Positions 1 through 64,000 of a stretch of DNA of 64,000 bases are shown one piece after another; positions within the stretch are counted from its first letter, which is position 1; each line of letters starts with the position of its first letter. Made by a program: the position numbers and the translations under genes. The stretch is from Limosilactobacillus sp. WILCCON 0051. GTDB lineage: Bacteria; Bacillota; Bacilli; Lactobacillales; Lactobacillaceae. The notes beneath the pieces were generated by a model that saw only the letters and a list, made by a program, of their open reading frames with translations, was not told the DNA's origin and searched no databases. The DNA lies in contig NZ_CP154878.1 of assembly GCF_039955095.1 (NCBI RefSeq), positions 496,001 to 560,000 of the forward strand, in the 5' to 3' direction.

Positions 1-2
1 AC

Positions 3-947
3 AAGCTAAAAGAAATTTATGATCTCTGGTTCAGTCAGTACAAGCAAACAGTTAAGGAATCTACTTATGCAACGACTGATAGAATTGCTAACAAGCATAT
101 TTTACCATTGTTAGGCGATTACTATATAGATGCAATAACTGTATTACGCTGCCAAAAAGCAGTTAATCAGTGGTTCAGGGATGCACCTAAAACTTTTAAT
201 CGATACGTTGTTTATAGCAATAATATCTTCGATTATGCGGTTCGCTTGGAATTGATCGATACTAACCCAATGAAAAAGGTAATTAAACCACGCAAGGGCT
301 ATGAACCAAAAGATTTTGATAACTTTTACAGTAAAGATGAATTGATTAAGTTCTTAAACTGCTGCAAGGCCAATGGCGATGATCAAATATATATGTTTTT
401 CCGTCTGCTTGCTTTTTCAGGTATGCGAAAAGGCGAAACACTAGCTTTGCAATGGTCAGATATTAACTTTATGAATGGTACGATCAGAATCAATAAGACT
501 GTTTCAAAAGGGATGAACAACCGCTTGCTAATTCAATCGCCAAAAACGCGCGGTTCAGTTCGTACCATCTCAATTGATGCTGAAACAATGGCCTGCTTGA
601 AAGAGTGGCGGGCTAAGCAGCAAAAGCGCCTGTTTATGCTTGGCTATAACAGTATGAAACTTAATCAGCTAGTTTTTACCAACAATCACAATAAGGTGCT
701 GCAGCCAACCAAACCAACAACTTGGTTAGATGATATTCAAGAAAAGTATCATTTACGCCATATCACGGTTCATGGTTTCCGCCACACTCATTGCAGCTTA
801 TTGTTTGCTGCAGGCATCCCCGTATCTGACGTTAAAGAACGTTTAGGCCATAGCAATATTGAAACCACGCTTAATGTTTATACTCATGTAACGGCCAATC
901 AAAAGAAAATGACTGCTGATAAGTTCGCCAAGTTCATGGATGCATAA
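3..947 (+). CDS. int: Tyrosine recombinase/phage-type integrase (5'-truncated by window edge)
   Basis: The reading frame is open from the first complete codon, so the true start lies left of the window. The visible 314 residues hold part of the SAM-like core-binding domain and the whole catalytic domain. The tyrosine-recombinase residues are present: Arg142 in a GMRKGE motif, His257-x-x-Arg260 in HGFRH, His283 in LGHSN and the nucleophile Tyr293 (numbered within the visible fragment). The family cuts and rejoins DNA at att sites for temperate phages and integrative elements. Downstream genes are ordinary chromosomal genes on the other strand, so the mobile element should extend to the left and end just after this gene. 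Whether the element is a prophage or an ICE cannot be told from this fragment. Confidence 0.93.
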   Translation, partial: KLKEIYDLWFSQYKQTVKESTYATTDRIANKHILPLLGDYYIDAITVLRCQKAVNQWFRDAPKTFNRYVVYSNNIFDYAVRLELIDTNPMKKVIKPRKGYEPKDFDNFYSKDELIKFLNCCKANGDDQIYMFFRLLAFSGMRKGETLALQWSDINFMNGTIRINKTVSKGMNNRLLIQSPKTRGSVRTISIDAETMACLKEWRAKQQKRLFMLGYNSMKLNQLVFTNNHNKVLQPTKPTTWLDDIQEKYHLRHITVHGFRHTHCSLLFAAGIPVSDVKERLGHSNIETTLNVYTHVTANQKKMTADKFAKFMDA

Positions 948-953
948 AAACGG

Positions 954-1035
954 TTTGGGTTGATATTTGGGTTGACGTTATTTTTAACCACGCTGAAAAG
1001 GTTGATATATCAATGTTTCAAGGCGGTTGAGATAT
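954..1035 (+). repeat. Short direct repeats after the integrase (GGTTGA family), possible arm sites
   Basis: The ten bases TTTGGGTTGA occur at 954-963 and again at 966-975. Related copies follow near 1000 (AGGTTGATAT) and near 1023 (CGGTTGAGATAT). The spacing and position directly after int resemble arm-type integrase binding sites. This is inference from pattern only. Confidence 0.4.
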
Positions 1036-1150
1036 GCTCCCTGTATACCCAATCCTAACAACATTGTGCATCTGTCAGCGTTCTTAATCGTTGATATGAT
1101 GCACTTTTTTTATTTTAATTCACAAGCAGATACACTCAAAAACAAGGAAA

Positions 1151-1284
1151 TTCTGGTAACATTTCTGGTAACGAAAAATTTCACAATAGGGCAGGTAATA
1201 GCGGATAAGTTGTTGATATAACGGTGTTTTGGCAGTTCCATAATTGGGGCTGCCTTTATTAGTTTCCGATGATTTTCTGGTAAC
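1151..1284 (+). repeat. Three copies of TTCTGGTAAC
   Basis: Exact copies lie at 1151-1160, 1163-1172 and 1275-1284; the first and third are followed by ATTT. They sit inside the putative attachment region and may be binding or core sites for the recombination machinery. Confidence 0.45.
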
Positions 1285-1416
1285 ATTTCGCTTTTTAGCC
1301 CTCGCCAACTGATCAGCAGTAGGCAAAACGATTTTTCGGTGGCGCTCAAACGCAAAATTTTTGGAATTTACCGTTTGAAAAGGTCGATGCGCGTTCAAGA
1401 ACATAAAAAAATCTAA

Positions 1417-1445
1417 CCCCCGTCAAAATAAGGCGGGGGCTTTTG
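1417..1445. terminator. GC-rich hairpin terminator, probably bidirectional
   Basis: CCCCCG and CGGGGG arms enclose an 11-base loop. A T-run follows on the plus strand, and an A-run precedes it, which would be a T-run for the minus strand. It lies just beyond the stop of the minus-strand YolD-domain gene and probably ends that operon. Confidence 0.6.
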
Positions 1446-1497
1446 GGGATGATGCAGGGCGTGGAAAACTCTGCAAAGGATTTAATTGAAAAAGATA

Positions 1498-2313
1498 TTA
1501 TAGCGACTCAGACTGCTGATCACGATCAATGTCATTATTGACCAGCAGCTCGCCATGGCGAATCAATTTTAATGGCAGGGCCAACTGGTGCTGATGCGCT
1601 GGCTTGATAAAAACGGTCTGCTCGGTGGTGCCTAAGATCATGCCGCTGATGCCATGGCAGCGGCCGCCAAACTGCAGTTGCAGATGTACTGGCTGGCCTT
1701 GATCGATGCCGAGTTTCAATAATGATCGAATCGCAAATTGGCTCTGCTGATTTTGGGGAGCTTCAATTGGCAAGGCGGCAAATTCATTTTCAACCTCATT
1801 AAGCTCAGCAATGCGAAAGCCATGCCACTTACCCATGCCATAGTCAATGTATTCATTTTTAAAAAAGGCACTGGCAATCTTGGTTGCTTCTTTGTCATGA
1901 TACTTAGGCAGGCGAACTGGAGCTGACATGGTGGGCGAAACTGCGGAATTCTTAATAATCGGATTCTGTTTAAACGTCGGTGCTTGATAAGGGTGGGAGA
2001 CAATGCGGCGCTGACTTCCTGGCCAGCGTTGATCGTCAAAGCCACGAAAATCAATGGTGATCTGCAGGCCTTCTCGTTCACGCAACAGACGCAGCAGTTT
2101 TTCCAACTGATCCAGCTGCTGATTGGACATTGAATACAGAGGATAGGAATGTGTTCTAAAATGTGGCCGGTAAATCTCAAAAAAGAAGTTAAACTGATCG
2201 TCATAATGATCATTGACTATCAGAATATGATAGATGGTTTTAGGCAATCGTTTAAATAATGGCCAGACCTGTTCAGCAATCTGATGAGCAGCACTGGCAA
2301 GTGAATCATCCAT
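1498..2313 (-). CDS. YolD-like domain protein with a 150-residue N-terminal extension
   Basis: This 271-residue protein is the second gene after the Y-family polymerase, same strand, 69 bases apart. Residues ~155-256 match the YolD-like family: an opening DYGMGKW motif (157-163, compare RGMIKW in the family), a helical middle, then a beta-rich end (about 208-250). YolD-like proteins of Firmicutes are usually about 110 residues and are often encoded beside UmuC/UvrX-type polymerases. The first ~150 residues (including FNFFFEIYRPHFRTHSY) match nothing I recognise. A GAGG ribosome site precedes the ATG. The link to polymerase function is inferred from neighbourhood and family; the N-terminal role is unknown. 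Confidence 0.75.
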   Translation of the reverse strand: MDDSLASAAHQIAEQVWPLFKRLPKTIYHILIVNDHYDDQFNFFFEIYRPHFRTHSYPLYSMSNQQLDQLEKLLRLLREREGLQITIDFRGFDDQRWPGSQRRIVSHPYQAPTFKQNPIIKNSAVSPTMSAPVRLPKYHDKEATKIASAFFKNEYIDYGMGKWHGFRIAELNEVENEFAALPIEAPQNQQSQFAIRSLLKLGIDQGQPVHLQLQFGGRCHGISGMILGTTEQTVFIKPAHQHQLALPLKLIRHGELLVNNDIDRDQQSESL

Positions 2314-2339
2314 GGTTTACCTCATTAAATTTTTAATCA

Positions 2340-2358
2340 CCCCGCAGATGGCAGCGGG
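2340..2358 (-). other. Hairpin between polymerase and YolD-domain genes
   Basis: CCCCGC and GCGGGG arms flank a short loop in the 69-base gap of the operon. There is no good T-run after it in the minus direction, so it may be a processing or partial attenuation element rather than a full terminator. Confidence 0.35.
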
Positions 2359-2382
2359 GTCATGTTGAATATCAACAATCGA

Positions 2383-3513
2383 TCAAAACAGCGAGATCTG
2401 CTGGGTGTTGGCATCGCTGAGCCGACTCAATGCAACGGAAATATTGCGGACGGCAGCACCCGACCAAGCTTGATGAAAAATACCAAGCAGATGATCGATC
2501 AACAGTTTTCGTTCAGCAGTTGGCTCAATGGTCATCTCATGACTATAGCTGGTGCGGCCATTGCTATCAGTAACGCCATTGGCATAGCCAAGTCCCAGGC
2601 GAATACGGCCGGCTTTTTGATGATGCCTGCTGAGCCGATCGATTACATCATTGGCAACCTTGATGATGCCCTGCTCAATGTCTTTTTGATGACTGAGATC
2701 TTTAGGCATGACCTGTGAACTGCTCCAGCTGGGATTTTTAGGGGTCAGCCGCACAGAAAGATCAGTGCGGTCAATACCCCAAGCCAATGCGTAAAGATGA
2801 GTACCGGCAACGCCAAATTCGTGCTTGAGCCAATGAGGATCGGTATGGGCCAGATCACCAACGGAATTAATGCCTAAAAGATTTAGTTTCGTGGCTGTTT
2901 TTTTCCCAATGCTCCAAATATTGGTCAAATCATGCCGTGGCCAGATGCGAGCGGCAAAATCATGATATGAAAGCCGTCCCTGAAAATTAGGCGCGTGCTT
3001 GGCGAACAGATCTAAGGCCAGTTTTGCCTGTAATGGATTTTCGCCAATCCCAACTGTAGTCCGCAAGCCAAGTTCTTTAAAAACGGTTCGCTGAATTGCC
3101 GCTGCCGCTTTTTCAGGAGTTGCGCCAAAAAATGGCCAGGTGTTGCTTAAATCAAGGATGCTTTCATCGATTGAGTATGGCCACCAATGATCGGCATCAG
3201 CATAGCGACGAAAAATCTGATTGATCTGCCGGTTTTTTTGCCGATAAAGCGCCAGTCGTGGTGGAACGGTTAAAAGCCTGGCATCGTTGGGAACCTTGTA
3301 GCCGCGGTCAACGTTGCGAATGCCAAAGTGCTTTTTGGCCAGTGGCGAGGTGGCGACGACCAGGCCGCTGCCATTATTTTCGTGTTCAGCCATGACCAAT
3401 AGAACGGAATCCAATGGGTCGATTCCGCGCTGAACACTTTCAATGCTGGCAAAAAAAGACTTATTGTCAATCATCAAATAAACGCCATGTGGCTCATTAT
3501 GGTAGTCAAGCAT
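2383..3513 (-). CDS. Y-family translesion DNA polymerase (UmuC/UvrX-like)
   Basis: A 376-residue error-prone DNA polymerase of the UmuC/DinB superfamily that copies past damaged bases. Seen: the first catalytic Asp in LMIDNKSFFAS (Asp16), the palm SIDES motif (Asp116, Glu117), a helix-hairpin-helix region (IGKKTATKLNLLGI), the little-finger domain, and a C-terminal QISLF that fits the sliding-clamp binding motif. An upstream in-frame ATG at 3549 lies within the -10 box of the promoter, so it cannot be the start; the ATG at 3513 has AAAGGA 12 bases upstream. The promoter holds a LexA box, which predicts SOS induction. The following gene encodes a YolD-domain protein, a typical partner for this polymerase class. 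Confidence 0.9.
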   Translation of the reverse strand: MLDYHNEPHGVYLMIDNKSFFASIESVQRGIDPLDSVLLVMAEHENNGSGLVVATSPLAKKHFGIRNVDRGYKVPNDARLLTVPPRLALYRQKNRQINQIFRRYADADHWWPYSIDESILDLSNTWPFFGATPEKAAAAIQRTVFKELGLRTTVGIGENPLQAKLALDLFAKHAPNFQGRLSYHDFAARIWPRHDLTNIWSIGKKTATKLNLLGINSVGDLAHTDPHWLKHEFGVAGTHLYALAWGIDRTDLSVRLTPKNPSWSSSQVMPKDLSHQKDIEQGIIKVANDVIDRLSRHHQKAGRIRLGLGYANGVTDSNGRTSYSHEMTIEPTAERKLLIDHLLGIFHQAWSGAAVRNISVALSRLSDANTQQISLF

Positions 3514-3548
3514 CTCAAAATAGCATCCTTTCAGGTAACTTTTAATCA

Positions 3549-3577
3549 ATTATACGAACGTGTGTTTTAAAATGCAA
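3549..3577 (-). promoter_or_regulatory. Promoter of the polymerase operon with embedded LexA (DinR) box
   Basis: On the minus strand there is a -35 TTGCAT (3572-3577), a 17-base spacer and a perfect -10 TATAAT (3549-3554). The spacer contains CGAACGTGTGTTTT on the plus strand (3555-3568). It matches the Gram-positive LexA consensus CGAACRNRYGTTYG at every position except the last. A LexA dimer there would block RNA polymerase. Confidence 0.75.
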
Positions 3578-3749
3578 ATTAAACCATCAAGCAGCTGGTC
3601 TGATCCAAAATACGAAAGCAGCAAGTTGGCTGATGATTCGTCAAAGCAGCAGCGGATATCATAAATACCGGTTCGAAAAAATATTACATTATTGTTGCAA
3701 ATGAGTTACAATAGTAATGAAAAATTGAATCTGGAAAGGGGCGGTTGAC

Positions 3750-4361
3750 ATGATTAAGCAGTTGAAGCATTGGCTAACGGGATTGTTGATGGCAGCAATG
3801 GTGCTGGGCTTAACGGGCTGTGCATCAGTCGGCGCTCCGACCGGCAATAATCAGTCAGCCGATTCCAACAGCTCAGCGACAGCAGTTTCGCATCAGCGCG
3901 CCTCAAAGAAGCACGTGGCTGCTAAAAACAGTAAAGCCAGCGAATCCAGCAGCCAAACGTCGCAAAGTATCAGTTCATCAGCTGCAGTCGCAACTTCCAG
4001 CAGTCTTGATAGTGCGGCTGCTCAATCATCAGCCGCAGCTGTTCAGAAAGCCGAGCCAGCGACTTCAGCAGCTCAAACGGCAGTCAGTCAAACAGCTGCT
4101 GCAAATGAGTCATCGCAGGCGGCCGCAACGGTTAACGATCAGGTAGTTGATGGACTTAACCAAGCCGCTGGTCTGCAGCCAGAAAATGGCGACCAATACA
4201 TGACCTCACAGACCAGTGATGGCAGCTGGCAGGTTGACGTGCGGACCAGCAGCGGTGCAGGGCAGGATCCGAATGTCTCGCATTTAAAAGGAATCTACAA
4301 ATACAATCCAGCAACCGGTCAATACCAACAGATGGATCCAATGACTGGTGAGTTTAACTAA
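3750..4361 (+). CDS. Ser/Ala-rich lipoprotein of unknown function
   Basis: The first 24 residues form a lipoprotein signal peptide: basic start, hydrophobic stretch and lipobox LTGC with Cys24 as the lipidated residue. Residues ~30-130 are a low-complexity Ser/Ala/Gln linker, probably spanning the cell wall. The last ~70 residues (from about VVDGLNQAAG) look like a small folded domain ending in repeats of GQYQQMDPMTGEF type. GGAAAGGGGCGG precedes the ATG. I do not recognise the C-terminal domain and give no function. It is monocistronic, followed by two terminators. Confidence 0.8.
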   Translation: MIKQLKHWLTGLLMAAMVLGLTGCASVGAPTGNNQSADSNSSATAVSHQRASKKHVAAKNSKASESSSQTSQSISSSAAVATSSSLDSAAAQSSAAAVQKAEPATSAAQTAVSQTAAANESSQAAATVNDQVVDGLNQAAGLQPENGDQYMTSQTSDGSWQVDVRTSSGAGQDPNVSHLKGIYKYNPATGQYQQMDPMTGEFN

Positions 4362-4368
4362 ATATCCA

Positions 4369-4413
4369 CATTGCCAATGGTCATGAACGCTGGACGGTTG
4401 GCAATGGTTTTTT
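4369..4413 (+). terminator. Terminator after the lipoprotein gene
   Basis: CATTGCCAA pairs perfectly with TTGGCAATG and is followed by a run of six T. Confidence 0.8.
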
Positions 4414-4423
4414 GCTCAGTGAA

Positions 4424-4450
4424 AGCATCCGTTAAAACGGGTGCTTTTTC
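4424..4450 (+). terminator. Second hairpin terminator in tandem
   Basis: AGCATCCGTT pairs with AACGGGTGCT (one G-T pair) and is followed by TTTTC. It lies between the lipoprotein and the marR promoter. Confidence 0.6.
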
Positions 4451-4466
4451 TATTCTCAAAAAAAGC

Positions 4467-4494
4467 TTGACGATTATGGGAAAGAGAGTAAACT
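4467..4494 (+). promoter_or_regulatory. Promoter of the marR-ABC exporter operon
   Basis: TTGACG, a 16-base spacer, then TAAACT. The large palindrome begins three bases downstream, so a bound repressor would cover the transcription start. Confidence 0.55.
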
Positions 4495-4496
4495 AA

Positions 4497-4537
4497 AAAA
4501 TCGTTAGGTACATAACTATTATGCACCTAACGATTTT
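4497..4537. promoter_or_regulatory. Large palindromic operator, probable MarR autoregulatory site
   Basis: Two perfect 13-base arms, AAAATCGTTAGGT and ACCTAACGATTTT, enclose 15 bases that are themselves nearly symmetric (CATAA..TTATG). The element sits between the promoter and the ribosome site of the MarR gene. MarR dimers bind inverted repeats of this kind, and the position predicts repression of the whole operon. Confidence 0.7.
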
Positions 4538-4553
4538 AATTGGAGGAAATAAA

Positions 4554-5009
4554 ATGTCGATTAGCGATGAAATGCTGTTCGGCCATCTGTTTTTATTGGG
4601 TATGGACATTCGAATGGTATCCAAGCCTAAACAGCGTGGCTTTCATGGTCAGGGGCGCGTCTTGTTCCTATTGTCGAAACATGAGAATATCTCGCAGCGT
4701 GAATTGGCCAGCCTGGCACAGATCAAGCCGGGTTCGATGACTGAGATTCTGACCAGAATGGAAAGAGACGGTTTGATCACAAGACAGCGTGACGTCAGCG
4801 ACAAGCGCGTCATTCATGTCCGTCTGACCAAAGCGGGGACTGAACTGGCAAAAGAAAATCACCAGCGTCATCAATGGTTCTGCAAAACCTTATTCGGAAC
4901 GCTGAGTGATGAGGAAAAAGCGGAACTTAATCGGTTAATTTTAAAAATTGATCAAAACATCAAAAATGAATGTTTAAAAAATAAAGAAGGTGAGAATAGT
5001 CATGCTTAA
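4554..5009 (+). CDS. MarR family transcriptional regulator of an ABC exporter operon
   Basis: A 151-residue winged-helix repressor. The helix-turn-helix is seen in NISQRELASLAQIKPGSMTEILTRMERDGLITR, followed by the wing DVSDKRVIHVRLT; flanking helices should form the dimer interface. The ATG at 4554 is chosen because GGAGG lies at 4542-4546; an earlier ATG at 4521 is inside the operator palindrome. Its stop overlaps the first exporter gene by 8 bases, giving translational coupling. MarR proteins usually release DNA on binding phenolic or drug-like ligands; the ligand here is unknown. Confidence 0.9.
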   Translation: MSISDEMLFGHLFLLGMDIRMVSKPKQRGFHGQGRVLFLLSKHENISQRELASLAQIKPGSMTEILTRMERDGLITRQRDVSDKRVIHVRLTKAGTELAKENHQRHQWFCKTLFGTLSDEEKAELNRLILKIDQNIKNECLKNKEGENSHA

Positions 5010-6744
5010 GATTGCCAAACGTAATCTACAATGGTGGGCCGTTGTCTTGGCGGTTTTATTTATGGTTGGTCAGGTCGTTTGTGACTTGACGATTCCAACG
5101 CTGACCTCGGAAATTATCAATCGTGGGGTAGTCAAGCAGGATCTGTCGTTTATTACTCATGAAGGATGGATCATGATGGGGGTCGCGCTGATTGGACTGT
5201 TAATGGCAATTGGCAATATCTATTTTGCAGCCACGCAGGCGATGAAGGTCGGCAAAAATCTGCGGGCTCAGATCTATCAGCGTGTTTTTCGGTTTTCGGA
5301 GCGTGAGATGTCAGAGTTGGGAACCTCATCTCTGATTACGCGCTCGACCAATGATGTGGTTCAGATTCAAAACGTGATCGTCCAGATGCTGCGGATGATG
5401 ATTCAGTCGCCAATCATGCTGGTGGCGGCCTGCTTTTTGGCCTACCAGCGTGAACCAAGACTGACCAAGATTTTTCTGATCAGTCTGCCGATCTTGGCAG
5501 TAGTCATTATTATTATCATGTCGATGGCCACGCCTTTGTTTAAGAGTATTCAGAAAAAGACCGACCGCATCAATCTGATTTTTAGAGAAGGCTTGACTGG
5601 CGTGCGGGTGATTCGGGCCTTTAATCAAGACGACTATGAGCAGGAACGCTTTAAAAAGGCTAATCGCGACTATACGGATACTGGAATCAAGGCCTTTACG
5701 CTGGTCTCGTTGATGTTTCCGGTAATGACCCTGATTTTGAGTCTAACCAACGTCAGCATCATTTGGATGGGCAGCCATCTGATTGCGAACATGACAATGG
5801 AAGTTGGTGATCTGATCGCGTTTTTAAGTTATGCCGTAATGATTTTAATCAGCTTCATGATGCTCTCGATGATCTTTGTCTTTGTTCCGCGGGCGCAGGC
5901 GTCGGCAGTTCGAGTCAATGAGGTCTTGGAAAAGCCGATCAGCATTCATGATGCGCCAAAGGATCAGCAGCTAAAGCTTGATTTAAGCAAACCAGCCTCA
6001 TTAAGCTTTGATCATGTTGATTTTCGCTATCATGGCGCTGAACGACTGGCGCTAGCCGATCTGAATTTTAAGGTTAGAGCTGGTCAGACGCTGGCAATCA
6101 TTGGCGGAACGGGATCAGGCAAGTCAACTTTGGTGAATCTGATTCCGCGGCTTTTAGAGATTGAAAAAGGCGAGATTCGGGTCAACGATCAGCCAATCAA
6201 TCGCTTGAGCCAGCATGATCTGCACAGCTTGATCTCGATAACGCAGCAAAAAGCCGTGCTGTTTACGGGGACGGTTCGCAGCAATCTGCAGTTTGGCAAT
6301 GATCAGGCTGATGATGAACAGATGTGGCATGCCTTGGAAGTAGCTCGAGCAGCCGATTTCGTCAAGGAAGCTGGCGGTCTGGATGCAGTCGTTGAGCAAA
6401 ACGGGAGCAACTTCTCGGGTGGTCAGCGGCAGCGGTTGGCAATTGCGCGGACGATCATTAAAAAAGCATCCGTTTATGTTTTTGACGATTCATTTTCAGC
6501 GCTAGACTTTAAAACCGATGCCCGGCTGCGAATGGCCTTAAAAGCCGACCCGCAGATCAAGCAGGCCGTGACGGTGATCGTGGCGCAGCGGATTTCAACG
6601 GTTGCCGATGCCGATTTGATTTTGGTACTGGATGAAGGACGCGTGGTTGGACAAGGAACGCATGCTCAGTTGAAGGCTGACAATCCAACTTATCAACAGA
6701 TTCTGCATTCACAGATTCAGGAAGGAGATGAAGCGCATGCGTAG
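5002..6744 (+). CDS. Heterodimeric ABC exporter, half-transporter with degenerate catalytic site
   Basis: A 580-residue membrane-ATPase fusion: six transmembrane helices (about 1-300), then a nucleotide-binding domain with Walker A GGTGSGKST (~366), a canonical signature SGGQRQR (~470) and Walker B VYVFDDS (~490). The catalytic Glu after Walker B is Asp, and the H-loop His is Gln (IVAQRIST), as in the inactive site of TM287/BmrC/LmrC-type subunits. It starts at ATG 5002 after AAGGTGAG, overlapping the end of marR, and overlaps the next gene by 8 bases. It should pair with that gene's product to expel drugs or lipids; the substrate is unknown. Confidence 0.9.
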   Translation: MLKIAKRNLQWWAVVLAVLFMVGQVVCDLTIPTLTSEIINRGVVKQDLSFITHEGWIMMGVALIGLLMAIGNIYFAATQAMKVGKNLRAQIYQRVFRFSEREMSELGTSSLITRSTNDVVQIQNVIVQMLRMMIQSPIMLVAACFLAYQREPRLTKIFLISLPILAVVIIIIMSMATPLFKSIQKKTDRINLIFREGLTGVRVIRAFNQDDYEQERFKKANRDYTDTGIKAFTLVSLMFPVMTLILSLTNVSIIWMGSHLIANMTMEVGDLIAFLSYAVMILISFMMLSMIFVFVPRAQASAVRVNEVLEKPISIHDAPKDQQLKLDLSKPASLSFDHVDFRYHGAERLALADLNFKVRAGQTLAIIGGTGSGKSTLVNLIPRLLEIEKGEIRVNDQPINRLSQHDLHSLISITQQKAVLFTGTVRSNLQFGNDQADDEQMWHALEVARAADFVKEAGGLDAVVEQNGSNFSGGQRQRLAIARTIIKKASVYVFDDSFSALDFKTDARLRMALKADPQIKQAVTVIVAQRISTVADADLILVLDEGRVVGQGTHAQLKADNPTYQQILHSQIQEGDEAHA

Positions 6745-8578
6745 AGGACCACATGGCGGACCACACGGCAAGGGAGCTAAGGCACAGGATTTCTGGGGCA
6801 CGACTGGTCGCTTGTTTTCCTATCTGCGGCCATGGGCTTGGGGAATGATTTTCTCGATCGTGCTGGCCATTATTTCCGTAATTTTGTCGATCGTCTCGCC
6901 TAAGATCTTAGGACAGGCTACGACGACGATCTATCAAGGAATAATGAAGGGCTATGCTCAGATGAAGGCTGGGCAGCATCTGACCGCATTGCCGATTGAT
7001 TTTGACAAGATCAAGCACATCGCCATCATCGTCGTTTTGCTTTATCTGTTCTCGGGCCTTTTCAGTCTGGCACAGCAGGTTATTATGACCAATATCTCGC
7101 AAAAGGTGGTCTATAACCTGCGCCGTGACGTTAAAGCCAAGATGAAGGTCGTGCCGGTTAAGTTCTATGATACGCACAGCAACGGGGATCTGATGAGTCG
7201 AATGGTCAATGATATGGATAACATTGCCACCACGCTGCAGCAGAGCCTGATTCAAATGATTACCAGTGTGATTACGTTTGTTGGGGTGCTGGCGTTGATG
7301 CTGACCATCAGCTGGAAACTGACGCTGGTTGCGCTGATCATCGTGCCTTTGAGTTTAGGCATCGTTGGCTTGATTGCTCCCCGCGCGCAGAAACTGTTCA
7401 GTACGCAGCAAGAGGAGCTCGGCAAGATCAATGCACAAGTCGAGGAAACCTTTGCTGGTCAGACGATCGTGCGGACGTTTAATCATGAAGAAGATGAAGA
7501 AGCCAAGTTCGCGCAGAAAAACGAGAAGTACTATCATTCTGCCTGGCTGGCACAGTTCTTCTCGATTCTGATCTTCCCATTTATGAACTGCATCAAAAAC
7601 ATTGGCTATCTGCTGGTTGCCGTGATTGGGGCTGTACAGATCATTCATGGCCAGATTACGCTGGGGAACGTCCAGGCATTCTTGCAGTATACCAACCAAT
7701 TCTCACAGCCTTTGAGTCAGGTTGCCAATCTGAGCAGTACGATTCAGCAGACGATTGCCTCAGCTGAGCGAATCTTTGAAGTGCTGGATGCACCGGAAAT
7801 GGATGAGCGAATCTTAAAAGATGAACCGTTGTCAGGTCATGATCAGCCTAAGATTGAGTTTAAAGACGTTCAGTTCAGCTATAATGACGAGCCGCTGATT
7901 CAAGACTTTAATCTTAAGGCGCCAACCAATCATATGGTCGCAATCGTTGGGCCGACTGGGGCCGGTAAGTCAACGATCATCAATCTTTTGGAGCGTTTTT
8001 ACGACGTCAAGGGTGGGCATATCTATCTTGATGGCCACGATACGCGGACGATGACCCGCAGTCAATTAAGGACGCACATTGCAATGGTGCTGCAGGATAC
8101 CTGGCTGTTTAAAGGCACGATCTTTGACAACATCAAGTATGGTCGTGAGGACGCGACTGAAGAAGAGGTTTATCAAGCAGCCAGATTAGCCTATGCCGAC
8201 AGTTTTATTCGCGAGCTGCCAGATGGCTATCAGACGGTGCTGGATGAATCAGCGTCCAATATTTCCCAGGGTCAGCGGCAGCTGCTGACGATTGCCCGGG
8301 CATTTTTGGCTAATCCAGAAATTCTAATTTTAGATGAGGCGACCAGCTCAGTCGATACTCGAACCGAGTCCTTGATTCAAAATGCCATGAACGACATTCA
8401 GCAGAATCGGACCAGTTTTGTCGTGGCCCATCGTTTGTCGACGATTCGCAATGCTGAGCAGATCATTGTCATGAATCATGGTCGCATTATTGAAACGGGC
8501 AACCACCAAACCTTAATGGCTAAGCAGGGCTTTTATGCTGATCTTTACAACAGTCAGTTCTTGGGCAATCAGATTTAG
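6737..8578 (+). CDS. Heterodimeric ABC exporter, half-transporter with intact catalytic Glu
   Basis: 613 residues, six transmembrane helices plus ATPase. Walker A is GPTGAGKST (~404), Walker B ILILDEATSS has the catalytic Glu, and the H-loop VAHRLST is normal, but the signature is SQGQRQ instead of SGGQ. That complements the partner: the consensus ATP site uses this Walker set with the partner's signature, the degenerate site the reverse. The N-terminus is Gly/His/Arg-rich (RRGPHGGPHGKG). ATG 6737 is chosen because AAGGAG ends 9 bases before it; the earlier in-frame ATG at 6728 abuts that site. Confidence 0.9.
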   Translation: MRRGPHGGPHGKGAKAQDFWGTTGRLFSYLRPWAWGMIFSIVLAIISVILSIVSPKILGQATTTIYQGIMKGYAQMKAGQHLTALPIDFDKIKHIAIIVVLLYLFSGLFSLAQQVIMTNISQKVVYNLRRDVKAKMKVVPVKFYDTHSNGDLMSRMVNDMDNIATTLQQSLIQMITSVITFVGVLALMLTISWKLTLVALIIVPLSLGIVGLIAPRAQKLFSTQQEELGKINAQVEETFAGQTIVRTFNHEEDEEAKFAQKNEKYYHSAWLAQFFSILIFPFMNCIKNIGYLLVAVIGAVQIIHGQITLGNVQAFLQYTNQFSQPLSQVANLSSTIQQTIASAERIFEVLDAPEMDERILKDEPLSGHDQPKIEFKDVQFSYNDEPLIQDFNLKAPTNHMVAIVGPTGAGKSTIINLLERFYDVKGGHIYLDGHDTRTMTRSQLRTHIAMVLQDTWLFKGTIFDNIKYGREDATEEEVYQAARLAYADSFIRELPDGYQTVLDESASNISQGQRQLLTIARAFLANPEILILDEATSSVDTRTESLIQNAMNDIQQNRTSFVVAHRLSTIRNAEQIIVMNHGRIIETGNHQTLMAKQGFYADLYNSQFLGNQI

Positions 8579-8593
8579 CTGGTTAGTCAGTGC

Positions 8594-8621
8594 TTGACAT
8601 TTGAAAAAAAGATGTTAGATT
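8594..8621 (+). promoter_or_regulatory. Promoter of the metA T-box transcript
   Basis: A consensus -35 TTGACA at 8594-8599, a 16-base spacer and a -10-like TAGATT. It lies just after the exporter operon and before the T-box leader. Confidence 0.5.
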
Positions 8622-8639
8622 AATAATCAATTAAAAATA

Positions 8640-8926
8640 AAGCACAAAAATGAGAACCGTGATGAGAAGAGTAGATCACAACGGGTCGTTAAAGAGAGTC
8701 CGATCAGGTGAAAGCGGGCCGACCAATAATGATTGAAGATGAGCTCGGAGTTCGTTCAGGGGTCAATAGGCTACCTGAGCCGGTAAGCGACCGATATCTC
8801 GCCCAGTATGTCCGTACTGAATGAGACTGTCATTGTGAGATGGCAGTGAAAATGGGTGGTACCACGAAACGCCTTCGTCCCATGATTTCCTAAACTAATC
8901 GGGAAATCGGGATGAAGACGTTTTTT
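8640..8926 (+). promoter_or_regulatory. T-box riboswitch, methionine (specifier ATG), controls metA
   Basis: Stem I elements are visible: GAAGAGTAGA, AGAGAGTCC and GGTGAAAGCGGG. The specifier loop reads TTGAAG-ATG-AGC with the Met codon at 8739-8741. The T-box core GGGTGGTACCACG is at 8854-8866. The competing terminator pairs CGCCTTCGTCCC with GGGATGAAGACG before TTTTTT (8870-8926). Uncharged tRNA-Met should stabilise the antiterminator and turn on the homoserine acyltransferase gene. Confidence 0.93.
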
Positions 8927-8946
8927 GTTTTTAAGGAGGAATCATC

Positions 8947-9786
8947 ATGGCAGTCAATGCACGCAACGGTTTATTGAAGTTAACGTCACGCTGGAACAAC
9001 GAAGCAGTCATCAATCCAAAAGAGATTTTAATTTTAAATCTGATGCCAACCAAAGAAGCAACGGAATGGCAGTTTCTGCAGCGCCTGCGAGAGACCCAGA
9101 TCGACTGCACGGTGACGTTTCTGTATCCGGCCACCCATCGTTTTCGTCATACCAGCAGTAAAATAATCAAGCAGCATTATGTCTGTCTGGACCAGATTCG
9201 CCAGCGATGTTTTGATGGCCTGATTATTACGGGAGCGCCAGTCGAATGTCTGCCGTTTGAAGCCGTTGACTACTGGGATGAGTTTAAACAGATCGTTGAA
9301 TGGGCTCACGATCACGTTAAATCGATCATTTATGAATGCTGGGCAGCTCAAGCAGGACTTTGGAATGATTTCGGCTTACCCAAGCAGAAAATGAGCCATA
9401 AGCTTTTTGGCGTTTATCAAGGAACCGCAAGCTGTGATTCAGCGCTTTTAAAAGATCTCAATACGATCAAGATTCCGCAGTCTCGGCATACCAAAATTGA
9501 ACTGCCTAAGCAACTGCCAGCAGGGTTAAAGATACTGGCCGCCAACCAGACGATTGATCCTTTAATCTATCAGGCTGATGAAGGGCACTCGATCTATATT
9601 ACCGGACATCCCGAATACAGTGCCGATACGCTCGACAATGAGTATCGGCGTGATCAGCAAAAGGGAATGGCCATTCAGCCGCCGAAAAACTATTATGTTG
9701 ATCAAAATCATCAAGACATCGACTATTCGTGGCGGCAGCCTGGAATTCAGCTTTATCGCAACTGGCTCAATGGCTTAGCTGGCTAG
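8947..9786 (+). CDS. metA: Homoserine O-acyltransferase (MetA/HTS family)
   Basis: Transfers an acyl group (acetyl or succinyl) to homoserine, opening methionine synthesis. The 279-residue protein has the triad of the glutamine-amidotransferase-like HTS family: Cys131 in YECWAAQAGLW, and His221 and Glu223 in GHPEY. It is about 20 residues shorter than B. subtilis MetA. AAGGAGGA lies six bases before the ATG. The Met T-box directly upstream supports a methionine role. Acetyl versus succinyl donor cannot be settled by eye; many Firmicutes MetA enzymes are acetyltransferases. Confidence 0.92.
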   Translation: MAVNARNGLLKLTSRWNNEAVINPKEILILNLMPTKEATEWQFLQRLRETQIDCTVTFLYPATHRFRHTSSKIIKQHYVCLDQIRQRCFDGLIITGAPVECLPFEAVDYWDEFKQIVEWAHDHVKSIIYECWAAQAGLWNDFGLPKQKMSHKLFGVYQGTASCDSALLKDLNTIKIPQSRHTKIELPKQLPAGLKILAANQTIDPLIYQADEGHSIYITGHPEYSADTLDNEYRRDQQKGMAIQPPKNYYVDQNHQDIDYSWRQPGIQLYRNWLNGLAG

Positions 9787-9854
9787 TGATCAGCCATCGA
9801 TTTGACCGTGAATGTGTTAGAATAAAGACCGAGTCTAATTAAAGAGGTCAAAAC

Positions 9855-10874
9855 ATGCGCGAATATCAAAATACGATCCAATCCTTGAATGCCATGGTTG
9901 ATGATGGCATCGTTCCTGGCATCAGCTGGGCAATCTTTGAGGGCAAGACAACCTTAAAAAACGTGGCCGGTCTGGCTCAGCTGCAGCCAAGCAAAGAACC
10001 ACTGATCGATGGCATGCTCTATGATGTGGCATCACTGACCAAAGTCGTGGGTACCGTTCCCGTGATCATGCAGCTAAAGGACGCGGGACTTTTGGACTGG
10101 GATGATCCGGTCGTCAACTGGCTGCCAGAGCTGAATGATGATCGAGTTACGATTCGCAATCTGCTTACGCACACTTCCAGCATCGAAGGCTATATTCCGC
10201 ATCGCGATGAGCTGCCGGCCGCTGAGCTGACTAAAGAAATGCTCAACACTCTGCGCGTTGGCCCCAATTTAAATAAGCAGATCCGCTATGCTGACGTTGG
10301 CTTGATCTATGCTGGCTGGATTGCCGAAAAAATCCTGGGTGAGCCGATTCAAAAAGCAATTACGGAACGGATCTTAGGACCGCTGCAGATGAATGATACG
10401 ACGTTTTTCCCGGATCCGGCCAAGTGCGTGCCAACCGAGATTAAAAAAGAACGGGGATTGATTCGCGGTCAGACGCATGATCCTAAAGGCTATGTCTTAG
10501 GCGAGCACTGCGGCAGCGCGGGAATGTTTGCCACGCTGGATGATCTATTGAAGTTCAGTCATGCCTTGCTTGAAACGAATCTGGATGGACTGGTCGAACT
10601 GGCAACGATCAACAGCCTGTTTTATGATCAGACGCCGATGAATGGCGAGCATCTGCGCAGCTTTGGCTGGAAACTGTTCCATTCGCGCAGCTGCGATCAT
10701 CATTTTGTTATTTCGCATACTGGTTATACGGGAACGTGGATGGTTTTGGACAAACAGACTGATCAAGGGATGATCGTCTTGTCCAATCGCGTTCATCCAA
10801 GTGCCGACAATCAAGCCTTCCTGGATGCCAGAGATCGCTTGTTTGCAACGTATCTAAATGAAAAGGACCAGTAA
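9855..10874 (+). CDS. Serine hydrolase, beta-lactamase/PBP class C family
   Basis: A 339-residue protein of the beta-lactamase superfamily (class C/esterase group). The nucleophile motif SLTK is Ser60-x-x-Lys63; YAD and HTGYTG fit the second and third active-site motifs. There is no signal peptide, so it is probably cytosolic and more likely an esterase or peptidase than a resistance enzyme. An extended -10 (TGTTAGAAT, 9815-9823) and AGAGG site precede it, so it is transcribed alone, with a strong hairpin behind. Confidence 0.85.
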   Translation: MREYQNTIQSLNAMVDDGIVPGISWAIFEGKTTLKNVAGLAQLQPSKEPLIDGMLYDVASLTKVVGTVPVIMQLKDAGLLDWDDPVVNWLPELNDDRVTIRNLLTHTSSIEGYIPHRDELPAAELTKEMLNTLRVGPNLNKQIRYADVGLIYAGWIAEKILGEPIQKAITERILGPLQMNDTTFFPDPAKCVPTEIKKERGLIRGQTHDPKGYVLGEHCGSAGMFATLDDLLKFSHALLETNLDGLVELATINSLFYDQTPMNGEHLRSFGWKLFHSRSCDHHFVISHTGYTGTWMVLDKQTDQGMIVLSNRVHPSADNQAFLDARDRLFATYLNEKDQ

Positions 10875-10875
10875 A

Positions 10876-10906
10876 AAAACGTCACGCAGCGCTGCGTGAC
10901 GTTTTT
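10876..10906. terminator. Bidirectional terminator between convergent genes
   Basis: A perfect inverted repeat, ACGTCACGCAGC/GCTGCGTGACGT, flanked by A-run and T-run. It serves the plus-strand hydrolase and the minus-strand murT operon. Confidence 0.9.
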
Positions 10907-10907
10907 A

Positions 10908-11216
10908 TTATTGATTCTGCATTGAATTTTTAAGATTGTCCATTCGTTTGATGACCAGCGTTTCAAATAAAACCAGCAGGCATCCAAAAGGCAGCACCCA
11001 GTTGTCAGGCGCAATCAGCAAGAGAATAATCAAAAGCCAAGAGCCCCAGTTCCATTTGCTTTCAACGCGCATGGTGCTAGCCAGCCGCTGCTTTAACTGA
11101 GAATCACGGGCCAGATCTTGGTTACCGCGCAGCCAGGCATATAAGCGAAATTCCCAAAAGCTTTCAACAATAAAGATAATCGTGATCAAAGTAGCATAGA
11201 GATCATCATTAATCAT
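10908..11216 (-). CDS. Small membrane protein of unknown function
   Basis: 102 residues with two hydrophobic segments (about 5-25 and 57-85) separated by a charged loop rich in Arg, Asp and Lys. AAAGGAA lies before the ATG. It follows gatD by 19 bases on the same strand, so it is probably the last gene of the murT-gatD operon. I do not recognise the family and assign no function. Confidence 0.65.
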   Translation of the reverse strand: MINDDLYATLITIIFIVESFWEFRLYAWLRGNQDLARDSQLKQRLASTMRVESKWNWGSWLLIILLLIAPDNWVLPFGCLLVLFETLVIKRMDNLKNSMQNQ

Positions 11217-11235
11217 TTATTCACCATTCCTTTGA

Positions 11236-11943
11236 CTAGAAGGTCGGCTTGATTTCCAGGGCCTCTGCCTGACTAAAATCGGCAGCGGGATATTTGTGAT
11301 GCAGGGCAGCCAACAGGATCTTTTTGGCGATTTCACCGTTGCGCGTCAAGATTGGTCCGTGGAAATAAGAACAATAGACGTTTTTGTAGATCGCACCCTC
11401 GCTGCCATCCTCGCCATTGTTGCCGTGACCGGAAACGACCTTGCCCAATGGACGCTCACCCTTGCCCAGATAAGTCTTGCCGTTGTGATTTTCAAAGCCA
11501 TGGTATTCTTGCCCAGTTTCTTCATTTTTAATGGTAATGTCACCAATAAAACGGTTATGATCCTGACTTAGCGTGTAGTGATCCAAAACGCCCAGACCGG
11601 GAATCTTTTCACCGTTTGCGCCAACATAGTAGTGCCCCAGGAGCTGATAGCCGCCGCAGATCGCCAGCAGCGGTTTGCCGTCATTGATAAATTTTTCGAT
11701 TCCAGCTTTCTTGTTGGGCAGGTCTTTTGAGACAACCAGCTGCTCATAGTCCTGGCCACCGCCAAACAGTGCTATGTCAAACTCGTCAGGATTAAATTCC
11801 TCATCAATACTGACAACCTTAACGGCAATGTCGGCGTCCATCTGTTTGGCATAATAGCGCAAGGCGATGATGTTGCCAACGTCGCTGTAGGTGTTTAGCA
11901 GATCTCCATAAAGATGGGCCAGATTCAGATGGTACTTGGTCAT
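11236..11943 (-). CDS. gatD: Lipid II isoglutaminyl synthase, glutaminase subunit GatD
   Basis: A 235-residue CobB/CobQ-type glutamine amidotransferase that supplies ammonia to MurT for amidating D-Glu of the peptidoglycan stem peptide. The nucleophile Cys96 is in LLAICGGYQ and the partner His195 in YFHGP. Its ATG overlaps the murT stop by one base (TAATG), which fits an obligate MurT-GatD complex. The product, D-isoglutamine-containing lipid II, is needed for cross-linking in lactobacilli. Confidence 0.95.
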   Translation of the reverse strand: MTKYHLNLAHLYGDLLNTYSDVGNIIALRYYAKQMDADIAVKVVSIDEEFNPDEFDIALFGGGQDYEQLVVSKDLPNKKAGIEKFINDGKPLLAICGGYQLLGHYYVGANGEKIPGLGVLDHYTLSQDHNRFIGDITIKNEETGQEYHGFENHNGKTYLGKGERPLGKVVSGHGNNGEDGSEGAIYKNVYCSYFHGPILTRNGEIAKKILLAALHHKYPAADFSQAEALEIKPTF

Positions 11944-13280
11944 TAGTCCATCCCTCCTTTAATGTATCCTTTTTCGGCCAATAGTTTACGGAGCTGTAAA
12001 ACGGCCGTATAGCTGGCTAAAACATAAACGTGATCAGTCGGCAGATCCTTGATTTTGGTCAGTACGCTGGCAAGTTCTGGTTCTTTCCAGATCTTGTCGA
12101 CGCCGGCCATCGTCAGCCGCGTGGTGATATCCTTGTAGCGTTCGCCGCCAGTCATATACTGCTTGATGTCATGCTGAGTCAGCTTTTCAAAGTCGCCGTC
12201 CCAGATCCAGCTGGTGTCGATTCCATCGGCGTAGTTGGCGTTTAACAAAAAGACAAAGCTGAATGGTTCAGGATCAGTCTCGATCATATCAAGAACCTGA
12301 TTGAGGCCAACGGGGTTCTTGACCAGAATCAGCGTCGTTTTTTTACCATCGATGTTGATCTCTTCTTGGCGCCCAAAGACTCGCTCGTCGGATTCAAAGG
12401 CATGCTTGATCTGTGATTGACTGACGCCTAGGAAGCGGCCAAGCGCATAGGCTGCCAGCGCATTGTAGATGTTGTAGAGACCACCGATTTCAATCCGGTA
12501 TTCCTGGCCGTCAAGTTCAAACGTCGAGCTGGTTGGCGTCAGTTTTCCCAGCTTGGTGACGGCATAGTCAAGCTTAGGACGCTTAAAGCCACAATGAGGG
12601 CAGAAGTAGTCGCCCAAGCCAGCGTAGGTGATCAGGTGGTAGTGCAGAATGTGCTGACATTTAGGACAAAGCAGACCGTCAGTATTGGCTGGCGCTCTCA
12701 AGTCATCGTGATGCTCATGGTTAAAGCCGTAATAGATAACGGGGTTTGGCAGGTTCTGCGTGTTGAAGAGCTGCTCGTCACCATTGGCAATGATTGTGGC
12801 TTTTGGTGCCATCCGCACGCCCTTGAGAATTTTTTCATAGGTTGTGTAGATTTCACCATAGCGGTCCATTTGATCACGGAAAATGTTGGTAAAGACAAAG
12901 GCAACTGGCGTGATATAGGAGGTGACGATGGCTACGTTGGCCTCGTCAACTTCCAAGACAGCCAGCCCTTTTTGCTTTGGCTTGGGTGCGGTGATAAACG
13001 TCGTAACGATTCCCTGCTTCATGTTTGAGCCGGTGGGGTTGGTCAAGACATCGCTGTATTTTTCGCGCAGGACGCGGACGCTTAGTGCAGTCGTCAAGGT
13101 CTTGCCATTGGTTCCAGTAACGATGACCAGATCATATTTTTTAGCAAACGACTGGAGAATGTCGGGATCCAGCTTTAAAGTAATCTTGCCTGGCAATGAG
13201 CTGCCGCCGTGCATGAAGGTATGCAAAAACCAATAGCTGGAGCGGCCAGCAAATTCGGCAAATGAGCTTTTCAGTGACAT
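11943..13280 (-). CDS. murT: Lipid II isoglutaminyl synthase, Mur-ligase subunit MurT
   Basis: A 445-residue Mur-ligase-like protein that activates D-Glu of lipid II with ATP and receives ammonia from GatD. The ATP loop is GTNGKT (56-61). A zinc-ribbon insert typical of MurT has Cys205, Cys208, Cys227 and Cys230. The C-terminal domain ends in the usual ligase fold. The start is ATG 13280 with GGAAGGA upstream; a TTG 18 bases earlier lies over that ribosome site. A TATAAT sits upstream at 13314-13319 (minus strand). Confidence 0.95.
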   Translation of the reverse strand: MSLKSSFAEFAGRSSYWFLHTFMHGGSSLPGKITLKLDPDILQSFAKKYDLVIVTGTNGKTLTTALSVRVLREKYSDVLTNPTGSNMKQGIVTTFITAPKPKQKGLAVLEVDEANVAIVTSYITPVAFVFTNIFRDQMDRYGEIYTTYEKILKGVRMAPKATIIANGDEQLFNTQNLPNPVIYYGFNHEHHDDLRAPANTDGLLCPKCQHILHYHLITYAGLGDYFCPHCGFKRPKLDYAVTKLGKLTPTSSTFELDGQEYRIEIGGLYNIYNALAAYALGRFLGVSQSQIKHAFESDERVFGRQEEINIDGKKTTLILVKNPVGLNQVLDMIETDPEPFSFVFLLNANYADGIDTSWIWDGDFEKLTQHDIKQYMTGGERYKDITTRLTMAGVDKIWKEPELASVLTKIKDLPTDHVYVLASYTAVLQLRKLLAEKGYIKGGMD

Positions 13281-13518
13281 AAAAAAATCCTTCCGCAAAA
13301 TAATTTTTAACTTATTATAGTACCGGTCAATTTTAAACTTTGCATCAAAAAAAAGAAAGTCATCATGCTCAAATCATCTAAAAGGTCCACAGCAGCGATA
13401 ATTTGTGATAAAATTTTATACTTGTGTCGACTGAATTGCAGCCTTGAGTCAGACGGTTTAAAATAGGTCTGATTTTCGGTATAATTTAGTTACTATTGCA
13501 AAGAAAAGGTGAAAGAGC

Positions 13519-14106
13519 GTGGCACAGTTATTCTTCAAGTATGGCGCGATGAATTCCGGCAAGTCGATCGATGTCTTAAAAGTAGCTCATAACTACGAAG
13601 AACAAGGCAAACCGGTTGTTTTACTGACCAGTGGCGTGGATACGCGGTCAGGGCGGGGGACGATTGCCAGTCGAATTGGTCTGGAAAGAAAAGTCCACCC
13701 AATCATGAAAGACACCAATGTCTATGAATACGTCAAAAACATTGACCAGCGCATTTACTGTGTCTTGATCGATGAGGCTCAGTTTCTGTCCAAAGAGCAT
13801 GTCTTACAGCTGACGCAGATCGTTGATGAATTAAACATTCCCGTCATGACGTTTGGCTTGAAGAATGACTTTCGTAATGAACTGTTTGAAGGTTCCAAAT
13901 ATCTTTTGATCTATGCGGACAAGATCGAAGAAATGAAGACCATCTGCTGGTTCTGCCCGCATAAGGCAACCATGAATCTGCGCATGCTTGATGGTCATCC
14001 CGTTTATGAAGGAGAACAGGTTCAAATCGGCGGCAACGAGTCGTACTACCCGGTTTGCCGCAAGCACTACTTTCACCCGCTGCTGAATAAGAAACAGGAG
14101 AAATAA
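13519..14106 (+). CDS. tdk: Thymidine kinase
   Basis: Phosphorylates thymidine to dTMP in salvage. The 195-residue type-II enzyme shows P-loop GAMNSGKS (9-16), the catalytic Glu86 in DEAQF, and zinc ligands Cys143, Cys146, Cys180 and His183. The start is GTG, preceded by AAAAGGTGA. A perfect TATAAT (13480-13485) lies about 35 bases upstream. It begins the conserved tdk-prfA-prmC-ywlC run, with only two bases between its stop and prfA. Confidence 0.96.
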
Positions 14107-14108
14107 TC

Positions 14109-15197
14109 ATGGAAATGGAAGAAATCTTTGACAAGCTTCAAGCGGTTGCCGATCGCTATGATGAGCTCAATGAACTGATCAGTGATCCAGAAGTGATTGC
14201 CGACACGGCACGGTTTATGAAATTGTCCAAGGAAGAGGGAAGCCTGCGTGAAACCGTTGAAAAGTACAACGAATATAAACAGGTAACGCAAACCATTAAA
14301 GATGACGAAGAAATGCTTCGCGAAATTGATGATCCTGATCTAACGGCGATGACCAAAGATGAGATTGCCTCGTCTAAAGAACGGCAGGCCACGCTGGAAA
14401 AGGAATTGGAAGTGCTTTTGATTCCTAAAGACCCAAATGATGACAAAAACATCATCATGGAGATTCGTGGGGCCGCTGGTGGAGACGAGGCCAGTCTGTT
14501 TGCAGCTGATCTGTACGACATGTATCTGCGCTATGCTGAAAAGCAGGGCTGGAAAGTTGAAGTCGTTGACAAAAACGAAACTGAAGTCGGCGGCTTTAAG
14601 GAAATCTCTTTGCTGATCACTGGCGATAAGGTCTACTCCAAGCTGAAGTTTGAAAACGGTGCACACCGAGTTCAGCGGGTGCCGGTAACGGAATCGGCTG
14701 GTCGAGTACACACGTCAACGGCAACGGTCGGCGTAATGCCTGAAGCTGAGGACGTGGAAATTGATATCGATCCTAAAGACATTCGTACCGACGTTTATCG
14801 CTCATCTGGTGCCGGTGGTCAGCACATCAACAAGACTTCCTCTGCCGTTCGGATGACGCACCTGCCAACGGGTATCGTTGTGGCGATGCAAGACGAGCGT
14901 TCCCAGCAGCAGAACCGGGCTAAAGCCATGCGGATCTTAAAAGCGCGGGTTTACGACTACTATCAGCAAAAAGAACAGAGTGCCTATGACCAAAAGCGTA
15001 AGGATGCAATTGGGACTGGGGATCGTTCTGAACGAATCCGGACCTACAACTATCCGCAAAACCGGGTTACCGACCACCGTATCGGCTTGACGCTTAACAA
15101 GCTGGATAAGATCATGGCTGGCGATCTGGATGAGATTATCGAGGCATTGATCATTGCCGATCAAACCAAGAAACTGGAGCAGCTGCGCAATGAATAA
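14109..15197 (+). CDS. prfA: Peptide chain release factor 1
   Basis: Recognises UAA and UAG stop codons and triggers release of the finished protein. 362 residues, normal length. Visible: the GGQ catalytic motif (236-238) in [12 protein letters not shown] and the PVT stop-codon recognition tripeptide in [10 protein letters not shown], which marks RF1 rather than RF2. Its stop overlaps the prmC start by 8 bases, and PrmC methylates the Gln of this GGQ. Confidence 0.98.
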
Positions 15198-16050
15198 ACC
15201 AACCGGTGAGTCTTGGAACTATTTTCAGGCTCAGCGCTGGGCAGCCGAATACTTGAAAGAACGCGGATTGGATCCGCAGACGCCTGAGTTTATTTTGAAA
15301 ATGATTCATGACTGGAACACGACAACGCTTTTAATGCATAATCGCGATCGCATGCCATCCGAAGAAGCAGTGCGGTTTCGGCGGGCAATCGAGCGGGTGG
15401 CCGATCATGAACCGCCGCAGTATGTCGTTGGCAAAGCACCGTTTTATGGGCGAATGTTTATCGTCAGTCGCGATGTCTTGATTCCAGAAAGCGAGACTGA
15501 GGAACTGGTCGAGTGGGTGTTGGCCGCGATGCCAAAAGATAAGCCGCTGCGTGTTTTGGATTTGGGAACCGGCAGTGGTGCGATTGGGATTACGCTAAAG
15601 CTTGAAAGACCGCTTTGGCAGGTAACGCTTAGCGATATCTCAGCTGGCGCCTTGCGGGTAGCGACTGCCAATCAGCGTCTGCATGGAACTAATCTGCCAG
15701 AAATCGAAAGCGATATGTTTGCTAGACTGGCAGATCAAAAATTTGATTTGATCGTTACTAATCCGCCATATATTGCAACGTCGGAAATCTCTTTGATGGA
15801 TAAGGCCGTTTTAGACTATGAGCCGCCGGTTGCTCTGTTTGCAGATGAGCATGGTCTTGGCTTTTATCATCGGCTGTTTGAAAGCATTAGCGATCACTTA
15901 ACGCCGCACGGTCAACTGTTTGGCGAAACCGGATTTGGCCAGGAACAAAGCATTCAAGATCTTTGTCATCAAGTTGCGCCACATGCTCAAATCGAAACTC
16001 GTCATGATATGGCCGATCGTATGCGGATGATTCATGCATGGAACTTTTAA
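15190..16050 (+). CDS. prmC: Release factor glutamine N5-methyltransferase
   Basis: Methylates the GGQ glutamine of release factors using S-adenosylmethionine. 286 residues; a helical N-terminal domain is followed by a Rossmann methyltransferase with [12 protein letters not shown] and the substrate-Gln motif NPPY (191-194). ATG 15190 overlaps the last codons of prfA (ATGAATAA), the usual coupling. An upstream in-frame TTG exists but would overlap prfA by 44 bases. Confidence 0.96.
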
Positions 16051-16071
16051 GTTTGGGAAGGAAGCACGATT

Positions 16072-17097
16072 TTGGAAACAAGAATTTTTAAGCTGAATGA
16101 AATTGATCAAGCAGCTCAAGCCATTAAAGATGGACAGTTAGTGGCTTTCCCAACTGAGACGGTCTACGGTTTGGGTGCCGATGCTACTAATGAAGCCGCG
16201 GTCAAAAACGTCTATCTTGCTAAAGGGCGGCCCAGCGACAACCCTTTGATCGTTCATGTCGCATCGATTGAAATGGTTGAACGGTACGCGGCTGAGATTC
16301 CGAACAGTGCGCGTCAGCTGATGAAGGCATTTTGGCCCGGCTCATTGACGATTATTTTAAAGATCAAGCCAGGCTCGCTTTCAAAAACGGTTACGGGTGG
16401 ACTGGCAACCGTGGCCTTTCGCTACCCTGACTGTCAGCCGACGCTGGACCTGATCTTAAAAGCCGGCGTTCCGATCGTTGGCCCATCTGCCAATACGTCA
16501 GGAAAGCCTAGTCCGACAACGGCTCAGCACGTCTTTCATGATTTGAATGGCAAGATTTTCGGGATTCTTGATAATGGTCCGACACGGGTAGGAGTTGAGT
16601 CAACGGTACTGGATCTGTCGACGCCACAGCCCGCCATTCTGCGTCCGGGTGCCGTTACCAAAGCTCAGATTGAATCTGTGATCGGTTCAATCGACTTGGA
16701 TCAGCACCATGTTGGGACCAATGAAACGCCTAAAGCTCCAGGGATGAAGTATCGCCATTATGCACCAGGCGTTCCAGTAGCCATCGTTGATCCGCAGACG
16801 AATTGGCAAAGCGTTAACTCCTGGATTGCCAAGCAGCCATCTAAGGTTGGAGTGATGGCTGCAAAACAGATCCTGGATGCATTCAGCTGGCCGGATAATG
16901 CCGTCATCTACTCGCTTGGCGAAGACGTCAGTGATGCCAGTGCACATTTGTTTGCCGGATTGCGATTCTTTGACGATCAAAAAGACGTTGCCTCCATTCT
17001 GGTACAGGGTTTGGATGCAACCGGTCTGGGCGCAGCCTACATGAACCGTCTGAATAAATCGGCTGGCGGCAAGCATTTTGAGGCACCGGTCAAATAA
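16072..17097 (+). CDS. ywlC: L-threonylcarbamoyladenylate synthase (Sua5/YwlC)
   Basis: Makes threonylcarbamoyl-AMP from Thr, bicarbonate and ATP for the t6A37 modification of ANN-decoding tRNAs. The 341 residues comprise the YrdC domain (about 1-200; PTETVYGLGADA, KGRPSDNPL, SANTSG) plus the C-terminal Sua5 domain. The start is TTG with GGAAGGA nine bases upstream; no in-frame ATG fits. It sits 21 bases after prmC, in the usual Firmicutes order. Confidence 0.94.
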   Translation: METRIFKLNEIDQAAQAIKDGQLVAFPTETVYGLGADATNEAAVKNVYLAKGRPSDNPLIVHVASIEMVERYAAEIPNSARQLMKAFWPGSLTIILKIKPGSLSKTVTGGLATVAFRYPDCQPTLDLILKAGVPIVGPSANTSGKPSPTTAQHVFHDLNGKIFGILDNGPTRVGVESTVLDLSTPQPAILRPGAVTKAQIESVIGSIDLDQHHVGTNETPKAPGMKYRHYAPGVPVAIVDPQTNWQSVNSWIAKQPSKVGVMAAKQILDAFSWPDNAVIYSLGEDVSDASAHLFAGLRFFDDQKDVASILVQGLDATGLGAAYMNRLNKSAGGKHFEAPVK

Positions 17098-17181
17098 TTG
17101 ATAAAATTTGCTTTTTGCCTAAGCAACCAGGTCCGTTTTTGGTACAATAGTTGAGAAACATTTAAGGAGAGTTATATATTC

Positions 17182-17817
17182 ATGGGCAAGTTTGAAGTTA
17201 TTGAACATCCACTGGTTCAACACAAATTAACGATGATTCGCGACAAAAACGTTGGGACTAAGTTTTTCCGCGAAACGGTCAAGGAAATTTCAACGCTGAT
17301 TGCTTACGAGGTTTCCAAGAACATGCCGCTTAAAGAAGTTGAAATCAAAACGCCAATCTGCAAAACGACGCAAAAGGAACTGGCCGGCAAGAAGGTTGCT
17401 ATTGTGCCAATCTTGCGGGCTGGTCTGGGCATGGTTGAAGGATTCACTGATTTGATTCCGGCAGCCAAGATCGGCTTTATCGGCATGTACCGTGATGAAG
17501 AAACGCTTAAGCCACATGAATATTTCGTCAAGCTGCCAAGCGATGTTTCGGAACGTCAATTATTCGTTGTCGACCCAATGCTGGCAACGGGTGGTTCGGC
17601 AGTTGATGCAATTGGCGCCTTAAAGAAGCGGGGCTGTGAAGAAAAGAACATCAAGTTTGCTTGCCTGGTTGCTGCTCCAGAAGGCGTTAAGGCAATCCAA
17701 GCCGCTTATCCGGATGTTGACATCTACACGGCAGCTTTGGATGAACGCTTAAACGAGCAAGGCTACATCGTCCCAGGATTAGGCGATGCCGGTGACCGTC
17801 TTTTTGGTACTAAGTAG
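17182..17817 (+). CDS. upp: Uracil phosphoribosyltransferase
   Basis: Converts uracil and PRPP to UMP. 211 residues; the PRPP-binding loop is [15 protein letters not shown] and the uracil site [13 protein letters not shown] at the C-terminus is intact. AAGGAG precedes the ATG; a -10 TACAAT lies at 17143-17148, so it can be transcribed on its own. In many Firmicutes glyA lies between ywlC and upp; it is absent here. Confidence 0.97.
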
Positions 17818-17834
17818 TCTGCTCTGACATTAAA

Positions 17835-17873
17835 GGTTCAGTCTGTGATCTGCTCACGGGCTGGGCTTTTTTA
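17835..17873 (+). terminator. Terminator after upp
   Basis: A 13-base stem with several G-U pairs (GGTTCAGTCTGTG with CACGGGCTGGGCT) followed by a T-run. Confidence 0.7.
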
Positions 17874-17993
17874 TTTTGCCGGATAAAAGTCTTAACATTT
17901 TTTAACAACTGACGGTAAACGAAGCCAAACTTGTCAAAAATAGTAAAATGGTAGCTGATTGTTAAAATTAAATCCAATAAAGGATCTGAGAGA

Positions 17994-19109
17994 ATGCAGA
18001 AATTAAAAGGTTCGGCCGGTTTTGCAAGGCAGTTTTTGATCTTGCTGGTTATCGGGCTGGGTGCGCTGCTGTTTACCTTTCATAATGAGGCTTTTTATCA
18101 GCGACCATTGGCAAAAGTTGAACAGGTGCATAACGAAAAAGCCGTTAAACAGACTGATGAGTTTAAAAACGTTGACTGGCAGACCAAACAGCACCTAAGA
18201 ATTAAAATGCTGAATGGCAAATATCGCGGTCAAGTGCTCACGGTTACCAATACCTATTCTTATTCCGGTGCAATGGATCAGAGGTATCGAGTCGGCAACG
18301 AGGTTTTTTTGACGCGCGTTCATGAAAAAAATGGTAAGCTGCATGCTACCATTGCCGGCTATAAGCGCGATACCGTCATTGTTTTTTTAGTCTGGCTGGT
18401 AATTTTGCTGCTGTTGTTGATGATGAGAAGACAAGGCAGTTTAGCTCTGCTTAGTGTAATCGTCAATACGATTTTGTTTGTGCTGGCTATTGAGCTGGAC
18501 CTAAAAATGCAGGCCGCGCACGTGCTGCTGATTTTTGGCGTGCTGGCACTGATTTTTACGATTGTCAGTCTGGTCATGATTTTAGGTTTTACCAGGCGGA
18601 TGCTGGCTACCTTGGGGGCAACGGTTTTTGGTACGATTGCCGCAATGCTGATCAGTCTGCTGGTTTTTAATCTGACACAGGAACGCGGAATTTATTATGA
18701 GTCGATGCAGTATGTCACTCAGGTTCCGCGACCGCTCTTTTTGGCCGAGACGCTGCTGGGATCGCTTGGTGCTGTAATGGATGAGTCAAGTGATATCGTG
18801 GCAACGATTTTTGAGCTCAAACAGCTTGATCCAGCTACAACTAAGCGTCAGCTGTTTTTAGCTGGTCGCAGCGTCGGTCAATCCATTATGGGACCGCTGG
18901 TTAACGTCTTGTTTCTGATTTTTATGGCCGATACCTTTACCTCATCTTTGCTGTATCTGAAAAATGGCAATTCCTGGGGCTACACGTTTTCGATGAATAT
19001 GTGTCTGGGTACCGTTCAAAGCTTGATCAGTGGAATCGGCATCGTTTTGGCGATTCCGATTGCCAGTGCATTAGCAGCGCTTTTATTAGGAAAGAAGGCA
19101 AAAGCATGA
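17994..19109 (+). CDS. YibE/F family membrane protein (first of pair)
   Basis: 371 residues with an N-terminal signal/anchor helix (about 12-30), an extracytoplasmic beta-rich domain (about 40-120), then seven or so transmembrane helices. The family motifs LGSLGAVMDESSDIVATI and QSIMGPLVNVLFLIF are present. YibE/F proteins are widespread in Firmicutes as pairs of unknown function. Its stop overlaps the ATG of the partner gene (ATGA). GGATCTGAGAG lies before the ATG. Confidence 0.85.
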   Translation: MQKLKGSAGFARQFLILLVIGLGALLFTFHNEAFYQRPLAKVEQVHNEKAVKQTDEFKNVDWQTKQHLRIKMLNGKYRGQVLTVTNTYSYSGAMDQRYRVGNEVFLTRVHEKNGKLHATIAGYKRDTVIVFLVWLVILLLLLMMRRQGSLALLSVIVNTILFVLAIELDLKMQAAHVLLIFGVLALIFTIVSLVMILGFTRRMLATLGATVFGTIAAMLISLLVFNLTQERGIYYESMQYVTQVPRPLFLAETLLGSLGAVMDESSDIVATIFELKQLDPATTKRQLFLAGRSVGQSIMGPLVNVLFLIFMADTFTSSLLYLKNGNSWGYTFSMNMCLGTVQSLISGIGIVLAIPIASALAALLLGKKAKA

Positions 19110-19879
19110 GTACGATTACGGCATTGGGACTGGTCTTGATGATTCTGATGATTTTAGTTGGCGGCAAGCAGGGATGGACATCATTTTTAAGCCTGCTGCT
19201 AAACTTTGGCTTTTTATATTTTGCGATCGTACTGATTGCCTTCCACGTTCCGCCATTGTTCGTAACGCTGACGACTGGAACCATTATCTTGGCAGTAACG
19301 ATTTTTATGGGGGAGGATGATCTAAAAACAACGGTGACGGCTTTTTACGCGTCGCTGATCGTAATGGGAATTCTCCTGCTGCTGATTATTGGTGTTGAGC
19401 ACTGGGCAATGGTACAGGGCTTTGGTCCCGAAGACAGTGAGGATCTGGAAGGAATGTCGATTCTGATTGGCATCAGCTATCTAAAAGTTGCCGTTACAAC
19501 GACGATTCTAAGTACGCTGGGAGCGATTGCTGAAGCAGCGATGGCTGTAGCTGCGGGACTGACTGAGGTATTGAACGCGCATCCTGATATCTCGACTGCG
19601 CAGATTATGAAAAGCGGCATGGCAATTGGTGGACAGATTATCGGAACGACTTTTAATACTTTGTTCTTTGGCTTTTTTGGCGGTTTTTTAACGCTTTTCA
19701 TCTGGTTTGCTGGATTACATTACTCATTTGGAACGATTATGAACAATAAGATTTTTGTTGCCGAGATGATAATGGTATTGACTTCTTTCATTGGAGTTTT
19801 GCTAACGGTTCCGATTACGGCTTGGATAATGGGGATACGCAAGAAGACGATAGTTGACAGCTTTTCTGAAAACAAGTAA
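19106..19879 (+). CDS. YibE/F family membrane protein (second of pair)
   Basis: 257 residues, all-membrane, with family-specific stretches STLGAIAEAAMAVAAGL and GQIIGTTFNTLFFGFFGG that mirror the first protein. The ATG at 19106 overlaps the stop of the upstream gene, so the two are translated together and probably form one complex. Its transport or other role is unknown. The ribosome site AAAGAAGG lies within the preceding gene. Confidence 0.85.
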   Translation: MSTITALGLVLMILMILVGGKQGWTSFLSLLLNFGFLYFAIVLIAFHVPPLFVTLTTGTIILAVTIFMGEDDLKTTVTAFYASLIVMGILLLLIIGVEHWAMVQGFGPEDSEDLEGMSILIGISYLKVAVTTTILSTLGAIAEAAMAVAAGLTEVLNAHPDISTAQIMKSGMAIGGQIIGTTFNTLFFGFFGGFLTLFIWFAGLHYSFGTIMNNKIFVAEMIMVLTSFIGVLLTVPITAWIMGIRKKTIVDSFSENK

Positions 19880-19887
19880 GCTATAGT

Positions 19888-20018
19888 CTAGTAACTTGAA
19901 TATCGGTCCTTTAATGAAATCCAGAGAGGTTTCCAAGGACGCGTTAAAATAATCATCCATCTTGTAGGTTGTTTTAAGGTAGTCTTTGGGCCGAGGCTCA
20001 AGGGCTATTATTTTTATC
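19888..20018 (+). promoter_or_regulatory. PyrR-type attenuator leader of the uracil permease
   Basis: AATCCAGAGAGGTT at 19918-19931 matches the PyrR binding-loop consensus (ARUCCNGNGAGGYU). It lies in a hairpin closed by GTCCTT/AAGGAC and GAAA/TTTC arms, the anti-antiterminator. A terminator follows (AGTCTTTG with CAAGGGCT then TATTATTTTT, ~19981-20018). PyrR with UMP would favour termination, so the permease is made when pyrimidines are scarce. Confidence 0.85.
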
Positions 20019-20037
20019 TGCATAGGAGTGTTTTTGA

Positions 20038-21315
20038 ATGGCACATCGTGATGGCGTCGTTTTAGACGTTGATGAAAGGCCAGAATTTGGTCAGTGGGTT
20101 GGACTGTCATTGCAGCATATGTTCTCAATGTTTGGTTCAACCGTGCTGGTGCCGATTCTGGTTGGATTGAATCCAGGAATCGCTTTGTTCAGTTCAGGGG
20201 TTGGAACCTTGATGTATCTGCTGATCACACGTCACAAGATTCCGGCTTATATGGGATCGAGCTTTAGTTTTATCGTCCCAATGATGGCATTGATGAAATC
20301 AACGGGCTACCCAGGAATTGCTCAAGGTACGATCGCGGTTGGCTGTGTGTACTTATTGGTATCGCTGATCGTTACGATGATTGGCTCGGACTGGATTGAT
20401 CGCGTGCTGCCGCCAATCGTGGTCGGCCCAATCGTGATGGTGATCGGACTTTCTTTGGCCAGCACGGCGGCTAAAGATGCTACGATGAACGGTACGCATT
20501 ATGACCTGCGCTATTTTGCCGTTGCCATGCTGACATTGCTGGTTACGATTGCCTTTAACATGTTTTGCAAAGGTTTTTTGGGTTTGATTCCGATTCTGCT
20601 GGGGATCGTTTGCGGCTATGTGATTGCCTGTCTGTTTGGCATTGTTGACCTGACGCCAGTAGCTGCGGCACATTGGTTCAGTCTGCCTGATTTTCAGGTT
20701 CCGTTCGTGACCTATCAGCCGCATTTTTATTGGGGCGCGATTTTAAGTATGGCGCCAATTGCGTTTGTTACCATGACTGAACACATGGGGCATATCATGG
20801 TCCTTAACGAGCTGACCGAACGCAACTACTTTAAGGATCCCGGGTTGAACCACACTTTGGCTGGTGATGGGACGGCTTCAATTATTGCCGGCTTCGTTGG
20901 TGGGCCGCCAGTGACATCTTATGGAGAAAACATTGGCGTCCTGGCAATTACCCGCGTTCATAGCGTCTACGTTCTGGCAGGGGCTGCCTTGTTTGCCGTT
21001 TTCTTCAGTTTTGTCGGCAAGCTGAGCGCATTGATTGAATCAATCCCAGGTCCCGTTATTGGTGGGATTTCCTTCCTATTATTTGGTGTGATTGCCTCTA
21101 GCGGTCTGCGGGTCATGATTGAAGACCAAATCGACTTTAACAAGAAGCGTAATTTGATGATCAGCTCGGTAATTCTGGTGATCGGGATCGGCAATGCCTA
21201 CTTAAAGTTAGGCCAATATCAGTTTTCGGGATTGGCGGTGGCAGCGGTCTTGGGGATTGTTTTAAATCTGATCCTGCCTGATGAGGCTGCCAGCGAACGT
21301 AAGAAAAACAACTAG
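20038..21315 (+). CDS. uraA: Uracil permease (NCS2 family)
   Basis: A 425-residue, 12-14 helix uracil-proton symporter. Family features: LSLQHMFSMFGSTVLVP near the start, the MTEHMGH motif holding the substrate-binding Glu, and GGPPVTSYGENIG. The PyrR-type leader directly upstream and the upp gene 2 kb before support uracil as substrate. The ATG follows AGGAG by eleven bases. It is also called pyrP in Gram-positives. Confidence 0.93.
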   Translation: MAHRDGVVLDVDERPEFGQWVGLSLQHMFSMFGSTVLVPILVGLNPGIALFSSGVGTLMYLLITRHKIPAYMGSSFSFIVPMMALMKSTGYPGIAQGTIAVGCVYLLVSLIVTMIGSDWIDRVLPPIVVGPIVMVIGLSLASTAAKDATMNGTHYDLRYFAVAMLTLLVTIAFNMFCKGFLGLIPILLGIVCGYVIACLFGIVDLTPVAAAHWFSLPDFQVPFVTYQPHFYWGAILSMAPIAFVTMTEHMGHIMVLNELTERNYFKDPGLNHTLAGDGTASIIAGFVGGPPVTSYGENIGVLAITRVHSVYVLAGAALFAVFFSFVGKLSALIESIPGPVIGGISFLLFGVIASSGLRVMIEDQIDFNKKRNLMISSVILVIGIGNAYLKLGQYQFSGLAVAAVLGIVLNLILPDEAASERKKNN

Positions 21316-21333
21316 ACCAATTAAAAAAGAAAC

Positions 21334-21371
21334 AAATGATGACGTTTTATCTCAAATGTCATCATTTTTTT
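21334..21371 (+). terminator. Terminator after uracil permease
   Basis: AAATGATGAC pairs with GTCATCATTT and runs into a T-tract. Confidence 0.85.
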
Positions 21372-21501
21372 ATTTATGTCAATGAATAGATATAAATTAT
21401 AAACAATTTATTAGGTTGGTTTATATATTATATTAACTCGAACTGCTTGCTGCGTAACGGATTGAACTGATGATGACGCTTTCTTTGGCTCTGATATTTT
21501 T

Positions 21502-21530
21502 TTGAAATTTTAATGAAATAATGCTATATT
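21502..21530 (+). promoter_or_regulatory. Promoter of the ATP synthase operon
   Basis: TTGAAA, 17-base spacer, TATATT with a TGC extension before the -10. About 90 bases of leader follow before atpB. The rest of the 312-base gap after the permease holds its terminator and an AT-rich stretch in which I see no other element. Confidence 0.75.
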
Positions 21531-21627
21531 AATGATCGTAACTTGGGACAGTTCGTGGTTGTTTCAACGAGATGGAATCCAATTTACAAACCAAATTATT
21601 GTTATAAAGAAAAGAGGTGGAATATAA

Positions 21628-22341
21628 ATGGGCGGTGAAGCTTATACTTTTAAGCTATTCGGCCTTACGTTCAATGCGACTAACGTAATTTCAGGCACCA
21701 TTATTTTTGTCTTGGTCTTCTTTGTTTTATTTGGTCTTTCACGGCATCTGCAAATGAAGCCTAAAGGCGGTCAAAACGTAATTGAGTGGTTGATTGAATT
21801 TACAAACGGTATCGTGCGGGAACAAATGCCTGCATCAGAAGTTGGCAACTACAGCTTCTTGGCCTTCGTACTGTTTGCCTTTATCTTCTTCTCAAACCAG
21901 CTGGGTCTGATTTTCCAAATCGGATGGAACGGAAACGAGATTGTGAGAAGTCCCACTGCCGATCCAGTCGTAACGCTGACTTTCTCGTTGAGCATGATCA
22001 TGCTGGCACACTTTGCCGGGATCAGCAAAAACGGTTTGAAGCACTACTTTGGCTCTTACCTCAAGCCATATGCTGTTATGCTGCCAATTAACTTGGTTGA
22101 GGAATTTGCCAACTTCTTGACGCTTGGTCTGCGGCTCTTTGGTAACATTTTTGCCGGGGAACTGCTGCTGAAGTTGCTTGGACAGATGGCCTTTTCACAC
22201 GGTGTTCCAACGATCCTGGTCAGTCTGCCACTTGAAATTGTTTGGCAAGGCTTCTCAGTCTTCATTGGGGCTATTCAGGCTTATGTCTTTGTAACATTAA
22301 CTACGGTTTATATTTCTCAGAAGGTTTCTGCTGAGGAATAA
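21628..22341 (+). CDS. atpB: ATP synthase F0 subunit a
   Basis: Forms the proton half-channels beside the c-ring. 237 residues, about five or six membrane helices. The essential Arg169 is in [13 protein letters not shown]. Preceded by AGAGGTGG. It opens the atpBEFHAGDC operon; no atpI precedes it. In lactic acid bacteria the enzyme mainly pumps protons out using ATP to hold cytoplasmic pH. Confidence 0.97.
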
Positions 22342-22578
<237 letters not shown>

Positions 22579-22622
22579 TTCAAAATAACTAAAGCTATCA
22601 ATTTACAAGGAGGTGTCAATAG

Positions 22623-23127
22623 ATGTTGCAAGGTGTTCTGGCTCAATCCAATAGCTTATACGTCGGAGACATGCTGTTTTACATTGTTTCATTTATTATC
22701 CTGATGCTGTTGGTTAAGCATTATGCTTGGAAACCAGTTACGGATATGATGAACAAGCGGGCAACCAAGATTTCCGATGACATCGACAATGCAGAAAAGT
22801 CGCGTGCCGAAGCAGAAAAGCTGGCTGCACAGCGTCAAACTGAATTGCAGAACTCTCACCAAGAAGCCGCCAAGATTATCAGCACGGCCAAAAAGACTGG
22901 TGAAGCTCAACGGGACCAGATCGTTACGGATGCGCAAAAAGATGCGCAGGTCGTAAAAGAGCAAGCCCAAAAGGATGCTGAGCAGGCACGTCGTGATGCT
23001 CTGAAAGGGGCGCAAAACGATGTTGCCAACTTATCTATTGAGATTGCTTCCAAGCTCATCCACAAGGAATTAAACGCGGACGATCAAAAAGCACTGATCG
23101 ATTCGTACATCGAAGGGTTGGTAAAAC

Positions 23128-23138
<11 letters not shown>
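22623..23138 (+). CDS. atpF: ATP synthase F0 subunit b
   Basis: The peripheral stalk: one N-terminal membrane helix (about 15-35) then a long charged coiled coil rich in Ala, Lys, Glu and Gln to residue ~150. 171 residues. AAGGAGGTG precedes the ATG. It overlaps atpH by 11 bases. Confidence 0.97.
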
Positions 23139-25229
<2,091 letters not shown>

Positions 25230-25260
25230 GCATGACTAGTCGAAAGGACGGTGAGATTTA

Positions 25261-26184
25261 GTGCCAGCTTCACTTGCTACTGTTAAACGCAAGATTCAGT
25301 CAACCAAGAGCACGCGTCAGATTACCTCTGCCATGCAAATGGTTTCTACGGCTAAGCTTAACCAGATTCAGCACCATACTAAGGCTTATGAGGCCTATGC
25401 TGCTACGGTTCGTGAAGTCCTGTCCAGCATGGTCAAATCTCACAGTACGACGGATGCTGATAGTAAAGATCAGTTCACGTCGCTGTTTGACAAACGACCA
25501 GTACAGCAGACTGGCATCTTAGTTATCACATCTGACCGGGGATTGGTAGGAAGCTACAACAGCAACGTTATCAAAGAAACCCTGGAAACGATGAAAAAAC
25601 ACCATTTGAATAAAGACAACACGGTTTTCCTGACGATTGGACGAACCGGGACCGAGTTCTTTAAGAAACGCGGTATGAACGTTGTTTATGAGTACACTGG
25701 TGTTAGTGACGTGCCAACGTACAAAGAAGTCCGCGGGATCGTTAAGACCACGGTACAAATGTACAATGACGGAGTATTTGACGAACTTTTCCTGTCATAT
25801 AATCACTACGTCAATCGGATTACGTCACACGTTCGAGTTCAAAAGATGATGCCAGTGTCAGAAGATTCAATGACCGACGATCAGCCGGCCGTAAGTGAAG
25901 AATCAACTGACAAGACGCGGATTTCGCCTGAATTCGAATTCGAACCTTCCGCCAACGATATCGTTTCGGTAATCGTTTCTCAATACGCGGAAAGTTTGGT
26001 TTATGGAGCGATTTTGGATGCCAAGACGTCTGAACACTCCTCAAGTGCCAATGCAATGAGCTCTGCTTCCGACAATGCTGATGAGATCATTTCGGATTTG
26101 GAGCTTCAATACAACCGGGCACGGCAAGCTGCCATTACCACGGAAATTACTGAAATTACCGGTGGTATGACGGCCCAAGAATAA
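25261..26184 (+). CDS. atpG: ATP synthase F1 subunit gamma
   Basis: The central rotating shaft. 307 residues with N- and C-terminal coiled-coil helices (ATVKRKIQSTKSTRQITSAMQMVSTAKL; ELQYNRARQAAITTEITEITGG). It is about 20 residues longer than B. subtilis gamma owing to an acidic, Ser/Thr-rich insert near residues 195-220. The start is GTG after AAGGACGGTGA. Confidence 0.97.
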   Translation: MPASLATVKRKIQSTKSTRQITSAMQMVSTAKLNQIQHHTKAYEAYAATVREVLSSMVKSHSTTDADSKDQFTSLFDKRPVQQTGILVITSDRGLVGSYNSNVIKETLETMKKHHLNKDNTVFLTIGRTGTEFFKKRGMNVVYEYTGVSDVPTYKEVRGIVKTTVQMYNDGVFDELFLSYNHYVNRITSHVRVQKMMPVSEDSMTDDQPAVSEESTDKTRISPEFEFEPSANDIVSVIVSQYAESLVYGAILDAKTSEHSSSANAMSSASDNADEIISDLELQYNRARQAAITTEITEITGGMTAQE

Positions 26185-26196
26185 TCATTCTAGTAA

Positions 26197-27636
<1,440 letters not shown>

Positions 27637-27647
27637 GAGGGATGATC

Positions 27648-28070
27648 ATGGCTGATAGTACTTTTAAGGTCACCATTATCACTCCTGATGGCACCGTCTA
27701 TGAGAACAAAGACGCTACGATGCTGGTTATGGATACGCGTGGCGGTCAAATGGGGATCATGGCGAACCACGTGCCCCTGGTTGCAGCGCTGCAGATCAGT
27801 GCCTTGCGCGTCAAGCACAACTCCGCTAAAGACGATGTGATCGCCGTTAACGGTGGTTTCATGGAATTCAACGATAATACTGCGACAGTGGTTGCTGACA
27901 GTGCCGAACTGCCAACGACGATTGACGTAGCTCGGGCTGAAAAAGCCAAAGAACGCTCTGAAAAGTGGGTTGAAGAAGCTAAGCAAAAGCACAGTAAAAA
28001 TGAGCTTGCGCGTGCTGAAGTTCACCTGCGCCGAGCAATCAACCGACTCAACGTTTCTCAGATGCGTTGA
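27648..28070 (+). CDS. atpC: ATP synthase F1 subunit epsilon
   Basis: The regulatory and coupling subunit of the rotor. 140 residues: an N-terminal beta-sandwich (FKVTIITPDGTVYE..) and two C-terminal helices (ARAEKAKERSEKW..LARAEVHLRRAINRLNV). AGGAGG at 27635-27640 is one base from an ATG at 27642 but seven from the in-frame ATG at 27648, which is therefore taken as the start. It is the last gene of the operon, followed by a strong terminator. Confidence 0.96.
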   Translation: MADSTFKVTIITPDGTVYENKDATMLVMDTRGGQMGIMANHVPLVAALQISALRVKHNSAKDDVIAVNGGFMEFNDNTATVVADSAELPTTIDVARAEKAKERSEKWVEEAKQKHSKNELARAEVHLRRAINRLNVSQMR

Positions 28071-28083
28071 TTTGGTTAGTCAA

Positions 28084-28116
28084 AACGTCATGCCGATTAC
28101 AGGCATGGCGTTTTTT
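28084..28116 (+). terminator. Terminator of the ATP synthase operon
   Basis: AACGTCATGCC pairs with GGCATGGCGTT (one G-T) and leads into TTTT. Confidence 0.9.
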
Positions 28117-28203
28117 AATTTCTTATAAACATTGATCACCAGTTAGAAGGCTTAGCATAGAATATGTTAATATGATTAATGATTGCTTATTGGGGGGAGT
28201 TTA

Positions 28204-28434
28204 ATGGAACTGACAGGTCTGCAGGCTTTGATTACGATCGTGATACAATTGGGCTTTATTTGGATTGCCTTTTATGCACTACAGGGACTGCATATGGAAC
28301 GTTGGTTTCGTCGTCCGCCTAAAACGCTGCCATTGCTGACGGTACTTTTGGCAACCGCGCTCGGCTACTTGAATGCCAGCTTTTTATTGACGGTTCTAAA
28401 AGCAATTCGTAATCTGATTTATCTGGCACAATAA
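28204..28434 (+). CDS. ywzB: DUF1146 family small membrane protein (YwzB-like)
   Basis: 76 residues with two transmembrane helices (about 7-28 and 45-68) and a short basic loop (HMERWFRRPPKT). DUF1146/YwzB proteins lie between the atp operon and murA-mbl in many Bacilli, as here. Function is unknown. ATG 28204 is chosen because GGGGGGAG lies five bases upstream. Confidence 0.85.
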   Translation: MELTGLQALITIVIQLGFIWIAFYALQGLHMERWFRRPPKTLPLLTVLLATALGYLNASFLLTVLKAIRNLIYLAQ

Positions 28435-28456
28435 ATCAATGTTGGAGGAAAACCAA

Positions 28457-29680
28457 ATGAAAAAAATCCTGATTCAAGGAGGGCAGCGTCTACGTGGGAG
28501 CGTTGCTGTTGCGGGGTCAACTGCCCTGGCACTGACAGCACAGGTTGCAGCGCTTTTGGCATCAACTGGTGAGCTTAAGCTGGCTAACGTTGCTGATACG
28601 ATGAATGTTGACACGATGAATGAATGCTTACAAACGCTGGGCTTGGCTGTCACTGTCAATAAGCCGACTCATCAGCTCATCATTCAATCTCAAGCAAAAC
28701 TAACGGCTGACGACCTAACGGCAATTACTTCCGTACAAGTTGCTTCATTAATGGCTGGACCGCTGTTGGCCCGCACTGGCAGCGTCAGATTAAACGAAGA
28801 TCAGGTGCCAGATGAGATTATTGCCGATCTAAGACGCCTGGGAGCTGATGTCTCGTTAAATGATGAAACTTTAGCGATCAAAGCAGGTCGTTTAAAGGGA
28901 AGTCATTTAAAGCTGACGGATAGCGACTGCCTAAATACGCAAAGTTTGATCATGGCAGCGGTACTTGCTGATGGGATTACGGTAATTGAAAATGCAGCCT
29001 GTGATTTTGAAGTCATTGCCCTGGCCAATCTTTTAAATAAGATGGGGGCTCGAGTGCATGGCGCGGGAACAAAAATCGTAAGGGTACAAGGCGTGACGTT
29101 TCTGCATGGCTGTGACTACGAGATTGCCGGCGACTATCTGGAGGCAACGGCACTGATGCTGGCTGCTGCGATAACTAATGGCGATGTGATCATAGAAAAC
29201 GTTCATCTGCAAAGCGTTCAAGGCGTGATTAATCAGCTTGAGCGGATGGGATGCACCGTAGTCGTCCAGCAAAATGGCGTTCGCGTTTTAGGAACGGCAG
29301 TCTTGCTGCCAGCTGATCCACAAAGCCTTTTTCCCAGCACAATGTACCCTGAGCTTGCAATTCTACAGCTGTTGGCTAATGGCAAAAGCAGCAATGCGGT
29401 CATGGATCAAAGACTGCTCGATCAATTGAAGAAAATGCAGGCCAGTGTCCAGGCAGCAGATGGTGAATTGATTTTAAATGGACCGGCTGAGCTTAGCGGT
29501 ATCAAGGTTGTGGCATTTGATGCCGGCAGTGCACTGACGCTGACACTGGCGGGTTTGGCAGCTAAAGGACTGACGATTGTTGAAAATGGTGCTTATCTTG
29601 GTGATGAGTTTGAAGCCTTGCCTGCCAAGCTGCAAAGTCTGGGGGCCAGTCTGCAGTCAAAGAACTTTGAATCGGCTTAA
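28457..29680 (+). CDS. MurA-like protein lacking the catalytic residues (EPSP-synthase fold)
   Basis: 407 residues align end to end with UDP-GlcNAc enolpyruvyl transferase (MurA), and the locus (atp-ywzB-here-mbl) is that of murA in Bacilli. Yet the active-site residues are missing: Lys22-Asn23 of MurA are Thr22-Ala23 (VAGSTALAL). The loop carrying Cys115 and Arg120 (GGCxIGxRPxDLH) is shortened to EDQVPDEII with no Cys (~114-122). Positions of Arg91, Asp305 and Arg397 hold other residues. It is therefore probably not a working MurA; a second, true murA should exist elsewhere. A scaffold or regulatory role near MreB/RodA is only a guess. The frame is intact, with AGGAG before ATG 28457. Confidence 0.8.
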   Translation: MKKILIQGGQRLRGSVAVAGSTALALTAQVAALLASTGELKLANVADTMNVDTMNECLQTLGLAVTVNKPTHQLIIQSQAKLTADDLTAITSVQVASLMAGPLLARTGSVRLNEDQVPDEIIADLRRLGADVSLNDETLAIKAGRLKGSHLKLTDSDCLNTQSLIMAAVLADGITVIENAACDFEVIALANLLNKMGARVHGAGTKIVRVQGVTFLHGCDYEIAGDYLEATALMLAAAITNGDVIIENVHLQSVQGVINQLERMGCTVVVQQNGVRVLGTAVLLPADPQSLFPSTMYPELAILQLLANGKSSNAVMDQRLLDQLKKMQASVQAADGELILNGPAELSGIKVVAFDAGSALTLTLAGLAAKGLTIVENGAYLGDEFEALPAKLQSLGASLQSKNFESA

Positions 29681-29740
29681 AAACTATCAACAAAATTTAA
29701 GTAAGGTAGATTATTATCAATTCAGCGGTTAAAGACTGGT

Positions 29741-29751
29741 TGTGGTATAAT
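29741..29751 (+). promoter_or_regulatory. Extended -10 promoter of the mbl/mreB-like gene
   Basis: TGG followed by a perfect TATAAT at 29746-29751; no clear -35. The bases TGGTATAATATC recur exactly in front of mreB at 59873. Confidence 0.55.
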
Positions 29752-29788
29752 ATCGTTCGAATTGAGTAAAAATCGGAAGGAGAAAAAC

Positions 29789-30787
29789 ATGGCTAAGGAT
29801 ATCGGAATTGACCTTGGAACAGCCAATGTTCTGATTTACGTACAAGGAAAGGGTATCGTATTAAACGAACCATCCGTAGTGGCAATTGATACACGCACTA
29901 ATAAGGTTCTGGCAGTCGGTTCGGAAGCCTATCGCATGGTGGGACGGACGCCAAGCAACATTCGCGCGATTCGTCCACTGAAAAACGGGGTAATTTCCGA
30001 CTTTGATATGACCCAGGAAATGCTTTCTTACTTTATCAGCAAGCTTAGCGTCAAGGGCTTTATGTCAAAACCTGATATTATGATCTGTGCGCCAACCAAT
30101 ATTACGGAAATTGAGCGCAAGGCCATCATTCAAGCTGCTGAACAGTCAGGCGGCGGCAAGGTTTACCTGGAATATGAGCCAAAGGTAGCTGCAATCGGTG
30201 CGGGACTTGATATCTTCAAGCCTCGTGGCAATATGGTAATCGATATGGGTGGCGGTACCAGCGATATTGCCGTGCTTTCTTTGGGCGATATCGTAGCCAG
30301 CGAGTCGGTTCGCTTGGCTGGTGACCAGTTAAACAGTGATATTGCTGAATATATCAAAGAACATCATGGCTTGATTATTGGTGAGCATACTGCTGAACGC
30401 ATCAAGATCGAACTGGGAACGGCACAAAAGGTAGACGAGCCACAGACAATGGAAGTACGTGGTCGTGATGTTGCCAGCGGGATGCCAAAACAGATTGAAA
30501 CCAATGAAAATGAAATTGCGGATGCATTGCATGACACCTTAGAGCAGATCGTTCGCGCATCAGTTGCCGTATTGGAAACCGTACCACCAGAGCTTGCCAG
30601 CGATATTATCGATCGCGGCATCATGCTGACGGGTGGGACGGCAATGCTTCACGGTATCGATAAGCTGTTTAGTGATCGCTTAAAGGTACCCGTAGTTGTT
30701 TCACAAGACCCACTGGACAACGTGGCCAAGGGTGCTGGTGAGCTGCTGGAACGTATGCAGTCTGATAGCGGTAAAAATCACAAATAG
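29789..30787 (+). CDS. mbl: MreB/Mbl actin-like rod-shape protein (first paralogue)
   Basis: A bacterial actin that guides lateral wall synthesis. 332 residues with phosphate-binding loops [15 protein letters not shown] and VIDMGGGTSDIAVLSLG and the adenosine motif GIMLTGGTAMLHG. The start is ATG 29789 with AAGGAG upstream; a TTG 27 bases earlier precedes that site. Its position after the murA-like gene and before rodA matches Bacilli mbl. A second MreB is encoded at ~60 kb. Confidence 0.92.
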   Translation: MAKDIGIDLGTANVLIYVQGKGIVLNEPSVVAIDTRTNKVLAVGSEAYRMVGRTPSNIRAIRPLKNGVISDFDMTQEMLSYFISKLSVKGFMSKPDIMICAPTNITEIERKAIIQAAEQSGGGKVYLEYEPKVAAIGAGLDIFKPRGNMVIDMGGGTSDIAVLSLGDIVASESVRLAGDQLNSDIAEYIKEHHGLIIGEHTAERIKIELGTAQKVDEPQTMEVRGRDVASGMPKQIETNENEIADALHDTLEQIVRASVAVLETVPPELASDIIDRGIMLTGGTAMLHGIDKLFSDRLKVPVVVSQDPLDNVAKGAGELLERMQSDSGKNHK

Positions 30788-30795
30788 ATTAAGCA

Positions 30796-31047
30796 ATGTT
30801 TAGGAAAATAGTGATCATGCTGATTAAAGGTTATCAGCGCGGCATTTCTTCACGTCGTCCCTATCGTGTGTGTCGCTATGAGCCAACCTGCTCGCAGTAT
30901 ATGCTGGAGGCCGTTCAGCGGTTTGGACTTAAAGGAGTTTTAATGGGCAGTGCCAGGATTTTACGCTGCCATCCTTGGGCCCACGGTGGTTTCGACCCAG
31001 TGCCGGATCACTTTACAATCCGACGAACACATCATAGACAAGGGTGA
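30796..31047 (+). CDS. yidD: Membrane protein insertion efficiency factor YidD
   Basis: An 83-residue amphipathic protein that assists YidC/Sec-dependent membrane insertion. The family core [18 protein letters not shown] and [17 protein letters not shown] is complete, with its conserved Cys pair. It follows mbl by eight bases. The ribosome site is weak; an in-frame ATG at 30817 is an alternative, but the N-terminus [12 protein letters not shown] aligns better with the longer form. Confidence 0.92.
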
Positions 31048-31051
31048 AAAC

Positions 31052-31276
31052 GTGTCAAAAAAAGAAAAAACGGTTGCCGTTAGCGTCAAAGATATTGAAC
31101 GCAATGGCCAGCCGGTAGAACAGATTTTTGTTGGAAAGCGACTGATCGGTGAGGTCGTGGCTGACAAGGAACGCTTCAAGGCAATTCTTCTCAAAGGTGA
31201 ACAGGCATTTTACGTTCGCTCGCAAGAAGAAGGGCTGGAAACGATTCTTCAGCAGTATCATCTTCACCAAGGTTGA
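31052..31276 (+). CDS. DUF2969 family protein
   Basis: 74 residues, lysine/glutamate-rich, with the family pattern VSKKEKTVAVSVKDIE..FVGKRLIGEV. The true start is GTG 31052, with AAGGGTGA upstream, not the longer frame that overlaps yidD. DUF2969 proteins occur at this spot before rodA in lactobacilli; function unknown. Confidence 0.8.
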   Translation: MSKKEKTVAVSVKDIERNGQPVEQIFVGKRLIGEVVADKERFKAILLKGEQAFYVRSQEEGLETILQQYHLHQG

Positions 31277-31285
31277 TTGGTGGAT

Positions 31286-31318
31286 AAAAGGGGTTGGGGA
31301 AAAGCCCGAGCCCTTTTT
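31286..31318 (+). terminator. Terminator between DUF2969 gene and rodA
   Basis: AAAGGGGTTGGG pairs imperfectly with CCCGAGCCCTTT and is followed by TT. It may be partial read-through because rodA follows closely. Confidence 0.6.
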
Positions 31319-31341
31319 AGTTTTAATAAGGAGAAATTTTA

Positions 31342-32535
31342 ATGCAACGATCGCAAAATGATAATGAATCGCGGATTGACTGGGGCATTATCTTCTGTGT
31401 GCTTTTGCTGGCGCTGATTGGACTGGCTTCAATCTATGTTGCGGCCAGCAATGATAAGACCCCGACCAGCGTCACGCGTCAAGTAGTATCGCAATTGGTT
31501 TGGTACATCATTGGGACGATCATGATTATCGTTATCATGCAGTTTGACGCCGAACAGCTCTGGAAAATCGCGCCAATCGTCTATTGGCTCGGAATCTTCT
31601 TGATGTTTGCCATCCTGGTCTTTTATAGTCGATCGTACTATGCCAGTACAGGTGCCAAGAGCTGGTTTGCCATTGGTCCGTTCACTTTTCAGCCTTCAGA
31701 AGTCATGAAACCGGCCTATATATTAATGATGGGCCGCGTGATCACGACTCATAACAGTCAATACAGTACTCATACCGTTGAATCGGACTGGCGCTTGATT
31801 GGCAAGATGCTGCTGTGGCTGATGCCGATTATGATTTCGCTGCACTTTCAAAATGACTTTGGGACTTCGCTGGTCTTCTTTGCCATTTTCTGCGGCATGG
31901 TCTTGGTCGGCGGCGTAACCTGGCGGATTATTGCCCCAGTTGCTACGGTTTTGATCGTTGTTGGCGGTTCGGCGCTGGCAATGGTTACCAGTACGACTGG
32001 TCGACGGATCCTAGAGCATATCGGGTTTCAGGCATACCAGTTTGATCGAGTTGATACCTGGCTGAATCCTCAAGCTGATACGACCAACCAAGGCTACCAG
32101 CTCTGGCAAAGTATTAAGGCGGTCGGCAGCGGTGGAATTACCGGGACGGGCTTTAACCACACGCATGTCTATGTCCCGGTGCGTGAATCTGATATGATTT
32201 TTTCGGTCATCGGTGAAAACTTTGGCTTTATTGGCGGCGTCCTGCTGATTTTGCTTTATCTGCTGCTGATCTATCTGATGATTCGGGTAACGTTTGATAC
32301 TAAAAATGAGTTCTATGCCTATATTTCGACCGGGGTCATTATGATGATCCTTTTCCACGTCTTTGAAAATATTGGGATGAACATCGGCCTTTTGCCATTG
32401 ACGGGGATTCCTTTGCCATTTATCAGTGCTGGTGGCTCTTCTTTGATCGGAAATCTGATTGGGATTGGGATGGTCATGTCGATGAGGTATCATCATCATT
32501 CCTACATGTTCAGCAACAATCAAGAATTTCATTAG
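31342..32535 (+). CDS. rodA: Rod-shape determining protein RodA (SEDS glycosyltransferase)
   Basis: A peptidoglycan polymerase that works with a class-B PBP and the MreB system. 397 residues, about ten membrane helices. SEDS features: GAKSWFAIGPFTFQPSE, the conserved Asp in HFQNDFGTSLVF, VPVRESDMIFSVIGENFGFIG, and GIPLPFISAGGSSL near the C-terminus. AAGGAG precedes the ATG. It sits in the mbl cluster. Confidence 0.92.
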   Translation: MQRSQNDNESRIDWGIIFCVLLLALIGLASIYVAASNDKTPTSVTRQVVSQLVWYIIGTIMIIVIMQFDAEQLWKIAPIVYWLGIFLMFAILVFYSRSYYASTGAKSWFAIGPFTFQPSEVMKPAYILMMGRVITTHNSQYSTHTVESDWRLIGKMLLWLMPIMISLHFQNDFGTSLVFFAIFCGMVLVGGVTWRIIAPVATVLIVVGGSALAMVTSTTGRRILEHIGFQAYQFDRVDTWLNPQADTTNQGYQLWQSIKAVGSGGITGTGFNHTHVYVPVRESDMIFSVIGENFGFIGGVLLILLYLLLIYLMIRVTFDTKNEFYAYISTGVIMMILFHVFENIGMNIGLLPLTGIPLPFISAGGSSLIGNLIGIGMVMSMRYHHHSYMFSNNQEFH

Positions 32536-32547
32536 GGGTGATGTAAG

Positions 32548-32838
32548 ATGGAACAGCCATGGTGGATTGATCATCAAGCCCGTGATCTGGTCGCAGTTGG
32601 CTTAAACAAATCAGTACTGCAGGAATTAGGCCAACCGAATTTTATTGATGTAGCATTGGTGGGAACCCAGCTTAAAACCAATGACAGTCTGGCTACGATC
32701 GAAGGACAGAAAATGATCGTCGATTTAAAAAGTCCGCTTGACGGTGTGATCGTTGCCGTTAATCCAGCGTTGGAGGGCTGGGTGGCTGCTGACAGTGACG
32801 ATGGTCAGTGGATGATTAAGGTTCAGCCATTTAGCTGA
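32548..32838 (+). CDS. GcvH-like lipoyl-domain protein (orphan)
   Basis: 96 residues resembling the H protein of the glycine cleavage system. TIEGQKMIVDLKSPLDG aligns with the lipoylation motif SVKAxSDxYSPxSG, placing the attachment lysine at Lys55. It is shorter than GcvH (~126 residues). No gcvT or gcvP is nearby; it follows rodA by 12 bases and shares its transcript. Stand-alone GcvH-like proteins in Firmicutes can serve lipoate relay or carry lipoate for ADP-ribosylation systems, but which applies here is unknown. GGGGTGATG precedes the start. Confidence 0.75.
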   Translation: MEQPWWIDHQARDLVAVGLNKSVLQELGQPNFIDVALVGTQLKTNDSLATIEGQKMIVDLKSPLDGVIVAVNPALEGWVAADSDDGQWMIKVQPFS

Positions 32839-32854
32839 GTAAATTTCTCTGATT

Positions 32855-32892
32855 GCTGAGACAGGCATTGAAAGCCGGTCTCAGCTTTTTTT
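32855..32892 (+). terminator. Terminator of the mbl-rodA cluster
   Basis: GCTGAGAC pairs perfectly with GTCTCAGC before seven T. Confidence 0.9.
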
Positions 32893-32913
32893 ATGAAATT
32901 TATGAAAAAAGTG

Positions 32914-32941
32914 TTGACGTAAATTAAAATTGCATTATAAT
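32914..32941 (+). promoter_or_regulatory. Promoter of the metQNP T-box transcript
   Basis: TTGACG, 16-base spacer, perfect TATAAT. Confidence 0.8.
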
Positions 32942-32947
32942 AACTAC

Positions 32948-33226
32948 ATAATCAATTAATCGAACGAACAAATTCAAACATATCGAAAAGCAGAGTAGAT
33001 TGTGGCGCGTGCTCAGAGAGTTTCCGGTTGGTGAGAGGAAATTCGTTAAGCAGTCGAAGATGGGCTTGGAATGGTACTGGCGATATTTAGCCGGTAACGG
33101 GGTTGCAGCCGTTATCAATGCAAGGTGATTTTTTAAGTCACCTACTGAGGCTTAATTTGCGAGAATTAGGCAAAAAAAGGTGGTACCGCGAAACACTCGT
33201 CCTTTTTATAAGGATGAGTGTTTTTT
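32948..33226 (+). promoter_or_regulatory. T-box riboswitch, methionine (specifier ATG), controls metQNP
   Basis: Stem I elements GCAGAGTAGATT and CAGAGAGTTT are followed by the specifier loop CGAAG-ATG-GGC, with the Met codon at 33060-33062. The T-box core GGTGGTACCGCG is at 33179-33190. The terminator pairs ACACTCGTCCTT with AAGGATGAGTGT before TTTTTT (33193-33226). This agrees with a methionine importer downstream. Confidence 0.93.
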
Positions 33227-33333
33227 GTTTGTTTTGATTAATGATCAAACAATTGGCTGCCGGCAGGCTGTTGTTTTGAAAAGCTATTATTAAAAAGGGA
33301 TTATTTAATTGAGAATTGAGAGGAGACATCATT

Positions 33334-34182
33334 ATGAACAAGCGTAAGAAAAAAACGTTAATCTGGGTCGTTGTTGCATTGGTAGTCGTTATTGCTGGGA
33401 TCTTCAGCTTCGGCAATTTTGGCAAGCAAAAGGAACAAACCGTAACGGTCGGGGTCGTTTCACCATCTAAGCAGGATGAGGCAGTTTGGAATCAGGTTAA
33501 AAAGACGGCCAAGAGCAAATACAATGTTGATATTAAGCTCAAGACGTTTACTGACTACAACCAGCCAAACAAGGCTCTGCAAAGCGGCAGCATCGATCTG
33601 AACGCTTTCCAGCACAAAGCATTCTTGGATGCATGGAACAAGGCTAACAAAGGTTCTTTGGTTTCAATCGGCAAGACCTTCATCACGCCAATTCACCTCT
33701 ACTCCAACAACTACAAGAATGTTAAGAGTCTGCCAGATGGTGCTACGATTGCCATTCCAAACGATGCATCAAACGAAAGCCGAGCACTGTACGTTTTGCA
33801 GAGTGCAGGCTTGATTACCTTAAAGAAGAACACTGGCGCTTTGGCAACGATCAATTCAATTGCTAAGAATCCAAAGAACCTGAAGATTAAAGAAGTTGCT
33901 GCCGACCAAGCAGCACGGACGCTGGACAGTGTTGATGCAGCAGTTATCAACACCAACTATGCAGTGGCTGCCAAGATCTCAACGAAGAAGTCCATCTTTA
34001 CTGAACCAGTCAACAAGGATTCTGAACAATGGATCAACTTGATCGCTGCTCGTAAGAAGGACCGCAACAAGGAAGCCTACAAGGATGTTGTAAAGGCATA
34101 CCAAACGGAAAAGGTTAAGAAGGTCATCAACGAACAATACAAGGGTCTGGAAAAGCCAGCTTGGGACATTAAGCTGAAGTAA
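33334..34182 (+). CDS. metQ: Methionine ABC transporter substrate-binding protein (NlpA/MetQ family)
   Basis: Captures methionine outside the membrane and hands it to MetP-MetN. 282 residues with MetQ-family segments TVGVVSPSKQDEAVW, NKALQSGSIDLNAFQHKAF and IPNDASNESRALYVLQSAGLI. The N-terminal hydrophobic segment (about 9-25) has no lipobox cysteine, unlike most family members, so anchoring must be by an uncleaved helix or the protein is released. AGAGGAG precedes ATG 33334. The Met T-box supports the substrate. Confidence 0.92.
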   Translation: MNKRKKKTLIWVVVALVVVIAGIFSFGNFGKQKEQTVTVGVVSPSKQDEAVWNQVKKTAKSKYNVDIKLKTFTDYNQPNKALQSGSIDLNAFQHKAFLDAWNKANKGSLVSIGKTFITPIHLYSNNYKNVKSLPDGATIAIPNDASNESRALYVLQSAGLITLKKNTGALATINSIAKNPKNLKIKEVAADQAARTLDSVDAAVINTNYAVAAKISTKKSIFTEPVNKDSEQWINLIAARKKDRNKEAYKDVVKAYQTEKVKKVINEQYKGLEKPAWDIKLK

Positions 34183-34211
34183 TTTCCACCAGATAGAAGG
34201 AGAAGAGATAT

Positions 34212-35279
34212 ATGGGGACAAACATTATTGATTTGGAACACATCGACGTTACGTTCCAGACTGGCAAAAACGAAACTGTTCAAGCCGTTAAGGATGTCAC
34301 CCTGCAAGTCGAAAAAGGCGACATCTATGGGGTAGTTGGCTACTCGGGTGCCGGCAAGTCAACGCTGGTTCGCACGATCAACCTGCTGCAAAAGCCAACT
34401 GCAGGCAAGATCACGGTTGAAGGCGAAGTGCTGTTTGCCGATCACAAGCAGCAGATCAGCAACGCAAAACTGCAGGAAAAGCGACGCAACATCGGAATGA
34501 TCTTTCAGCATTTCAATCTGCTGAACGAAACGACGGTGCTCGACAATGTCATGTTTGCCCTCAAGCACAGTAAGCTCAGTGATGACGAGGTCGAACAAAA
34601 GTCATTGAAACTCTTGGATCTGGTCGGCTTAAAGGATAAGGCCGATGCCTATCCAGTTCAGCTTTCCGGTGGCGAGCAGCAGCGGGTTGCCATTGCCCGG
34701 GCACTGGCCAATGATCCAGAAATTTTGATTTCTGACGAGGCAACCTCGGCGCTGGACCCTCGTAATACCAACCAGATTTTGGACCTGCTCAAGGATTTAA
34801 ATGAAAAGATTGGTCTTACGATCATCTTGATTACTCACGAAATGGATGCCGTTAAGCGTGTTGCCAACAAGATTGCGGTAATGCAGCATGGGGTGATCAT
34901 TGAAAAAGGCGAGCTGCGGCAAGTCTTCTTGCGGCCGCAGCAGGAACTGACGCGTCAGTTTGTCGGTGGTTCACTGGCGGCCATGGATACGCTGCGTTCA
35001 ATGAACCTGGGGACGCTTAATGATGATGAAGAGCTGTATCAGCTGGTCTACAGCGGCGATTCAGTTGCTGAGCCACTGATTATCGGACTTTACCGGGCAA
35101 CCGGCGTCGAAGCCAGCATGATCTATGGCAACGTTGAGGTATTAGGCAACGTGCCGATCGGGATGCTGTTTGTGATCGTAAAGGGAACGCCTGATCAAAG
35201 AGAGGCGGCCGTAAAGTTCTTTAAGGATCAAGACGTTGAAGTAACCAAGATTGATGATCGGGGGATTTGGCATGACTGA
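34212..35279 (+). CDS. metN: Methionine ABC transporter ATP-binding protein
   Basis: Powers methionine import. 355 residues: Walker [10 protein letters not shown] (43-51), signature [15 protein letters not shown], Walker [13 protein letters not shown], then a C-terminal NIL domain (about 275-355) that senses methionine in E. coli MetN and inhibits transport. GAAGGAGA precedes the ATG; it overlaps metP by 8 bases. Confidence 0.95.
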
Positions 35280-35973
35280 GTTTTTTGCAAAATATTTTCC
35301 TAATGTCGTCCAACTCGGCTGGAGCGGCGACAGTGGCTGGGGTACCTCAATTGGTCAAACGCTCTATATGACGTTTTGGCCAGCTGTCTTTGGTGGCATC
35401 CTCGGTGTGTTGTTCGGTGTGATTCTGGTAGTTGCAAAACCTGGCGGCATTATGGAGAATAAGACGCTGTTTAGTATTTCTGACAAGATCGTCTCATTGT
35501 TCCGGGCCATTCCATTTATCATTTTGTTGGCCTTCATTGCTCCGTTTACGCAATTGATCGTTGGTACGCAGATTGGGACAACGGCTGCTTTGGTACCATT
35601 GTCCTTGGGATTCTTCCCATTTTATGCCCGTCAAGTTCAGGTTGCGCTGGAAAGCGTGAACTATGGTAAGATCGAGGCTGCTCAGGCAATTGGTGCTACC
35701 AATGCTGATATCATCTTTGAAGTCTACTTGCGTGAAGCACGTTCTGAATTGGTGCGGGTGACTACGGTTTCACTGATCAGTCTGGTTGGTCTCACGGCCA
35801 TGGCTGGTGCGGTTGGTGCCGGTGGCCTTGGTAATACGGCCATTGCCTATGGATACGATCGTTTCTGCAACGACATTACAATCGTGGCGACCTTGCTGGT
35901 ATTGCTGCTGGTGATTATCATTCAACTGGTTGGTGACGTTTTGGCAAAGGCCGTTAACCACCAAAACCGTTAA
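35272..35973 (+). CDS. metP: Methionine ABC transporter permease
   Basis: 233 residues, five or six membrane helices; the ATPase-docking EAA loop is [29 protein letters not shown] 35272 overlaps the end of metN, with GGGGGAT upstream. Also named metI. Confidence 0.95.
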
Positions 35974-35989
35974 TTTGATTAGATTATGG

Positions 35990-36019
35990 AAACGGCTTTT
36001 TTGGGCCGTTTTTTTTTTT
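35990..36019 (+). terminator. Terminator after metP
   Basis: AAACGGC pairs with GCCGTTT around a T-rich loop and is followed by nine T. Confidence 0.85.
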
Positions 36020-36033
36020 AGAGGTGTTGAACA

Positions 36034-37176
36034 ATGGATAAGGAAAAGCAAGCAAAAATTTTAAAAGATCTGATTCATATCAATTCGGTAAACGGCAATG
36101 AGCTTGACGTTGCCGACTACTTAGCACGACTGTTTGCACAGCATGACATGGATGCTGAGGTGGATGCGTTTGGCGAGCGGCGGGCCAATCTGATCGTTGA
36201 GTTTGGACAGGGCAATACTGATCGGGTCTTAGGAATTACTGGTCATATGGATACGGTCGCCGTGGGTAATCGTGCTAACTGGCATCATGATCCATTTGGT
36301 GCTGAAACCCAGGGAGATCGACTCTTTGGCCGTGGCGCCGCGGACATGAAAAGCGGATTGGCTGCTCAGGCAATTGCTTTGATTGAGCTTAAGGAAAGCG
36401 GCTGGCAGCCTGATGGCAAGATCCGTTTGATTGCAACGGCTGGCGAGGAATATGGGACACCAGGCGCCAATCGTTTGGAGGAGAAAGGCATTGCTAAAGA
36501 TCTGAGTGCCTTGATCGTAGGTGAGCCAACGGGCGGCAATATCGTTTACGCCACATCGGGAAGCTATAACTATCAAGTAGTCTGCAAGGGACGCTCAGCA
36601 CACAGCTCCATGCCTGAACGCGGAATCAATGCCGTCAGCGGTCTGGCTCGTTTTATCGAACTGGAGGCCAGCTTGTTTGACAACGTGCCGCAGGATCAAT
36701 ATCTAGGCAGCGTTAAGCATTCAATTACGATTTTAAAAGCCGGCGATCAGGTTAATACGATTCCTGATCGTGCCGAACTGCGCGGCAATCTTCGACCAAC
36801 ACGTGCGTTTGATAATGAAAAAGTTACGCAGCGGCTTGAAAAGGCGATTGACTATCTAAATCAGACTACGGATTATGAATTGACGCTCAATATCTTAAAT
36901 GATTGGTGGCCGATTGCAACCGATCCACAAAGCGATTTGGTAAAACTGGCCTTAAAGGCAGCTAACGACAGCTATGTCAATAAACCAGAGCTGACGATCA
37001 TCAATGGAGCTACTGATGCCAGTGTGTTTGTCAAGCATCGTTGTGATCTGCCGGTTGTCGTGTTGGGTGCTGATGAATGGTCGCGGGCGCATCAGGTTGA
37101 TGAGTATACAACCTGGTCGAGCTATTTTGCCACGATCAATGCCTACCGCACCATCATGCATGATTTCTTTAGCTAG
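36034..37176 (+). CDS. M20 family metallo-deacylase/peptidase (ArgE/DapE type)
   Basis: 380 residues of the ArgE/DapE/ACY1 family, two-zinc hydrolases that remove acyl groups from amino acids or cut dipeptides. Metal ligands and catalytic residues are visible: His71 in GHMDTV, Asp104 in GRGAADMKSG, the Glu138-Glu139 pair in TAGEEYG. Lactobacilli often annotate this as succinyl-diaminopimelate desuccinylase, but many members act on other N-acyl amino acids; the substrate is not certain. It lies just after the met transporter but behind a terminator. Confidence 0.85.
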   Translation: MDKEKQAKILKDLIHINSVNGNELDVADYLARLFAQHDMDAEVDAFGERRANLIVEFGQGNTDRVLGITGHMDTVAVGNRANWHHDPFGAETQGDRLFGRGAADMKSGLAAQAIALIELKESGWQPDGKIRLIATAGEEYGTPGANRLEEKGIAKDLSALIVGEPTGGNIVYATSGSYNYQVVCKGRSAHSSMPERGINAVSGLARFIELEASLFDNVPQDQYLGSVKHSITILKAGDQVNTIPDRAELRGNLRPTRAFDNEKVTQRLEKAIDYLNQTTDYELTLNILNDWWPIATDPQSDLVKLALKAANDSYVNKPELTIINGATDASVFVKHRCDLPVVVLGADEWSRAHQVDEYTTWSSYFATINAYRTIMHDFFS

Positions 37177-37188
37177 CTAAAAGACTGG

Positions 37189-37222
37189 AAGACCTTCATG
37201 TTGGATCATGAAGGTCTTTTTA
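37189..37222 (+). terminator. Terminator after the M20 deacylase gene
   Basis: AAGACCTTCATG pairs perfectly with CATGAAGGTCTT, then TTTTATT. Confidence 0.92.
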
Positions 37223-37262
37223 TTGTGATAAAATTAAATGATTACCAAAAAGGGGGATGCCT

Positions 37263-38222
37263 ATGACTGAATCAATTGCCAGTCTAAGAGAACAACTGAT
37301 TGAGCTGCATCAGCGCGTTGATAATGCCGAGATCTTTCAATCACTGTATCAGCGAGTTGGCGAGCTGGTCGAAAAGGTTCCCAGCCAAAAGCGAACCAGC
37401 TATGAACCGCCTGCTGACGACCAACGCTATCTAAAAAACGAAATGTCTGTAATTAAGCAGCAGATGCTTGAAAAAGAGCCGCTTGACCAGGTACAGAAAA
37501 AAAGTTTGTTTTATCATCTGGCTTCGGTTGATCGAGTGGCCAGAGAATGCTCAAGGCAGGCAATCAATGATTTATTGGGACATGAGATGGTCAGTGCTGA
37601 TGAGATTGCACATTGGACAGACTATGTATTGCAAGACGATATCTTATACGCACATGTCTTGGAGCCTAAAAATCAGGCAGTTTTTATGCGCGCTTCAGCC
37701 GTCAACATGCTGCATTCTTTTTTAATGGCTGATCGGTTCGGCTACTTTTTTCTGACTGAAGAAAAGCTGCAGGAGGTAATTAATAAGGTTGCACTCTTAG
37801 TCCTGCTGGAAAAAGATACCAGAGGCTTTATCGGCAGACGCGGCTGGGCACATATGTTTTTTGAACTGACCAATATTTTTATGGAAATGACGGAACGGAC
37901 GGATCTTTTAAGAGGCGATCATATTTTTATGATGACCGTTTTAGTGGAACGCTATCGTCGTTTGCGCACGCCGCTGGAAATGGGCGAGCAGAATGAGATT
38001 GCGGAGTATTTAGTCTGTCTGCTCAAGCGTCATCGTCTGTACCAGGATTATTTTTTGATGGAATTAAAAGATTGGCGCGCTTGGTTGAAGCAACAGTCAG
38101 ACGTTGATAATGAGGGGGATTGGCATCTGTTTTTCAACTATCAGCGCTTGATGACGGCCCTGCTGGTTGACAAAGATCTGCCGCCTAAGGTTATGGCTGA
38201 GATCATTGAACAAGAGATTTAG
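37263..38222 (+). CDS. DUF2785 family protein
   Basis: 319 residues, mainly helical, soluble. Residues ~75-310 fit DUF2785, with the pattern DTRGFIGRRGWAHMFFE. A short N-terminal coiled region (ESIASLREQLIELHQRVDN) precedes it. Function unknown. AGGGGG lies six bases before ATG 37263; an ATG at 37257 abuts that site. It is single, between two promoters. Confidence 0.7.
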   Translation: MTESIASLREQLIELHQRVDNAEIFQSLYQRVGELVEKVPSQKRTSYEPPADDQRYLKNEMSVIKQQMLEKEPLDQVQKKSLFYHLASVDRVARECSRQAINDLLGHEMVSADEIAHWTDYVLQDDILYAHVLEPKNQAVFMRASAVNMLHSFLMADRFGYFFLTEEKLQEVINKVALLVLLEKDTRGFIGRRGWAHMFFELTNIFMEMTERTDLLRGDHIFMMTVLVERYRRLRTPLEMGEQNEIAEYLVCLLKRHRLYQDYFLMELKDWRAWLKQQSDVDNEGDWHLFFNYQRLMTALLVDKDLPPKVMAEIIEQEI

Positions 38223-38251
38223 TTGTCAACGTTTACAGATAGTGTTATACT
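38223..38251 (+). promoter_or_regulatory. Promoter of ddl
   Basis: TTGTCA, 17-base spacer, TATACT with a TGT extension. It starts directly after the stop of the DUF2785 gene. Confidence 0.8.
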
Positions 38252-38308
38252 GTAGTTTCTAATAAAAACGGTTTAAGTACATTTAAAATTAGATAGGTGG
38301 TATTTTAC

Positions 38309-39442
38309 ATGACGAACAAAAAGCTGCACGTAGCATTGCTGTTCGGGGGCAATTCTTCGGAACACGATGTCTCTAAACGGAGCGCTCACAATGTATTTGA
38401 CGCGATGGACAAGAACAAATATGACGTCAGCCTGTTTATGTTCACCAAAGATGGAATTCTGCTGAACAATGAATACTCACAGCGGATCTTTGACGGCGAA
38501 CCAGAAGATGCCGTAGTCAAGGAAGCTTATGCCAATATGGATCTTGATGCGCCACTGGCACCAATCCAGGCTTTGAGCACGGTTAAGCAGATCGATTTCT
38601 TCATTCCGGTTATTCACGGTAACTTAGGTGAGGATGGTACGGTCCAAGGCCTGTTCCGCTTGCTGAAGAAGCCATATATTGGTTCAGGGATTGCCGCTAG
38701 TGCCATGTCGTTTGACAAGGATCTTACCAAGAAGATCATTACGCAAGCTGGAATTCGCAATACGCCATACATTCTGCTGACGCCAGAAAATCGCGATCAG
38801 TACGACTGGCATGCCATCCAAGAAGAACTTGGCGATCTGGTATTCGTTAAGCCGGCCAAGCAAGGTTCTTCAGTCGGGATTCATAAAGTCGAAAACGAGG
38901 CTGAATTAAAAGCTGCTCTTGATGATGCCTTTAAGTATGACTTTAAGGTCTTAGTTGAGCAAGGTATTGACCACCCTCGTGAAATTGAAATCTCAATTCT
39001 TGGTAATGAGCATCCAATCGCTTCTAAGCTTGGCGGTATCCGAGTACCAAGCGATGACCCATTCTACGACTATGAAAATAAATTTGTCGATGCCAGTGGC
39101 GTGGTCTTTGATCTGCCGGTAATCCTGCCAGATGACTTGACGCAAGAGATTACCGATATGGCACTGAAAGCTTACAAGGCGCTTGGCATGAAGGGACTTT
39201 GCCGGATCGACTTCCTGGTTGACCAAAATAACGTTCCATACTTGAGTGAGCCGAATACGCTGCCAGGCTTCACCAACATTAGTCTTTACCCGCAGATGTG
39301 GGAAGTTTCTGGTATTAAGTACTCAGATTTAATTGATCGCCTGATTAAGCTGGGACTGGAAGAATTTGAACGGCAAGAACAAATCAAGTACGATTTCCAG
39401 TCGCTTGGTGAAGAAAAAGTCGGTAAAAAAGAATATCACTAA
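38309..39442 (+). CDS. ddl: D-alanine--D-alanine/D-lactate ligase
   Basis: Makes the terminal depsipeptide or dipeptide of peptidoglycan precursors. 377 residues, ATP-grasp fold; HGNLGEDGTVQG, KPAKQGSSVGI and EPNTLPGFTNISLYPQMW are typical. In the omega loop, YDYENKF places Phe259 where D-Ala-D-Ala ligases have Tyr. Phe at this place is known to favour D-lactate in Leuconostoc and lactobacilli and goes with intrinsic vancomycin resistance. ATG 38309 follows AGGTGG; a GTG 12 bases earlier lies over that site. Confidence 0.94.
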   Translation: MTNKKLHVALLFGGNSSEHDVSKRSAHNVFDAMDKNKYDVSLFMFTKDGILLNNEYSQRIFDGEPEDAVVKEAYANMDLDAPLAPIQALSTVKQIDFFIPVIHGNLGEDGTVQGLFRLLKKPYIGSGIAASAMSFDKDLTKKIITQAGIRNTPYILLTPENRDQYDWHAIQEELGDLVFVKPAKQGSSVGIHKVENEAELKAALDDAFKYDFKVLVEQGIDHPREIEISILGNEHPIASKLGGIRVPSDDPFYDYENKFVDASGVVFDLPVILPDDLTQEITDMALKAYKALGMKGLCRIDFLVDQNNVPYLSEPNTLPGFTNISLYPQMWEVSGIKYSDLIDRLIKLGLEEFERQEQIKYDFQSLGEEKVGKKEYH

Positions 39443-39467
39443 AATAAGCAATTAAGATGATTAATAA

Positions 39468-39502
39468 CAACCTCCAGAGCTGCCACCAGTTTTGGAGGTT
39501 TT
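39468..39502 (+). terminator. Terminator after ddl
   Basis: AACCTCCA pairs with TGGAGGTT, then TTATATTT. Confidence 0.75.
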
Positions 39503-39620
39503 ATATTTGGCAAACTATTTACAATTGTCTAATTATTGATAAATTTATGATAAAATAATCATATACATATTTTTATTGGTTAATTGGTTTTACTATACAT
39601 ATATTAAGAAGGAATATTAG

Positions 39621-40460
39621 ATGAAGCTTCGTGGGGATATCTTTAAGCAGATTCGGCGCAAAAGGGGACTGTCACAGACAGCATTAGCGGAAGGAATCTG
39701 TACGCAGGCAACGATCAGCCTGATGGAAAAACAAAATCGAATTCCTAAAATGAATATTTTAACTGCACTTTGCTCGCGGTTGGATATTTCGGCAAATGAG
39801 ATTATTGAAAATGATGACGTTTCGATGACGGCAACTTTTGATCAGATTGGTCGCCTGTTGGCAGAAAGGCAGTTTGAAGATGCCCAGGCTGCCCTGCAGA
39901 TGATCAAGGTCAAAAATCTGCAAAATGAATTTGATAAGCAGCGCTACTATTATTTGCTAGGGATGCTGCAGGTACAAAATCATCAATTTGATGAGGCAAT
40001 CTTTAACTTTGAATTGGTTCTGACCCAGTTTTCGACCGTCAGTGCCAATATTTATCTGGCGATGACCACGATTGGCATGGCGATGGCTTATGAAAAGATC
40101 GGCAGTCAAAGTCGAGCACTGCGTTTGGTTGAAAGGGCAATGCGCTTGATTGATGAAAAAAAGCTAACTGGCGGCCAGCTGCAGTGGATCGTAGTCTATG
40201 AATACATATCTGGCTTGTATCTGGCGCTGGATCAGCCGCAGTTGTCACTCAATGTTGCGCAGCGCGGTATTGAAATCTGTCGGCAGATGCGCTCGATGTT
40301 TCTGCTTGATCGCTATTATCTGCATGCCGGCAAGGCGCAGCTGGCATTGGCCAATCAGGCAGTGGGCAAACAGGATTTAGAGATTGCGCACAGTTTGGCG
40401 CTGGTCGGTCAGCATCCTGAACTGGTTAAGGAATCAATGAAGGCCTTAGCAATGGCTTAA
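39621..40460 (+). CDS. XRE-family regulator with TPR-like C-terminus (RNPP/Rgg-like)
   Basis: 279 residues: an XRE helix-turn-helix (about 5-60; RRKRGLSQTALAEGICTQATISLME) and a helical repeat region (about 70-275) like the peptide-binding TPR domain of RNPP/PlcR-type regulators. Those sense short secreted peptides, but I find no small peptide gene beside this one, so peptide sensing is only possible. AGAAGGAA precedes the ATG. It is transcribed alone; its targets are not obvious here. Confidence 0.8.
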   Translation: MKLRGDIFKQIRRKRGLSQTALAEGICTQATISLMEKQNRIPKMNILTALCSRLDISANEIIENDDVSMTATFDQIGRLLAERQFEDAQAALQMIKVKNLQNEFDKQRYYYLLGMLQVQNHQFDEAIFNFELVLTQFSTVSANIYLAMTTIGMAMAYEKIGSQSRALRLVERAMRLIDEKKLTGGQLQWIVVYEYISGLYLALDQPQLSLNVAQRGIEICRQMRSMFLLDRYYLHAGKAQLALANQAVGKQDLEIAHSLALVGQHPELVKESMKALAMA

Positions 40461-40471
40461 AATTATACATA

Positions 40472-40508
40472 AAAAAAGCGTTGACTGAAATTTCAGTCAA
40501 CGCTTTTA
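40472..40508. terminator. Bidirectional terminator between XRE gene and usp
   Basis: AAAAGCGTTGACTGAAA pairs perfectly with TTTCAGTCAACGCTTTT. Confidence 0.93.
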
Positions 40509-40516
40509 ATTATGCC

Positions 40517-40999
40517 TTAGCGTTTTTTTTGAACTGGAATTGGCTGGTTGTCCAAGTCGGTACGAACGACCAAAACATCACAGATCGCAGTCCGAGTAAC
40601 GAATTCAGTAACCGAGCCGATCAAGATCCGTTCAACGGCATTTAAACCAGTAGCACCGATCATAATCAGGTCAGCGTGCATTTCCTTTGGCACTTCGCGG
40701 GCAATGATCGTCTTAGGAGCGCCGTATTCAATCGTGTAGCTGACATTGGCAACGCCTTGCTTTTTGGCATAGTCAACGTATTGATCCAGCGTCTTCTTGG
40801 CAGTCGTGGTTACTTGTTCAACCATTGAGCTGTCGAAACTGGAGATGTTTTGGAAAGCACGAGTGTCAACGACGTGCAGCAGGCGCAATTCCGTATCAGC
40901 GCCATTCCGTTTAGCAACAGCAACAGCTTTCTTAAAAGCCAGTTCAGCTTCCTTTGATCCATCTACAGGAACCAAAATGTGTTGGTATTGTTGAGTCAT
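40517..40999 (-). CDS. Universal stress protein (UspA family)
   Basis: 160 residues with the Usp alpha/beta fold: ILVPVDGSKEAELAFKKA at the start and the ATP-binding loop GATGLNAVERILIGSVTEFV near the end, so likely the ATP-binding class. GGGGG precedes the ATG by about ten bases. An inverted repeat lies about 45 bases upstream. It is the third unit in the minus-strand series 6S RNA, small membrane protein, usp. Confidence 0.9.
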   Translation of the reverse strand: MTQQYQHILVPVDGSKEAELAFKKAVAVAKRNGADTELRLLHVVDTRAFQNISSFDSSMVEQVTTTAKKTLDQYVDYAKKQGVANVSYTIEYGAPKTIIAREVPKEMHADLIMIGATGLNAVERILIGSVTEFVTRTAICDVLVVRTDLDNQPIPVQKKR

Positions 41000-41043
41000 A
41001 TCAAGTACCCCCTTAATGCTTAAGCTTCTTTGTTTATTTATAT

Positions 41044-41059
41044 TTTACAACATTGTAAA
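41044..41059. promoter_or_regulatory. Inverted repeat upstream of usp
   Basis: TTTACAACATTGTAAA: two 7-base arms around CA, in the promoter region of the usp gene. It could be an operator for an unidentified factor. Confidence 0.4.
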
Positions 41060-41086
41060 GGCTTTCGCAAAAAAATGTTTAGAAAA

Positions 41087-41371
41087 TCAATGTTTTTTGA
41101 ACACTAACGAACTGGTTGCCAGCGCCATGGCCATGTCAGCCAGGCAGCCAATCACCAATACGGTTGCTACCAAACCAATATGATCAGAGAAGAACGCGGC
41201 AATCAGACTTACGATACCCCAGATCAGCAGCAGCCAGCCCCAGATGCTGCAGTGACGAAGACTGCGCTCAGTAGCGGTTTGGCCAAAGATACCGGTCTTG
41301 CGGTGACTTAATAGATACCAGCTTTCAATCAGCATGATCGCGGCAAAAATAATCATCAAAACAGTAATCAA
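41087..41371 (-). CDS. Small three-helix membrane protein of unknown function
   Basis: About 94 residues with three hydrophobic segments. The start is uncertain: AAAGGAG on the minus strand fits a TTG at 41371, while the frame is open to a TTG at 41398 that lies upstream of that ribosome site. No family recognised. It lies between the 6S RNA terminator and usp on the same strand. Confidence 0.6.
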   Translation of the reverse strand: MITVLMIIFAAIMLIESWYLLSHRKTGIFGQTATERSLRHCSIWGWLLLIWGIVSLIAAFFSDHIGLVATVLVIGCLADMAMALATSSLVFKKH

Positions 41372-41405
41372 AAAAATCAAAACTCCTTTCTCTGCCAAGG
41401 TACCA

Positions 41406-41449
41406 TAAAAGCGGGACTGAAACCAGTAATGATTTCAATCCCGCTTTAT
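41406..41449. terminator. Strong hairpin ending the 6S RNA transcript
   Basis: AAAGCGGGACTGAAA pairs with TTTCAATCCCGCTTT (G-U allowed), flanked by A- and T-rich tails in both directions. Confidence 0.85.
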
Positions 41450-41454
41450 TATGA

Positions 41455-41649
41455 TATGTATCGGCTCCGTTCATGCCGTTAATTGTCTTTCAGTGTTGAC
41501 CTGTGGATAAGACAGGTGGGCCATGGCCGACAAAGCTTCGACTACCAAGTGAGAAGGCATGTCGTTACAGTGTCGAGGCACTAGTCCCAAAGTAACGAAA
41601 CTGTAAGGCAAGACTGCGAATTAGACAACACGCACATTACAGAACCTCT
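41455..41649 (-). ncRNA. ssrS: 6S RNA candidate (matches the lactobacillar 'lacto-usp' context)
   Basis: This gene-free stretch lies between rarA and the usp locus, the neighbourhood of 6S RNA in Bacilli. On the minus strand the ends pair over ~185 bases: GGUUCUGU (41639-41646) with ACGGAGCC (41463-41470), then GUUGUCU with AGACAAU. Inside are further hairpins (UCGUUAC/GUAACGA; ACCUGU/ACAGGU). A promoter and a terminator frame it. 6S RNA mimics open promoter DNA and binds the RNA polymerase holoenzyme. I recall the 'lacto-usp' motif in front of usp genes being reinterpreted as 6S RNA; that recollection needs checking. Confidence 0.65.
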
Positions 41650-41655
41650 ATTAGT

Positions 41656-41684
41656 ATGTTAGCATTTTTTTTAAATAGGTGCAA
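41656..41684 (-). promoter_or_regulatory. Promoter of the 6S RNA candidate
   Basis: Minus strand: TTGCAC (41679-41684), 17-base spacer ending TGC, then TAACAT (41656-41661), an extended -10. It predicts a transcript start near 41649. Confidence 0.6.
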
Positions 41685-41690
41685 TCGTTT

Positions 41691-42971
41691 TCAACTTCTT
41701 GGCTGACGTTGGGCCTTCAATAGCCGCCGATACTGAATTCCCAGGGCTTTTTCAAATTCACCGTTTGGCTTGGGATGATAATACTCATCATTTTTGATTT
41801 TATCTGGTAGATACTGCTGGCGAACCCAGTCTTGTGGAAAATCATGCGGATATTGGTAGTCGACGCCATGGCCAAGTTTTTGGGCACCTTGGTAGTGGGC
41901 GTCTTTTAGCCAATTGGGGATCTCGCCGAAGCTGCCTTGATCAATACGCTCTAAAGCAGCATCAATGGCTTGAATACCTGAATTTGACTTGGGCGACAGC
42001 GCCAGTTCAATTACGGCATCGGCCAAGGGAATGCGCGCTTCAGGCAGACCAATTTTTTCAGCTGCCTGAATTGCCGTGATGGCTCGCTGAACGGCTGGCG
42101 GGTTTGCCAGACCAATATCCTCATAGGCAATTACGGTCAAGCGGCGGGCAATGCTTGGCAGATCACCGGCGGCAATCAGCCGTGCCAAATAATGAAGTGC
42201 GGCATCGACGTCACTGCCGCGAATCGATTTTTGAAAAGCAGAGATGACGTCATAATGAGCATCGCCATCCTTATCGGCAGCCAGTGCTTTTTTCTGAACG
42301 CATTCCTCAATAATCGGCAGGGTTAGATGAATCTTACCGTCTTGAGCTGGATCGGTTGACTTGGCGGCCAGCTCCAATCCGTTTAGCGCACTGCGCAGAT
42401 CGCCGTTGACTGCGCGAATCAGCTGCTGACGAGCATTGTCGGCAAGCTCCAGCGGCATTTTCCCCAGGCCTCGCTCCTGGTCGGCGAGGGCGCGATCAAT
42501 GGCCAGGCTGATGTCTTTTTCGGTTAAGGGGTAGACTGGAAAAATCTGAGTGCGACTGCGAATAGCTGGATTGATCGACAGATACGGGTTTTCAGTCGTG
42601 GCGCCGATTAAGATGATATGGCCGTTTTCTAAATGAGGCAGTAAAAAATCCTGCTTGGTTTTATCAAGGCGGTGAATCTCATCAAGCAGCAGAATCACGG
42701 TTCCGCTCATTTTGGCTTCTTCGGCGACAATCTGCAGATCTTTTTTGGAATCGGTGGCCGCATTCAACATGCGAAAGGCATACTTGGTTGATCCGGCGAT
42801 AGCACTGGCGATACTCGTTTTGCCAGTGCCAGGCGGGCCATACAGAATCATTGAGCTGAGCATTTTGGCCTTAACCATGCGATTGATGATCTTGCCAGGA
42901 CCAACCAGATGCTGCTGACCAACGACTTCGTTTAGATTGCGCGGCCGCATGCGATAGGCTAATGGCTGCAA
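41691..42971 (-). CDS. rarA: Replication-associated recombination protein RarA (MgsA)
   Basis: A clamp-loader-like AAA+ ATPase acting at stalled replication forks. 426 residues; Walker A GPPGTGKT (45-52), Walker B ILLLDEIHRLDK, sensor GATTENP and the C-terminal tetramerisation region. The start is TTG 42971, nine bases after AGGAGG; no in-frame ATG fits better. Confidence 0.94.
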   Translation of the reverse strand: MQPLAYRMRPRNLNEVVGQQHLVGPGKIINRMVKAKMLSSMILYGPPGTGKTSIASAIAGSTKYAFRMLNAATDSKKDLQIVAEEAKMSGTVILLLDEIHRLDKTKQDFLLPHLENGHIILIGATTENPYLSINPAIRSRTQIFPVYPLTEKDISLAIDRALADQERGLGKMPLELADNARQQLIRAVNGDLRSALNGLELAAKSTDPAQDGKIHLTLPIIEECVQKKALAADKDGDAHYDVISAFQKSIRGSDVDAALHYLARLIAAGDLPSIARRLTVIAYEDIGLANPPAVQRAITAIQAAEKIGLPEARIPLADAVIELALSPKSNSGIQAIDAALERIDQGSFGEIPNWLKDAHYQGAQKLGHGVDYQYPHDFPQDWVRQQYLPDKIKNDEYYHPKPNGEFEKALGIQYRRLLKAQRQPRS

Positions 42972-42991
42972 AAAACAAGGCCTCCTTTGTT

Positions 42992-43462
42992 TTACTTAGA
43001 ATGAAACAGTCGCTGCCAAAAGCCTTGCTTGGCCGGCGACTTGACTTGAGAAACTGGCTTTGACAGATCTGGATAGCGCTTCGCAACATCAACTGGCGAC
43101 TGATAGACTGCGGTTTTAGCCGCTACTACGACCGCCAGCTTTTCAGGGGCTGTTGAAAATTCTGGATCCGTTTTCAAAGTGAAGCTGGCATGTTCTTGAA
43201 CGGCTGCTCGCATATATGGTCGCAGCTGCTCATCATCTAGATTGCCATTTAAAAAGACCAGATTGCCGATTCCTTTTTTTAGCTCCAATCGCAGGGCATC
43301 AGACCAGTCACGCTCGCCAAGCTGAGCCACGCTGATCGTCAGGCAGACTCGCTCACGAAAAGTTCCCAGATAGCGTCTTTGCTCATCGGGATTGATTTTA
43401 GGCGTACCATAGACTGCATTTTGCAGCCGCTGATCAACTGCACTTTTTTCTTCGTTAGCCAT
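42992..43462 (-). CDS. yueI: YueI family protein (DUF1694)
   Basis: 156 residues with the YueI signature VDQRLQNAVYGTPKINPDEQRRYLGTFRERV and a C-terminal basic tail. Soluble; function unknown. It is 20 bases upstream of rarA on the same strand, so probably co-transcribed. GGAGGG precedes the ATG. Confidence 0.88.
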   Translation of the reverse strand: MANEEKSAVDQRLQNAVYGTPKINPDEQRRYLGTFRERVCLTISVAQLGERDWSDALRLELKKGIGNLVFLNGNLDDEQLRPYMRAAVQEHASFTLKTDPEFSTAPEKLAVVVAAKTAVYQSPVDVAKRYPDLSKPVSQVKSPAKQGFWQRLFHSK

Positions 43463-43518
43463 GCATAACCCTCCGTAAGTAGTTTCATCCTATTGTATCA
43501 TTGATTGATCTTGAATAA

Positions 43519-43549
43519 TAAAAAAACGCCACTGCATTAAGCAATGGCG
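43519..43549 (-). terminator. Terminator after the VOC-family gene
   Basis: On the minus strand CGCCATTGC pairs with GCAGTGGCG, followed by seven T. Confidence 0.88.
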
Positions 43550-43558
43550 AAGATCATC

Positions 43559-43969
43559 CTAGTCTTTGACGATTTGGCAAAATTCAATAGTTTCAGCATT
43601 TGGTCCTTCAATATTGAAGAACTTGATGCCATGCTGCCAGAAGTCGAGATGCTGAACTTGATCTTCTTTCATCTTAAAGCCGGCTGCCTTGGCTGCTTTA
43701 AAGGCGGCATCGGCATCAGAAGTATTTAAAGAGATATGGTTAATCGCACCGGTTTGGCGAACGGCACCATCACCAGTCCAGATTTCCAGAGTCAGGTGAG
43801 CGTATTGCATAAAGACAACCTCATTGCCCTGGTCGTCAGTATCAAAATTGCCCAGCATCTTGAACCCGAGCTTTTCCCAAAAGGCAACTGTTTTTTGCAG
43901 ATCATCGGTTGGAATACCAATGTGCTGCAGATCATCGAAGTAGCCAGCTAAACTTTTATTGAATGCCAT
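43559..43969 (-). CDS. VOC (glyoxalase/bleomycin-resistance fold) protein
   Basis: 136 residues with two beta-alpha-beta-beta-beta modules (about 12-60 and 75-135). Candidate metal ligands are His17 (HIGIPT), His78 (INHISLNTSD) and Glu129 (ETIEFCQ). Such proteins include lactoylglutathione lyases, dioxygenases and binding proteins; the substrate cannot be told. GGAGAAA precedes the ATG. Confidence 0.85.
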   Translation of the reverse strand: MAFNKSLAGYFDDLQHIGIPTDDLQKTVAFWEKLGFKMLGNFDTDDQGNEVVFMQYAHLTLEIWTGDGAVRQTGAINHISLNTSDADAAFKAAKAAGFKMKEDQVQHLDFWQHGIKFFNIEGPNAETIEFCQIVKD

Positions 43970-44015
43970 AATTTTTCTCCTTTAACTAAAACTGCTGTTA
44001 ATAAAAGTGAAGAGT

Positions 44016-44993
44016 CTAAACATCTAAGGCTTGATGCTTGAGCTTAGGGAAGATAATTCGATCGGCAAGCCCAGTAATACCGCCTTGGAATAGCAGCGCA
44101 AAAACCGTTCCGAGACCAAAGTTTGCCAGCCCCATCTTAGGCAGAGCCAGCAGAGCCATAATCGTTGGCGGAATATATGATGCCCACATTGATAAGGTTG
44201 CATTGCCTTTGAAATAACGAAAACGCAGAATCTGGAATAAATCATCGGCTGGGTGCAGTACCAGATTTACTCGCTGATAGATCGAAATGGCCACTCCAAT
44301 CAAAGTAACGCCCAAAAAATTGATCAGAACATACAGAACTACCATTGGCAAGGAATGGGCATCGGGCATGATTCGGTTGAAAATATCGGAAAACCATTGA
44401 ATAAAGATTGAAAACGGCAGCATAAAGATGAAGTTGCCAAAAATTCGTTTCCATTCCCATTTATGCATCAGAATTGCGTTTAAGACTGAGGTTAGCATTC
44501 CCAGAACCATGAATGCCCAAAACAGTGTCATTGAATTATTGCCCAGGACGGCAATGCCGAGATTATTTTCAGCCGCCGTCCAATAAGCGGATCCTAAAAA
44601 CTGTGGATGAATATGTGAACTGGTAACCAGCGTCAAAACGTTTCCCATCGAGTTGATAACGATCGACAGGGCGAAGTAGGCAATGCTGGCTGGCATTGAA
44701 ATGGTGCGCTTTGGTACTGCGGTGACGTTTTTTGAGCTTGCTTGTTCCAAATTAATTCCCTTCTTCCTGACAAGATCACGTCTTAAAAATTGGTGATAGA
44801 CTTCACTTGCCACGATAAAGATACCCCCAGTAACCGCCAATGTCAACCGGTTGACAGATTTTAAGATGGTCAAAATCGCCTCGCAATCAGCTTGAGAAAG
44901 CGATTTCTTTGCTGCTGTAATTGGGTAGCGGTAATTGATCGGCTTGGCAGCTGTTTTTTTAAATTTTTTTCGTGAATTTGTTGTTTGATTCAC
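44016..44993 (-). CDS. YczE/YitT-like multi-pass membrane protein with N-terminal extension
   Basis: 325 residues. From ~97 on, five membrane helices and patterns such as ALSIVINSMGNVLTLVTSS..GSAYWTAAENNLG and PADDLFQILRFRYFKGN resemble the YczE/YyaS/YitT group of unknown function. The first ~95 residues are an added basic tail plus one helix (about 50-68). The start is GTG 44993 with AAAAGG only two bases away, so the true start may be further in. It is divergent from the tal-tkt operon. Confidence 0.65.
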   Translation of the reverse strand: MNQTTNSRKKFKKTAAKPINYRYPITAAKKSLSQADCEAILTILKSVNRLTLAVTGGIFIVASEVYHQFLRRDLVRKKGINLEQASSKNVTAVPKRTISMPASIAYFALSIVINSMGNVLTLVTSSHIHPQFLGSAYWTAAENNLGIAVLGNNSMTLFWAFMVLGMLTSVLNAILMHKWEWKRIFGNFIFMLPFSIFIQWFSDIFNRIMPDAHSLPMVVLYVLINFLGVTLIGVAISIYQRVNLVLHPADDLFQILRFRYFKGNATLSMWASYIPPTIMALLALPKMGLANFGLGTVFALLFQGGITGLADRIIFPKLKHQALDV

Positions 44994-45100
44994 AGCCTTT
45001 TGACAGTCCCAGCTTGCTCACTTCGAAATTGGTATATGCTTATTCTAAAGACACAAATGAAAATAAAATCATATATAACTAAAAAATATAAAGCTTTGCG

Positions 45101-45112
45101 CAATCGATTGCT
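45101..45112. promoter_or_regulatory. Palindrome GCAATCGATTGC, LacI-type operator candidate
   Basis: A perfect 12-base palindrome centred on CG, the layout of LacI/GalR-family operators. Confidence 0.4.
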
Positions 45113-45222
45113 TAACAATATAAAGTTACCGTCGCCTAGTGGTCCAGATGTGAATTATCGTTGATATAACGGCGATTGACTCAAAAATTAACTGATAACC
45201 AGTGCACAAACTTGAATTGGTA

Positions 45223-45240
45223 TTGCTAATCGATTAGCAA
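45223..45240. promoter_or_regulatory. Palindrome TTGCTAATCGATTAGCAA upstream of tal
   Basis: A perfect 18-base palindrome about 80 bases before the tal -10 box. It shares the ATCGAT centre with the site at 45101. A sugar-responsive repressor is a reasonable guess because the operon is pentose-phosphate related. Confidence 0.5.
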
Positions 45241-45319
45241 AAATAATTTCAAAATCCAATTGACGGCGTTGGCAAATTCGGTCATGATACGAGTCATGAA
45301 TTAATTGTTAACTAAAAAT

Positions 45320-45328
45320 TGGTATATT
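45320..45328 (+). promoter_or_regulatory. Extended -10 promoter of tal-tkt
   Basis: TGG followed by TATATT (45323-45328); the -35 is weak. AAAGGAG follows seven bases before the start codon. Confidence 0.5.
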
Positions 45329-45347
45329 TAACAAAGGAGCAAGAGAA

Positions 45348-46103
45348 ATGCAATCAACTGAGCAAAAAACGATTGCCATCTATGCTGACGGTGCTGTCAT
45401 TGATGACATGCGTCAAATGGCCAAGCTGCCTGAAGTAACGGGCTTTACAACTAATCCCTCACTGATGAAGCGAGCAGGGGTTACTAATTACTTGACGTTT
45501 GCTAAGCAAGTAGTTGGCGAGTTTCCAGAAGCTTCCCTGTCTTTTGAGGTTTTTTCACAAGATCCTCAGAAAATGCAGCAGGAAGCAGAAATCTTAAGTT
45601 CATTAGGCGAACATGTCTATGTTAAGATTCCAATTTTAAACTTGAATGGACAGCCTAATACGGAGCTGATTCATCAACTGGCACATGCCGGCATCAAGCT
45701 GAACATTACCGCAGTGACGACCAGCGAACAGGTGCGCCTGGCATTGGAAGCTTTGGACGAACAGACGCCAGCGATTATTTCACTGTTTGTAGGACGAGTT
45801 GCTGATACGGGGGCGGATCCAACTTCCTTTGTCAATGCCAGCGTAGCGATGTCGCATCTGCATCCAAACGTTGACTTATTGTGGGCCTCAACGCGTGAAG
45901 TCGACAACATTCGTCAGGCTCAGCAGGCTGGTATTGATATTATTACGGTACCACCGGCAATTCTGCAAAAGTGGCTGGCACGGCGCGAGTTTACGCCAGA
46001 AGATGTTGCTCTGGATACGGTTCGCGGCTTTGACCAAGATATTAGTACGCTGGGGTTCAGCATTCTAGATGAAGTTGCAGAGGAGGCGGCAGTCAATGAG
46101 TAA
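45348..46103 (+). CDS. tal: Transaldolase (TalC/MipB-like class)
   Basis: Moves a three-carbon dihydroxyacetone unit between sugar phosphates. 251 residues, TIM-barrel; the Schiff-base lysine is Lys93 in VYVKIPIL, with TGFTTNPSLM and LNITAVTT typical of the short TalC-type branch. Fructose-6-phosphate aldolase activity cannot be excluded. AAAGGAG precedes the ATG; it overlaps tkt by 8 bases, so both enzymes of the non-oxidative pentose-phosphate branch are made together. Confidence 0.88.
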   Translation: MQSTEQKTIAIYADGAVIDDMRQMAKLPEVTGFTTNPSLMKRAGVTNYLTFAKQVVGEFPEASLSFEVFSQDPQKMQQEAEILSSLGEHVYVKIPILNLNGQPNTELIHQLAHAGIKLNITAVTTSEQVRLALEALDEQTPAIISLFVGRVADTGADPTSFVNASVAMSHLHPNVDLLWASTREVDNIRQAQQAGIDIITVPPAILQKWLARREFTPEDVALDTVRGFDQDISTLGFSILDEVAEEAAVNE

Positions 46104-48111
46104 TCAGCAGGCTACTCTGGATCAAAAATCAGTTACAGCTGCTCGGATGCTGGGCGTAGAAATGATTGAAGCCTCGCACAGCGGCCATCCGGGGATTGTT
46201 TTGGACGCTGCGCCAATGGCTTACACGCTGTTTGAATATCATATGCGTTTTAACCCTAAACAGCCTAAATGGATCAATCGCGATCGCTTTGTCTTGTCAG
46301 CGGGCCATGGCTCAGCGCTGCTCTACAGTCTGCTGCATCTAAATGGCTTTGATCTCACTATTGATGACTTGAAGGCGTTTCGCCAAATGGGTTCCAAAAC
46401 ACCAGGCCATCCAGAATATGGCTGGACGCCTGGCGTTGATGCCTCAACTGGTCCTCTGGGTCAAGGACTTGGTATGGCAGTTGGCATGGCGATTGCAGAA
46501 AAGCATCTAGCTGCACAGTGCAACCGACCGGGGATGCCAGTAATTGATCATTACACTTACGCTTTGGCGGGTGATGGTGATTTGATGGAAGGCATCAGTC
46601 AAGAAGCCTTGGATATTGCAGGCAATCTGCAGCTTAACAAACTGATCGTGCTTTATGACTCGAATGATGTTTCACTGGATGGACCATTGTCGATGAGTAC
46701 GCATGACAATGTTGAACAGCGGGTCAAGGCGGCTTCATGGAATTATGAACGCGTTGAGGATGGCAATGATCTGGCCCAGATCGATGCAGCCTTATGGCGG
46801 GCTAAACGTTCCGATAAGCCAACCTTGATTGAGGTTAAGACGGTAATTGGCTATGGCGCGCCTAAACAGGGAACCAACAAAGTTCATGGCACGCCGGTTG
46901 GTCAGGATGGTCTGGCTGTCCTTAAAGAAAAATTTGACTGGCATGAACCATCTTTCGCCGTACCGCAGGCTGTTTATGATCACTTCCAAGAACTGGTGGC
47001 TGCCAAAGAAAAGCAATACCAGCGCTGGTTGGAAATGTGGGCTTCCTATCAGCAGCAGTATCCGCAACTGGCTGCTCAATTGATGAATGATGAGTTTAAG
47101 CTGAATGATGATGACTTGAACTATCAACCAGGTGAAAAAATTGCCACGCGGCTGGTATGCGATGACGCACTGCAGGAAATTGCCCGGCAGAACCCGATGT
47201 TTTGGGGCGGGGCCGCTGACTTGGCCAGTTCTAACAAAACGCTGCTGAAAAAAGATGACAATTTTGCTGCGGATAATCCATTAGGCCGCAATCTGCGGTT
47301 TGGCGTACGTGAATTTGGCATGGCAGCAGCCTTGAATGGAATTACGCTGCATGGTGGCACCCGAGCCTTTGGCAGCACGTTCTTGGTCTTTAGCGACTAT
47401 CTTAAGGGTGCCGTTCGTCTGGCCGCTTTAATGAAGATCCCGACTACCTTTGTTTTTTCTCATGACTCTTTGGCTGTTGGTGAAGATGGTCCAACGCATG
47501 AACCAGTTGAGCAGTTGGCAGCGCTGCGCTCAATGCCGGGTGTCGATGTCTATCGTCCAGCTGATGCCAATGAAACGATCGCTTCCTGGCAGGTCATTGG
47601 CAAAACCGCTGATCGTCCGAGCGTAATCGTTACCTCGCGTCAGGGACTGCCGGTTTTGGCAGCAGCTAAACATGCACCGGTAGAACGAGGAGCTTATGTC
47701 CTGGCACCGGCTCAAACCAATCATCCGGCTGGAATCTTGATTGCCAGCGGCTCTGAAGTCTCTTTGGCATTGCAGGCTAGAGAACGATTAGCCAAAGAAG
47801 GCATTGACGTGCAGGTTGTTTCGATGCCATGTCAGGAACGTTTCTTACGGCAGTCAAAGCAGTATCAAGAAATGGTGCTGCCGCCACGCCTGGATAAGCG
47901 CTTGGCAATCGAAATGGGCAGTTCAATGTGCTGGCACCGTTTTGTCGGCTTGAATGGCATGGTAATGGGCGTTGATGAATTCGGTACCAGCGCTCCAGGT
48001 GAACAGGTTATTGAAAAGTTTGGCTTCACGCCGGAACGCGTTGCTGCAGCCTTTAAGCAGACAGCCGGGCTTGAAAATGAAAAATCAGATCAAATGGCCG
48101 CTAATGGCTAG
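46096..48111 (+). CDS. tkt: Transketolase
   Basis: Thiamine-diphosphate enzyme moving two-carbon units between sugar phosphates. 671 residues; the ThDP motif GDGDLMEGISQEALDIAGNLQLNKLIVLYDSND, catalytic His in SGHGSALLYSLLH and HDSLAVGEDGPTHEPVEQL are intact. ATG 46096 overlaps the transaldolase stop; AGAGGAGG lies just upstream. With tal it would allow a heterofermenter to interconvert pentoses and hexoses for nucleotide and aromatic precursors. Confidence 0.95.
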   Translation: MSNQQATLDQKSVTAARMLGVEMIEASHSGHPGIVLDAAPMAYTLFEYHMRFNPKQPKWINRDRFVLSAGHGSALLYSLLHLNGFDLTIDDLKAFRQMGSKTPGHPEYGWTPGVDASTGPLGQGLGMAVGMAIAEKHLAAQCNRPGMPVIDHYTYALAGDGDLMEGISQEALDIAGNLQLNKLIVLYDSNDVSLDGPLSMSTHDNVEQRVKAASWNYERVEDGNDLAQIDAALWRAKRSDKPTLIEVKTVIGYGAPKQGTNKVHGTPVGQDGLAVLKEKFDWHEPSFAVPQAVYDHFQELVAAKEKQYQRWLEMWASYQQQYPQLAAQLMNDEFKLNDDDLNYQPGEKIATRLVCDDALQEIARQNPMFWGGAADLASSNKTLLKKDDNFAADNPLGRNLRFGVREFGMAAALNGITLHGGTRAFGSTFLVFSDYLKGAVRLAALMKIPTTFVFSHDSLAVGEDGPTHEPVEQLAALRSMPGVDVYRPADANETIASWQVIGKTADRPSVIVTSRQGLPVLAAAKHAPVERGAYVLAPAQTNHPAGILIASGSEVSLALQARERLAKEGIDVQVVSMPCQERFLRQSKQYQEMVLPPRLDKRLAIEMGSSMCWHRFVGLNGMVMGVDEFGTSAPGEQVIEKFGFTPERVAAAFKQTAGLENEKSDQMAANG

Positions 48112-48184
48112 CTGCTGTTTTCTAAAAACTACGTATCACATATAAATCTTAATCTCTAAATCTCAAAATACTCCAAAAATCCCC

Positions 48185-48229
48185 AAAGACCATGAGCGAT
48201 CCACTATCCCAGTCGCTCATGGCCTTTTT
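48185..48229 (+). terminator. Terminator after tkt
   Basis: GACCATGAGCGA pairs with TCGCTCATGGCC (one G-U possible) and leads into TTTTT. Confidence 0.85.
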
Positions 48230-48247
48230 GATTTGAATTAGTATATA

Positions 48248-48283
48248 AAAAAGCTCTGTGATTTTATATCACAGAGCTTTTTA
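48248..48283. terminator. Bidirectional terminator between tkt and rpsD
   Basis: AAAGCTCTGTGAT pairs perfectly with ATCACAGAGCTTT, A- and T-rich on both sides. Confidence 0.9.
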
Positions 48284-48305
48284 AGAAATAAACCGTAATT
48301 AGATA

Positions 48306-48914
48306 TTACAGCTTGTTGTAGAATTCGACAATCAGCGCTTCGTCGATGTCGGCGTTCATGTCTTCACGTTCTGGCAGGCGAACCAGCTTACCTTCGAGCT
48401 TGTCAGCATCGAATTCAACGTATGAAGGACGTGCAACAACGGCTTCAACAGCGTTCTTGATAACGTCCAGGTTCTTGGACTTGTCGCGAACGGAGATGAC
48501 TTGACCAACCTTAACTTCGAAGGAAGGAATGTCAACGCGCTTGCCATCTACGGTGATGTGACCGTGGTTAACCAGTTGACGAGCTTGACGACGAGTAGTA
48601 GCCAGACCCAGACGGTAAACCATGTTGTCCAGACGACGTTCCAGCAGGATCATGAAGTTGGTACCGTGAGTACCTTCCTTGATCTTACCGGCACGCTTGA
48701 ACAGGTTACGGAATTGACGTTCAGTCATACCGTACATGTAACGCAGCTTTTGCTTTTCGCGCAGTTGCATACCGTATTCAGACAGGCGGCCACGACGGTC
48801 ATTGCCGTGATCACCAGGTGCGTAGTTGCGACGAGCCAGTTCCTTACCGGTACCGGACAGAGACATGCCGAGACGGCGAGATACACGCCAGCTAGGGCCA
48901 GTGTAACGAGACAT
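48306..48914 (-). CDS. rpsD: 30S ribosomal protein S4
   Basis: Primary 16S rRNA binding protein that starts 30S assembly. 202 residues with the S4 RNA-binding domain ([34 protein letters not shown]) and the usual N-terminus [15 protein letters not shown]. The Zn-binding cysteines of some S4 proteins are absent, as in B. subtilis. GGAGG precedes the ATG. A structured leader lies upstream. Confidence 0.98.
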
Positions 48915-48929
48915 ATTAGAATTCCTCCA

Positions 48930-49068
48930 ATAAAATTATTTGGAGTAAAATAATCCGATTGTGAGCTTGACATTCGTGCAGGCCAATTGGATCGTTCACC
49001 CTTGCAGCTGGGTTACTGGAAACACCATGCGGCATTGGTCTGTTGACGAGCTTGCCCCTCACTGCTGC
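48930..49068 (-). promoter_or_regulatory. Structured rpsD leader, probable S4 autoregulatory site
   Basis: About 140 bases of GC-rich sequence able to form several hairpins, between a TAAAAT -10 on the minus strand (~49070) and the rpsD ribosome site. In B. subtilis S4 represses its own single-gene message by binding a leader structure; this leader is placed to do the same. I have not matched it to that structure base by base. Confidence 0.5.
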
Positions 49069-49108
49069 ATTATTTTACACAAAGAGTACTTTAACGCGAA
49101 AAACATGC

Positions 49109-49564
49109 CTAGTCAAGATGTTTGATCAGTTCATCGACAAAAGATTGAATACCAGCCTGCAGATTTGCATCAAATCTTTTTTCAACTGGGGCATCCAAAT
49201 CCAAGACACCAAGCAATTGCTGATTTTTAATCAAGGGAATCACAAGCTCAGAACGGGCGGCAGCATCACATGAGATATACCCAGGAAACTTAGTGACGTC
49301 ATCAACCGCCAACGTCTGTCGCTGAGCAGCTGACTGACCACAGACACCTTTGTTCATTGCAATGTGCATGCAGGCCGGATGTCCTTGAAATGGCCCCAGC
49401 ACCAGTTCGTTTTTTTTAGGGTCATAAAGGTAAAAGCCAGTCCAGTTCAATTGATCAACGCTGTCGTTTAACAGTGCTGAGGCATTGGCCAGATTAGCAA
49501 TTAAGTTGGTTTCATTTTCCAATAAGGCAGCCAGCTGGGTGTTGATAAGCTTAAAGTTTGGCAA
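49109..49564 (-). CDS. msrC: Free methionine-(R)-sulfoxide reductase (GAF domain)
   Basis: Reduces free Met-R-sulfoxide. 151 residues, a single GAF domain. The three catalytic cysteines Cys65, Cys75 and Cys99 have the same spacing (10 and 24) as in E. coli fRMsr, in GHPACMHI, GVCGQSA and GYISCDAAARSE. The B. subtilis relative is ytsP, also near rpsD. GGAGGG precedes the ATG. Confidence 0.92.
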   Translation of the reverse strand: MPNFKLINTQLAALLENETNLIANLANASALLNDSVDQLNWTGFYLYDPKKNELVLGPFQGHPACMHIAMNKGVCGQSAAQRQTLAVDDVTKFPGYISCDAAARSELVIPLIKNQQLLGVLDLDAPVEKRFDANLQAGIQSFVDELIKHLD

Positions 49565-49692
49565 AATAAAAATCCCTCCGATAAATAATAAGTTGTCAAG
49601 AGCAGATATGATATAATTTTAATTAGTAGAATTTTAGGATTAAACGGTGAAAAACGCAAAGCATAAACCGTGCAAAATTAGGTGGGATATAG

Positions 49693-51399
49693 ATGTTTCA
49701 AGTGTTGATCGGAATTTTAGTTATTGCTGCATTGGTAATTATTGGCGTATACGTTTATCAAAAGCGAACTCTCAATGCGGTAGACGCCTTGCTGAATCAA
49801 AAAGCTGCCGCACTGACAGCTCATTTAGACGAACGGCTTGCCAAAAACGCAAATCCAGAGTTGAGCGGTGATTCGCTCAAGGATTTTAATCAGCTCAAGG
49901 ATGAGTATCAAGATGAATTCCTAACGGCTGCCAGTCGGGTCGATGACTTGGCCGATCAAATCGCGCAAGATCTGCATGGGTTTAACCTATTGAAAGTCAA
50001 GCCGGATCTGCGTAAGCTGCAGGATGCAACTGCCAAGCTGCTGAGTGAACAGACAAATCTTGAAGAAGGTTTGAAAAAAATTGATGATGCTAAGGCGGAA
50101 CATCAAAAAGCAATTGGCGAGCTGAAGAAGCAATATCAGCAGTTTCATAATGAACTGGAAGAAAACAGCTATCGCTATGGCAAAAGCAGTACGGCTCTGC
50201 GCCAGCGTTTGACGGATCTGGAAGCTCGCTTTGCCAAGTTCACTACGCTTACGGTCAAAGGCGACTATGAAGCAGCTCAAGACGTCCTTAATGAGCTGCA
50301 GCAGGATACCGAGGAACTGGCCCGACTGATGCAAAAGATTCCAGATATCTATAAACCGCTGCTGACTGAATTTCCCACCCAGCTGCAGGAACTAAAAAAT
50401 GGCTATGAACAGCTGAAACGACACCACTATAACTTTGCCGATGATCAGATTGATCAAGAAATTGAACAGCTTGGTCAGCTTTGCGAACAGGCGGATGCCG
50501 ATTTGGCTGCCTTGCGATTGGACGAGGCAGCAACGGCAAACGATCAGCTGACGCAGCATATCGAGCATCTTTATGACGTTATGCAGCGTGAACTTGATGC
50601 TCGGCCGAAAGTTGCGCCCTTGATGCGCGATGTCGGACGTCATTTGAGTCATGCCAAACAGCAGAATCGTGAGCTGATTGATGAGTTGGAACGCTTAAGC
50701 CTGAACTATACGCTTAACAATGACGAACTGGCCAACGCACGCGGCCTTGACGAGCAGTTGCGGCAGCTGCAGGCATCATATGATCAAGATCAAGAAGCAC
50801 TTGCAGTCGAAGAAGCGATTGACAGTCAGGTTGTTGCTCGTCAGACCGATAATGAAAAGTCGTTGACGGCAATCGAAGAACAGCAAAAACAGATCAATGA
50901 CAGCGTTGCCGATCTACAGTCTGATGAGGCGCGAGCCAAAAAAACGCTGCAGCGATTCTCAGTTGAGATTCGCACAATCAAACGACGCGTGGAGTCACTG
51001 AATCTGCCGGGAATTCCCCAAGACTACATGGACTATTTCTTCCTGGTCAGTGATGAAATTGGCAAACTGGCCGATGCGATCAATCAGGTTAAGATTGATA
51101 TGGAAGACATTACCAAGCAGCTTTTGATCGTGCAGGACGATTTGGAAACGCTGCAGGAAAAAACCGATGATTTAAGAGATAGTGCCGAGCTGACCGAACG
51201 GCTGATTCAATATGCCAACCGGCTCAGCATTGATCATGAAGATATCAATGCTGCGATTACCCAGGCACAAAATGAATTCAATCATTATAATTATCCGGGC
51301 AGTCTGGAAATCTTGGAAAAGGCCGTTGAAAAAGTCGAGCCGGGTTCCTATAAGCAAATGGAGCAGCGTTACTACGCCGAGCTTAACCGCAATTCTTAA
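49693..51399 (+). CDS. ezrA: Septation ring formation regulator EzrA
   Basis: A membrane-anchored spectrin-like protein that restrains and positions FtsZ ring assembly. 568 residues: one N-terminal membrane helix (about 3-24), then long helical bundles and coiled coils rich in Leu, Gln, Glu. The C-terminal TKQLLIVQDDLETLQEKTDDLRDSAELTERLIQYANR region contains the family's QNR-patch neighbourhood. AGGTGG precedes the ATG; TATAAT lies at about 49610. Order rpsD-fRMsr-ezrA-iscS-thiI is as in Bacilli. Confidence 0.93.
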   Translation: MFQVLIGILVIAALVIIGVYVYQKRTLNAVDALLNQKAAALTAHLDERLAKNANPELSGDSLKDFNQLKDEYQDEFLTAASRVDDLADQIAQDLHGFNLLKVKPDLRKLQDATAKLLSEQTNLEEGLKKIDDAKAEHQKAIGELKKQYQQFHNELEENSYRYGKSSTALRQRLTDLEARFAKFTTLTVKGDYEAAQDVLNELQQDTEELARLMQKIPDIYKPLLTEFPTQLQELKNGYEQLKRHHYNFADDQIDQEIEQLGQLCEQADADLAALRLDEAATANDQLTQHIEHLYDVMQRELDARPKVAPLMRDVGRHLSHAKQQNRELIDELERLSLNYTLNNDELANARGLDEQLRQLQASYDQDQEALAVEEAIDSQVVARQTDNEKSLTAIEEQQKQINDSVADLQSDEARAKKTLQRFSVEIRTIKRRVESLNLPGIPQDYMDYFFLVSDEIGKLADAINQVKIDMEDITKQLLIVQDDLETLQEKTDDLRDSAELTERLIQYANRLSIDHEDINAAITQAQNEFNHYNYPGSLEILEKAVEKVEPGSYKQMEQRYYAELNRNS

Positions 51400-51403
51400 A
51401 ATC

Positions 51404-51433
51404 AAAAACGTGTCGCCAATGACGCGTTTTTTT
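51404..51433 (+). terminator. Terminator after ezrA
   Basis: AAACGTGTC pairs with GACGCGTTT and is followed by TTTT. Confidence 0.85.
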
Positions 51434-51471
51434 ATTTTAAGGCATCAATCATGGTTAAAAGAAACGGGATC

Positions 51472-51578
51472 TGTTATAATGTAGCGTTGTTTTAGGAGCC
51501 GAACCTTCGTCGCGGATGTGATCCATCGGCGGCAATATCTTGCGAGGAAAATCTGTTTTCCCGCGTGCATTAAAGGAG
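51472..51578 (+). promoter_or_regulatory. Promoter and structured leader of iscS-thiI
   Basis: TGT plus TATAAT (51475-51480) makes an extended -10. The ~100-base leader forms two hairpins: CGCGGATG with CATCGGCG (51510-51531) and GCGAGGAAAA with TTTTCCCGC (51542-51564), the latter ending just before AAAGGAG. No T-run follows, so translation control is more likely than attenuation. I do not recognise the motif. Confidence 0.45.
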
Positions 51579-51588
51579 TAAGCACAGT

Positions 51589-52737
51589 ATGATTTATTTT
51601 GACAATAGTGCCACGACACAGATCTGGCCAGAAGTTTTGGATACGTATAATCAAGTTTGCCAAAAGATTTGGGGTAATCCCTCCAGTCTGCATAAGGTTG
51701 GTGAGACGGCCTGGAATCTTCAAGAGCAGGCACGTAAGCAGATTGCGGACCTGTTTGGCGTTTTGCCAAGTGAGATTGTTTTTACCAGTGGCGGTTCAGA
51801 GGGCGACAACTGGGTCATCAAAGGAACGGCAATTGAAAAGCGTCAATATGGCAAACATATTATTACGACCAGCGTTGAGCATGCTGCGGTGCGTAATTCG
51901 ATGGAGCGCTTAGCTGACCTTGGTTTTGAGATTACCTATCTGCCAGTCGATGACCAGGGACGCATTGATCCAGAAGACGTTAGAAAAGCACTGCGCCCAG
52001 ATACGATCCTGGTTGAATCAATGGTTGTCAACAATGAGATTGGGACGATTCAGCCGATCAAGGAAATTGGTGAAATCTTAAAGGACTATCCTAAAGTTCA
52101 CTTTATGGTTGATGCGGTGCAGGCAATCGGTAAGGGAATCGATGACATTGTCTTTTCGGATCGAGTTGATTTTGCGGTCTTTTCTGGTCATAAGTTCCAT
52201 GCACCGCGCGGAACCGGCTTTGTATATGCCAAAGCAGGCCGCAAGCTGGCTCCGCTGATTGATGGTGGCGGTCAGGAGCGCGGCCGCCGCAATGGGACTG
52301 AAAATACGGCTGGCTTTGTTGCGATGGCCAAGGCATTACGGTTGGTTAAACAAAACGAAAAGCAGGCCGTTGAACGCGAAAAAGCAATCAAGACGCGGAT
52401 TTACGATCATATCAAGAATTTTGAACACGTTGAGGTTATCTCGCAAAATGATGATTCGTTTGCTCCTCATATTCTGACGTTTGCAATTGTTGGCGTACGT
52501 GGTGAAACGATCGTGCATGCTTTTGAAGATCACGATATCTATATTTCAACGACCAGTGCCTGTTCTTCAAAAAAGCACGTTGAGGCAGGAACGCTGGCCG
52601 CCATGAAGGTTCCCGATGAAATTGCAACCAGTGCCGTACGGATCAGCTTGGGCGATCAAAACACCCTGGCTGAGGCTGATGAGTTCAATCGCGTCTTTGA
52701 TGAGCTGTATGCCGGCTTTAAGAAGATTATCGATTAG
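51589..52737 (+). CDS. iscS: Cysteine desulfurase (IscS/NifS family), ThiI partner
   Basis: PLP enzyme that takes sulfur from cysteine. 382 residues; the PLP lysine is Lys202 in SGHKFHAPRG and the active Cys325 is in STTSACSSKKH. It lies four bases before the thiI frame, so it probably feeds persulfide sulfur to ThiI for 4-thiouridine in tRNA, as B. subtilis NifZ does. AAAGGAG precedes the ATG. Confidence 0.93.
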   Translation: MIYFDNSATTQIWPEVLDTYNQVCQKIWGNPSSLHKVGETAWNLQEQARKQIADLFGVLPSEIVFTSGGSEGDNWVIKGTAIEKRQYGKHIITTSVEHAAVRNSMERLADLGFEITYLPVDDQGRIDPEDVRKALRPDTILVESMVVNNEIGTIQPIKEIGEILKDYPKVHFMVDAVQAIGKGIDDIVFSDRVDFAVFSGHKFHAPRGTGFVYAKAGRKLAPLIDGGGQERGRRNGTENTAGFVAMAKALRLVKQNEKQAVEREKAIKTRIYDHIKNFEHVEVISQNDDSFAPHILTFAIVGVRGETIVHAFEDHDIYISTTSACSSKKHVEAGTLAAMKVPDEIATSAVRISLGDQNTLAEADEFNRVFDELYAGFKKIID

Positions 52738-52764
52738 TTTTTGAAAGGAAAATCTAGTTCTAAA

Positions 52765-53985
52765 ATGCAATATGATGAAATTATGGTGCGCTATGGCGAG
52801 CTTTCGACAAAAGGGCGCAACCAAAAGAACTTTATTGACCGTTTGGGAGCCAATGTTACCAAAGCGTTGCATGGCTTCGATCAGGTTAAGATTCATCCGC
52901 AAAGAGATCGGATGCATATTGACTTAAATGGTGCCGACAGCAGTCAGGTTATGGATCGCTTAAAGCAGGTGTTTGGCATCCAGACCTTCTCGCCTTCTTT
53001 ACGAGTTGAAAGCGACTTTGAAGCAGTTAAGCAGGCAGCGGCTAAGATGATCAGAGAACAGGTAAAAGAACCGGCCACCTTTAAGATCAGTACTCGGCAT
53101 GCCGATCATGGCTTTCCAATGGGGACGTTTGAGATGAATCGTGAGCTGGGAGCCTACCTGCTAAAGGAATTTCCTGATCTTTTGCAAGTTGACGTTCACC
53201 ATCCGGACATTGATCTGATGGTTGAGATTCGGAAAAGCGGAATCTATCTGACCAGTGAAAAGATCAAGGGAGCAGGTGGTCTGCCAGTTGGAACGGCTGG
53301 CAAAGGCATGATGATGCTTTCAGGCGGAATCGATTCACCGGTTGCTGCCTACCTGGCCATGAAGCGTGGGGTTTCTTTGGAGATGGTACACTTCTACAGT
53401 CCGCCATATACCAGTGAACAGGCATTGGCCAAATCAAAGGAGCTGACCAGCAAACTGGCAAAATACTGTGGCAGCATCAAGTTCATTCAAGTACCGTTTA
53501 CTGAAATTCAAGAAACGGTTAAGGAAAAGGTTCCCGAGGGCTATCTGATGACTGTCCAGCGCCGCTTAATGCTTAGACTGGCTGCGGCTTTGGCGATGAA
53601 ACGCCATGGTCTGGCCATCTTTAACGGTGAGAGTCTTGGACAGGTGGCCTCACAGACGATGGAAAGCATGGTAGCTATTAATGATGTAACTACCTGGCCA
53701 GTACTGCGTCCGGTTCTGTCGTTTGATAAGACTGAAATCATCAAGATCGCTGAAGAAATCGATACCTATGAATTGTCGATTCTGCCATATGAAGACTGCT
53801 GCACGGTCTTTACGCCGCCATCGCCGAAAACCAAGCCGAATTTGAAACGGGCGCGGGCCTATGAAGCACGGCTGGATGTTGAAGGATTGATGCAGCGGGC
53901 TTTGGACAATATTAAGATTACCGAGATTCATGCCGGTGACGAATTCTTGAATCAGAATCAAGACGTATTTGCCGAATTGCTGTAA
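52765..53985 (+). CDS. thiI: tRNA 4-thiouridine synthase ThiI
   Basis: Thiolates U8 of tRNA. 406 residues: THUMP domain (about 55-165) then a PP-loop ATPase with [12 protein letters not shown]. The rhodanese domain of the E. coli enzyme is absent, as usual in Gram-positives. The start ATG 52765 fits the family N-terminus [25 protein letters not shown] lies about 15 bases upstream, a long spacing. Confidence 0.94.
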
Positions 53986-53990
53986 AATTT

Positions 53991-54027
53991 AAGCTGATGC
54001 AATACTTTTTGATGCATCAGCTTTTTT
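53991..54027 (+). terminator. Terminator after thiI
   Basis: AAGCTGATGCA pairs perfectly with TGCATCAGCTT, then TTTT. Confidence 0.9.
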
Positions 54028-54127
54028 GGTTCAAACACCGGATTTGGCTATTCGAATAGTGCTAAATTTGGTATACTGTTCCCACACAAAATTAAAAAAC
54101 GCTGTGAAACTGAAAGGAGCGTTCATC

Positions 54128-54634
54128 GTGGAAGTTACTGTCAATGGTGAGAAGATGCAGCTGGTCGGCAATCCGCCAGAAGTAGGTACGGAAATTCCTC
54201 ACTTTAAGCTGTTTGATGCTCAGAATCAACGGGTTAAGACTCGTGAGCTGCTGGGCAAGCCAACTTTATTCTCAGTCGTACCAGACATCAATACGTCGGT
54301 CTGCTCGCTGCAGTCACGCAAATTCAACAAGGCAATGGCTGAATATCCTGACGTCCGCTTGATTACGGTCTCCACTAATCCAATTAACGAACAGAAGGGT
54401 TGGTGCGCGGCCAATGATATTCCAAATGCTGAGCTTTTGTCTGATTATGAACAGTCATTTGGCTATGCAATGAAGCTTTTGATCCCTGATGAAGGCGTCT
54501 TGGCACGATCAATCTTCCTCATTGATGCTGATGGCCAGATCGTCTACCGCCAGATCGTTCCTGAAATGACGCACGAGCCTGACTATCTGGCTGCCTTGAA
54601 CGCAGTGGAAAAGTTGGGTGCGGCTGCTGAATAA
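54128..54634 (+). CDS. tpx: Thiol peroxidase (Tpx)
   Basis: A peroxiredoxin that reduces peroxides with thioredoxin. 168 residues; peroxidatic Cys59 in VPDINTSVCS and resolving Cys93 in KGWCAANDIPN. The start is GTG 54128 with AAAGGAG upstream; the longer frame has no ribosome site. An extended -10 (TGG TATACT, ~54069-54077) lies 50 bases before. Confidence 0.94.
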   Translation: MEVTVNGEKMQLVGNPPEVGTEIPHFKLFDAQNQRVKTRELLGKPTLFSVVPDINTSVCSLQSRKFNKAMAEYPDVRLITVSTNPINEQKGWCAANDIPNAELLSDYEQSFGYAMKLLIPDEGVLARSIFLIDADGQIVYRQIVPEMTHEPDYLAALNAVEKLGAAAE

Positions 54635-54656
54635 TTAAGAAATTATTTGAATCGAC

Positions 54657-54685
54657 TTGACGTTGCCAAAAATTTCTTTTATTAT
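54657..54685 (+). promoter_or_regulatory. Promoter of the valS T-box transcript
   Basis: TTGACG, 17-base spacer, TATTAT. Confidence 0.75.
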
Positions 54686-54691
54686 TACGCT

Positions 54692-54931
54692 ATTCAAGCA
54701 TTGAACGAGAGAGTAGATCTGGTAAAGCCGTTTAGAGAGACCTTGTTGCTGAAAAAAGGTTCGGTTTGCCAGATTGAAGGTAGCTCGCGAGCAGAATTGC
54801 TGAAACCAAGTAGGCAGTTCCGGTTCATGGCCGATATCCCATGTTTGAGTGGAAGCCTGTCTTTGGATGGGTTTCAATTTAGGTGGTACCGCGAGCAGAC
54901 TCGTCCTAATTATTAGGGCGAGTCTTTTTTT
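54692..54931 (+). promoter_or_regulatory. T-box riboswitch, valine (specifier GTA), controls valS
   Basis: Stem I begins GAGAGAGTAGAT; the specifier loop reads TTGAAG-GTA-GCT with the Val codon at 54780-54782. T-box core GGTGGTACCGCG at 54882-54893. The terminator pairs AGACTCGTCCTAA with TTAGGGCGAGTCT before seven T (54897-54931). Confidence 0.94.
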
Positions 54932-54985
54932 GTTTGATGCCAATTAAATTAACCAATAACTGTAAATCTGAAAGGGGAACTTGCC

Positions 54986-57643
54986 ATGTCAGAAAAGAAC
55001 ATGTCCACCAAGTTCAACCCAGCTTCGATTGAAGAAGGGCGCTACCAGTGGTGGATCGATGAAGGGTTCTTTAAGCCAAGCGGTGATAAGAAAGCCAAGC
55101 CATACTCAATCGTTATTCCACCTCCTAACGTTACTGGCAAGCTGCACTTGGGTCATGCCTGGGATACCACGCTGCAGGATATGATTATTCGGCAAAAGCG
55201 GATGCAGGGCTATGACGTTTTGTGGCTGCCAGGGATGGACCACGCCGGCATTGCAACGCAGGCTAAGGTTGAAGCACGGCTGCGCGAACAAGGTATTTCA
55301 CGTTATGACCTGGGTCGCGAAAAGTTTATTCAACAAGTATGGGACTGGAAAGACGAATATGCCGACATCATCCACAAACAGTGGGCTAAGATGGGAATCT
55401 CAGTTGACTACGATCGTGAACGCTTTACCCTTGACGAGGGCCTGAACAAAGCTGTTCGCAAGGTTTTCGTCGATTTATACAATAAGGGACTGATCTACCG
55501 GGCAACCTACATTATCAATTGGGATCCACAGGCACGGACGGCGCTTTCCGATATGGAGGTTATCCACAAAGATGACAAGGGTGCCTTCTACCACGTTAAG
55601 TATCCATTTACCGATGGCACGACGTTTAATGGCAAAGACTACATTGAAGTTGCTACGACGCGTCCTGAAACCATGTTTGGCGATGAGGCCGTTGCCGTAA
55701 ACCCAAATGATGAACGCTACAAGGAACTGGTCGGCAAGCATGTTATGGTGCCGCTGGTCAACCGTGAGATCGAAATCATTGCTGATGACTACGTAACGCC
55801 TGAATTTGGTACTGGGATGGTTAAGATTACGCCGGCTCACGATCCAAACGACTTCCTAGTTGGCAAGCGTCACAACCTGCCAGAACTCAATACGATGAAT
55901 GAAGATGCCTCGCTGAATGAAAATGCCGGCAAGTACTGCGGGATGGATCGTTTCGAGGCACGTAAGGCAATCGTCAAAGATCTGGAAGATGGCGGCTATA
56001 TGCTGAAGATCGATCCAATCGTACACTCCGTTGGTCACTCTGAACGGACCGGCGTACAGGTTGAATCTCGGCTTTCAACGCAGTGGTTCGTTAAGATGAA
56101 GCCATTGGCAGAAAAAGCATTGGCCAACCAAAAGACGGCTGATCGGGTCAACTTTGTCCCAGAACGTTTCGAGCACACCTTTAATCAATGGATGGAAAAC
56201 GTGCATGACTGGGTTATCTCACGTCAATTATGGTGGGGTCACCGGATTCCGGCTTGGTATAACAAACAAACCGGTGAAATGTATGTTGGCATGGAAGCAC
56301 CAAAAGACGCTGAAAACTGGGAGCAGGACAAAGATGTGCTTGATACCTGGTTTAGCTCGGCATTGTGGCCATTCTCAACGATGGGCTGGCCTGACACTGA
56401 TTCTGCTGACTTTAAGCGCTACTTCCCAACCAACACGCTGGTCAGCGGTTACGACATCATTTTCTTCTGGGTTGCCCGGATGATCTTCCAATCGCTGGAA
56501 TTTACCGGTAAGGCGCCATTCCGCAATGTCTTGCTGCACGGCTTGATTCGTGATGAACAGGGCCGTAAGATGAGTAAGTCCTTGGGTAACGGGATTGATC
56601 CAATGGACGTCATCGAAAAGTATGGTACGGATGCTTTGCGCTGGTTCCTGGTTACGGGTTCCACGCCAGGTCAAGACATTCGTTTCTCCTATAAGAAGAT
56701 GGATGCAGCTTGGAACTTCATCAACAAGATCTGGAATGCCAGCCGTTATGTAATCATGAATCTTGGTGACATGCAGAATGCGCCAAAGCTGCCGGCCAAA
56801 GACAAGTGGGATCTGGCAGACCGTTGGATTTTGAGTCGTTTGAATGCAACGATCAAGCAGGTTACCGATCAATTTGAGTCATTTGACTTTGGTGAAGCTT
56901 GCCGCTGTCTGTACAACTTTATCTGGAACGATTTCTGTGACTGGTACATTGAAATGACCAAAGAAAAGCTCAACAATGGTACTGAAGCAGAAAAAGCCGA
57001 CACCAAGAACATTTTAGGCTACGTGCTCGACCAAACGCTTAAACTGATGCATCCAATCATGCCATTCGTTACTGAGGCGCTGTGGCAAGATATGCCGCAT
57101 GAAGGCAAGTCAATCATGATTGCTGACTACCCAGTGGTTCATGATGAATTTGCAGATGAAAAATCAGAAGAACAGATGAAGCGTCTGATCGAACTGATTA
57201 CGGCCGTGCGCAATATTCGCAATGAAGCCAATGCGCCAATGTCTAAGCCAGTCGATCTGCTGATCAAGACAGATGATCAAGCTGCCGCTGACATGCTTTT
57301 GGCCAATGCAGACTACATCAAGCGATTCTGCCATCCTGCTGATCTGCAGATTGCTACCGATACGCAGGCGCCAAAACTAGCCATGAGCGGGATCGTTACC
57401 GGTGCTGAAGTCTACATTCCAATGGCTGAACTGGTTGACCTAAAAGAGGAACAGGCACGGATGGAAAAAGAGATTGCTAAGCTGGAAAAGGAAGTTCAAC
57501 GTTCCGAAAAGAAGCTTGGCAACGAAAAATTTGTCAATAATGCTCCTGAAGCCGTCGTAGCCGAAGAACGCGCTAAGGCAGTCGAATGGAAGCAAAAGCT
57601 GGAAGCAGCCCAAGCACGTCTTGCTTCGCTGCAGAATGCTTAA
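54986..57643 (+). CDS. valS: Valyl-tRNA synthetase
   Basis: Charges tRNA-Val; class I, 885 residues. The HIGH motif is in [15 protein letters not shown] (~48-57) and KMSKS in [14 protein letters not shown] (~527). The editing domain and anticodon-binding domain follow, then the C-terminal coiled coil ([20 protein letters not shown]..). AAAGGGGA precedes the ATG. Controlled by the Val T-box. Confidence 0.98.
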
Positions 57644-57656
57644 TTAGGTAAGCAGG

Positions 57657-57696
57657 ACATCCCCAGAGTTCAACAGAGCTTTGGGGATGTTTTTTT
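57657..57696 (+). terminator. Terminator after valS
   Basis: ACATCCCCA pairs with TGGGGATGT, then TTTTTT. Confidence 0.88.
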
Positions 57697-57716
57697 GCAA
57701 ATTAAGTCGATTTTTG

Positions 57717-57735
57717 CGAACAATTGTTCTATAAT
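57717..57735 (+). promoter_or_regulatory. folC-radC promoter with LexA-like palindrome
   Basis: A perfect -10 TATAAT (57730-57735) is directly preceded by CGAACAATTGTTCT (57717-57730). It holds a perfect 12-base palindrome and matches the LexA consensus at 12 of 14 positions. No strong -35 is seen. Confidence 0.5.
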
Positions 57736-57761
57736 TAGGCGTAAAAATGAAAGGATTTATC

Positions 57762-59078
57762 ATGACAAATATTCAGAACTATGATGATGCCCTGGCATTT
57801 ATTCATGGCCGGACCAAGTTTAAAAAGATTCCAACTCTGAAACGGATGCAGCGATTTTTAAAAGAACTTGGCAATCCCCAAGAAAAGCTCAGCTATCTGC
57901 ACGTTACCGGCACCAATGGCAAGGGCTCAACCGTAGCAATGCTGCGCTCGCTCCTAATGGCAAGTGGCTTGACGGTAGGGACTTTTACCTCGCCGTTTAT
58001 TGTCCGCTTTAATGAGCGGATCTCACTGAATGGCCAGCCGATTTCGGATGATGAGCTGGTAAAGGCTGCCCAAAAGGTGGCCCCCGTTGTTGATTATCTA
58101 GATCAAGTATTGCCCGAGGGTGGTCCTACCGAATTTGAGATTGATACAGCAATTATGTTTACCTGGTTTGCACAAAAAAAGCCAGATGTTGTAATTCTTG
58201 AGGTGGGAATTGGCGGCCTTTATGACTCAACTAATGTGATTGTGCCAGCTGTCAGTGGTATTGTTACGGTTGGCTACGATCATATGCATGTTTTGGGGGA
58301 TACGTTGGCTGAGATTGCATGCCAAAAAGCAGGTATCATCAAACCAAATGTACCGGTAGTGATTGGCAGACTGCCTGAGGCTGCGCGGCAGACAATCATA
58401 GCAGATGCGCAAAAAAAACAGGCGCCATTATATGAAAACGGGCGACAGTTTACGGCTAAAAAAATAAATCGTCATCAGCTGAAAAACGAGATTGAATATG
58501 ATGGGCTGATGCTTCATCGTCAACGATTCCAGCTGGGACTGGCTGGTGAATATCAGGTTGATAATGCTGCCGTTGCTCTTACCATGGCGCAGCTTTATTT
58601 GAAACGACTGGGCGTGCCGATTGACGTCCAGGCTTTTCAAAATGGCTTGGCCAATACACGCTGGCCGGGGCGGTTGGAAATCGTCAACGACTCGCCATTG
58701 GTTGTTTTAGACGGTGCTCATAATCTACCCGGAATGCAGGCTTTGACGACAACGCTGCAGAATGATTTTAAAGAAATGGAAATCTATGTTTTGGTAGCAA
58801 TTTTGGCCGATAAACAATATCAGTTAATGTTGGGAGAGATTGCCAGTCTGCCCAATGTTCATTTGATGCTGACCAATTTTGCCGGCCCGGGTCCCAAACG
58901 GCCAAGCGCTGATTTAAAAAAAGCAGCTGCAGACATCAAGACGCATTGGCCAATTGAGACGGCATCCAGCTGGCAAGAGGGATTGCTGAGGCTATCAAGG
59001 GAAGTTTCAGCCGATGATGCAATTCTGATTACCGGCTCGTTATACTTTATTTCAGAAGTTCGGCGTTTTTTTTGCTGA
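57762..59078 (+). CDS. folC: Folylpolyglutamate synthase/dihydrofolate synthase
   Basis: Adds glutamate to folates to retain them and activate cofactors. 438 residues; ATP loop GTNGKGST (50-57), folate-site region FTSPFIVRFNERISLNGQ, and VLDGAHNLPGM in the C-terminal domain. ATG 57762 is chosen because AAAGGA lies six bases upstream; a 57747 ATG precedes that site. Located after valS, the common place in Bacilli. Confidence 0.94.
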   Translation: MTNIQNYDDALAFIHGRTKFKKIPTLKRMQRFLKELGNPQEKLSYLHVTGTNGKGSTVAMLRSLLMASGLTVGTFTSPFIVRFNERISLNGQPISDDELVKAAQKVAPVVDYLDQVLPEGGPTEFEIDTAIMFTWFAQKKPDVVILEVGIGGLYDSTNVIVPAVSGIVTVGYDHMHVLGDTLAEIACQKAGIIKPNVPVVIGRLPEAARQTIIADAQKKQAPLYENGRQFTAKKINRHQLKNEIEYDGLMLHRQRFQLGLAGEYQVDNAAVALTMAQLYLKRLGVPIDVQAFQNGLANTRWPGRLEIVNDSPLVVLDGAHNLPGMQALTTTLQNDFKEMEIYVLVAILADKQYQLMLGEIASLPNVHLMLTNFAGPGPKRPSADLKKAAADIKTHWPIETASSWQEGLLRLSREVSADDAILITGSLYFISEVRRFFC

Positions 59079-59133
59079 TTAAAAATAAAATCTGCTCTGT
59101 CTTGCATATAGTAATGGCAGAGGAGGTAATCAA

Positions 59134-59772
59134 ATGACTGAAAAAACTTGTCAGCAGCGCTATGTGGCATTAGTTAACATGGTTTTTGATCAGGAAGGAG
59201 ACCTTGCCAATCATTTTTTAGAACTTTTTCCCACGCCAGCTGTTTTTCGCAATATGACGATGGAAGAACAGGATGCTTTTTTGGGATATGATCGCAAACG
59301 TCTCAAACCGGTTTTGGCAGCAATTGAGCTGGGAAATCTGATTTTAACCTGCCCGCATGATATCTTAGGTCACGCCTACTCCAGCAATGAGGTTGGCCAG
59401 TTTTTAATGGATGAGATGGCTGGACAGACGCAAGAGTCAGTCGAAGTGCTTTGTACGGATGTGCACAACGAGATCATAGCACGACGCTGTCTGTTTAAAG
59501 GGGGGCAAGCGGAATGTATGCTTTATCCGGATCAAATTTTTCGCTACGTGCTGCATTGGAATTCATTTGGTCTGATTATGGTTCACAATCATCCTTCAGG
59601 CGATCCTGAGCCATCCAGACAGGACCTGAGCTTTATGCGACGGTTGGAACGGGGCTGTCAGCTGCTGGGGCTGCATCTGTTGGACTGTCTTGTGATCGGC
59701 AGTCAGGATTATTACAGCTGGCGTGAAAGTCAAGAGGCTCATGCGGCATTTAATGACCAAATTGCGAATTGA
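59134..59772 (+). CDS. radC: RadC family JAB-domain protein
   Basis: 212 residues; C-terminal JAMM metalloprotease-like domain with HNHPSGDPEPSRQD complete (His151, His153, Asp164), and a reduced N-terminal helical part. Often called a DNA repair protein, but its biochemical role is not settled. AGGAGG precedes the ATG. It follows folC by 55 bases with no terminator, so it shares that promoter. Confidence 0.88.
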   Translation: MTEKTCQQRYVALVNMVFDQEGDLANHFLELFPTPAVFRNMTMEEQDAFLGYDRKRLKPVLAAIELGNLILTCPHDILGHAYSSNEVGQFLMDEMAGQTQESVEVLCTDVHNEIIARRCLFKGGQAECMLYPDQIFRYVLHWNSFGLIMVHNHPSGDPEPSRQDLSFMRRLERGCQLLGLHLLDCLVIGSQDYYSWRESQEAHAAFNDQIAN

Positions 59773-59872
59773 ATTTTAAAATTCGGTTAAGGAAACCCGA
59801 ATGCTGAATAGCAATGCTGTTTTTCTCTGGCGTTTGGTGTATAGTAATGTCTGTTAATTTAACGTTCGGCTA

Positions 59873-59881
59873 TGGTATAAT
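59873..59881 (+). promoter_or_regulatory. Extended -10 promoter of mreBCD
   Basis: TGG then perfect TATAAT (59876-59881); identical over twelve bases to the promoter of the other mreB paralogue. Confidence 0.55.
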
Positions 59882-59942
59882 ATCAACGCTATTGTATTAT
59901 GAAAATGAACGACTACTTTTGTATACGAAGGGAAGAAACAGA

Positions 59943-60950
59943 TTGCTAGGAATTGGAGCAAAAAATATTGGCATTGATCTTGGTACTGCCAATACTATTG
60001 TTTACATTGAAGGCAAAGGCATCGTTTTGCGTGAACCATCCGTAGTTGCCCGCAACAAAAAGAGCGGCGAGGTCATCGCGGTTGGTGAAGAAGCACGTGA
60101 TATGATTGGACGCACGCCTGCAAGCATTGTGGCGATTCGCCCAATGAAAGATGGCGTGATTGCCGATTATGACACGACGGTTGCTATGATGAAGCACTAT
60201 ATGGAAAAGGCACTCGGCAAAAATGGCGGCAAGCCGTACGTAATGGTCTGCGTACCTAGTGGCGTTACGGAAGTTGAAAAACGTGCCGTAATTGATGCGA
60301 CGCGGGTGGCTGGCGCACGCGATGCCTATGTGATCGAAGAACCTTTTGCAGCTGCAATTGGTGCTGGTCTGCCGGTTATGGATCCAACTGGAAGCATGGT
60401 TGTTGATATTGGTGGCGGTACGACGGATGTTGCTACGATTTCACTTGGCGGCATCGTTTCAAGTCGTTCGATTCGCATGGCTGGCGACAAGATGAATGAT
60501 GCGATCGCACAGTTCGTTCGTCAAAACAAGAATCTGCTGATTGGTGAACGTACGGCTGAAAAGCTCAAGTGGGATATTGGTTCGGCTTCTGTTGAGGCAG
60601 CTAAGGAAATGGGAACTACCGAAGTTCGTGGTCGTGATTTGGTAACTGGTCTGCCACAGACTAAAGAAGTTTCGGCAGTTGATGTTTCCAATGCATTGCA
60701 GGATGTTGTCGAAGCCATTATTGAAGCTATCAAGGGAACGTTGGAAGAAACCTCACCGGAAATTGCGGCTGACGTAATTGACCATGGGATCGTGCTGACT
60801 GGTGGCGGTGCCCTGCTTAAGCACTTGCCAGAAGTTATTGCCGATGCTACCAAGGTACCAGTATTTATCGCCAATGATCCATTGGACTGTGTTGCTATCG
60901 GGACTGGTGAGTCACTGAAGAGCATTGACGTGATGAAAAAAAGCAAGTAG
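59943..60950 (+). CDS. mreB: Rod-shape determining protein MreB (second paralogue)
   Basis: Bacterial actin of the elongation machinery. 335 residues; [37 protein letters not shown] and [17 protein letters not shown]. The start is TTG 59943 ([13 protein letters not shown], like the MFGIGARDLG of B. subtilis MreB), with AAGGGAAG upstream. A longer ATG frame begins before the promoter and is rejected. First gene of mreBCD. Confidence 0.95.
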
Positions 60951-60994
60951 TCACGCAATCAAGTAAAAAGAATAACTGATACACAGTTAACAGG

Positions 60995-61033
60995 GCGGGG
61001 CTGGTCGCAAAACGATTTGTTTTGCCCAGTCCC
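60995..61033 (+). other. Hairpin between mreB and mreC
   Basis: CGGGGCTGG pairs with CCAGTCCCG, with an inner GCAAAAC/GTTTTGC stem. There is only a short T stretch afterwards, so it may lower transcription into mreC or mark an mRNA end. Confidence 0.5.
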
Positions 61034-61066
61034 GTTAAATGTATCTGGGTGCATTGGAGGATAAAA

Positions 61067-61918
61067 ATGCAGAAGTTTTTTTCGAATCGCCGCTTGGTAA
61101 TTACAGTGGTAATTCTGGTAGTCTGCTTTGGCTTAATGGGCGGCTCGATTGCAATGCGCAACCGCCGCTCGACCCCACCGCTGATTCAGCAGTTTGGCAA
61201 TGATATCGTCGGCTTTGCCGATGGCATTGTGGCATATCCGGTCAATGCCGTACAGGGTGTCGCTGATTCAGTTTCCGGATTGATGAATGCCTACACGGAA
61301 AATCGCGAGCTGAAGCAAAAAGTATCTGAGCTGGCCCAGGTTAAGGTTCGTGACCAAACGCTGGCTAAGGAAAACAAGCAGTTAAAAGCAGAATTAAAGC
61401 TCAAGAACTCGCTGACCGACTATTCAACCGTTAGTGCAGCTGTAATGTCCAGGACGCCTTCTTCATGGCAGCAGCAATTAGTGATCAACAAGGGGCAGAC
61501 CAGCGGTATTAAAAAGAACATGCCGGTACTTTCTGGCGGCGGCTTGATTGGCCGAGTGGCAGAAGTTAACAAGACCAACAGTAAAGTCGAACTGCTCAGT
61601 GATACCAGCGAGTCATCCAATCGTTTTTCAATTGTGATTAATGGCACCGATAGCAAGAGCGTCAACGGGATTATTACTGGTTATAATGCCAGAACCAATG
61701 AGCTGATTATGGGGCAGGTAACCTCAACGGCTAAAATTAAAAAAGGCGCTAAGGTCGTAACCAACGGAATGGGCGGTATTACGCCAAAAGGACTCTATGT
61801 CGGCAAAGTCTCACGTATCGGCAAGGATGATTATGGACTGGCTAAGAAAGTCTACATCAAGCCGGCTACGAACTTTAACGAGATCAATATCGTTACGGTA
61901 GCGGAATTAAACGATTAG
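61067..61918 (+). CDS. mreC: Rod-shape determining protein MreC
   Basis: 283 residues: cytoplasmic tail, membrane helix (about 9-28), coiled coil (about 70-108) and beta-barrel pair (about 115-280; SGIKKNMPVLSGGGLIGRVAEV). It links MreB to wall enzymes outside the membrane. ATG 61067 follows GGAGG. Confidence 0.95.
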   Translation: MQKFFSNRRLVITVVILVVCFGLMGGSIAMRNRRSTPPLIQQFGNDIVGFADGIVAYPVNAVQGVADSVSGLMNAYTENRELKQKVSELAQVKVRDQTLAKENKQLKAELKLKNSLTDYSTVSAAVMSRTPSSWQQQLVINKGQTSGIKKNMPVLSGGGLIGRVAEVNKTNSKVELLSDTSESSNRFSIVINGTDSKSVNGIITGYNARTNELIMGQVTSTAKIKKGAKVVTNGMGGITPKGLYVGKVSRIGKDDYGLAKKVYIKPATNFNEINIVTVAELND

Positions 61919-61930
61919 AGGCGGTGTGAC

Positions 61931-62467
61931 ATGTATAGATTATCCCGGTTGAGATATGTGTTTCCTTTAGGTCTGTTCGCTGCCCTCTTTTTGGATGGTT
62001 CCTTAAGCAAGGTATTTGCAGGCTTTTTCTTTCATTATCCCTACGCAATGGTCAGTCAATTGGTTATTGTCTGGCTGGTCTGCTCGTATTTTTTTGAAGG
62101 CGACGTTCAGATTCCATTGGTTGGATTTTCGGTTGTCGCGGGAATCTTTTGTGATCTCTATTATTCGGGGATCTTAGGATTGTTCATGTTCCTTTATCCA
62201 ATGGTTGTTGGTCTGACGAAACTGCTGGCCAAATATCTGACGCCATCGTTTCTGATGATTGTCTTGATCTTTTTGATCGATCTGACGGTATTTGAGCTTT
62301 TTAACTATTGGGCCTATGCTGCAGTAGGAATTGCCAAGGTTGGTCTGGGCGTTTTTTTATTGGATACGCTGTTGCCAACGCTGCTTTTGAATTTGGTATA
62401 TCTGCTGTGTTTGTATTTTCCATTGCAAAAGCTGATTACTTGGGCTGCTGATACCGAACGCCGCTGA
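61931..62467 (+). CDS. mreD: Rod-shape determining protein MreD
   Basis: 178 residues, five or six membrane helices, acting with MreC. It follows mreC by 12 bases; GAGGCGGTG precedes the ATG. The family is weakly conserved; the call rests on membrane topology and the mreBC position. Confidence 0.9.
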   Translation: MYRLSRLRYVFPLGLFAALFLDGSLSKVFAGFFFHYPYAMVSQLVIVWLVCSYFFEGDVQIPLVGFSVVAGIFCDLYYSGILGLFMFLYPMVVGLTKLLAKYLTPSFLMIVLIFLIDLTVFELFNYWAYAAVGIAKVGLGVFLLDTLLPTLLLNLVYLLCLYFPLQKLITWAADTERR

Positions 62468-62482
62468 ATTTATGGTGAGGTC

Positions 62483-62511
62483 TTGACAAGGCTGCTGGAT
62501 GATAGTAAGAT
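62483..62511 (+). promoter_or_regulatory. Promoter of the His-transporter T-box transcript
   Basis: Consensus TTGACA, 17-base spacer, TAAGAT. Confidence 0.65.
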
Positions 62512-62517
62512 ACTGAC

Positions 62518-62906
62518 AATTATTAAAAAACGATAACAAAAACAAAGAACAGACTAGTAGCTGTTTAGCCGACTGCTTAGCGAGTCGCGGTTGATGGGAA
62601 GCGACCAGAAGGCAACAGTGAATCACATCTGCGAGTTGGGCGATCGAATTTAGTAAGTCGCTCCGGGGAAGCCCGTTACAGCACAGAGTTTAGATTTGAA
62701 CTCGCTGAGGCAGTCTAGCGTGAGCTGACTGCAATGATGAGGTGGAACCGCGGCAACGCCCTCTGAGCCATGTGCTCGGGGGCGTTTTTGCTTTTCTGGA
62801 AAGTTTGAACTTAATGAGGCAATGGCTGTGAAGCCGTTGCAAATCCGAGGTGGGATCACGCTGCGGCGTCCTCGACAGTCGTTATGACTGTTGAGGACGT
62901 TTTTTG
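62518..62906 (+). promoter_or_regulatory. T-box leader with one Stem I and two serial antiterminator/terminator units; specifier CAC (His)
   Basis: Stem I shows ACTAGTAGC, AGCGAGTCGCGG and the loop GTGAAT-CAC-ATC, giving a His codon at 62624-62626. The first T-box core is GGTGGAACCGCG (62741-62752), with terminator AACGCCCTCTGAGC/GCTCGGGGGCGTT and TTTTT (62755-62789). Only about 60 bases later comes GGTGGGATCACG (62849-62860), preceded by a small stem (GCAATGGC/GCCGTTGC). A perfect terminator CGTCCTC-GACAGTC/GACTGT-TGAGGACG with TTTTTT then ends the leader (62866-62906). There is no room for a second Stem I. Confidence 0.85.
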
Positions 62907-62935
62907 TTATCGAAGCATTTGAGGGAGGTTTTATC

Positions 62936-63583
62936 ATGTCAATGCACTATGTTATGGAAATTCTGCCATCGCTGTTTCAAGGCGCTGGCATGACATTAAA
63001 GCTGTTTTTCTGGACGCTGCTTGGTTCACTGCCTTTGGGAATCTTAGTTAGTTTAGGATTGACTTCCAAGTTTCGGCCACTGCAATGGCTGCTTGAGCTT
63101 TATGTCTGGCTGATGCGGGGCACGCCGCTGCTGCTGCAATTGATTTTTGTTTTTTATGGCTTGCCAATTATTGGGATTGTTTTTCAGCGTTACGACGCGG
63201 CACTGTTTGCATTTATTCTCAACTATGGTGCCTATTTTGCCGAAATTTTTCGGGGTGGCTTTCAGTCAATCGATCAAGGCCAATATGAGGCAGCGCGGGT
63301 TCTGCGTTTAAGCTATAGTCAGACGCTGCGCAAGATCGTGATTCCACAGGTCGTTAAGATCGTAATTCCTTCGATCGGCAACGAGGTCATCAATCTGGTC
63401 AAGGACTCATCTTTGGTATACGTAATTGGTCTGGGCGATCTGCTGCGGGCCGGCAATGTTGCTACGGCACGGGACGTAACTTTGGTGCCATTGCTTTTGG
63501 TTGGCTTGATCTACTTAATCTTGATTGGGATCTGCACGTTTATCCTGAACAAGGTTGAAAAACGTTATTCATACTTTAAGTAA
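62936..63583 (+). CDS. Amino-acid ABC transporter permease, predicted histidine
   Basis: 215 residues of the HisM/GlnP family, about five membrane helices. The polar amino-acid permease signature is seen in LMRGTPLLLQLIFVFYGLP and the ATPase-docking loop EAARVLRLSYSQTLRKIVIPQ. GAGGGAGG precedes ATG 62936. Substrate is inferred from the His specifier of the T-box; no binding protein is seen before the window ends. Confidence 0.88.
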   Translation: MSMHYVMEILPSLFQGAGMTLKLFFWTLLGSLPLGILVSLGLTSKFRPLQWLLELYVWLMRGTPLLLQLIFVFYGLPIIGIVFQRYDAALFAFILNYGAYFAEIFRGGFQSIDQGQYEAARVLRLSYSQTLRKIVIPQVVKIVIPSIGNEVINLVKDSSLVYVIGLGDLLRAGNVATARDVTLVPLLLVGLIYLILIGICTFILNKVEKRYSYFK

Positions 63584-63598
63584 AAGGAGGCCATGAAG

Positions 63599-64000
63599 AT
63601 GCTGGAAGTGCAGGAACTTAAAAAGAGCTTTGGTGGACGTCAGATTTTAGACGGCGTTGACTTAACGGTTAAAGATGGTGAGATTTTATGCATCGTTGGT
63701 CCATCCGGTGCAGGTAAAACGACGCTTTTGCGCTGCATTACCGGTTTAGAGGCAGCCGACAGCGGTAAGTTTTTAATTGATGGTCGTCCTTTTGATCCAC
63801 AGGGAACGGATCGCTCTGACAGTGTGATCGGGGTTGTTTTTCAAGACTTTAACCTTTTCCCTAATCTGACAGTTCTTGAAAACGTTACGCTGGCGCCAAC
63901 GCTGGTCTTGAAAAAGGCAAAAGCCGATGCCCAGCAGGATGCCGAAAATCTCTTAAAGGAACTGGGATTGGATGGCAAAGGCGATCTGTATCCTTATCAG
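63599..64000 (+). CDS. Amino-acid ABC transporter ATP-binding protein (3'-truncated by window edge)
   Basis: The frame is open to the window end (134 codons visible). Walker A GPSGAGKTT and the Q-loop VFQDFNLFPNLTV are present; signature and Walker B lie beyond the edge. AAAGGAGG fits ATG 63599 (8 bases) better than the ATG at 63593 (2 bases). It pairs with the permease 15 bases upstream. Confidence 0.9.
   Translation, partial: MLEVQELKKSFGGRQILDGVDLTVKDGEILCIVGPSGAGKTTLLRCITGLEAADSGKFLIDGRPFDPQGTDRSDSVIGVVFQDFNLFPNLTVLENVTLAPTLVLKKAKADAQQDAENLLKELGLDGKGDLYPYQ

Follow-up and report, generated by a model that had tools for sequence, protein, structure and literature searches.

The murA1 gene of Limosilactobacillus sp. 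WILCCON 0051 is, by its sequence, a MurA1-derived pseudoenzyme whose substrate-binding and catalytic residues have been lost. This degenerate murA1 very probably encodes a non-catalytic protein that is maintained by selection, and that such a protein also has a protein-contact role of some kind is likely. A natural separation-of-function experiment seems to have been carried out here, in which the catalytic residues are gone and the protein is still selected. It points to a non-catalytic function of MurA1 and narrows the possible place of that function on the protein.

The murA1 locus

The genome of Limosilactobacillus sp. WILCCON 0051 is a single contig of 2.36 Mb and is close to L. mucosae. 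The analyzed stretch of 64,000 nucleotides, hereafter the window, carries the degenerate murA1 at positions 28457..29680 (+ strand), as identified from the open reading frame list, profile matches, alignment, and fold prediction. The frame runs undamaged from the ATG at 28457 to the TAA at 29680 and encodes 407 amino acids. A GGAGG ribosome-binding site was read from the sequence at 28444..28448 (+), and similar Shine-Dalgarno-like stretches lie upstream of most degenerate orthologues, with a weak one in L046. The upstream DUF1146 gene (28204..28434, +; start ATG 28204 set by eye, TTG 28183 in the open reading frame list) ends 22 bases before murA1, and the two genes are possibly on one transcript. 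A hairpin search placed a terminator-like hairpin 3' of atpC at 28082..28114 (+), which is weak evidence, as one was found compared to a mean of 1.5 in shuffled sequences. Downstream follows the MreB-like gene mbl (29762..30787, +; by eye the start is probably ATG 29789), and the neighbors mbl, yidD, and rodA had been named correctly in the earlier note. Elsewhere in the window, a PyrR site and three T-box leaders occur at 19904-20013, 32974-33207, 54692-54911, and 62536-62766. The T-box at 32974 precedes what appear by eye to be a substrate-binding protein and an ABC transporter (33316-35973).

The murA1 product belongs to the EPSP synthase/MurA fold superfamily (PF00275, 159 bits, cut-off 22.8), and the MurA fold is kept in the structure prediction. 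Profile models of murA span nearly the full length of the frame, while the scores fall below the cut-offs, with 241.3 bits against a curated 392.7 for the equivalog TIGR01072 and 253.7 against 297 for NF006873. It lies between DUF1146 and mbl and descends from the MurA1 of the genus in the gene tree, which places it in the orthologous MurA1 lineage, although long branches make its exact placement inside the genus clade uncertain. It resembles the MurA/MurAA of Firmicutes in length and predicted fold, in its site between atpC/DUF1146 and mbl, and in its nesting within the genus MurA1, and differs from it in the absent key catalytic and substrate residues and the score under the curated murA cut-off. 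The protein is 93% identical to the copy of L. mucosae DSM 13345 (G026 likewise). Since the degenerate state is common to the window, a 93%-identical genome, and a 71%-identical genome, it reaches beyond an error in one genome.

Loss of the active site

Residues were numbered by the E. coli MurA, whose sequence is identical to that of 1uae, and Lys22, Asn23, Arg91, Cys/Asp115, Arg120, Asp305, and Arg397 were taken to be the key residues. None of the seven is present in the MurA1 of the window, which bears out the earlier reading by eye of an intact, full-length frame with its key catalytic positions replaced. Lys22 and Asn23 are replaced by Thr and Ala (codons at 28520..28525, +), Arg91 and Arg120 by Gln, Asp305 by Thr (Thr295, codon at 29339..29341, +), and Arg397 by Asp (Asp383, codon at 29603..29605, +), all as placed by alignment. 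Cys115 is missing with its neighbors from a loop seven residues shorter than that of E. coli MurA, and the junction lies at 28793..28804 (+), its exact place depending on the alignment. Arg232 and Arg371 are further replaced by Tyr and Gly, respectively, while Arg331 is conserved. The two other members of the clade also lack Lys22, Asn23, Arg91, Cys115, Arg120, Arg232, Asp305, Arg371, and Arg397.

Three members of the EPSP synthase family were matched in the genome: an AroA-like gene, MurA2, and the murA1 of the window. MurA2 is encoded at another locus, after an open reading frame that by eye resembles CTP synthase, and has the key residues with Asp at position 115. The earlier note had suggested a search for a canonical MurA with the motif GGCxIG; another MurA does exist, and its motif is GGDNIG. 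As MurA1 lacks the key residues and MurA2 has them, MurA2 is the only plausible MurA enzyme of this genome. It shares superfamily and genome with the degenerate protein and differs from it in Asp115, the other key residues kept, and the separate locus. Across the genus, Lys22, Asn23, Arg91, Asp115, Arg120, Asp305, and Arg397 were found in 48 of 48 MurA2 sequences (L054-L101), which cover the 50 genomes except G019 and G040.

Distribution in Limosilactobacillus

In 47 of 50 genomes of the genus, DUF1146 and mbl flank a murA1-type gene, with atpC in view in 41 of the 47. All seven key residues are kept in 31 of these copies, and 16 are degenerate. In three genomes a murA1 match is absent, namely G014 (78% complete), G008, and G015. 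The degenerate copies form a graded series of residue loss: L039 is partly changed and lacks Cys115 and Arg91; L042 lacks Cys115, Arg91, Asn23, Arg120, Arg331, and Arg397; and nearly all key residues are gone in the mucosae clade of the window (3 members) and in the GD clade (11 members). Retention of the genus-canonical residue at 41 active-site or adjacent sites was 0.09-0.18 in the mucosae and three GD lineages, 0.34 in L042, and 0.73 in L039. Copies annotated as murA in these species should therefore not be counted as enzymes without inspection of the active site. In the GD clade (L043-L053), the former cleft has acquired fixed new residues, including Asp21 and Gln232 in E. coli numbering, which hints at a second specialization.

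Losses were counted on a species tree built from MurA2, Mbl, AtpC, and YidD, with G008, G014, and G015 left out, because the murA1 gene tree, in which the strongly degenerate rows cluster under long-branch warnings, was set aside for counting origins. At least three changes of murA1 state are needed on the species tree, the base of which is weak (52/56). The different deletions carried by the mucosae and GD clades may point to four.

Selection on the degenerate copies

A single uninterrupted frame of 405-432 amino acids occurs in all 16 degenerate copies. Omega (dN/dS), a crude NG86 estimate made without a codon-model test, was 0.130 (95% 0.078-0.199) for the window paired with its nearest relative and 0.168 (0.116-0.234) for the window paired with the third member of its clade. 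One GD-clade pair had an omega of 0.059 (0.029-0.101). The values for canonical pairs were 0.094, 0.062, and 0.030 in the same run and 0.021-0.044 for six others, while several distant pairs are uninformative on omega as their synonymous sites are saturated. Constraint in the clade of the window looks relaxed yet is still strong, since omega lies above the canonical pairs and far below 1. Lost catalytic residues are thus combined with purifying selection, as in a selected pseudoenzyme, the loss of activity being judged from sequence. The retained non-catalytic role proposed earlier agrees with this, and similar states recur in the genus.

Neutral decay of a redundant paralogue, caught before damage to the frame, is very improbable. 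For it speak the omega of two of the three degenerate pairs, which exceeds the canonical pairs, a frameshifted copy in G132, and the 65 of 144 genomes of other genera without a murA1-type match (E 1e-30), from which it follows that murA1 is often dispensable. These stand against omega values of 0.06-0.17 with intervals well below 1 and against the open frames of all degenerate copies. Still more improbable is a working MurA with substituted catalytic groups. MurA can function with Asp for Cys115, as the MurA2 here presumably shows, but all seven key residues are gone in the window and no common replacement set is found.

The retained region

Five strongly degenerate lineages were scored against the consensus of 17 active MurA1s of the genus, the alignment comprising 17 of the 31 canonical genus copies and 11 of the 48 MurA2s. 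Mean retention across the five lineages was 0.37. It was lowest, at about 0.06-0.2, in the segments around Arg91, Cys115, Asp305, and Arg397, and highest in the 15-residue stretch corresponding to Listeria 195-209, where it reached 0.81. This value was reached in 0 of 5000 permutations, and in 21 of 10000 when the active-site segments were excluded. Two retained patches were delimited, at 29021..29116 (+; window amino acids 189-220, Listeria MurA 195-226, with the equivalent of Asn197 at amino acid 191) and at 29234..29311 (+; window amino acids 260-285, Listeria MurA 266-291). Gly256, the window equivalent of Listeria Ser262, lies just before the second patch. The patch limits were set after viewing the alignment, and the rows are not independent. 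By the domain order of MurA, the retained region would flank the domain hinge.

In 17 active MurA1s of other genera, retention was 0.92 in the active site, 0.60 in the patch, and 0.61 in the rest, compared to 0.09-0.34, 0.54-0.75, and 0.28-0.47, respectively, in the degenerate lineages. Patch retention in GDPE (0.57) and SDE (0.54) is slightly lower than in the active MurA1s of other genera (0.60) and Listeria (0.64), while the remainder of the protein stands at 0.28-0.29 in these two lineages against 0.61-0.64 in active MurA1s. In these alignments the striking part is the patch compared to the rest of the same protein, and not the absolute level of the patch in every lineage.

Within the clade of the window, the stretches around the two patches gave pN values of 0.079 and 0.103, and those around the former active site gave 0.265 and 0.255. 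The stretch 223-250, between and outside the patches, is slower still (pN 0.063). As pN is low at both patches and between them, the whole hinge region is slow, and since 223-250 is slower than the patches, selection may be preserving folding or the stability of the hinge. In Listeria numbering, H207, R215, Q217, T273, and T286 are identical throughout 17 canonical and 15 degenerate copies, a set from which the partly changed L039 was excluded, and are variable among active MurA1s of other genera; the same pattern is seen beyond the patch at M1, Q29, and V45. Enrichment of the patch for such genus-fixed sites is modest (Fisher p 0.016, with the patch defined after looking), and conservation in other genera shows a weak rank correlation with retention in the degenerate copies (-0.13, p 0.08).

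Possible roles of the degenerate MurA1

Most simply, the degenerate MurA1 would be a contact protein, since the fold and some surface are kept under selection, the pocket is lost, and an active paralogue is present alongside. The MurA1 of the genus may have had a second, catalysis-independent job. Once the Asp115-type MurA2 took over the chemistry, the MurA1 active site could have degenerated, with only the contact surface still preserved. In Listeria, ReoM- and ClpC-dependent control and degradation reportedly acts on MurA, and positions 197 and 262 of that protein, Asn and Ser, are sites at which mutations escape it. The retained region might dock on ReoM (IreB) and hence be tied to ClpC-dependent control, and the pseudo-MurA might compete for ReoM/ClpC factors, so that PASTA-kinase signaling would set the level of MurA2. 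Docking on the ReoM/ClpC system with tuning of MurA2 is put forward tentatively. The same reserve applies to the wider proposal that a hinge-flanking regulatory function was split from the enzyme at least three times, the pseudo-MurAs being decoys or adaptors in a PASTA kinase-ReoM-ClpC circuit that controls MurA2.

Components of this circuit are present in the window genome, where ReoM was found together with a PASTA kinase and ClpC (PASTA and Clp_N matches and inspection by eye). Of 47 genus genomes scanned for ReoM, 46 have it, and the one miss is G021 (75% complete). The best-retained stretch covers Listeria position 197, with 262 just before the second patch; unlike the MurA of the Listeria system, however, the candidate target here is without catalytic residues. 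Of the 16 degenerate copies, four have Asn197, namely those of the mucosae clade and L042, and two have Ser262, a residue present in only 11 of 17 canonical genus copies; the window has Asn and Gly at the two positions. As both residues are mostly not kept, docking on ReoM/ClpC is weakened as a reading, and the presence of ReoM in G008 and G015, both without a murA1 match, also counts against the mechanism.

The decoy or adaptor reading is slightly preferred over a heterodimer, itself a doubtful possibility, in which pseudo-MurA1 would tune or stabilize active MurA2 with the retained region as interface. The top structural matches include PDB 9a7b, which bears the title 'Integrative model of MURA2-MURA1 by crosslinking MS and deep learning'. 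Among the 47 genomes that carry a gene at the murA1 locus, the MurA2 of 45 was covered, and the Asp115-type site is intact in each of these. G008 and G015, however, have MurA2 without a murA1 match. It is rather unlikely that the hinge-flanking region is kept for folding while the true working surface lies elsewhere. The slow stretch 223-250 fits such structural retention, as do 17 of the 121 sites invariant in the genus and in active enzymes of other genera, which are kept in all 15 degenerate copies and are often Gly, Ala, or Leu; the polar, genus-specific H207, R215, Q217, T273, and T286 (and Q29 outside the patch) are nevertheless kept despite variation in other genera.

Repurposing of the old cleft for another ligand or new chemistry is improbable. 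In its favor, at least 10 of the 11 GD-clade rows share a new residue at each of 15 columns, including Asp at 21 and Gln at 232, but these residues are absent from the mucosae clade of the window, where the old active-site stretches are the fastest. The earlier suggestion of a UDP-GlcNAc sensor or scaffold fares worse and is very unlikely. The predicted fold and Arg331 are kept, whereas N23, R120, 160-164, and D305, which bind UDP-GlcNAc in MurA, are replaced in the clade of the window. With 0.09-0.18 of the 41 active-site or adjacent sites retained in the mucosae and three GD lineages, the pocket that a sensor would use is gone.

With the general class of pseudoenzymes that regulate an active paralogue, this system has in common that selection maintains the inactive copy while the active one is also present. 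Many Firmicutes carry two MurA genes. We know of no MurA example of a pseudoenzyme that regulates its paralogue.

murA1 in other genera of the family

The tie to Mbl that the earlier note had inferred from the locus is not supported as a general one, as many genomes of the family have an Mbl-like protein without a murA1 match. As a rule across 151 family genomes the link was rejected, murA1 being found without an Mbl/MreB match (E 1e-60) in G117, G061, and G193. The one hint for it comes from G008 and G015, which lack both the murA1 match and a close MreB/Mbl. These genomes are 94 and 100% complete, respectively, and the joint absence may mean loss of the rod machinery.

A murA1-type match was found in 79 of the 144 genomes of other genera at E 1e-30, a cut-off that could hide very degenerate copies among the remaining 65. 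Twenty murA1 loci, chosen mostly from the low-scoring matches, were inspected; the seven key residues are complete in 19 and the remaining one is split, so no degenerate murA1 outside the genus was seen among these 20, with the remaining 59 judged on score alone. For the comparison with other genera, 17 of the 20 were used, leaving out the split L123, L120 (in-frame stop in the match), and L126 (shown apart). In L123 (G132), murA1 lies in two frames between DUF1146 and mbl, through a recent break or an assembly error. L133/L139, the only murA-type matches of G064, are MurA2-like and likewise in two adjacent frames. Three genomes of genus code g17 without a murA1-type match carry two low-scoring MurA2-type genes each (L129-L131, L136-L138), both with Asp115, and Asp at the position of Cys115 also occurs in the other-genera MurA2-type genes examined.
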